DNA of 34,616 nucleotides, from contig JAMCZG010000036.1 of the NCBI GenBank assembly GCA_023485715.1, positions 1 through 34,616 on the forward strand, given 5' to 3'. The position numbers and the translations under genes were made by a program. Origin of the DNA: Patescibacteria group bacterium. GTDB lineage: Bacteria; Patescibacteriota; Microgenomatia; Levybacterales; UBA12049. Positions 1-34,616 of this stretch are shown one piece after another. Under the pieces are notes generated by a model. The model saw only the letters and a program-made list of their open reading frames with translations, had not been told where the DNA came from and did not search any database. Every line of letters begins with the position of its first letter. Within the stretch, counting starts at the first letter, position 1.

Positions 1-1
1 A

Positions 2-907
2 CACACAACGTTTAGAATCGGTGGTCCGGCTCAATACTATATAGAAGTTGAGAAAACGGATGATTTGGTTAAGGCGGTAAATACGGCCAGGACGATGAAG
101 ATTCCGTATCTCGTACTCGGGGGGGGATCAAACATTTTAGTTTCTGACAGGGGAGTTGACAGGTTAGTCATAAAAAATAACTGCAGGGCTTTTTCGCTTA
201 TGCGGATGAGCGGCAAAATAAAAAATAATAAAATCGATGTTGATAGCGCTTTTCTGTTTTCTGAGTCCGGGGTTATTATGAATCAACTAGTGCGGTTTAG
301 CATAGAAGAGGGTTTGGGTGGTTTGGAATATATGCTGGGGCTTCCGGGAACAGTCGGCGGCGCAGTTTTTATGAATTCTAATTTCCCGAAAAAAGAATCT
401 TATGTAGGAAATTCTTTGCACAGCGCAAAAATTCTAACAAAAAATGGAGAAGTTAAAGAAGTCGAAAGATCATATTTTAGATTTAGTTACGATAACAGTG
501 TTTTGCAAAGAACCGGTGAAATTGTTTTATCCGTAATTTTTAAATTAACCCCACAAGATAAAAAAATATTATGGGAAAGAGCAACAGAAGCTTTGAATCA
601 CCGAACAACAACTCAGCCAAAAGGTTTCTCTGCAGGTTGTGTTTTTAGAAACATATCGATAGTCGATGCGATCAAAATTCCAACACCTGATCGAATTATG
701 TCAGCAGGATATCTTATCGATAAAGCCGGTCTTAAGGGGAAGCGGGTTGGTGACGCTATGGTTTCCGATATGCACGCAAATTATATTTTAAATTCTGGCA
801 ACGCAAAAGCCTCTGATATTTTAAATTTAATTACGCTTATAAAACAAGAAGTATTTAAAAAATTTGGTGTTGAACTTTCGCTCGAAATCAGGAAAATAGG
901 ATTCTAA
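2..907 (+). CDS. murB: UDP-N-acetylmuramate dehydrogenase MurB (5' truncated by window edge)
   Basis: Frame stays open to the window start (HTTFRIGGPAQYYIEVEKTDDLVK...). MurB motifs YLVLGGGSNILVSD, GLPGTVGGAVFMNS, FSAGCVFRN, SAGYLIDKAGLKG, MHANYILN. Confidence 0.95.
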   Translation, partial: HTTFRIGGPAQYYIEVEKTDDLVKAVNTARTMKIPYLVLGGGSNILVSDRGVDRLVIKNNCRAFSLMRMSGKIKNNKIDVDSAFLFSESGVIMNQLVRFSIEEGLGGLEYMLGLPGTVGGAVFMNSNFPKKESYVGNSLHSAKILTKNGEVKEVERSYFRFSYDNSVLQRTGEIVLSVIFKLTPQDKKILWERATEALNHRTTTQPKGFSAGCVFRNISIVDAIKIPTPDRIMSAGYLIDKAGLKGKRVGDAMVSDMHANYILNSGNAKASDILNLITLIKQEVFKKFGVELSLEIRKIGF

Positions 908-909
908 TC

Positions 910-2244
910 ATGGAAAAATTTATTATAAAAGGCGGTAAAAAACTGACTGGTACGGTTTCTGTATCGGGTGCTAAAAATGTCGCGCTGAAAGCCATTGTGG
1001 CTGCGTGTTTGACAGACGAAGAAATTATAATCGAAAACATCCCGCTTATTTCTGATTTTTTTGTAATGACAGAAATATTAAAAGAATTAGGCGGGAAAAT
1101 AGAAATAAGAGATCATATAGCAACAATTAATGTTAAAAATATAGTAACTAGTAAAATATCGCTCGAAGAAGCTGCATTTGTGCGAACGTCCTCGATGTTT
1201 ATAGTGCCTTTATTAATAAGAACAGGACATGCGCTTATTCCGAATCCGGGTGGATGCAGAATAGGTGCTCGACCGATCGACAGAGTGATTAAAGGATTGG
1301 GCTTGATGGGAGCAAGTATTGATTACGATCATAAAGATGGTTTTTTCCACGCAAAAGTAAAGGGAAGACTAAAGGCGATTAATTATAAATTTGATAAAAA
1401 CACTCATACCGGAACAGAAACATTAATACTCGCTGCGTCGATGGCAGAGGGAAAAACTGTATTGGAAAACGCCGCGCAGGAACCCGAAATAGATGAGCTG
1501 ATTAATCTAGTCAATAAAATGGGAGGTAATATCAAAAGGACAAAGCCACGAACGATCGTTGTCGAAGGTGTCAAAAAACTTCATGGAACGACATTTAGGA
1601 TCGGTCCTGATCGAAACGAAGCGGTTACAATCGCGATTGCATCGATTCTAACAGGAGGAAGCGTCTTTATAAAAGAAGTTAAACGTGAAGGACTCATGGA
1701 ATTTTTAGACGTGTTAAGGAAGACAGGTGTTGAATTTGAGGAAAAAAAAGACGGAATAAGATTTTTTTCATCGAAAAAAATACTGCGTCCAACAAATGTC
1801 GAAACTACTTTTTATCCGGGGTTTATGACGGATTGGCAAGGACCCTGGGCGGTGTTAATGACAGCGGCAAAAGGCGTTTCGACCATTCACGAGACTGTTT
1901 ACGAAAACAGATTTGGATATGTGAAAGAATTAAAAAAAATGGGAGCAAAACTTATGCTCTATAACCCCAAAGTTAAGAATCCCGAAAATGTTTACAATTT
2001 TAACTTAAACGATGACAAAAAAGAATACAGGCATGCGGCTAAAATCAAAGGTCCCGTAAATCTTCATAACGCAGTCGTCAATATCTCTGATTTAAGAGCA
2101 GGTGCGACTCTTGTTTTAGCAGCGCTTCTGGCAAAAGGGCAAAGTGTGGTTTTTGGGATTGAACATTTGGACAGGGGTTATGAAAAATTTGAACAACGAT
2201 TAAAAAAAATGGGAGCAGATATAGAAAGAGTAAATCATGAATAA
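910..2244 (+). CDS. murA: UDP-N-acetylglucosamine 1-carboxyvinyltransferase MurA
   Basis: EPSP-synthase-like fold motifs; SVSGAKNVALKA; catalytic-Cys loop PGGCRIGARPID; RAGATLVLAALLAKG near the C-terminus. Confidence 0.93.
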   Translation: MEKFIIKGGKKLTGTVSVSGAKNVALKAIVAACLTDEEIIIENIPLISDFFVMTEILKELGGKIEIRDHIATINVKNIVTSKISLEEAAFVRTSSMFIVPLLIRTGHALIPNPGGCRIGARPIDRVIKGLGLMGASIDYDHKDGFFHAKVKGRLKAINYKFDKNTHTGTETLILAASMAEGKTVLENAAQEPEIDELINLVNKMGGNIKRTKPRTIVVEGVKKLHGTTFRIGPDRNEAVTIAIASILTGGSVFIKEVKREGLMEFLDVLRKTGVEFEEKKDGIRFFSSKKILRPTNVETTFYPGFMTDWQGPWAVLMTAAKGVSTIHETVYENRFGYVKELKKMGAKLMLYNPKVKNPENVYNFNLNDDKKEYRHAAKIKGPVNLHNAVVNISDLRAGATLVLAALLAKGQSVVFGIEHLDRGYEKFEQRLKKMGADIERVNHE

Positions 2245-2977
2245 AATCGGAGCAATAATTTTGGCAGCGGGAAAAGGAAAAAGGATGAATTCTAAAACGT
2301 CGAATAAGGTAACACTTCCTTTGCACGGCAAACCGATAATTTCTTACGCGGTCGATTTACTTATTAGATTAAAGATAAGCCCAGTAATAGTTGTCGTTGG
2401 GTTTGCAAAAAAATCGGTCATGGATGCTTTAAAAACAAGAGATGTTGTTTTTGCGGAGCAAAAAAAAAGGCTGGGAACGGGACACGCTGTGCTTTGCGGA
2501 TTTAAAAAATTTTCAAAAAATATTACAGATGTAATAATTTTTTACGGAGATGATTCATTTTTCTACAGAGAAAACGTTGTTAATAAATTAATAGATACCC
2601 ATTTAGCTTCTAAAACATCGATAACTTTTTTAACGATCGAAAAACCCGAACCGTTCGGACTCGGACGGGTTGTTCGTGATAAAAAAGATCACGTTATAAA
2701 AATAGTTGAGGAAAAAGATGCTACAGAAAAGGAAAAAAAGCTAACCGAAATCAATCCTGCTCTATATATTTTTAAAGCGGAATTTTTAAGGAAATACTTG
2801 CATAAAATTCCTAAAGGTAAAATTAGTAAAGAATATTATTTAACAGATCTTGTGGATATTGCGATACAGAATAGGGAAAAGATAAAGGCGGTAAGAGGCG
2901 GAAATATCCCCTGGAGAGGAGTAAACACAAAAGAGGAATTGGAAGAGGCAAAACGGCTTTTGTCTTTATCGCAGTAA
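2237..2977 (+). CDS. GlmU-like sugar-1-phosphate uridylyltransferase, nucleotidyltransferase domain only
   Basis: N-terminal LAAGKGKRMNSKTSNKVTLPLHGKPII and AEQKKRLGTGHAVLCG match GlmU-type NTases. At 246 aa there is no left-handed beta-helix hexapeptide region. Overlaps the murA stop by 8 nt. Confidence 0.85.
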   Translation: MNKIGAIILAAGKGKRMNSKTSNKVTLPLHGKPIISYAVDLLIRLKISPVIVVVGFAKKSVMDALKTRDVVFAEQKKRLGTGHAVLCGFKKFSKNITDVIIFYGDDSFFYRENVVNKLIDTHLASKTSITFLTIEKPEPFGLGRVVRDKKDHVIKIVEEKDATEKEKKLTEINPALYIFKAEFLRKYLHKIPKGKISKEYYLTDLVDIAIQNREKIKAVRGGNIPWRGVNTKEELEEAKRLLSLSQ

Positions 2978-2979
2978 AT

Positions 2980-3420
2980 ATGTATAAAATAATCGTCGAG
3001 AATTTAACAGAGGTAACCCCGGAAATCATAAAAACATTGAATAGCTTGCTTAGGCAACTGAATTCAAGTGCAGAGCCGATTACCGACAAAATTGTTCACG
3101 AAGTTCTCTCCTCGTCTATGAATCGGTTGTTCGTCGCGAAAGAGTCAAATTCCAATGCAATAGTTGGTATGCTGACCTTGGTTACATATCGCATCCCATT
3201 TGCTAAAAAAGGGATAATCGAGGATTTGGTTGTCGATAAAAAATGGAGAAAAAAAGGAATCGGAAGAAAACTTATTACTAGTGTTATTAACCAAGCGCGT
3301 AATGACAAAATTCAATACTTGGATTTGACCTCGAACCCAAAACGTGAAGAAGCGAATAACCTTTATCCGCGTATCGGTTTCGAAAAGCGCGATACAAATG
3401 TTTATCGTATAAAACTTTAA
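2980..3420 (+). CDS. GNAT-family N-acetyltransferase
   Basis: GIIEDLVVDKKWRKKGIGRKLITSVINQA is a GNAT motif A (R/Q-x-x-G-x-G/A); NNLYPRIGFEKRD follows as motif B. Located 2 nt after the NTase. Confidence 0.85.
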   Translation: MYKIIVENLTEVTPEIIKTLNSLLRQLNSSAEPITDKIVHEVLSSSMNRLFVAKESNSNAIVGMLTLVTYRIPFAKKGIIEDLVVDKKWRKKGIGRKLITSVINQARNDKIQYLDLTSNPKREEANNLYPRIGFEKRDTNVYRIKL

Positions 3421-3422
3421 AA

Positions 3423-4087
3423 ATGCAGAAGAAGAAAACAATTATTCTTTTTGATATTGACTATACGTTGTTCGATACAGATGCTTACAGAGAAATTCTA
3501 AACAAAAAATTTCAAAAATAACAGGATTTAGCAAAGTAAACGAGTTTAATAATCTTTTTAACGAAGTACTTGATGAATCAAAGAAAAAATTAGGGCATGT
3601 TAGTCCGAAAAGATTATTGCAATTAATTCTAGTAAAATCTAAAAATAAAATATTACTAAAAGATTTGGAGAAAGTTTTTTGGGATAAAAAAAATTATAGT
3701 CTGCCGATTTACCAAGACGTAAAAGACTTACTTTTATTCCTAAAAAGTAATAAAAATTTAATCATCGGTATTTTTTCTAAAGGTAACAAACGACATCAGA
3801 AACAAAAAATCAATTCATTAAAGGAAATTTTTGAAGAAGAAAATATTCATATCTTTTTAGAAAAAAAAGATAAACTTGCTTTTATTTTAAAAAAATACGA
3901 AAATAATCAGCTATATTTTGTTGACGACTCGCTTATGATCTTGCGAGAGGTAAAAATTACGGATAAAAACGCATGCACGATTTGGATAAAGAGAAAAAAG
4001 AGATATGAGCCGATCGATTCTCTGCCTGATTTTAGTCCGGATAAAACGATTAAAAATCTGAAAGAATTGAGAAAAATTATAAATTAA
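3423..4087 (+). pseudogene. HAD-family hydrolase interrupted by a frameshift
   Basis: 3423-3521 encodes MQKKKTIILFDIDYTLFDTDAYREILNKKFQK-stop with a HAD motif I (DxDxT-like DIDYT). The -1 frame continues ITGFSKVNEFNNLFNEVLDESKKKLGHVSPKRLLQLILVKSKN... into ORF 3617-4087, which has YFVDDSLMILRE (motif IV-like). The break is at the A5 run 3514-3518. Confidence 0.75.
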
Positions 4088-4093
4088 TAAATT

Positions 4094-5902
4094 ATGTGTG
4101 GAATATTTGGTTATGTAGGAAAACAGCAAAACGCAGCAGAGTTTGTTTTGAGCGGATTAAAACTTCTAGAGTACCGTGGTTATGATAGTTGGGGGATAGC
4201 GTTAAAAATTTCAAATTCTAAATCTCAAATTTCAAATTCAAGACAAAATAGGGACTCAAAATTCATAACGGAAAAACATATTGGGAAGATCGGAAACGCT
4301 CAGTTGAGTTCGAATGATTTAAGATCAAACTTGGCGATAGGCCATACAAGATGGGCCACACATGGTGGAGTAATCGTAGAAAATGCTCATCCGCACCTGG
4401 ATTGTAAAAAAGAAATTGCCGTGATTCATAACGGGATTATCGAAAATTACGCAAGAATTAAAGAAGGGCTTTTAAAAAAAGGTCATAAATTTGTTTCTGA
4501 AACGGATACAGAAATAATACCGCATTTAATCGAAGAGTTTTTAAAAAAAGAGGGGTTTGCTTCTGCAGTGCGCGATGCGTTCAACCAGCTTAAAGGGTTA
4601 AACGCTATCGTCGTGGCAAATTCATTATCGAGACAAATAATTGCTGCTAAAACAGGATCACCTCTTGTCATCGGAAAAGGCAACGAGGGTTTCTTTGTGG
4701 CATCAGATGCAACAGGGATTATTAAGCACACACGAAAGTTGCTGTTCCTAAAAGATCGTGAAATGGTAATTTTGGGTGACGACGTAGAATTACTTACTCT
4801 ACCCTCCGGGAAGAAAAAGATTTTAAGATTTGAACAAATCGATTGGAAAATCGAAGATGTTGAGAAGGGGAAGTTTGACCATTTTATGTTAAAAGAAATT
4901 TATGAACAGCCCAAAGTTGTTAGAAATATTGCAGAAAATTACACAAGCCAAATCAAAGAATTAAAAAAATTAATTGATAAAGCAAAAGGTACATTTTTAA
5001 TCGGTGCAGGTACGGCGTTTCATGCATGTCTTGCTGGGTCATACTTTTTTTCTAAAATAGCAAATATCCACATTAACACTACGGTTGCATCAGAATTTAA
5101 TTATTTAGAGGATTTTTTAAATTCGAAAAGCTTAATAATTGCTTTATCCCAGTCGGGCGAGACCATTGACGTGATCGAGCCATTAAATCATGCTAAAGAA
5201 AAAGGTAGCAAAATTATCGCTATTACAAACGCGCTCGGTTCGACAATCTACAGAATGGCAGATTATAAATTGCTTTTGGGCGCCGGTCCTGAAAAAGCTG
5301 TCGCATCTACAAAAGCGTATATCGCCAAAGTAGCACTACTTTTAATGCTGTCTTACGCGGTGGCGGGAAAAGTTAACCGAGCAAAAAAACTTTTACTCGA
5401 TGCATCAAGAGAAATAGATATTCTTTTATCTAAAAAAAACATTTTAAAAATTAAAAAAATTGCGTCGATAATTAATTCTTCGGAACATTTATATACGATC
5501 GGGCGTGGGACATCTTTCTCAACAGCATTGGAATCGGCTTTAAAAATAAAAGAAGTTAGTTATTTGCATACAGAAGGACTAGCCGGTGGAGAATTAAAGC
5601 ATGGGCCGATCGCGCTTATTTCAAAAGGGACCCCTTGTGTTGTATTTGCTCCACAAGACGAAACATTCGATGCGATCATTTCCAATGCGACCGAAATAAA
5701 ATCCAGGGGAGGATTAATAATCGGAGTCGGACCTAAAAAATCACCTATTTTCGATTATTGGATTAAGATAAAAGACGTTTCCGAGGCGCAAATTATTCCG
5801 CATGTAGTATTTGCTCAAATCTTAGCTTATTATCTTTCAGTCGAGAGGGGACACGATCCTGATAAGCCAAGGAATTTGGCTAAAAGCGTTACGGTTAAAT
5901 AA
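4094..5902 (+). CDS. glmS: Glutamine--fructose-6-phosphate aminotransferase GlmS
   Basis: N-terminal MCGIFGYVG with Cys nucleophile, LEYRGYDSWGIA, GHTRWATHGG; two SIS domains (ALSQSGETIDV, GRGTSFSTALESALKIKEVSYLHTEGLAGGELKHGPIAL); C-terminal DKPRNLAKSVTVK. Confidence 0.97.
   Translation: MCGIFGYVGKQQNAAEFVLSGLKLLEYRGYDSWGIALKISNSKSQISNSRQNRDSKFITEKHIGKIGNAQLSSNDLRSNLAIGHTRWATHGGVIVENAHPHLDCKKEIAVIHNGIIENYARIKEGLLKKGHKFVSETDTEIIPHLIEEFLKKEGFASAVRDAFNQLKGLNAIVVANSLSRQIIAAKTGSPLVIGKGNEGFFVASDATGIIKHTRKLLFLKDREMVILGDDVELLTLPSGKKKILRFEQIDWKIEDVEKGKFDHFMLKEIYEQPKVVRNIAENYTSQIKELKKLIDKAKGTFLIGAGTAFHACLAGSYFFSKIANIHINTTVASEFNYLEDFLNSKSLIIALSQSGETIDVIEPLNHAKEKGSKIIAITNALGSTIYRMADYKLLLGAGPEKAVASTKAYIAKVALLLMLSYAVAGKVNRAKKLLLDASREIDILLSKKNILKIKKIASIINSSEHLYTIGRGTSFSTALESALKIKEVSYLHTEGLAGGELKHGPIALISKGTPCVVFAPQDETFDAIISNATEIKSRGGLIIGVGPKKSPIFDYWIKIKDVSEAQIIPHVVFAQILAYYLSVERGHDPDKPRNLAKSVTVK
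4208..4239 (+). repeat. Short AT-rich direct repeat inside glmS (ATTTCAAATTC twice, 21-nt period)
   Basis: Sequence ATTTCAAATTCTAAATCTCAAATTTCAAATTC; encodes ISNSKSQISNS, where GlmS normally has a short loop. Confidence 0.7.
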
Positions 5903-5907
5903 TTATT

Positions 5908-7506
5908 ATGTTTTTTATACTTACAACAATTTTATTCGCGATCTGGGTGATAAGAAATACTTTGTTTTGGGTTAATCTCTGGCAATTAAAGGAATATCGT
6001 TTAGACAGAATTTTGATTCATCTTAAAGAAACTAGTCAAGGTAGATCCTTGCTATTTTCTCCGCTAGCTCTTATTAAATGGGGGTTAATTTTTTCGTATG
6101 CTTTGGTTCCTTTCGAATTATTGTCTTTACCTATTTATAGAATTTTGGTTTCGGTAGTTTTCTTATATCAGCTTATTTTGGTCCTAAAGGATATTGCCAA
6201 ACAACAAATAAAATCTCCTATTTTTACTCTTAAAGTTGTTTTTGTTCTATTCATGACTTTTTCCGTTGCGATAATTTTATGTTTCTTTCCTCTCACGGAA
6301 AGATTTTTGTGGCTTTTATTAATCGATAAATTCGTAACGTTTTTTATAGGCTTCGTTTTTTATATTCTTTCTTTTCCCACAGAATTCTACCGTGATTTAC
6401 AAATAGAAAGGGCGATTAAAAAAATAAGAAGAAATGATAAATTACTGGTAATCGGAGTTACCGGCAGCTTCGGCAAAAGTTCTACAAAAGAGTATATCGC
6501 GCAAATTTTAAGTAAAAAATTTAAGGTGGTTAAGACAAGAGGGAACAACAATACCCCGATCGGTATTGCCAATACGATCCTTTCTGATTTAAGAAAAAGT
6601 ACAGAGGTATTCGTCGTTGAGATGGGAGCGTATAAAAAGGGAGAGATCACCCATATGTGCCAAATCGTAAAGCCCAGAATCGGAATAATTACTTCGGTAA
6701 ACGACCAGCATCTTTCTCTTTTTAAATCATTGGAAAATATAATGAACGCGAAATACGAATTAGTAGAAGCTCTGCCAAAAAATGGCCAAGCTTTATTTAA
6801 CGCAAACAATGAAAACTCATATAAACTTTACAGAAAAACAAAAAAGCGAAAGCTTTTATATGGTACTTCTTTAGACGATAAGCCAGATATTTATGCAAAA
6901 AATATTTCTGTTAAAAAAAATTCAGTATCTTTTGATGTTGTTACCAAAAAAACAGTTGAAAAAATCAAGGCGCCTCTAATCGGAGCGCAAAATGTCGAAA
7001 ATATTCTACCGGCGGTAGCTATTGCAGAAACTTTGGGGATGAATTTTGAAGAGATTAAAAAAGCTGCTTCTTATCTTCTTCCACAACCAAAAACCATGGT
7101 TTTGCATAAGTTTTCCAACGGATGTGCCGTAATAGATGACACTTATAACGCAAACCCAAACGCGGTATTAGCAGCATTAAAATATATAAATATTTATAAA
7201 GGAAAAAAAATCTTGGTTTTGCAACCGATGATCGAGCTCGGAAAAAACGCAGAAACAGACCATTATGATATTAGCAAAAGTATATCCAGATTTTGTGATT
7301 ATCTTTTTTTAACAAATTCAAACTTCAACGGCATAATTTTGGAGGGAATAAAAGACGGGGGAGGAAAGTGCCAGGTTAAAATAGGCAATTCCGATGAGCT
7401 TGCGGAATTGATTAAATCTACAGTAAAATCTGAAGATGTTGTTGTTTTCGAAGGAAAAGAAGCTGGATTTGTTATGGCAAAAGTCTACGATTTAATGACG
7501 GATTAA
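5908..7506 (+). CDS. MurF-like Mur ligase with N-terminal multi-pass membrane domain
   Basis: Mur ligase ATP motif GVTGSFGKSSTKEYIAQIL, TRGNNNTPIGIANTIL, VEMGAYKKGEI, NANPNAVLAALKYI. About 150 N-terminal residues are strongly hydrophobic. Confidence 0.85.
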   Translation: MFFILTTILFAIWVIRNTLFWVNLWQLKEYRLDRILIHLKETSQGRSLLFSPLALIKWGLIFSYALVPFELLSLPIYRILVSVVFLYQLILVLKDIAKQQIKSPIFTLKVVFVLFMTFSVAIILCFFPLTERFLWLLLIDKFVTFFIGFVFYILSFPTEFYRDLQIERAIKKIRRNDKLLVIGVTGSFGKSSTKEYIAQILSKKFKVVKTRGNNNTPIGIANTILSDLRKSTEVFVVEMGAYKKGEITHMCQIVKPRIGIITSVNDQHLSLFKSLENIMNAKYELVEALPKNGQALFNANNENSYKLYRKTKKRKLLYGTSLDDKPDIYAKNISVKKNSVSFDVVTKKTVEKIKAPLIGAQNVENILPAVAIAETLGMNFEEIKKAASYLLPQPKTMVLHKFSNGCAVIDDTYNANPNAVLAALKYINIYKGKKILVLQPMIELGKNAETDHYDISKSISRFCDYLFLTNSNFNGIILEGIKDGGGKCQVKIGNSDELAELIKSTVKSEDVVVFEGKEAGFVMAKVYDLMTD

Positions 7507-7528
7507 TCGGTATAAATATATCTTCGCA

Positions 7529-7558
7529 TTGAACAAATAGTCTTCTTTAAGGTATAAT
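7529..7558 (+). promoter_or_regulatory. Putative sigma70-type promoter for mraY
   Basis: TTGAAC (7529-7534), 18-nt spacer, TATAAT (7553-7558); 8 nt to the ATG at 7567. Confidence 0.6.
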
Positions 7559-7566
7559 TAGTCATT

Positions 7567-8577
7567 ATGTCACAGCTTTTGGGGCTTATAATACTTTCGT
7601 TTTTCATCTCGATGATACTCTTTATCCCGTTCATCGACTTTTTATACAAATTAAAATTAAGGCGTAAAAAGCAGGTAACAAGAGATATGTTTAACAACCG
7701 GACGCCGGTTTTTGATAAATACCATGGTTGGAAAGTCGGGACCCCATTTGGGGGAGGATTACTAATCATTGTGATCGTAACCGTGTTAACACTTTGGGCA
7801 TACGGCATTTTTCAGGTAGATATAAAAGGCTGGGAACTGTTTGTAATCTTATTCTCGCTTATCGGATTTGGGGCTTTAGGTCTTTACGATGATCTAAAAA
7901 AACTCACAGATGTGAAAAGGAGCGCATTTTTTGGGTTGAGGTTTCGACATAAATTTTTAATTCAGTGGATATTGGCGTTAATTATCGCTATTGTCTTCTA
8001 TACGCAGCTTGGTTATAATTTTATTTTTATTCACGGGTTTGGACTCGCGATTTTAGGATATCTATTTGTTCCGTTTGCGGCTTTTGTTATTGTTTCTTTT
8101 GTTAATGCCTTTAATATTGCAGACGGATTGGATGGCTTGGCGCCGGGACTTGCTCTTATTTGCCTTATCGCATTTTTAGCCATTAGCTCGACACAACTCC
8201 ACAGTTTCCTAGGGATCTTCATCGCAGTGCTAATGGGAAGCATCGCGGCATTTTTGTACTTTAATATTTATAAAGCAAGACTTTGGCTCGGTGATGCTGG
8301 GTCTTTAGCTTTAGGCGCAACGCTCGCTGTAGTAGGGCTTCTCACGGGAAAAATTATCGCACTTGCTGTTATCGGAGGATTCTTTGTCCTGGAAGTCGGC
8401 TCATCGCTAATCCAAATTATCGGGAAAAAATTTTTGAAAAGAAAAATTTTCCCGGTTTCTCCTTTTCATCTTTATCTCCAAAATAAGGGATGGGAAGAGC
8501 CAAAAATCGTAATGAGAGCCTGGATTGCTGGTTTCTTTTTTGCGGTTTTAGGCCTTTATATTGCTTTCTATAGTTAA
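7567..8577 (+). CDS. mraY: Phospho-N-acetylmuramoyl-pentapeptide-transferase MraY
   Basis: Multi-pass protein with NAFNIADGLDGLAPGLA, LYFNIYKARLWLGDAGSLALGATLA, FPVSPFHLYLQNKGW. Confidence 0.93.
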   Translation: MSQLLGLIILSFFISMILFIPFIDFLYKLKLRRKKQVTRDMFNNRTPVFDKYHGWKVGTPFGGGLLIIVIVTVLTLWAYGIFQVDIKGWELFVILFSLIGFGALGLYDDLKKLTDVKRSAFFGLRFRHKFLIQWILALIIAIVFYTQLGYNFIFIHGFGLAILGYLFVPFAAFVIVSFVNAFNIADGLDGLAPGLALICLIAFLAISSTQLHSFLGIFIAVLMGSIAAFLYFNIYKARLWLGDAGSLALGATLAVVGLLTGKIIALAVIGGFFVLEVGSSLIQIIGKKFLKRKIFPVSPFHLYLQNKGWEEPKIVMRAWIAGFFFAVLGLYIAFYS

Positions 8578-8601
8578 AGATTAATTTTTATTGGTTTTCG
8601 A

Positions 8602-9672
8602 ATGAAAAAAATCGATCTACTTCTGTTCTTCACGACGATCGCTTTAACGATTTTTGGATTACTCATGATTTATGAGGCATCTTCTTTTATCGCTTTCAGA
8701 GATTTTGGAGATAAATACCATTATATAAAAGACCAGTCTATTTGGATAACTTTGGGATTATTCGGTATGTTTTTCTTCTCTTTTTTTGATTATCGTAAGC
8801 TTTATAATTTATCCTTGCCCTTATTAATAATTGTATTAGTGCTTCTAATATTAGTATTTATTCCGGGATTGGGGATTTCGGTGATGGGTGCGCGTCGATG
8901 GATCGATTTTGGAATTACGAGTTTGCAGCCTGCTGAATTTGTAAAGTTTGCACTGGCAATATATCTTTCTGCTTGGTTTTCGCGTAAAGAGAAGGGGAGA
9001 CTGATTTCTTTTTTATTGATCCTTGGTTTAATAGTTTTTTTAGTTATGTTACAACCAGACATGGGTACAGCATCGATAATTCTCTTTGAGGCTCTGATTA
9101 TATACTTCTTGTCCGGGGGAAATATTCTTGTTTTTTTACTTTTAATTCCGATTCTTGGTGCTTTGGGATTTTTTCTGATAAAATTTTCTCCATACAGGGC
9201 TGCGAGACTCGCTTCTTTTTTGAATATAGGATCGTCGTTTGAGTCAGCATCTTATCATACACGACAAATTTTAATCGCGCTCGGAATGGGAGGATTAACG
9301 GGCGTTGGAATCGGGAATTCGTTGCAGAAGTATGCATATCTCCCCGAAAATACGACCGATTCGATTTTTGCGATCATCGCCGAAGAATTCGGATTTTTAG
9401 GAGCAGTAATTTTAACAATCTTATTTTTTATAATTGTGTGGCGCGGATTCACGATCGCAATAAATTCTAAAGACACTTTTGGAAAACTACTCGCCGGAGG
9501 AATAACCTCCTTTTTAACCATACAGATAATTTTTAATTTAGGATCTCAGGTAATCCTTTTCCCGTTGACCGGGGTTCCCCTGCCTTTTATCTCTTACGGA
9601 GGGTCTGCTTTAATCGTGGATCTTTGTGCGATCGGAATACTTTTAAATATTTATCGACAATCTAATGTCTGA
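8602..9672 (+). CDS. ftsW: Lipid II polymerase/flippase family FtsW/RodA, likely FtsW by context
   Basis: SEDS family: GARRWIDFG..LQPAEFVKFALAIYLSAW, LLQPDMGTA, GMGGLTGVGIGNSLQKYAYLPENTTDSIFAIIAEEFGF, PLPFISYGGSALIV. Lies between mraY and murG. Confidence 0.9.
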   Translation: MKKIDLLLFFTTIALTIFGLLMIYEASSFIAFRDFGDKYHYIKDQSIWITLGLFGMFFFSFFDYRKLYNLSLPLLIIVLVLLILVFIPGLGISVMGARRWIDFGITSLQPAEFVKFALAIYLSAWFSRKEKGRLISFLLILGLIVFLVMLQPDMGTASIILFEALIIYFLSGGNILVFLLLIPILGALGFFLIKFSPYRAARLASFLNIGSSFESASYHTRQILIALGMGGLTGVGIGNSLQKYAYLPENTTDSIFAIIAEEFGFLGAVILTILFFIIVWRGFTIAINSKDTFGKLLAGGITSFLTIQIIFNLGSQVILFPLTGVPLPFISYGGSALIVDLCAIGILLNIYRQSNV

Positions 9673-9690
9673 ATTTAATATAATAAAATC

Positions 9691-10812
9691 ATGAAAATTC
9701 TTATTACCGGCGGCCATCTCTCCCCTCTTTTATCCGTAATCGACGTTTTGCCCAAAAATACAGATATTTTAATTGTCGGGAGGAAGAGGGCATTAGAAGG
9801 CGATGCTGCTTTTTCACTTGAATATCAGGAAATACAGAAAAGGGGAATTCCTTTTAAGTCAATTGTAACAGGAAGACTGCAAAGAAAATTTACAAAACAC
9901 ACAATTACTTCGCTTCTAAAATTTCCGTATGGATTTATAAGCGCGGTTGAAATATTGAAAAGATTTAGGCCGGACGTTGTTTTATCTTTCGGTAGTTATA
10001 TTTCCCTTCCGGTTAATTTAGCAGCTTTTATTTTAAAGGTGCCTGTGGTTTTACACGAACAAACTTTCGGGGTAGGTACGTCAAACAAAATATCAGCGGT
10101 ATTTGCCAAAAAAATATGCGTTTCATGGGAAGAATCCAAAAAATATTTTCCAGAATCAAAAACTGTTTTAACCGGTATTCCGATAAGAAAAGAGATGTCC
10201 GATAGCGCAGACAAAAAACCCCCTGTCTTTAATAAAAAATTCGAAAACACAAACCTGCCGATGATTTATGTTACGGGTGGAAGTTTGGGATCACACGCGA
10301 TTAACCTAATGGTCGAAAAAAACTTGGAGGATTTACTGAAAAAATTTAGAATTTTTCACCAGACCGGAGATGCAAAAGAATTTGGCGATTTTGATCGTTT
10401 GGAGAAAAAAAGAGAAACGTTAGATGGAAAAATTCAGGACAGATATCTTCCCGCAAAGTTTGTCGATCCGTCGACAACAGGAAGCGTTATTAAATCTTCG
10501 GCCTTTGTAGTTTCGCGGTCCGGAATAAACACAGTTTCGGAATTAATTTTTTTGGGAAAACCCGGAATTTTAATACCGCTCCCTTACTCGCAAAATCATG
10601 AACAAATAAAAAACGCGGAATTTTTTCGGGACTTGGGTATGGGTGAAATATTATTTCAAAATGCGCCACAGGATAAATTACTTGCAAGTACGGAAGCGAT
10701 GTTTAAAAATTTAGAAAAATATAATAAAAATGCCGAGGTTGCACAAAAAACCGTACAAAAAGACGGCGCTTCTAAAATTGTCGAGGTTTTGATGCAGATT
10801 ATCCATACGTAA
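9691..10812 (+). CDS. murG: UDP-N-acetylglucosamine--N-acetylmuramyl-(pentapeptide) pyrophosphoryl-undecaprenol N-acetylglucosamine transferase MurG
   Basis: ITGGHLSPLLSVIDVL, VVLHEQTFGVGTSNK, YVTGGSLGSHAINLMVE, VVSRSGINTVSELIFLGKPGILIPLPYSQNHEQIKNAEFF. Confidence 0.93.
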   Translation: MKILITGGHLSPLLSVIDVLPKNTDILIVGRKRALEGDAAFSLEYQEIQKRGIPFKSIVTGRLQRKFTKHTITSLLKFPYGFISAVEILKRFRPDVVLSFGSYISLPVNLAAFILKVPVVLHEQTFGVGTSNKISAVFAKKICVSWEESKKYFPESKTVLTGIPIRKEMSDSADKKPPVFNKKFENTNLPMIYVTGGSLGSHAINLMVEKNLEDLLKKFRIFHQTGDAKEFGDFDRLEKKRETLDGKIQDRYLPAKFVDPSTTGSVIKSSAFVVSRSGINTVSELIFLGKPGILIPLPYSQNHEQIKNAEFFRDLGMGEILFQNAPQDKLLASTEAMFKNLEKYNKNAEVAQKTVQKDGASKIVEVLMQIIHT

Positions 10813-10819
10813 GCTTCTT

Positions 10820-11257
10820 ATGCGGATTATAAAAAGAAAAAATCTTGCAGTTCTAAAAAGTATCCTTTCGTTTGTTTATTTCTTTTTGTTGTTTATTTCT
10901 GTGGTTCTAGTCTTTGCGTATTGGAAATTTTATCTTGATAAAAATAGACTTGTTAGTCCTGTTCCTGGTTCTTTTGCGGTTAAAAACGCGTCAAGAGTTG
11001 TGGTAAAAAACCAAGAAGAGGAGCTAAAAGAAATGCTCAACAAATATAAAATCGAATTTTTAAGACTTTCAGTTTCTACTGGCTCTGCCTATTTAGTCGA
11101 CCTTGGCGATGGGTCGAAGGCAATAATTTCTCAAAAGAAACCGATGGTCAGTCAGGTTTCCTCTTTACAACTCATACTCTCACGTTTTACAATAGAAGGA
11201 AAGCGGTTGTCGCTTGTGGATTTTCGTTTTGACAAGCCGTTAATCGTTCTTAAATAA
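10820..11257 (+). CDS. Short FtsQ-like membrane protein
   Basis: One N-terminal TM segment; C-terminal RLSLVDFRFDKPLIV resembles the FtsQ C-terminal (I/V)D(L/F)RF(D)xP(V/I) motif. Lies directly before ftsA. Confidence 0.6.
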   Translation: MRIIKRKNLAVLKSILSFVYFFLLFISVVLVFAYWKFYLDKNRLVSPVPGSFAVKNASRVVVKNQEEELKEMLNKYKIEFLRLSVSTGSAYLVDLGDGSKAIISQKKPMVSQVSSLQLILSRFTIEGKRLSLVDFRFDKPLIVLK

Positions 11258-11260
11258 ATT

Positions 11261-12562
11261 ATGAGCGACGGGAAAATTGTCGTTGGGGTAGACATCGGAA
11301 CCTCAAAAATTGTTACAGTTATCGCTAAAATCGATGATTTTGTTAATGTCTTGGGGGTGTCGGAAGTAAAGGCGCAGGGAATTAAAAAAGGCCAAATCGT
11401 CGATATCGAAGAAGCAGTTTCCGCGATAAATACTTCACTTGAAGGCGCAGAGCGCATGGCCGGATACTCGGTTTCTCACGTGGTCGCATCAGTCGGTGGA
11501 AGCCATATCGAAAGTTTAAATTCAAGGGGAGTAGTTGCCATATCTTCCCCGGAAGGAGAAATTAACAGAAACGATATCGACAGGGTGGTCGATGCCGCAA
11601 AGGCAGTCTCTTTGCCGTCTTCACGCGAAATAATTCACGTTTTACCCCGTAATTTTAGCGTAAACGGCCAGGAGGGGATAAAAGACCCGATCGGCATGGC
11701 AGGAGTGCGTTTGGAAGTCGATACCCACATAATTACCGCTAGTTCTACTTCGCTTCGGAATTTAGAGAAAGCGCTTTCGGAAGTCGGGGTCAATGTAGAC
11801 GGCTTTGTGTTTAACGGTTACGCAAGCAGTCTCTCAGTATTATCCGATACAGAAAAGGAATTAGGGGTGGTTTTGGTCGATATGGGGGCCGGGACAACAG
11901 ATATATCGATTTATGTCGACGGTTCTATTGCGTATTCTTCTGTTTTATCGATCGGCGCACGACACATAACTAACGATTTAGCCATAGGTCTTCGGATTTC
12001 TCTTGAGTCGGCCGAAAAAATTAAATTATTTCTGTCCAGAGCTCCAGAAAGACGGAGACTAAACCCGGAAGACCTGGAATCGGAAGAAAAACAACAGGCT
12101 CCGGTAAAAAAAAGCGACGAAATAGACCTTGGCGCTTTGGAATTACCGGAGGAGATCAGAAAAGTGTCGCAAAAGACCCTGATCGAGGGCATAATAAGGC
12201 CCAGACTTAATGAAATATTTACCATGATCGGACTGGAACTTAAAAAAAGCGGATACGGTGGTCAAACTCCCGCGGGGGTAGTTATAACAGGAGGCGGGGC
12301 AAGAACGATCGGTGTGGTCGACTCAGCAAAGAGAATGCTTGCGATGCCTGTTAGAATCGGAATTCCAACTGGAATAAAAGGGATTGTCGACGAAATCCAA
12401 GACACCCCGTTTGCGACGGTTGTTGGGCTTTCTATATATGGATCAAGATTTGAAGGACAAAGTTCTTTGCCTTTTGGCATTTCTCTCCCTAAAATTCCCC
12501 ACGTCGGTGGATTTGGATTTTTCGGAAAGATTGTTAACTTCGTAAAATCGTTTATCCCCTAG
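11261..12562 (+). CDS. ftsA: Cell division protein FtsA
   Basis: Actin-like ATPase: [45 protein letters not shown]-terminal amphipathic helix [16 protein letters not shown]. Confidence 0.94.
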
Positions 12563-12579
12563 TTTTGCATGTTGCAAAA
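12563..12579. promoter_or_regulatory. Perfect inverted repeat overlapping the ftsZ -35 region
   Basis: TTTTGCA-TGT-TGCAAAA, 7-bp perfect arms in the ftsA-ftsZ gap. Confidence 0.55.
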
Positions 12580-12600
12580 TATTTTTTTGTTTGCTAGTAT
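12572..12600 (+). promoter_or_regulatory. Putative ftsZ promoter
   Basis: TTGCAA (12572-12577), 17-nt spacer, TGC-TAGTAT (12595-12600, extended -10-like); ATG at 12612. Confidence 0.5.
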
Positions 12601-12611
12601 TTTGTTTACTT

Positions 12612-13691
12612 ATGCTGATTAAGCCTCAAACTACAAATTTTGCAAAAATTCGGGTGATGGGGATTGGTGGTGGGGGAACAAACGCCTTAAATTCGATGAT
12701 CACACAAAGCCAGATTCAGGGAGTCGATTTTGTCGCCGTAAATACAGATGCGCAGGCGCTTTTAATGTCGCATTCGGCAACAAAACTTCAGATCGGTGAA
12801 AATTTAACCAGGGGTTTAGGGTCGGGCGGGGATCCGGAGATCGGAAAGCAGGCAGCAGAGGAATCTGAAGGAAAAGTAAGAGATATGTTGGAAGGTTCGG
12901 ACATGGTGTTTTTAGCGGCCGGAATGGGCGGGGGAACAGGGACAGGCGCATGTCCGACGATCGCAAAAGTTGCAAAGGAACTCGGTGCCTTAACTATAGC
13001 AGTGGTAACAAAACCGTTTTCGTTTGAAGGGACAAGAAGGATGGTAAACGCAGAGGACGGAATCGAAAACCTTAAAGACAAAGTTGACACACTGATTGTT
13101 ATCCCAAACCAAAGGATTTTAGATGTTGTTGATAAAAAACTTTCGCTTTTAGAAGCGTTTAAAGTTGCCGATTCTGTTTTATCCCAGGGAGTGCAGGGGA
13201 TTTCTGATTTAATCACGATGCCAGGACTTATAAACGTAGATTTTGCAGATGTACGGTCGATTATGACAAACGCGGGGTCGGCCTTAATGGGAATCGGGAC
13301 GGGAGTCGGGGAAAATAGGGCACAAACCGCAGCGAGAACCGCGACATAAATCGATATATCTGAGATTTCGATGGATGGCGCAAGGGGGGTACTCTTCAAC
13401 GTTATCGGGGGGCCCGATCTTACGATGAGCGAAGTAAACGACGCTGCCCAGATTATTTCCCAAGCTGCAGATCCGGATGCAAATATAATTTTTGGCGCGA
13501 CAATCGACGAAACGATGCACGACCAGATGAAAATTACTGTTATAGCGACGGGCTTTGACCAGACAAAGCAAAGGTTAAAGCAATTTGTACCAGAGCCAGC
13601 TGCTCAAGAACCGGTTAAACCAGCAGAACAGCCTAAAGAACAGGAAGAAGACGTTTGGGATATTCCCGCATTCCTAAGACAGAGGAATTAG
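12612..13691 (+). CDS. ftsZ: Cell division protein FtsZ, interrupted by an in-frame TAA at 13347-13349
   Basis: [61 protein letters not shown]-[TAA][29 protein letters not shown], C-terminal peptide [13 protein letters not shown]. Both halves are in the same frame. Confidence 0.92.
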
Positions 13692-13709
13692 TTTTTAAGC
13701 TTCAAAATC

Positions 13710-13738
13710 TTGACAGCGCGATTGTTTAGTGTAATTAT
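13710..13738 (+). promoter_or_regulatory. Putative promoter upstream of leader ORF/terminator
   Basis: Perfect TTGACA (13710-13715), 17-nt spacer, AATTAT (13733-13738, 4/6 to consensus), with TATAAG overlapping nearby. Confidence 0.45.
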
Positions 13739-13744
13739 AAGACC

Positions 13745-13786
13745 ATGAAAATCCTCTTTGGTAGTAATAAATTAATTACTATATAA
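13745..13786 (+). CDS. Candidate 13-aa leader peptide MKILFGSNKLITI
   Basis: ATG AAA ATC CTC TTT GGT AGT AAT AAA TTA ATT ACT ATA TAA. Its stop codon overlaps the first bases of the terminator stem. No SD. Confidence 0.35.
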   Translation: MKILFGSNKLITI

Positions 13787-13806
13787 CCACCTCCGGGTGG
13801 TTTTTT
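13785..13806 (+). terminator. Rho-independent terminator / candidate attenuator
   Basis: AACCACC-TCCG-GGTGGTT, 7-bp perfect stem with a 4-nt loop, followed by further Ts. Confidence 0.75.
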
Positions 13807-13833
13807 AGTGGAGCGAAAGGAGGTGAAATATAA

Positions 13834-14337
13834 ATGAAAAATTTACTTATTTTAGTTTTTGTTTTTTCCTTTTTCCTTTTTGTTCCGAAAGTTTCAGCAG
13901 GATTTGATCAATACGGATACAATGATACAGCAAGAAATTTTGTAGGTACCGGATCCAGCTGGTGTCAGGGAAAATTGGGTTGGGACGAAGCTGCTTGTGA
14001 CGCATATATGGGCGCTTGGGCAGACGACAAGTTGGTTATGAAGTGGAATGCAGAATGGGATAGGGGAAATAAAGAAGAATGGACAGATCCGAACGGATAT
14101 GATGCATGGATCAATAACGAATGGAATGGAAGAGTAGATGGTTCTGGCGAGATTTGGCATTACAAAATAGCGTGGGATAAAGGGTGTGCCGATGGTAGCA
14201 CTCCTGCAAATGTCGCCAAAGGTTCGGCCTATTGTATATGGGGTCCATTCGCAATGCTTCAGAGCCAAGGTTCGGGAGCAGATAGAGTTCATGTTTGGGA
14301 TGTTCTCTTAAAGCCCGCGGGATACGGAGCGTATTAG
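13834..14337 (+). CDS. Small secreted Trp-rich hypothetical protein
   Basis: Signal peptide MKNLLILVFVFSFFLFVPKVSAG; mature part rich in W/D/G (DDKLVMKWNAEWDRG, DAWINNEWNG, EIWHYKIAWDKGC, CIWGPFAMLQSQG). Consensus SD AAAGGAGGTG upstream. Confidence 0.8.
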   Translation: MKNLLILVFVFSFFLFVPKVSAGFDQYGYNDTARNFVGTGSSWCQGKLGWDEAACDAYMGAWADDKLVMKWNAEWDRGNKEEWTDPNGYDAWINNEWNGRVDGSGEIWHYKIAWDKGCADGSTPANVAKGSAYCIWGPFAMLQSQGSGADRVHVWDVLLKPAGYGAY

Positions 14338-14356
14338 TTATTTTTGAGAAAATTTA

Positions 14357-14392
14357 AACAGCCCATCGGGGAAACTCGGTGGGTTGTTTTTT
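14357..14392 (+). terminator. Rho-independent terminator after the secreted protein gene
   Basis: AACAGCCCATCGGG-GAAA-CTCGGTGGGTTGTTTTTT: 14-bp stem including GU pairs, GAAA tetraloop, T run. Confidence 0.85.
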
Positions 14393-14394
14393 AT

Positions 14395-15126
14395 TTACTT
14401 GCGGATTTTTTTGTAGATATTGTCCGGGATTTTTTTGTTTTTATAGAAAAACACGCGAAGCATTTTTACTATTAATATATGAAAATTCATTCCGCCTGCT
14501 ACCGAGTTATGGTTGTCCTCTGATTCTGCTTTAAACTTTTCCGCCGGTTTATAATCGTCGATTATTTCGTAATCAATTTTATTTTTCCAATACAATCTCA
14601 TAAAGGGCTCCGGATTGGCTTGAATTATCGAATCAACAGCGGATTTATAGGTAGCGCTGTGGCTAGAAAGCGCAGTATGCATTTTTTTACTTTTTCGAAC
14701 AAATATCAGTTTATTTTTATTTCTGTAAACAAACCAAAGATGGCTTTTAAAAGGAAGCATTGTTTCTATAAGCCCGTTTGGTACTTCTAAATATCCCATT
14801 TTAGAAACTCGGACTATCTCTTTAATCGCGGCAGCAGGATTTTCTACGTGTTCGAGTAAATGACTGGTAAAAGAAAAATCAAATGCCTTGTCTTTAAAAG
14901 GTAGATTAAATACAGTCCCGTCAACAAATGTGCCGATGTCGTGGATCGTTTCTGTGCCGGATGCCCTTTGAACATTGCTCAACGACAAATCGTCGACGTA
15001 TACATCTGCCCTCCAAAAAGGTTTATCGCCCGATCCGATATCGACCACAAGGGCATTTTTACTTATTTTAAATCCCGGTAAAACTTTTCTTGTATAAAAA
15101 TAGGATAATTTCGAGAAAAAATTCAT
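14395..15126 (-). CDS. Class I SAM-dependent methyltransferase
   Basis: ALVVDIGSGDKPFWRADVYVDD, FDFSFTSHLLEHVENPAAAIKEIVRVSKMGYLEVP (Methyltransf_11-like). Confidence 0.8.
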   Translation of the reverse strand: MNFFSKLSYFYTRKVLPGFKISKNALVVDIGSGDKPFWRADVYVDDLSLSNVQRASGTETIHDIGTFVDGTVFNLPFKDKAFDFSFTSHLLEHVENPAAAIKEIVRVSKMGYLEVPNGLIETMLPFKSHLWFVYRNKNKLIFVRKSKKMHTALSSHSATYKSAVDSIIQANPEPFMRLYWKNKIDYEIIDDYKPAEKFKAESEDNHNSVAGGMNFHILIVKMLRVFFYKNKKIPDNIYKKIRK

Positions 15127-15197
15127 TTAACCTGATTAATGTTTTTAATATTAACACATTTTTATTTAATATCAATAGTATGGTTTCTAACTATTTA

Positions 15198-15227
15198 TTG
15201 TAAAAATTCCCTACAAGGTGATATAAT
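15198..15227 (+). promoter_or_regulatory. Putative promoter, -10 only 6 nt from ATG
   Basis: TTGTAA (15198-15203), 18-nt spacer, TATAAT (15222-15227); ATG at 15234. Confidence 0.55.
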
Positions 15228-15233
15228 TTTTAT

Positions 15234-15476
15234 ATGCCAAATCCATCTGAAAGAGGTAAAAGTACAGGAGTATCAGGACAGGGAATATCAGGAGAATCCG
15301 GAGTAATTAGATTCCGCGCCAGGGTTCCGGTAACGGGTAAAAGCGGATTTGTTATCGGGTCCGAAACAGTGGAGTTAACAACGTACGGTTTGAGAAAACA
15401 AGAAGTTCCGGATCAAAGTGGAATAAAACCGAATTGTCAATTTGACCCTCAAAGTAGAGATTACAAACCCAAATAA
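15234..15476 (+). CDS. Small hypothetical protein (80 aa)
   Basis: Begins just after a consensus -10; ends before the ileS promoter; no recognised family. Confidence 0.55.
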   Translation: MPNPSERGKSTGVSGQGISGESGVIRFRARVPVTGKSGFVIGSETVELTTYGLRKQEVPDQSGIKPNCQFDPQSRDYKPK

Positions 15477-15489
15477 ACTGCGGTTACAC

Positions 15490-15518
15490 TTGAATAGCAT
15501 AATGTTTTAAACTACAAT
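15490..15518 (+). promoter_or_regulatory. Putative ileS promoter
   Basis: TTGAAT (15490-15495), 17-nt spacer, TACAAT (15513-15518); ATG at 15526. Confidence 0.55.
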
Positions 15519-15525
15519 ATAGTTT

Positions 15526-18399
15526 ATGTTCAAGCCTGTTTCTCCCAATATCGATTTTCCGTTGTTAGAACGCGATTTGCTAAAAAAATGGTACGAAAAC
15601 GGAATCGTCGAAAAATATTTAAACCGCAACAATAATTCAAAAGAAAAATTTTCCTTTCTTGATGGTCCGATTACTGCAAACAACCCGATGGGGGTTCATC
15701 ACGCATGGGGAAGGACTTATAAAGATTTTTGGCAAAGGTTTTGGAATATGAGAGGTCGAAAACAGAGATTCCAAAACGGCTTTGATGAACAGGGTTTGTG
15801 GGTCGAAGTCGAAGTCGAAAAAGAATTAGGTCTTCACACAAAAAGAGATATAGAAAATTTGATTCCGGGAAATAAATTTAAAAGCCTCGAAAAATTTATT
15901 AATTTATGTAAAGAAAGGGTTAAAAAATACTCAACGATTCAAACGGAACAATCAAAAAGACTCGGCTATTTTATGGACTGGGAAAATTCTTACCACACTT
16001 CGTCCGACGAGAATAATTACGCGATCTGGAATTTTTTAAAGATTGTAAACGAGAAAGGTTGGTTATATAAGGGACGGGATTCTGTTCCGTGGTGTCCAAG
16101 ATGCGGCACTGCGATTTCTCAACACGAAATTTTAACCGAAGAGTATAAAAATTTAACCCACGAATCCGTGTATTTTAAGCTTCCGATACAAGACAAAAGA
16201 AACGAATTTTTGCTCGTATGGACTACGACTCCCTGGACGATTCCGGCAAATGTTGCAGTTGCTGTAAATTCGGAAGAAAAATACGGGGCGTATAGAATCG
16301 GGGATCAAATAATTTGGCTGATGGAAAAAAGATTTGAAGTGCTAAGAAAAAATAATGATTTCAAAGAATTAAAATTGGAAAGTTCAAAAAAAGGAAAAGA
16401 TCTCGTCGGTCTTGAATACGAAGCGCCTTTTGATAACCTGCCAAGGGTTACAAATTCTTTAAAAAATTACTCACATAGAGTTGTTGCAGGAGACGAACGG
16501 ATTTTGCCGGTCGGGATAGAAGAGGGTACAGGGTTGGTCCACGTGGCTCCCGGCGCCGGAGCCGAAGACTTTCAACTAGGTAAAAAAGAAAGCCTTCCGG
16601 TTATCGAAATAATCGATGAGGCCGCAAATTATCTGGAGGATCTAGGTGAGCTAAGCGGTAAAAACGCAAAAAAACATCCAGAGATTATAATCGACTTTCT
16701 AAAAACCACAAAGAATTTTTTCTTTGCCACAGAAAGGTACACGCACCGTTACCCGACTTGCTGGAGATGTAAAACAGAGCTTGTCTGGCGGGTGGTCGAC
16801 GAATGGTATATTTCGATGGATAAAAAAGACGAATCGGGTAAAACTTATCGGGAACAAATGTTAGAAGTCGCAAAAAAAATAGAGTGGTTGCCTAAGTGGG
16901 GATTGGACAGGGAACTCGATTGGCTTAAAAATATGCACGATTGGTTGATAAGTAAAAAAAGATATTGGGGATTAGCTTTGCCGATCTGGGAATGCCAAAA
17001 ATGCAAGAGTTTTGAAGTTATTGGGGATAAGAAAGAATTAGAAGAAAAAGCAGTCGAGGGATACGATAAATTCGAAGGTAATTCGCCTCATCGTCCGTGG
17101 ATCGATCAAATAAGAATAAGATGTTCAAAATGCGACGGGCTTACGGAAAGAATTTCAGACGTCGGAAATCCGTGGCTTGACGCAGGAATAGTGCCGTTTT
17201 CGACGATGCCCCAAGACTGGTTTCCCGCAGATTTTATTACCGAAAGTTTTCCCGGACAATTTAAAAATTGGTTTTATTCTCTTATTGCCATGAGTACGGC
17301 GTTGAAAAATAAGGAGCCTTTTAAAACCGTTTTAGGATTTGCGTCGGTTCGGGATGAAAAAGGGGAAGAAATGCATAAATCAAAGGGAAACGCGATCGAA
17401 TTTAATGAAGCAGCCGATAAGATCGGTGTAGACGTTATGCGTTGGACTTATCTTCGGACTAACCCCGAACAAAATCTTAATTTCGGATACCATACGGCAG
17501 ATGAGATTCGCCGGCTTTTCCACTTAAGGCTTTGGAATACTTTTAGTTTTTTCTTAATGTATGCGTCGGTTGATAAATGGGTTCCCGTAAAATCAGAGTT
17601 TAATCCAAAACACGTCTTGGATCGATGGATACTTTCGCGTTTAAACGGAAGCATAAAAAATATAACCTCAAAAATTGAAAAATACGACGCCTTTGGTGCG
17701 TGTGAAGACGCGGAAAATTTCGTAATCAACGATCTTTCCAATTGGTATGTGAGGAGGATAAGGGATAGAGTCGGTCCGACCGCACCGGACGGCCAAGATA
17801 AAAACGATGCTTATCAAACCCTGTGGAGCGTGTTGGTTCAATATTCTAAACTTCTTTCCCCGTTTATTCCGTTTATCGCAGAAGAAATTTACGTAAATTT
17901 AACAGAAGAAGAATCCGTAAATCTAGTAGATTGGCCAAAACAGGATGAATTACTTATTGACAAGAAACTGGAGGAGGAAATGAGCCTTGCGAGAGAGATT
18001 GTTGAATTAACACATTCAAAGAGAAAAGAAAAAAATATTAAGGTGAGACAGCCATTGGGGTTACTTACTGTTACAACAACGATTTCTTTGTCGGAAGAGA
18101 TAAAAAAAATCATAGTAAGCGAAGTAAATGTTAAAAGAATTAGAGACGAATTAAAAAAAGATGTTTCTCTTTCGATAAATCTGGATACAAACATTACAGA
18201 CGAGTTAAAGCAAGAAGGGGATGCGCGGGAAATTATCAGAAAAATTCAGCACGCGCGAAAAGAGCTGGGAACAAAACCCGATGATTTTGTCGACGTTACG
18301 ATCGAGTCTTGGCCAGAAAAATTTGAGGACTATATTAAGAAAAAGGCGCTTATAAAAACTCTTGTAAAAGGCGGTGAATTTGCGGTCGAAAAAGCATGA
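15526..18399 (+). CDS. ileS: Isoleucine--tRNA ligase
   Basis: Class I aaRS: FLDGPITANNPMGVHHAWGRTYKDFWQRFWNMRG, VWTTTPWTIPANVAVAV editing-domain entry, RHPTCWRCKTEL-like YPTCWRCKTELVWR, KMSKS-like MHKSKGNAIEF, anticodon-binding domain. Confidence 0.94.
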   Translation: MFKPVSPNIDFPLLERDLLKKWYENGIVEKYLNRNNNSKEKFSFLDGPITANNPMGVHHAWGRTYKDFWQRFWNMRGRKQRFQNGFDEQGLWVEVEVEKELGLHTKRDIENLIPGNKFKSLEKFINLCKERVKKYSTIQTEQSKRLGYFMDWENSYHTSSDENNYAIWNFLKIVNEKGWLYKGRDSVPWCPRCGTAISQHEILTEEYKNLTHESVYFKLPIQDKRNEFLLVWTTTPWTIPANVAVAVNSEEKYGAYRIGDQIIWLMEKRFEVLRKNNDFKELKLESSKKGKDLVGLEYEAPFDNLPRVTNSLKNYSHRVVAGDERILPVGIEEGTGLVHVAPGAGAEDFQLGKKESLPVIEIIDEAANYLEDLGELSGKNAKKHPEIIIDFLKTTKNFFFATERYTHRYPTCWRCKTELVWRVVDEWYISMDKKDESGKTYREQMLEVAKKIEWLPKWGLDRELDWLKNMHDWLISKKRYWGLALPIWECQKCKSFEVIGDKKELEEKAVEGYDKFEGNSPHRPWIDQIRIRCSKCDGLTERISDVGNPWLDAGIVPFSTMPQDWFPADFITESFPGQFKNWFYSLIAMSTALKNKEPFKTVLGFASVRDEKGEEMHKSKGNAIEFNEAADKIGVDVMRWTYLRTNPEQNLNFGYHTADEIRRLFHLRLWNTFSFFLMYASVDKWVPVKSEFNPKHVLDRWILSRLNGSIKNITSKIEKYDAFGACEDAENFVINDLSNWYVRRIRDRVGPTAPDGQDKNDAYQTLWSVLVQYSKLLSPFIPFIAEEIYVNLTEEESVNLVDWPKQDELLIDKKLEEEMSLAREIVELTHSKRKEKNIKVRQPLGLLTVTTTISLSEEIKKIIVSEVNVKRIRDELKKDVSLSINLDTNITDELKQEGDAREIIRKIQHARKELGTKPDDFVDVTIESWPEKFEDYIKKKALIKTLVKGGEFAVEKA

Positions 18400-19472
18400 G
18401 AGGGAGATTCTTAAATTTGGATTTTGGGTTGCTTGCGCCCACTTTTGTTTTAAATATTTTAAGCCTCACAACACTCTTTTCGGTAAACATCGCATTATTT
18501 AGGTCTCAACTCCTATTTCTATTTTTTTCTTTTTTTGTGTTTGTGATTTTTTCGCGATTCGATTACCGAGCTCTCCGTTTATACGCTCTGCCGATTTATA
18601 TAGGTTCAATAGTAATATTAACTTTGCTTTTATTATTTGGTAGTCAAAGCAGGGGAGCAGTCCGTTGGTTTGAACTTTTTGGAATTCAGATCCAATTTTC
18701 AGAAATATTAAAACCATTTTTAATAATTTCTTTAGCTGCGTTTATTTCCAAGAGGAAAAAGGACGTAAAAACACTTTTATTGACATTACTATTATTAACT
18801 CCGCTTGTATTACTGATTTATCGTCAACCAGACTTAGGCAATGCGTTAATTTATTTATTCGTTACTGTTCTGACCTTGTTTACGACCGGATTTTCGTTTA
18901 TCTGGTTTATTGCCGGTTTTGTTTTAATCGCTATTTCTTCTCCAATAATTTGGCAGTTTTTGCACGAGTACCAACGAAAAAGGCTTATGACATTTATTAA
19001 CCCTACAGGCGATCCGCTTGGCGCGTCTTATAACGCGATTCAATCGATAATCGCGGTCGGATCGGGAATGATTTTGGGTCGTGGAATCGGCGGAGAAACT
19101 CAGTCGAGACTTAGATTTTTACCCGAACGCCACACGGATTTTATTTTTGCGACGATTTCTGAAAAATTCGGGTTTTTGGTTTCGGTTTTAATCCTTGTGT
19201 GTTTTGCTTTTTTACTTTATCGAATCTATGCTATTTTCGTTAATTCTCCAGACAAATTCTGCAAAATTTTTTGTATCGGATGTTTTTTTGCCATTTTGGT
19301 TCAAGTTTTTGTTAATATCGGGATGAATATAGGAATAGTGCCTGTCGTAGGTATCACCTTGCCCTTTGTGTCTTACGGGGGAAGTTCGCTTCTTGCTAGT
19401 TTTATAATGCTTGGTCTTTTGTCTTCGATAAGTAAAACCTATAAAAACAGGGAAGTGCTAGAAATAAGGTGA
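18396..19472 (+). CDS. rodA: SEDS family protein, likely RodA
   Basis: GAVRWFELFGIQIQFSEILKPFLIISLAAF, RQPDLGNALIYLF, GRGIGGETQSRLRFLPERHTDFIFATISEKFGF, LPFVSYGGSSLLASF. Second SEDS gene, outside the dcw block. Confidence 0.88.
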   Translation: MRGRFLNLDFGLLAPTFVLNILSLTTLFSVNIALFRSQLLFLFFSFFVFVIFSRFDYRALRLYALPIYIGSIVILTLLLLFGSQSRGAVRWFELFGIQIQFSEILKPFLIISLAAFISKRKKDVKTLLLTLLLLTPLVLLIYRQPDLGNALIYLFVTVLTLFTTGFSFIWFIAGFVLIAISSPIIWQFLHEYQRKRLMTFINPTGDPLGASYNAIQSIIAVGSGMILGRGIGGETQSRLRFLPERHTDFIFATISEKFGFLVSVLILVCFAFLLYRIYAIFVNSPDKFCKIFCIGCFFAILVQVFVNIGMNIGIVPVVGITLPFVSYGGSSLLASFIMLGLLSSISKTYKNREVLEIR

Positions 19473-19497
19473 TTATTTTGATATAATTAGAGTCTTA

Positions 19498-19836
19498 ATG
19501 AAATACGTTGTGTTTAAAACAGGTGGAAAACAGTATAAGGTATCAGAAAACGATGTTATCGACGTCGAAAGACTGGACCATGATTCTAATGACTTATCTT
19601 TCAGCGAAGTCTTGCTTTACGTCGAAGACGGTAAAGTTAAAATAGGAAAGCCTTTTATCCCGGGATTTTCCGTAAAGGCAGAAGTTGTTAAGGACCTAAA
19701 GGGAGACAAAATAAGGGTTTCGAAATTTAAATCAAAAGTTAGGTACAGAAGGGTGACCGGTCACAGACAATCACTAACAAAAGTTTTGATTAAGAAAATA
19801 GGTTTGTCTAAAGAAGAATCAAAATCAAAAAAATAA
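19498..19836 (+). CDS. rplU: 50S ribosomal protein L21
   Basis: MKYVVFKTGGKQYKVSENDVIDVERL, VRYRRVTGHRQSLTKVLIKKI. Confidence 0.95.
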   Translation: MKYVVFKTGGKQYKVSENDVIDVERLDHDSNDLSFSEVLLYVEDGKVKIGKPFIPGFSVKAEVVKDLKGDKIRVSKFKSKVRYRRVTGHRQSLTKVLIKKIGLSKEESKSKK

Positions 19837-19864
19837 ATTGACCTATTTTGATGTCTTGATTTTG

Positions 19865-19901
19865 TGTGAAAAAAAACTATATTATAGATATTATTTTCAC
19901 A
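19865..19901. repeat. Inverted repeat spanning the rpmA promoter region
   Basis: TGTGAAAA (19865-19872) ... TTTTCACA (19894-19901), 21-nt spacer containing a candidate -10. Confidence 0.5.
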
Positions 19902-19916
19902 AACAAATAAAAATTT

Positions 19917-20168
19917 ATGGCACATACCAAATCACAAGGAGCAGTTAAGGGAAACAGAGATTCTTTAGCAAAACGCTTAGGCGTAAAGATTTATGGTGGT
20001 CAAAAGGCAATCCCCGGGAATATAATCGTAAGACAAAAAGGTACCAAATTTTTTCCCGGGATCGGTGTTTCGATGGGTAAGGACTTTACGCTATACGCAG
20101 TGTCAGAGGGAGTTGTTAATTTTAAGGACTCACGGGGTAAAAAATTTGTCGAAGTAAGAAATGGATAA
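19917..20168 (+). CDS. rpmA: 50S ribosomal protein L27
   Basis: [48 protein letters not shown]. Confidence 0.95.
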
Positions 20169-20982
20169 CAATAACGGAAAGTTAACAGAATTAGATATAA
20201 ACATGCTTCAGGCTAATCCTCTTCAGCCGCGTGGTCTTATTTCTCCAGAATCGCTTACGGATTTAGTCGAATCGATAAGAGAACAGGGGATTTTAGAGCC
20301 GTTAGTTGTCGCAAAAACTCCGGCGGGTTATCAACTAATCGCAGGTGAGCGAAGGTTAAAAGCGGCTAAAATTTTAGGATTGGCAAAAGTCCCGGTCGTC
20401 ATTAAAGAAACAACTCCACAAGGGATGCTTGAAATGTCGATTGTAGAAAATGTTCAGAGAGAAGATTTAAATCCGATCGAAAAAGCTCAGGCGTACAAAC
20501 GGTTGATCGATGAGTTTGGTCTTGGTACAAACGAAGTAGCAAAAAGAGTCGGGAAAAGCGCGCCGGCCGTATCTAACACAATCAGACTTTTGTCTTTGCC
20601 GGATGCGATAAAAGATGCGTTGGTTGCGGGAGTTATAACAGAAGGCCATGTAAGACCGCTTATATCTTTAGAGGATCCAAAATTAATGCTCGAGCTTTTT
20701 AAGAAAATCTTGCGGGAAAATAGTACGGTTAGACAAACAGAGGAAATGGCGAGACAGGCAAAATCAGAAATAGAGAAAAAAGAGCCGCGGGCAAAGCAAG
20801 ATAGGCTTTGGGTCCCCGAGCAAGACGCGATGGCAGACGAAATTCAAAAAAAACACGGACTGGATAAGGTGAATATTTATCAATCCAGGTCGTTGGCAAG
20901 GGTTGTTTTAATAATAAAAGGAGATGTAGAAACGACGACGCCTAAAATTAAAGAAATCCACAAAATTCTTTCTGGAGTATAA
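20161..20982 (+). CDS. parB: ParB/RepB/Spo0J family partition protein
   Basis: [98 protein letters not shown]. Confidence 0.92.
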
Positions 20983-20987
20983 TAAAA

Positions 20988-21551
20988 TCAATTTCCTAAG
21001 GGGTTTGTTATCATTTGTATTTTTTCTACTGGCCAATATATAAACATAGACCTGCCTGTTATCTCGCCTTTCTTAACAAATCCCCACTCGCGGGAGTCGG
21101 AACTGTATGGACGGTTGTCACCCATTACGAAAAAATTGTCATTCGGAACAGTTACTTTTTCTCCGTCTTTTAGAAAAGACTGACCGTATGTTTTAACATT
21201 GCTTTTTAAAAAAGAGCTCTGATCAAAAAGCTGGTCGTTTATGTATACTTCCCCGTTTTTAAGGGATATCGTGTCTCCCGGAAGTCCGATCACTCTTTTG
21301 ATGAATTCTTTTTCGTGGTCAACTGGAGCCTTAAATACGATCACGTCACCTCTTTTTGGATCCTCAAAGCGCATCGCGATTAAATTTGTTATAACATATT
21401 CTTTATCTTCAAAATTTGGAAACATCGAGCTGCCGTTTACTTGAAATGGTCTAAAAAACCAAATGTACATAACCAAAAAGAAAGAAGCAACGATTAAAAT
21501 CGTTTGGAAAGTATCGACAAAAAATGAGTATATTTTTCGCAGAATAAACAT
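20988..21551 (-). CDS. lepB: Signal peptidase I
   Basis: S26 family: FQVNGSSMFPNFEDKEYV, RGDVIVFKAP...EFIKRVIGLPGDTI, FFVMGDNRPYSSDSREWGFV. Confidence 0.93.
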   Translation of the reverse strand: MFILRKIYSFFVDTFQTILIVASFFLVMYIWFFRPFQVNGSSMFPNFEDKEYVITNLIAMRFEDPKRGDVIVFKAPVDHEKEFIKRVIGLPGDTISLKNGEVYINDQLFDQSSFLKSNVKTYGQSFLKDGEKVTVPNDNFFVMGDNRPYSSDSREWGFVKKGEITGRSMFIYWPVEKIQMITNPLGN

Positions 21552-21581
21552 GATTTATATTCTGACAGAACAGAAATAATT

Positions 21582-21609
21582 TTGCAACGACGCAATTTTA
21601 TGGTAAGAT
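21582..21609 (+). promoter_or_regulatory. Putative tRNA-Val promoter
   Basis: TTGCAA (21582-21587), 16-nt spacer, TAAGAT (21604-21609). Confidence 0.4.
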
Positions 21610-21622
21610 TATCATTAAATTT

Positions 21623-21694
21623 GGACACTTAGCTCAGTGGTAGAGCGCTTCGTTCACATCGAAGAAGTCGTAGGTCCGAATCCTACAGTGTCCA
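21623..21694 (+). tRNA. tRNA-Val (anticodon CAC, 21655-21657)
   Basis: Full cloverleaf: GGACACT/AGTGTCC acceptor; GCTC-AGTGGTA-GAGC D-arm; CTTCG-TTCACAT-CGAAG anticodon arm; GTAGG-TCCGAAT-CCTAC T-arm. CCA not encoded. Confidence 0.93.
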
Positions 21695-21814
21695 CAACAA
21701 TTTTTTATAAAACAGTACTTCCCGCGTGTTTGGCAGTCTAAATATTCAATTGATAATCAAGAAAGTTCAAAATAAAAGGAATACTGGGGATGTTTAAGAT
21801 TATTGCGACTATGA

Positions 21815-23989
21815 TTAATTATTTTTAAGATATTTTATATCGTAGTCCAATATTTGATAAGCCTCCTCTTTTATTATTATTCCTCTTAATGAATTGATTA
21901 GAAATTCGAATGCATTCAGTCTCAACAAAGCAGTTTTTTTCCGTTTTGTGAAATCTTTCTCTGCGTTTTTTATTAGATTAATAAGGTTTTTTGATATCGC
22001 ATTGTTTAGGATTAAATTTAATTTTCTTAGACGATTTACGTCGTTTATTGTGCTTTGAAAAGTTACGATTTTTTTAATACTTGAATTACTAGAATCATTT
22101 TTATCTAAATTAATATTAATAATATCCTGGCCGGCTGGGTCTAGAATTCCTTTCTGGTTTTTTATATTCACATTCCCTTCCTGGTCGTAAAGATATATTT
22201 TAAGTTCGTATATTTTTAAATTCTCTGCCGTTAAATAAACTTGATAATCTCCGCCGTCTGGTTTTTGAACATATAAGATTTCTAAAGGCTTACCGCTTGT
22301 CTTCGAGTTGTCGGAATCATTAACCAACGGTTGTTGGGTAAATTGAACTCCCAAAGGATTATTAGAAGAATCTTTGAACGATATTTTTAAACTACCTTCT
22401 GAAGTTAGCATAATGTAAGAAAGATCACTGTCCGATGGTATATATCTGTTTAACGTTAGAAAAGTATTAGAATAATCTTCAAGCGTCAGACGATCGTAAT
22501 ATGGATCGTTAATATTAAAGGTATTTTCTTTGATTCCTTTTCCGACTATAAAGTGACCAGGAACTTCTAAAATGTCGGGCTGATTATTTTTAATGTCATT
22601 TGTCAATTGATTTTTGTCATCGCCCCAAATTTTAGAAAATTCCAGAGCACCATATTTAAAATCCGGGTTGTGGGTCTTTGCCAGTTTTGAAAGCCTTGAT
22701 ATCGCAATCCAATTAGTTAATCCGTCCCCCACGTAACCATCCGGCTGATTATTTAGCCAAGTGTTTAACGATCCCGGATTAATATCTGTGTTGTCAGGTA
22801 ATTTATTTATTCCGTAATATTTTAGTATCATCACAGCAGATGTCATTGCACATCCCCAGTCTCTGATAGTAGGACTTAGCGGACTCCATCTATTTGCAGA
22901 ATCATAAATTTGTGACTGCCATGGATCAGACGTTTGTTTTATCAAAGGAACATTTAAATCAATTTCGGACGATTTAATTCCTACATAGTTAGAATTTATT
23001 ACGGGGTTACTTTCTGTTTGTCCACCTATTGCATATAGGTTGCCATCCCCTGCTAAAGCAAGTCCCAAAGCATATGTAGCGACGGGCAAGGGAGTTTTCG
23101 TTGTCCAGGTATCAGTTGTTGGATTATATTCTTCAACGACGTTTGTATAGCCGCTAATTCCAGCCCCGTTATCTGCATATCCTCCAGCAACCACAATGTT
23201 CCCTTCTGAATTTAAAGAAACGCCCATGTCACTTCGTGCTGTGGGCATGGGATTTTTTGTTATCCAGGTATTGGTTATTGGATTATATTCTTCAACGATA
23301 TTAAAGTAATGAGCTTGGTCATTGTCGCCACCAATTGCGTAAATCATTCCGTTTGGCGCTGCCACCAGGCCCAGATTGGACCTTGGAGTTGGAATTGTAT
23401 TTTTCGTAGTCCATAGATTCGTTATTGGGTCGTATTCTTCGACTGCATCAACGAGGCCAGCATCATTTTTGCCGCCTACGGCATACAATTTCCCATTTGA
23501 TCCTACAACAAGGCGCAACCCAAAACGCTTAGAGGGCATAGGAGTCTTAGCAGTCCAGGTGTCAGAAGTGGGATTATATTCATATACATCATTAAAAACT
23601 CCCTCGTTATATCCCCCAGTAAAATAGAAATTATTGTTTGTTGGATTAAAAGTAAATCCCATCGAGTTTCTTAGAACAGGAGCCTGAGATTTTATCATCC
23701 AGGTATCATTTTTAGGGTCATACATCTCAACAACATTCAAAAGCCATCGGTATCCATATCCACCATATCCTCCCACAGCATAAATATTTCCATCCGCATC
23801 GGTAGCGATGCCGAAATCGCGACGGGGTGTTGGCATTGGTGCTTTTGCTGTCCAACAAGGATCTTGATTCAAGCAGGTGTCTGCAATAGCTGTTGGCGAA
23901 ATAAAAAGAAAAATGCTTAAAACGGAGAAGCAGAATAATAACAATAGTAATTTGTGTAAATTTTTTAAATTACCCGTTACTGTATTCAC
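21815..23989 (-). CDS. Secreted Kelch-repeat protein fused to a C39-like cysteine peptidase domain
   Basis: Signal/TM segment LLLLLFCFSVLSIFLFISPTAIA; six Kelch-type repeats (IYAVGG...VVEMYDPKNDTW etc.); then VPLIKQTSDPWQ...DWGCAMTSAVMILKYYG...GHFIVGKG...FNINDPYYD, a papain-like C39 pattern. GTG start. Confidence 0.85.
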   Translation of the reverse strand: MNTVTGNLKNLHKLLLLLFCFSVLSIFLFISPTAIADTCLNQDPCWTAKAPMPTPRRDFGIATDADGNIYAVGGYGGYGYRWLLNVVEMYDPKNDTWMIKSQAPVLRNSMGFTFNPTNNNFYFTGGYNEGVFNDVYEYNPTSDTWTAKTPMPSKRFGLRLVVGSNGKLYAVGGKNDAGLVDAVEEYDPITNLWTTKNTIPTPRSNLGLVAAPNGMIYAIGGDNDQAHYFNIVEEYNPITNTWITKNPMPTARSDMGVSLNSEGNIVVAGGYADNGAGISGYTNVVEEYNPTTDTWTTKTPLPVATYALGLALAGDGNLYAIGGQTESNPVINSNYVGIKSSEIDLNVPLIKQTSDPWQSQIYDSANRWSPLSPTIRDWGCAMTSAVMILKYYGINKLPDNTDINPGSLNTWLNNQPDGYVGDGLTNWIAISRLSKLAKTHNPDFKYGALEFSKIWGDDKNQLTNDIKNNQPDILEVPGHFIVGKGIKENTFNINDPYYDRLTLEDYSNTFLTLNRYIPSDSDLSYIMLTSEGSLKISFKDSSNNPLGVQFTQQPLVNDSDNSKTSGKPLEILYVQKPDGGDYQVYLTAENLKIYELKIYLYDQEGNVNIKNQKGILDPAGQDIININLDKNDSSNSSIKKIVTFQSTINDVNRLRKLNLILNNAISKNLINLIKNAEKDFTKRKKTALLRLNAFEFLINSLRGIIIKEEAYQILDYDIKYLKNN

Positions 23990-24000
23990 GCTCTAATTAA

Positions 24001-24029
24001 TTAATAGTACTATATAAAATATTTGTCAA
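24001..24029 (-). promoter_or_regulatory. Putative promoter for the Kelch-peptidase gene
   Basis: On the minus strand: TTGACA (24029-24024), 17-nt spacer, TATTAA (24006-24001); GTG start at 23989. Confidence 0.55.
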
Positions 24030-24069
24030 GATGTTTGTTTATTAATGATATAATGTTGATCGACATTTT

Positions 24070-25143
24070 ATGACAATCCTATTTTTCTCCAGATTATTTT
24101 ATCCTCATATCGGCGGAGTAGAAAAACATGTATTAAAAATTAGCGAGATATTAATTAAAAAAGGTCATAAAGTTATTATTATTACCGAGCAACACGATAA
24201 AAGATTAAGTTTTAAACAAGAATATTCCGGTATAAAAATTTACAGGATTCCTTTTAAATTTATTAGTAAAGAGAGCTGGATTAAAAAATTTAATATTTGG
24301 TTTTGGTTTTGGCAGAACAGAGAATTGATTAAGGATGCAGATATAATACATTGCCACGATGTGTTTTTCTGGTACTTGCCATTTAGATTTTTGTACCCTA
24401 GAAAACCTGTTTATACAACATTCCATGGTTACGAAGGGAATGATTTGCCGTCTACAAAGGCGATTTTTATGCATAAAATTGCCGAAAAACTTTCCAGAGG
24501 TAATATTTGTGTTGGGGATTATCTTAAAAAGTGGTATGGAACAAAACCAAACTATGTAACCTACGGCGCGACAGATATTGATAAGATTAGAAATTTAAAA
24601 GTGAATAATAACAGACTAAGAATTAAGAATTTAAAATTTAAAATATTATTTATAGGCAGATTAGAAGAAGAAACTGGGATTAGTATCTATCTCGAAACGT
24701 TAAAAATTTTAAATGAAAAAAAACTGAAATTTAATTTTACTGTGTTCGGGGATGGAAGTTTAAAATGTAAGGCTAAAGAATTTTGTAAAAAAAATAAATT
24801 AGATGTTAAATTTAAAGGCTTTATAGACAATGCAGAAAAATATATTTATAGCTATGATTATGTTTTTACTTCAAGATACTTGGGAATTATAGAGTCCCTT
24901 GCAGCCCGAAAAAATGTTTTTGCTGTATATAATAATAAGATTAAAAATGACTATTTAAAAATGACACCTTTCGCAAAATGGATAGTTATTGAAAAATCTC
25001 CACAAAAGCTATTTAGAGAAATTGAAAATCTAATAACATATGAGATTAAGAGTATTAAAAAAGTGAAAAACGCTTATGATTGGGCAAAAAATGCAACTTG
25101 GAAAAAAGTGGCAGATATTTATTTAGAACTATGGAATTTTTAA
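24070..25143 (+). CDS. GT4-type glycosyltransferase
   Basis: FFSRLFYPHIGGVEKHVLKISEILIKKGHKVIIIT, ILFIGRLEEETGISIYLETLKIL, FTVFGDGSLKCKAKEF. Confidence 0.85.
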   Translation: MTILFFSRLFYPHIGGVEKHVLKISEILIKKGHKVIIITEQHDKRLSFKQEYSGIKIYRIPFKFISKESWIKKFNIWFWFWQNRELIKDADIIHCHDVFFWYLPFRFLYPRKPVYTTFHGYEGNDLPSTKAIFMHKIAEKLSRGNICVGDYLKKWYGTKPNYVTYGATDIDKIRNLKVNNNRLRIKNLKFKILFIGRLEEETGISIYLETLKILNEKKLKFNFTVFGDGSLKCKAKEFCKKNKLDVKFKGFIDNAEKYIYSYDYVFTSRYLGIIESLAARKNVFAVYNNKIKNDYLKMTPFAKWIVIEKSPQKLFREIENLITYEIKSIKKVKNAYDWAKNATWKKVADIYLELWNF

Positions 25144-25150
25144 TTTCTTC

Positions 25151-25179
25151 TTTACAGTAAAAATCCTATCTGGTAGAAT
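25151..25179 (+). promoter_or_regulatory. Putative promoter of methyltransferase gene
   Basis: TTTACA (25151-25156), 17-nt spacer, TAGAAT (25174-25179); ATG at 25189. Confidence 0.5.
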
Positions 25180-25188
25180 TTTGTTTTA

Positions 25189-25983
25189 ATGAAATTATCG
25201 CCCTCAGAAAAGTATTTTAGACGATTTCTTAGAATTTCTCCGCTTAGTGTTGCTGCTTGGAGGACTGTCGAAGCGAAATATTTATCCAGAGTCAAGTTTA
25301 AAAAGCCAATTCTTGATCTAGGATGTGGGTTTGGAGAGTTTGCTCAAGCGTTTGTAGAAGATCAAATTGATCTTGGAGTCGACATTAAAGCAAAAGATTT
25401 ATTCGCTGCGGCTAAGACCAAAAAATACAAGAGCTTGCTTTTTGCTGATGCTAGAAATCTGCCTTTTCCAGACAATACTTTTTCTACAATTATTTCGATA
25501 AGCACGTTTGAGCATATCAAAAACACAAAAAAGCTTTTAAAAGAGTGTTATAGAGTATTAAAACCAGACGGTTTATTAATCGCGACGATCGAGACAGATC
25601 TAGTCGACGAAAACAGTTTTTATAGACCCTTCTTAAAAAGAATCGGGCTTAATAATATCAGTAATTTTCTAACAAAAAGTTATAATAACTTTTTCTTCAG
25701 ATATATTTTATTGAGTAGTGAAAAATGGATAAATTATCTAAAGGAACATGGATTCGAGATTAAGCAATTTGAAAACATTATTAGTCCAAGAGTAGTTAAG
25801 ATATATGATATTTTTATAATAACTTCTTGGCCTTCACAAATATTTAAAGCATTTTTTGGAAGAAGAATTGTATATCGTCCAAAAGTTGCCGAAGACATCC
25901 TTGTAAGGCTTTTTATGAAATATATTGATGAAGAAAAAGAAGGAACAAACCTTTTTGTGGTTGCCAGAAAACCACGAAAATAA
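25189..25983 (+). CDS. Class I SAM-dependent methyltransferase (paralogue 1)
   Basis: PILDLGCGFGEFAQAF, ADARNLPFPDNTFSTIISISTFEHIKNTKKLLKECYRVLKPDG. Confidence 0.85.
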   Translation: MKLSPSEKYFRRFLRISPLSVAAWRTVEAKYLSRVKFKKPILDLGCGFGEFAQAFVEDQIDLGVDIKAKDLFAAAKTKKYKSLLFADARNLPFPDNTFSTIISISTFEHIKNTKKLLKECYRVLKPDGLLIATIETDLVDENSFYRPFLKRIGLNNISNFLTKSYNNFFFRYILLSSEKWINYLKEHGFEIKQFENIISPRVVKIYDIFIITSWPSQIFKAFFGRRIVYRPKVAEDILVRLFMKYIDEEKEGTNLFVVARKPRK

Positions 25984-25984
25984 T

Positions 25985-26806
25985 TTATTCAGACCACTTT
26001 CTTCCTTCATCGAGCGTTGATCTAATAAATTTTCCGATTAATATAAGACCGCGATGCACGTTTCCCTTACTTAATATAAATAAATTTAACGGGTTTGCTT
26101 CGACTGTTACAGATCCTTTCCAATTGTTTTTATTTAACCAGAGCAATTGTTCTTCGGTTACAGAATGTTTGTGTAAAAAAATGTCACTTATTCCCTTCCG
26201 TCCGATTAAGGTAAGTTGTATGTTCTTAATTTTTTTTAAACCAAGCCACTTCCAAAATTCTTTCCAGTTTTTAAATCCATTTTGTTTTGCCCAAATTAAG
26301 GATTGATCGTCTCGGGTATCTATAGCAATATTATTTCCTGATAATTCCAGCCAAGTTTTAATAGCGGAAGGTTTTAGTGAATTATTAAAAATTTCGTAAT
26401 TATACCTAGTCTGGTTTATATTTTTAAACTCTAATGTCCAAGTTTCTGAAATATCGTGGATTGTCAGCGGAACATTTAATCGTTTAGATAATATTGCTAT
26501 GGTTTCATTTGAATCAGAAATACTAGGAAAAAAAACATATCTTAGAAGTCTGTAAAAAAAACTCGTAAATATACTTATTCGGTATTCTGCATCTAGTCCA
26601 TTATCAAGTCGCCAGCTTTGATGGATACCTTTTATCAGGAGTAATTCTTTGCCTATTTTTTGTTCTTTTTTTACTTCTTGGGTGATTTTTCTTGTTGGTA
26701 AAATTTCCAGTCCATCGTAATTAATGCGTTTTATTAGTAGGATACTTTTTTTGAGTCCGAGCCACGGGAAACTTCCCAGGGAAAGAAGAATTTCGTGATA
26801 AATCAT
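25985..26806 (-). CDS. Xylose-isomerase-like TIM-barrel protein
   Basis: RINYDGLEILPTRKI, LNVPLTIHD, NNIAIDTRDDQSLIWA, GSVTVEANPLN: strand spacing resembles sugar-phosphate isomerase/AP-endonuclease-2 family proteins. Confidence 0.5.
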   Translation of the reverse strand: MIYHEILLSLGSFPWLGLKKSILLIKRINYDGLEILPTRKITQEVKKEQKIGKELLLIKGIHQSWRLDNGLDAEYRISIFTSFFYRLLRYVFFPSISDSNETIAILSKRLNVPLTIHDISETWTLEFKNINQTRYNYEIFNNSLKPSAIKTWLELSGNNIAIDTRDDQSLIWAKQNGFKNWKEFWKWLGLKKIKNIQLTLIGRKGISDIFLHKHSVTEEQLLWLNKNNWKGSVTVEANPLNLFILSKGNVHRGLILIGKFIRSTLDEGRKWSE

Positions 26807-26812
26807 AAGGAT

Positions 26813-28570
26813 TTATTTAAAAAAAACTTTTCGAACATAATATAGTAGAATTAGAAATAATAAACCTAAAAAACTTGCAGCGCTGATTATTTTTGACAAT
26901 TTGTATAGTGGTATATCCTCATAAATAATTTCTATATATTGTATGCCCTGAGGAAGTTCTGCATTGATAACGCCCTTTTTATCTGGATATATGTTGATGT
27001 ATCTGTTATTGCTTTTTAAAGACCAGCCCGGAAAGTATAATGTATTTTCCCTAATCGTAATTGGTGTTTCTGCATCTATGACATATAAATGTTTAATAGA
27101 ATCTTTCTTAATTACTTTAATGTTTGCTTCTCCATTAATTACTTGTAAAGGCATAGTGGGCTTTTCTGGAAACCAATAAGAAGCTGTTTCTGTCCATTTA
27201 GAATTCATAAAATATGGCGTTATTTGAATGCTCTTCCATACATTACTTCTAAGGACGGAGTCGTCGATTTCTGGTATTACTCTTCTATGCCCCCAATTCA
27301 AAACTGTATAGCCGATTGTAATAATTATAAGAAGATATAGGAATTTTCTTTTAGTTTTATAATCCAAAAAAGTGATCGTAAAATATGCAGCTACAACCGA
27401 AATACAAAAACTTATTGCTAATGATAAGCGTCCACATGGCATTAAAAGAGCGCCCACATTTAAAATATGATTCCATAAAAATCCTGAAATAGGATGCATA
27501 AGAAATATAAAAGAAAAACATAAAAATACCCAAAAAAAATATTGCATGAATATTTTTTTGGGTATTTTTTTTAGAACCAACATTATTACAGAGGTTATTA
27601 ATATAAAAATTTGTGTATACCCGATTATTAACGCAAGCTCTCCTTTGGGTCCCTGAAATAAAAATCCGTATCTCCAGGGAGAATAAAAAATTTGAAGGAA
27701 ATTATAAAATTCTACAACATATCCAACTGGTAGTTTAGAAGTATAGGGCGCATATATAAAGTATGAAATCCATGTATATATCGATGCCATAAACCCAAGT
27801 ATCAATGAAGATATAATGAGTAATACCGATTTTCTGCTGTATTTTTTAATGTTGCTTAAGTAAAGAATATACAAAATGGCAATTCCCGAAAATATAGGAG
27901 CCAAAAGAGGATGTGCCAAGAAAAGTAAATCGGTAAATAGAACTACAAAAACTAATGAAATAAACCTTTTTTCCATAAAATATTTGGTAATGAAAAAAAA
28001 TACCAACGGTGTGACTGTAAAAATTAAAGCTTCGCCAGGAGTCGCCCTGAAATGGATGTCAATCAAATGATATGGGGCAAAAAGATAAAATATTCCAGCG
28101 GTAAACGCAGCCAGCTTGTTGTTGGTAATTTTTTTAATCCAGAGATACATGAACATTCCAGAGAGAACAAAGCTTAATCCAAGATAAATTTTCATACTTG
28201 TAATGAAATTAAATCCGATCCAATGAAAAAACGAGACTAAATAATAAGGGAGCGGATAATTAAATACAAATAGGGGAACGCCGTATGTTGCGTTGATCTC
28301 GGACGCCCAGGAAGGCATAAGAATTCCTTCTTTTAGCGAATCGTAAAAAGACATAATTCTGTACATATGAATATTGAAATCCCCGCTTTCATAATCGCCT
28401 GGCCTTAAAAGACTTGTTAACGGTAAAAATGATATAAGAATTAGTAAAAAGAAGAGATTGATCTTTTTTTTAGGGTAAACAAATTTATAAAAAATGATTC
28501 CAGACAATAAAATTGAAGATGATACAAGATTTATAAAAACCATTCTTATGGGCTCATTAAACATTATCAA
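26813..28570 (-). CDS. Polytopic membrane protein, GT-C/6-pyruvoyl-tetrahydropterin-synthase-related type
   Basis: Many TM segments; N-terminal loop GDYESGDFNIHMYRIMSFYDSLKEGILMPSWASEINATYGVPLFVFNYPLPYYL typical of these membrane proteins. Confidence 0.65.
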   Translation of the reverse strand: MIMFNEPIRMVFINLVSSSILLSGIIFYKFVYPKKKINLFFLLILISFLPLTSLLRPGDYESGDFNIHMYRIMSFYDSLKEGILMPSWASEINATYGVPLFVFNYPLPYYLVSFFHWIGFNFITSMKIYLGLSFVLSGMFMYLWIKKITNNKLAAFTAGIFYLFAPYHLIDIHFRATPGEALIFTVTPLVFFFITKYFMEKRFISLVFVVLFTDLLFLAHPLLAPIFSGIAILYILYLSNIKKYSRKSVLLIISSLILGFMASIYTWISYFIYAPYTSKLPVGYVVEFYNFLQIFYSPWRYGFLFQGPKGELALIIGYTQIFILITSVIMLVLKKIPKKIFMQYFFWVFLCFSFIFLMHPISGFLWNHILNVGALLMPCGRLSLAISFCISVVAAYFTITFLDYKTKRKFLYLLIIITIGYTVLNWGHRRVIPEIDDSVLRSNVWKSIQITPYFMNSKWTETASYWFPEKPTMPLQVINGEANIKVIKKDSIKHLYVIDAETPITIRENTLYFPGWSLKSNNRYINIYPDKKGVINAELPQGIQYIEIIYEDIPLYKLSKIISAASFLGLLFLILLYYVRKVFFK

Positions 28571-28611
28571 AATTATACTTTATTTCAAGAAAAAACGTAA
28601 TTCAGCAGAAA

Positions 28612-28640
28612 TTGAGCACGTTATTCTTTTATGATACACT
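28612..28640 (+). promoter_or_regulatory. Putative promoter of DegT-type aminotransferase gene
   Basis: TTGAGC (28612-28617), 17-nt spacer, TACACT (28635-28640) preceded by TGA; ATG at 28656. Confidence 0.4.
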
Positions 28641-28655
28641 TACGAAGTAAATATT

Positions 28656-29753
28656 ATGAGGAAAATAGCCGTAACGCAGCCCCTTTTTTCAGGAAAAGAA
28701 GTAGAATATGTTACAGACTGCATTAAATCAACGTGGGTTTCTTCAGGAAAATATATCGAATTGTTCGAAAAAAAATTTGCAACATTTTGCAACACGTCAT
28801 ATGCTTCTACATGTTCGAGTGGTACTACCGCCCTCCATTTAGTCTTTCTAGCACTAAAAATAAAGAAAAATGACGAGGTAATTATTCCGGATCTAACATA
28901 TGTCTCCACGGCAAACGTAATAAAATATGTAGGCGCGAGGCCAATTTTAGTTGATGTAGATAGAAATATTTGGACTATTAATCCAAAAAAGATCGAAGCG
29001 AAGATTACTAAAAACACAAAAGCAATTGTTGCAGTTCACTTGTATGGTCATCCGGCAGACATGGATAGTATTAATTTGATTGCAAAAAAACACAACTTAA
29101 TTGTTATAGAGGATGCTTGTGAAGCCCATGGGGCTTTATATAACGGCAAGAAAGTAGGATCGTTATCAAAAGTTGGATGTTTTAGTTTTTCGGGGGCTAA
29201 AATAATAACGACTGGCGAAGGTGGAATGATCGTTTCGAAAGACAAGGACTTAATGATGAGGATAGAGTCTATTAGATCAAATTTTATCGCTAAAAGTAGG
29301 CATTTTTTTCATTCTGATGTAGGATATCCTTATCGTTTCACAAATATTCAGGCTGCTCTTGGATTAGCCCAGTTGGAAAAAATAACTACACTAATGAATA
29401 TAAAAATAAAAAATGCAAGAATCTACAATACTTTGTTTAAGGACGAAGAAGTTATTCAGTTGCCACCCCAGAAGTCTTGGGCGAAAAATATTTTTTGGCT
29501 CTATTCAATCGTATTAAAAAAGTCTGGCTTAAGAGATAAGCTTATTTACCATTTGGAAGAAAAAGGTATTCAAACAAGACCTTTTTTTGTGCCCATACAT
29601 AAGCTACCCATGTATAAAAATCGAGAAAAGTTTCCAAATTCAGATTTTTTATCAGAAAATGGAATTAGCCTTCCTTCAGGTTTGACGTTAGATTCTAGGG
29701 ATATAGAACGTATCTGTAATGAAGTAAAAATTTTTTTAAAGACTCATGCTTAG
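28656..29753 (+). CDS. DegT/DnrJ/EryC1/StrS family sugar aminotransferase
   Basis: CSSGTTALHLVFLALKIKKNDEVIIPDLTYVSTANVIKYVGARPILVDVD, VIEDACEAHGALYNGKKVG, CFSFSGAKIITTGEGGMIVS (PLP Lys), YPYRFTNIQAALGLAQLE. Confidence 0.93.
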   Translation: MRKIAVTQPLFSGKEVEYVTDCIKSTWVSSGKYIELFEKKFATFCNTSYASTCSSGTTALHLVFLALKIKKNDEVIIPDLTYVSTANVIKYVGARPILVDVDRNIWTINPKKIEAKITKNTKAIVAVHLYGHPADMDSINLIAKKHNLIVIEDACEAHGALYNGKKVGSLSKVGCFSFSGAKIITTGEGGMIVSKDKDLMMRIESIRSNFIAKSRHFFHSDVGYPYRFTNIQAALGLAQLEKITTLMNIKIKNARIYNTLFKDEEVIQLPPQKSWAKNIFWLYSIVLKKSGLRDKLIYHLEEKGIQTRPFFVPIHKLPMYKNREKFPNSDFLSENGISLPSGLTLDSRDIERICNEVKIFLKTHA

Positions 29754-30333
29754 AAAAGGAAAAAAAGCTGACGTAAATAAACTCGCAAGAATACATTTTT
29801 TAGAATTAGAATCTGATTTTCTGCCAAGTCTAGGAGAAAAGTTTTTACGTTTGCTTTATTTAAATCTTATTCAAAGTAAAGATATCTATATATGGGTGGA
29901 AGATTCGAACGGTAACATACGAGGATTTGTAGTAGGGTCAGAGAATTTTGATGTCGTTTTTAAACAAATCATAATAAAAAATTTTATAAAATATATATTT
30001 TTAATTCTACCTCAGATTTTGAAAAAACCGGCCATAATTAATAATATAATTGAAACATTGTTTTACACAAGAAGAGTTAGGATCAACGCATCGAGAGCAG
30101 AACTTATTGTAATTTCGGTTTTAAAAAAATATCAAAGGATTGGACTAGGCAAGGGTTTAGTTTTTGCACTTGAAGAAACATTCATTTCAAAGAAAATAAA
30201 GCAATACAAGGTTTCTGTCAATGCTGCAAATTTAGTTGCAAATACATTTTATTCTAGTTTAAATTTTAAAAAAGTCAGTAATTTTTTTCTTTATGGAAAA
30301 AAAATTAATCTTTATATAAAAAAATTAAAATGA
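29746..30333 (+). CDS. GNAT-family acetyltransferase
   Basis: ELIVISVLKKYQRIGLGKGLVFALEETF motif A; VNAANLVANTFYSSLNFKKV motif B. Overlaps the DegT gene by 8 nt. Confidence 0.8.
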   Translation: MLRKGKKADVNKLARIHFLELESDFLPSLGEKFLRLLYLNLIQSKDIYIWVEDSNGNIRGFVVGSENFDVVFKQIIIKNFIKYIFLILPQILKKPAIINNIIETLFYTRRVRINASRAELIVISVLKKYQRIGLGKGLVFALEETFISKKIKQYKVSVNAANLVANTFYSSLNFKKVSNFFLYGKKINLYIKKLK

Positions 30334-31043
30334 CTCTCTCTGTCATACTTCCGACATATAACGAAAAAGATAATATTATCGAAATTATTGAAAAGATTGT
30401 AAAATCAATAGGAAATATCTCTTGTAAATATCAAATAGTAGTGGTAGACGATAATAGCCCCGATAAAACGGGAGAAATATGTAGGAAGTATTTTTATAAA
30501 AATAAACAAATAATAATTTATATTAGAAAAAAAGAAAAAGGATTTGCTTCAGCGATATATTTTGGTATAAAAAAATCCAAAGGAGATACGATTATTGTTA
30601 TGGATACTGACTTCAGTCATGATCCAGCCTTAATTCCTATCATGATTTCTAAGATGGAAACCTGTGATATTGTTATTGGTTCTCGATATGCAAAAAATGG
30701 AGGTGGAGAAGATAAGAAAAGGTATTTGCTGAGTAAAATTTATAATTTTTATTTAAAAAGTATCTTAAAAATAGAGATTTCAGATTTTTTGTTTGGGTAC
30801 TTTTGTGTTAGAAAAACATTTCTTATTAAAAAAGGCCTTTTAAATAAAAATATTTTTACAGGATTCGGAGATTATTTTATTAGACTTGCTTATTATATTA
30901 ATAAATCAGGAGGAACATTCTTAGAGATTCCCGCTTTTTACAAAAGTAGAATTCATGGAACTAGCAAATCTGATCTAAAAAAAATGTTATTCACTTATAC
31001 TAAAACTTCATTGCAATTGTTATTGAGGAATCTATACAAATGA
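30330..31043 (+). CDS. GT2 glycosyltransferase, polyprenol-phosphate mannosyltransferase-like
   Basis: SVILPTYNEKDNIIEIIEKI, VVVDDNSPDKTGEI, IIVMDTDFSHDPALIPIMI, DIVIGSRYAKNGG. Confidence 0.88.
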   Translation: MTLSVILPTYNEKDNIIEIIEKIVKSIGNISCKYQIVVVDDNSPDKTGEICRKYFYKNKQIIIYIRKKEKGFASAIYFGIKKSKGDTIIVMDTDFSHDPALIPIMISKMETCDIVIGSRYAKNGGGEDKKRYLLSKIYNFYLKSILKIEISDFLFGYFCVRKTFLIKKGLLNKNIFTGFGDYFIRLAYYINKSGGTFLEIPAFYKSRIHGTSKSDLKKMLFTYTKTSLQLLLRNLYK

Positions 31044-31054
31044 GATAATTTTTT

Positions 31055-31888
31055 GTGAGAAAAAAAGAGTTTAAAAATAAAATAAAAAAATCAACTATAA
31101 AAAAATATTTTAGACGATATTTGAAAATTGCCCCATTGTCTGTTGCACTATGTCGTTGTATTGAAGCAGCAAATTTATCAACTATAAGAATAAAACCGCC
31201 TATTTTAGATATTGGATGTGGGTTTGGAGAGTTTGCTCAAGTATTTTTTGACTACCCAGTTGACATGGGCGTTGATAATTCACCACTTGATTTAACTGCG
31301 GCATCGAAAATAAGCAAGTACAAGAACTTATTGCTTTCTGATGCGCGTACATTACCATTTCCAGATGAGACTTATACTACAATAGTTTCGGTCAGTACAA
31401 TGGAGCATATTAAAAATGTTGATAAAGTTTTTAAAGAAGCTTATAGAATTCTAAAACAAGATGGAGTTTTTATTGCTACTGTAGAAACAGATGCAGTTGA
31501 TAAGCATACATTTTATAGACCATTTTTAAAAAACCTCGGCCTCTCCTTCTTTAGCGAATTTCTTACGCGTTTATTTAATGCATTTTTTCATAGAAATACA
31601 TTATTATCTAAAAAAGATTGGAAAAAACGAATTGAAAACGCAGGATTTATAATAGAAGAATCACGCGACATTGTCTCTCCAATACTCATTAAGCTTTTTG
31701 ATATTTTTATTGTTACCGCTTGGCCTTCGCAATTATTGAGACCAATTATTGGAAAAAGAGTGGTTTATAGACCTCGATTCATTATTAGTTTTCTGACGGC
31801 ATTATTCATTAGATATTTAAAAGAAAAAGAAACTACTGGTGCCATACTTTTTGTTGTGGCTAGGAAACCAAGAAGAGAAGAAGTCTAA
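31055..31888 (+). CDS. Class I SAM-dependent methyltransferase (paralogue 2)
   Basis: PILDIGCGFGEFAQVF, SDARTLPFPDETYTTIVSVSTMEHIKNVDKVFKEAYRILKQDG; colinear similarity to 25189-25983. GTG start. Confidence 0.85.
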   Translation: MRKKEFKNKIKKSTIKKYFRRYLKIAPLSVALCRCIEAANLSTIRIKPPILDIGCGFGEFAQVFFDYPVDMGVDNSPLDLTAASKISKYKNLLLSDARTLPFPDETYTTIVSVSTMEHIKNVDKVFKEAYRILKQDGVFIATVETDAVDKHTFYRPFLKNLGLSFFSEFLTRLFNAFFHRNTLLSKKDWKKRIENAGFIIEESRDIVSPILIKLFDIFIVTAWPSQLLRPIIGKRVVYRPRFIISFLTALFIRYLKEKETTGAILFVVARKPRREEV

Positions 31889-31890
31889 TC

Positions 31891-33762
31891 TTATTTTATA
31901 TTATATAGATAATATGAGGGATGTGCAGAATAAGTTGATACCAAAGAGTAGTTTGAAGAATTACAGTCTGCTAGGCCAATTTTATCGCAGAACCATTCGA
32001 TATTTCCCCCTTTTATTAATAACTTAGATGCTCTCTTACTTTTTAAAATTTCAGTCGACATATTTTTTTTATCCAAGAGATTATTGATGTCGGCATAGGA
32101 AAAATCGGCGTAATAAAATCCAAAAATTCCGTAAGTTGCGACGAAATCGTCTTTTGATATGAATCTATCGAATTTGCGATCAAAATCGTAATAACTTGAA
32201 TTATCCCTTATAAGAATTCTCGTTAAATATCTGTTTTTATCCGCGAGTCCGATACTATAAGGTAAAATTAAAATCGTGTTTATAAAGAAGTAACTAAAAA
32301 CCGCAAAGCCTGTCGTGATAAAAATAAATCTCAAAACAGTATTTTTATAAAAAATGTTCTTAATCCCAAACGACAAAATGATTACGAGTAGAGTATATAG
32401 CGCTAAGAGATATCGACCGAAAGAATAAACAAATGGTCCAAAAAATACTATTAAAGAATTTAAAATAAAAAAAATTATGAAAAAAATATAAAAAGGAATC
32501 TTTTTTAACCGAGATAAATTTTGTCTAAAATCCAATAAGAAGAAAATAATCGATAAATATAATAACGGACCGAACACATTGAAATAAGAATTAAGGAAAC
32601 CGTAATGAAATCCGATATAATCATGTATTGTCGAAACAGCGGAAGGATATCCTAATAGATTTTCATTCAGAAGAAAAGGGGATAACGGATTTCCTTTTAA
32701 AATGAAAGCGCGTAGATACCATAGAAAAGAAGTTATAAAAACTCCTCCCAAAAAAATGAATACATATTTAATTAATAGTCTTGCTTTTTTTCTTCTTTGC
32801 ACGATTGAAATATATATAATGGGTGCTGGCAAAAAAGCGACTGTCCACAATCTCGTGGTGAGCATCGCTCCGAACATAACCCCAGATAAAAAAAGAAAGT
32901 TGATTTTTATAAATTTATTTTTTATTAACAGAAACGTAGAAAGTAATAAAAAATAAATCCACTGAAAATCAATATATTGAGATGATGTCTCCCGAATTAT
33001 TTCTGGAGCTGAAGCAAATAAAAGGGGAGTAAGGACAGGCAAACTTATTTTTTGTTTTTTAGAAAAAGAATAAAGAAGCAAAATAACCAAAATATAAAAG
33101 AAAAAATGTATGTATCTTGTTACCTCTTTTAATCCAAAAAATATGGGAATTAGATAATACATTTCTCCTAGTTGAGGAGCAGGAATTGCTACTAACGGAT
33201 CTTTTGCGAAAAGCATTATCGTATGTTCTTTTAGGTATCGTACGGGGAGATCGGTGTGGTACTGATCTTCTCTTATTTCGGGCAATTGTAGTCTTAAAAA
33301 AGCCAAAATAACGAACAAGAATAACAAAATAAATAAAGATTTGTTTAGTTTAAAATCAATGAGATCTTTTTTAAAAGATGTAAAAATATTTTGAATTGCC
33401 CGAATACGAAACGAAAAAGGATAAAATGCTACGAGTATGATAAAAATAAAATAAATAGAAAGTACATAATCATAAAATGCAGAGAAAAATCCGATTATGG
33501 TAATTCCTCCTACTATAATTAAATAGCCTATGGCTATTTCGATAAAAATGTCATAGTCGGTTGATTTAAAAAAGAGCGCTTTCACTTTCTTCCCGATTAG
33601 ATATGTAATCAAAAAAATAAAAAAAGAAACAAAAAGGTTGATGAGTATATGATAAAAGAAAGAAATAAAGTCTGTAAGCACAAATCCCTTGTAGTCATGA
33701 ACTAGATAGTCGTAATTAATCAGAAAGTTCGATAGTGGATTCGCTGTCGAAATATTCAACAT
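31891..33762 (-). CDS. Polytopic membrane protein, GT39/GT-C-like
   Basis: Many TM segments; QLPEIREDQYHTDLPVRYLKEHTIMLFAKDPLVAIPAPQLGEMYYLIPIF luminal-type loop. Start placed at ATG 33762 because the upstream part of ORF 31891-33948 is antisense to a GT2 gene. Confidence 0.65.
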   Translation of the reverse strand: MLNISTANPLSNFLINYDYLVHDYKGFVLTDFISFFYHILINLFVSFFIFLITYLIGKKVKALFFKSTDYDIFIEIAIGYLIIVGGITIIGFFSAFYDYVLSIYFIFIILVAFYPFSFRIRAIQNIFTSFKKDLIDFKLNKSLFILLFLFVILAFLRLQLPEIREDQYHTDLPVRYLKEHTIMLFAKDPLVAIPAPQLGEMYYLIPIFFGLKEVTRYIHFFFYILVILLLYSFSKKQKISLPVLTPLLFASAPEIIRETSSQYIDFQWIYFLLLSTFLLIKNKFIKINFLFLSGVMFGAMLTTRLWTVAFLPAPIIYISIVQRRKKARLLIKYVFIFLGGVFITSFLWYLRAFILKGNPLSPFLLNENLLGYPSAVSTIHDYIGFHYGFLNSYFNVFGPLLYLSIIFFLLDFRQNLSRLKKIPFYIFFIIFFILNSLIVFFGPFVYSFGRYLLALYTLLVIILSFGIKNIFYKNTVLRFIFITTGFAVFSYFFINTILILPYSIGLADKNRYLTRILIRDNSSYYDFDRKFDRFISKDDFVATYGIFGFYYADFSYADINNLLDKKNMSTEILKSKRASKLLIKGGNIEWFCDKIGLADCNSSNYSLVSTYSAHPSYYLYNIK

Positions 33763-33811
33763 AAATAATGTGTATTTTAAAATATAAGATGCTATAATTT
33801 CAATCGCTAAT

Positions 33812-34616
33812 GTGAATAAAAATAGATTTAGTTTAATTCTAACTGTTTTCAACGAGGAACACACGATTAGACGATTGATCAATTCTTTTTCTAAACAATC
33901 AAAAACTCCCGATGAAATTATTATTGTCGATGGAGGAAGTAACGACAATACCTTATCTATAATTCAAAATTCAAAATTCAAAATAAAAAATATAAGAGTA
34001 AAGATTATTACGAGAAAAGGAAATAGGTCTGTCGGGAGAAATGAGGCGATAAAAAAAGCGACCGGAAATATTATCTTATGCACGGATTCTGGATGTACAT
34101 TGGAGAATAAATGGGTTGAATATATTTCTAAACCGTTCGAAAATAAAGATGTAAAAGTGGTCGCGGGTTATTATAAAGGGATCTATAAAAATATGTTTCA
34201 GAAATCTCTAAACACGTACGTACTCGTTATGGAAGACAATATAAAAAAAGAATTTCTTCCTTCGACAAGGTCGATGGCGTTTAGAAAATCAGTTTGGAAA
34301 AAAATTGGTGGGTTTGATGAGACTTTGTCGCACAACGAAGATTACGAGTTTGCAAGAAAAATCAAAAAGTCGGGAATTAATATTTTTTTTGAAAGAAAAG
34401 CCGTAGTTGAATGGATGCCAAGGGAGAATCTAAAAGAGGCTTTTATAATGTTTTTCAGATTTGCTTTAGGAGATGCAGAAGCGAAAATTTTCCGGCCGAA
34501 AGTAATCCTTATTTTTTTAAGATACTTAGTATTTATATGTCTTGTTCTAATTGCATTTAAAACGAATTCAAGCATTTTGTATATTATTTTAATATTGCTT
34601 TTTTTATCGCCTCATT
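33812..34616 (+). CDS. GT2 glycosyltransferase (3' truncated by window edge, absent from the ORF track)
   Basis: GTG start, MNKNRFSLILTVFNEEHTIRRLINSFSKQSKTPDEIIIVDGGSNDNT...RSVGRNEAIKKATGNIILCTDSGCTLENKW...IGGFDETLSHNEDYEFARKIKKSG. Confidence 0.88.
   Translation, partial: MNKNRFSLILTVFNEEHTIRRLINSFSKQSKTPDEIIIVDGGSNDNTLSIIQNSKFKIKNIRVKIITRKGNRSVGRNEAIKKATGNIILCTDSGCTLENKWVEYISKPFENKDVKVVAGYYKGIYKNMFQKSLNTYVLVMEDNIKKEFLPSTRSMAFRKSVWKKIGGFDETLSHNEDYEFARKIKKSGINIFFERKAVVEWMPRENLKEAFIMFFRFALGDAEAKIFRPKVILIFLRYLVFICLVLIAFKTNSSILYIILILLFLSPH

Follow-up and report, generated by a model that had tools for sequence, protein, structure and literature searches.

In the ampC attenuator of E. coli the promoter sits in the 3′-terminal part of the preceding operon, whose own terminator is the attenuator; the leader carries a minimal start-stop ORF with a Shine-Dalgarno sequence (SD), and ribosome occupancy is said to give growth-rate control. 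To our knowledge, gene regulation in the host-dependent CPR bacteria, with their sub-megabase genomes, is nearly unknown. In the pyrBI operon of E. coli, a short ORF (pyrL) runs into an intrinsic terminator, and a ribosome that follows the polymerase closely blocks the hairpin, leading to readthrough (PMC5021804, PMC4824070), so that the pyrL terminator is suppressed by translation (PMC5021804). pyrL is 135 bp long and passes through the terminator, the system senses UTP via polymerase pausing, and the genes controlled are those of pyrimidine metabolism. In E. coli, translation up to a stop codon a few bp before a terminator represses that terminator almost completely (termination falls from ~90% to <10% at 5 bp), the classic amino-acid attenuators have more than 20 bp between the stop codon and the terminator, and ribosomes rarely catch the polymerase within the first 100 bp unless the polymerase pauses (PMC4824070). 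Premature terminators were surveyed broadly by Naville and Gautheret 2010 (PMC2965389), the work nearest to the present subject. In the open-licence PMC papers searched, no report of attenuation in Patescibacteria was found.

The leader analyzed here is located 3′ of ftsZ in the window, that is, the whole 34,616-nt stretch of DNA under study, which corresponds to contig C34 in a genome of 797 kb and 68 contigs; the relatives used for comparison are Microgenomates (the source is a Levybacteria-related MAG). All the elements that the original prediction had proposed, i.e., promoter, mini-ORF, terminator, SD and ATG, were present, each at its predicted position. Two further elements, the CCTCTTT partner of the SD and the AU-rich hairpin, had escaped the original prediction. 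The features are as follows, all of them on the forward (+) strand:

13710-13738, +: sigma-70-type promoter, with TTGACA at 13710-13715, a 17-nt spacer and a TG-extended AATTAT at 13733-13738
13745-13786, +: 13-codon mini-ORF, MKILFGSNKLITI followed by a stop, with ATG at 13745-13747 and TAA at 13784-13786
13753-13759, +: CCTCTTT, second possible partner of the SD, which pairs with AAGGAGG 13817-13823 in the minimum-energy fold
13761-13782, +: AU-rich 8-bp hairpin (13761-13768/13775-13782), possible pause hairpin
13785-13806, +: intrinsic terminator AACCACC-TCCG-GGTGGTT, with a 7-bp stem at 13785-13802 and a T-run (T6) at 13801-13806
13788-13794, +: CACCTCC, in the terminator 5′ arm and loop, exact complement of the SD core GGAGGTG
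13816-13826, +: strong SD, AAAGGAGGTGA, with the core GGAGGTG at 13819-13825
13834-14337, +: secreted-protein gene, 167 aa, with a signal peptide called by eye
14356-14389, +: terminator-like hairpin 3′ of the secreted-protein gene

The promoter is the top promoter-like site within 4 kb (10/12 plus TG). The ATG of the mini-ORF lies 6 nt downstream of the −10 box, at the expected transcription start, hence the mini-ORF is probably leaderless. Its TAA reaches into the base of the terminator stem. The ATG of the secreted-protein gene is found 27 nt after the T-run, and the gap between the T-run and the SD is too small to accommodate a promoter, so that transcription of the gene must pass the terminator. 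The 167-aa product had no match in Pfam, NCBIfam or PDB, and its family is patchy, with homologues across Patescibacteria and in some other phyla. An ORF of at least 10 codons running into a hairpin is unremarkable for a single leader (null 0.185 for the window), and the support for the mini-ORF is therefore comparative.

As in pyrBI, a short ORF runs into an intrinsic terminator, but in the window this ORF is 13 codons long and stops on the 5′ arm, the gene behind it encodes a secreted protein, and pausing is only putative. The window shares with ampC the promoter at the end of an upstream operon, a terminator in the place of the attenuator and a short leader ORF, which is here a 13-codon, probably leaderless ORF rather than a start-stop with an SD. 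The trp, phe and his leader-peptide attenuators (Rfam, e.g., RF01859) likewise have a leader ORF and a terminator before the gene; unlike them, the window has no run of control codons in MKILFGSNKLITI and no antiterminator, and its stop codon is on the terminator arm. In erm/cat-type translational control an anti-SD sequence overlaps the mini-ORF or lies next to it, as is the case here, but the window has a terminator with a T-run. When the window was compared with Rfam (riboswitch, T-box and leader families), no match was obtained at gathering or relaxed thresholds, and the score for Phe_leader, 16 bits against a cutoff of 55, was at chance level; the same search in 40 related loci returned tRNA and rRNA only.

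The region 3′ of ftsZ is variable among the relatives. G001, from the same genus and with an FtsZ that is 98% identical, carries a different gene after ftsZ, without such a leader. A homologous leader was found after ftsZ in G009 (same family, other genus), with an identical length of 124 nt from TTGACA to ATG and ~65% identity to the window over these 124 nt (z = 18, 0/300 shuffles). The whole unit, including the SD, is kept in G009, and so are the −35 box, TTTAGTGnnATTATA and the exact −10-to-start spacing, the latter being similar in many of the trp-like leaders described below. The alignment and covariation analysis that the original prediction had called for supported the terminator stem, which shows in G009 a compensatory pair change (A-U to G-C) with respect to the window, but not the AU-rich hairpin: G009 has a similar hairpin in a different register, and this element was dropped as a conserved feature because of that. 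The G009 ORF has a GTG at the position of the ATG, no early stop, and is open to the start of the gene. Homologous loci that keep the terminator and lose the mini-ORF had been named beforehand as evidence against regulation, and G009 goes part of this way, as it keeps terminator and SD.

The leader of G009 precedes an unrelated 350-aa secreted protein. After ftsZ of G037, a promoter, the mini-ORF MHINFCLYSAF and its stop, an AACCACC-TTTTT-GGTGGTTTTTT terminator and an SD precede a third unrelated secreted protein; the stem is AACCACC/GGTGGTT, and the TAA is at the same place as in the window. Clear sequence homology was limited to two leaders, those of the window and G009, i.e., to one close homologue. 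Co-conservation of the leader with the secreted-protein gene was considered and rejected, since the leader is absent among the homologues of the secreted protein; in most of these, the promoter lies immediately upstream of a GGAGGTGA-type SD and there is no terminator. Since unrelated secreted-protein genes are found behind similar leaders, the leader behaves like a module of its own, independent of the gene. In G004, G027 and G074, promoter-plus-terminator units without a close SD follow ftsZ.

Copies of the ftsZ 3′ end (~CCCGCATTCTTAAGACAGAGGAATTAA) recur downstream of ftsZ in the relatives, 26 bp to 7.5 kb away (loci L076, L079, L082, L083, L085, L086, L091 and L095; three copies in G022), as though the 3′ end of ftsZ served as a cassette site or for integration. 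The leader and the secreted-protein gene of G009 sit between ftsZ and such a copy, and in G018 the ORF directly after ftsZ resembles, by eye, a tyrosine recombinase. No att-like copy of the ftsZ 3′ end was found within 15 kb in the window, so no cassette boundary can be claimed there. The ftsZ of the window itself contains an in-frame TAA (13347-13349) inside an 18-nt stretch, ACATAAATCGATATATCT (13344-13361), which replaces the IASPLL of the G001 ftsZ and keeps the frame on both sides; this is either an assembly error or a broken ftsZ.

A census of terminator-then-SD sites was taken with the pattern GGTTTTTT-N4..25-GGAGGTGA, with the reversed pattern as a control. In the class, 57 matches were obtained in 43 of the 119 relatives, against 6 with the reversed pattern, and in a phylum sample of 135 genomes from other classes there were 12 matches against 6. 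The arrangement is strongly enriched in the class and near background elsewhere in the phylum. A covariance model of the leaders of the window and G009 gave weaker matches of the same architecture. We read 54 leaders and split them into sets by whether the product looked secreted (hydrophobic N-terminus). The simpler reading of the original prediction, an ftsZ-operon terminator with readthrough, is less consistent with these results, as G001 lacks the leader and the terminator-SD arrangement occurs at many unrelated loci. Attenuation, the reading it had put forward as a candidate, gained support, in that the arrangement of promoter, mini-ORF, terminator and SD was met again in front of other genes and in further genera, much more often than in the control.

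Set A comprises 33 leaders (within L119-L169), mostly of small, uncharacterised, non-secreted proteins. A leader ORF ending 30-75 nt before the T-run was present in 31 of them against 7.6 expected (P 2e-18; here and below, thresholds were chosen after the leaders had been seen, the genomes are related and P values ignore this kinship). A −10 box with at least 5/6 matches, located 5-13 nt before the ATG, was found in 20 leaders (0.6 expected), and 30/33 contained an antiterminator segment that can pair with the 5′ arm of the terminator (6.7 expected, P 2e-23). The stop codon lies a median of 29 nt upstream of the arm (range 23-49). Judged from their sequences, these leaders have the classic trp-like attenuator anatomy, with segments 1-4 and an SD. 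Their peptides, which include MKRSLNFWFYYFTSR, MENFGFFYFTS, MVKNLIVKKVKKNSSVRGFCR and MKNTMNTKSNWQDLPVGEGAFS, are rich in Phe/Trp/Tyr, Lys-Lys, Asn-Trp-Gln or Ile/Leu. One member is found in the window's own genome, on contig C17 (L160, G000:C17:1-130); its peptide ends in SLNFWFFYFTSR before the stop, and G001 has SLNFWFYYFTSR in this place. The set A leaders that were searched in Rfam gave no match.

Set B consists of 14 leaders, including that of the window, before secreted or surface proteins, several of them TasA/camelysin-like (PF12389). An ORF of at least 10 codons running into or up to the hairpin was present in 11 of the 14, against 2.5 expected (P ~3e-7). The distance of the stop from the 5′ arm was −1 in four leaders (window, L154, L121 and L168) and ranged from −8 to +33 in the remaining ones, with no overlap with set A, although an in-frame TAACC arises fairly easily by chance, owing to the AACC base of set-B-like stems. 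An antiterminator segment was found in 1/10 of the set B leaders against 1.1 expected, and the best candidate in the window was 4 bp. With respect to the published limit of stop-terminator spacing, set A lies on the far side, whereas set B lies on the near one. That set B leaders lack an antiterminator segment argues for ribosome occlusion rather than classic codon-stalling attenuation. The earlier proposal that a ribosome would end translation on the 5′ arm was upheld as to the stop position, which is real and recurrent, with occlusion as the favored mechanism. Set B mini-ORFs often begin with an M-x-(L/I)-P-like motif, i.e., MKLPK and MTLPK in L106, L133 and L168 and MSIPA or MFLPN in others; L106, L133 and L168, all before surface-protein genes, also have a common upstream ACCGCAAACGGAGG element.

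We propose, with a probability of roughly 60%, that 13710-13833 is the leader of the secreted-protein gene and acts as a translation-coupled transcription attenuator of the pyrBI/ampC kind. Transcription would start at, or a few nt before, the ATG at 13745, so that the mini-ORF would be read from an essentially leaderless end. A ribosome behind the polymerase that reaches the TAA at 13784-13786 would cover the 5′ arm (13785-13791), block the hairpin and allow readthrough. When no ribosome is present, because of failed initiation, lagging translation or an early stall, the hairpin would form and transcription would end near 13806. Production of the secreted protein would thereby be tied to translation capacity, and, once the polymerase has read through, the 5′ arm would be free and could pair with the SD, adding a second check. 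In favor of this proposal, an intrinsic terminator lies between promoter and gene in the window and is kept in G009 with a compensatory pair. Against it, the leader tracks neither the secreted-protein gene nor its function among the homologues, and G009 starts with GTG and lacks the early stop. In addition, the ribosome would have to catch the polymerase within ~60 nt, which would need a pause, and the pause site is only putative.

The element could instead be a constitutive partial terminator, acting on transcripts that arrive from upstream or begin at the new promoter, whose fixed readthrough sets a low level of expression, with the mini-ORF untranslated or without a role. The 7-bp, 4-GC stem is short and could be leaky, mini-ORFs arise easily in AT-rich leaders, as the null value for the window indicates, and the missing early stop of G009 points in the same direction. 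However, in set B the number of ORFs that run into the hairpin exceeds the expectation about fourfold, a strong promoter before a terminator makes little sense as simple insulation, and the architecture is class-wide, so that we regard this explanation as rather unlikely.

The folding of the leader bears on an erm-type translational switch, in which the 5′ arm or the CCTCTTT at 13753-13759 shuts translation off by masking the SD as long as the mini-ORF carries no ribosome. Compared with 200 shuffles, the 64-nt leader folds better than every one of them (z −3.6). The exact complementarity of CACCTCC with GGAGGTG, noticed originally, was confirmed; the 7-bp helix is unique in the 797-kb genome (one occurrence, reversed control 0), and among the loci sampled (~0.5 Mb) it occurred at 0 of 22 further GGAGGTGA sites. 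The predicted energies of the two helices, which share the 5′ arm, are nearly equal (−11.3 kcal/mol for the terminator hairpin and −11.8 kcal/mol for CACCTCC:GGAGGTG). The SD-masking form wins in the predicted fold without upstream RNA, whereas with upstream RNA the minimum-energy fold keeps the terminator and the SD is masked by CCTCTTT. Most of the SD core is paired in the fold predicted for the full-length leader. Masking of the SD by the arm is thus possible in the window, but it does not extend to the group: the window shows strong anti-SD pairing by the 5′ arm, G037 and G009 show it in part, and most set B leaders lack it (the arms AACCAGT, CCAGCC and CCACG do not match the SD), and the anti-SD helix is not conserved across set B. 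Purely translational control would also leave the conserved T-run unexplained, and we consider such a switch improbable as the main mechanism.

A classic amino-acid attenuator, in which stalling at control codons of the mini-ORF switches an antiterminator, is suggested by the set A leaders of the same class, which have exactly this anatomy, and by the 3 Ile and 2 Leu among the 13 codons. It is nevertheless very improbable here: neither the window nor set B has an antiterminator segment, the stop is at −1 nt, on the 5′ arm, instead of >20 nt upstream, and the secreted-protein gene is no known amino-acid gene. That promoter and terminator are a small-RNA gene giving a ~62-nt RNA, with the secreted-protein gene read via leakage only, is suggested by the units without a close SD after ftsZ in G004, G027 and G074, but it can hardly be upheld, given an SD within 10 nt of the T-run and a unit that is kept in G009 with its SD included.

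Beyond this locus, the two sets may reflect a class-wide system in Microgenomates of leader-peptide attenuators, mostly leaderless and mechanically of two types, with leaders that move as modules between unrelated genes; to this broader reading we give an even chance. Set A would then work by codon stalling, with SD/anti-SD-like stem arms, and set B by occlusion, before secreted and TasA-like surface proteins. The dozens of leaders in related species suggest that ribosomes decide whether the polymerase reads on into such genes. If this is true, ~100 nt of RNA, with no protein factor, would sense translation or charged tRNA directly, and surface and secreted proteins would be tied to the translational state. 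The signatures (a leaderless ORF, the stop-hairpin distance, and whether segment 2 is present) are simple enough for genome-wide mapping, and the set A leader peptides could hint at the signals for many uncharacterised CPR small proteins.

Several minor observations were made on these leaders. Among 49 leader terminators, the bases just 3′ of the T-run were nearly always RTG(G), as in AGTG, GTGG or ATGG; a second mini-ORF starting there and ending in the TGA of GGAGGTGA was considered and rejected, since the frame is not kept. CCTCC, which mimics an SD/anti-SD, was found in about half of the stem arms of the same 49 terminators, with 8 ordinary terminators used for comparison. L136 and L166 carry T-box-like motifs (GGTGGTACCACGG and GGGACCGCGGG) before small unknown proteins, with no Rfam match at the gathering score. 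In L114 (~1501-1657), an Ile-rich leader peptide, MNMKFAGIIGIIITR followed by a stop, and a terminator precede a putative threonine dehydratase gene, which was identified by eye, an arrangement that looks like a textbook case of isoleucine attenuation, here in a CPR bacterium.
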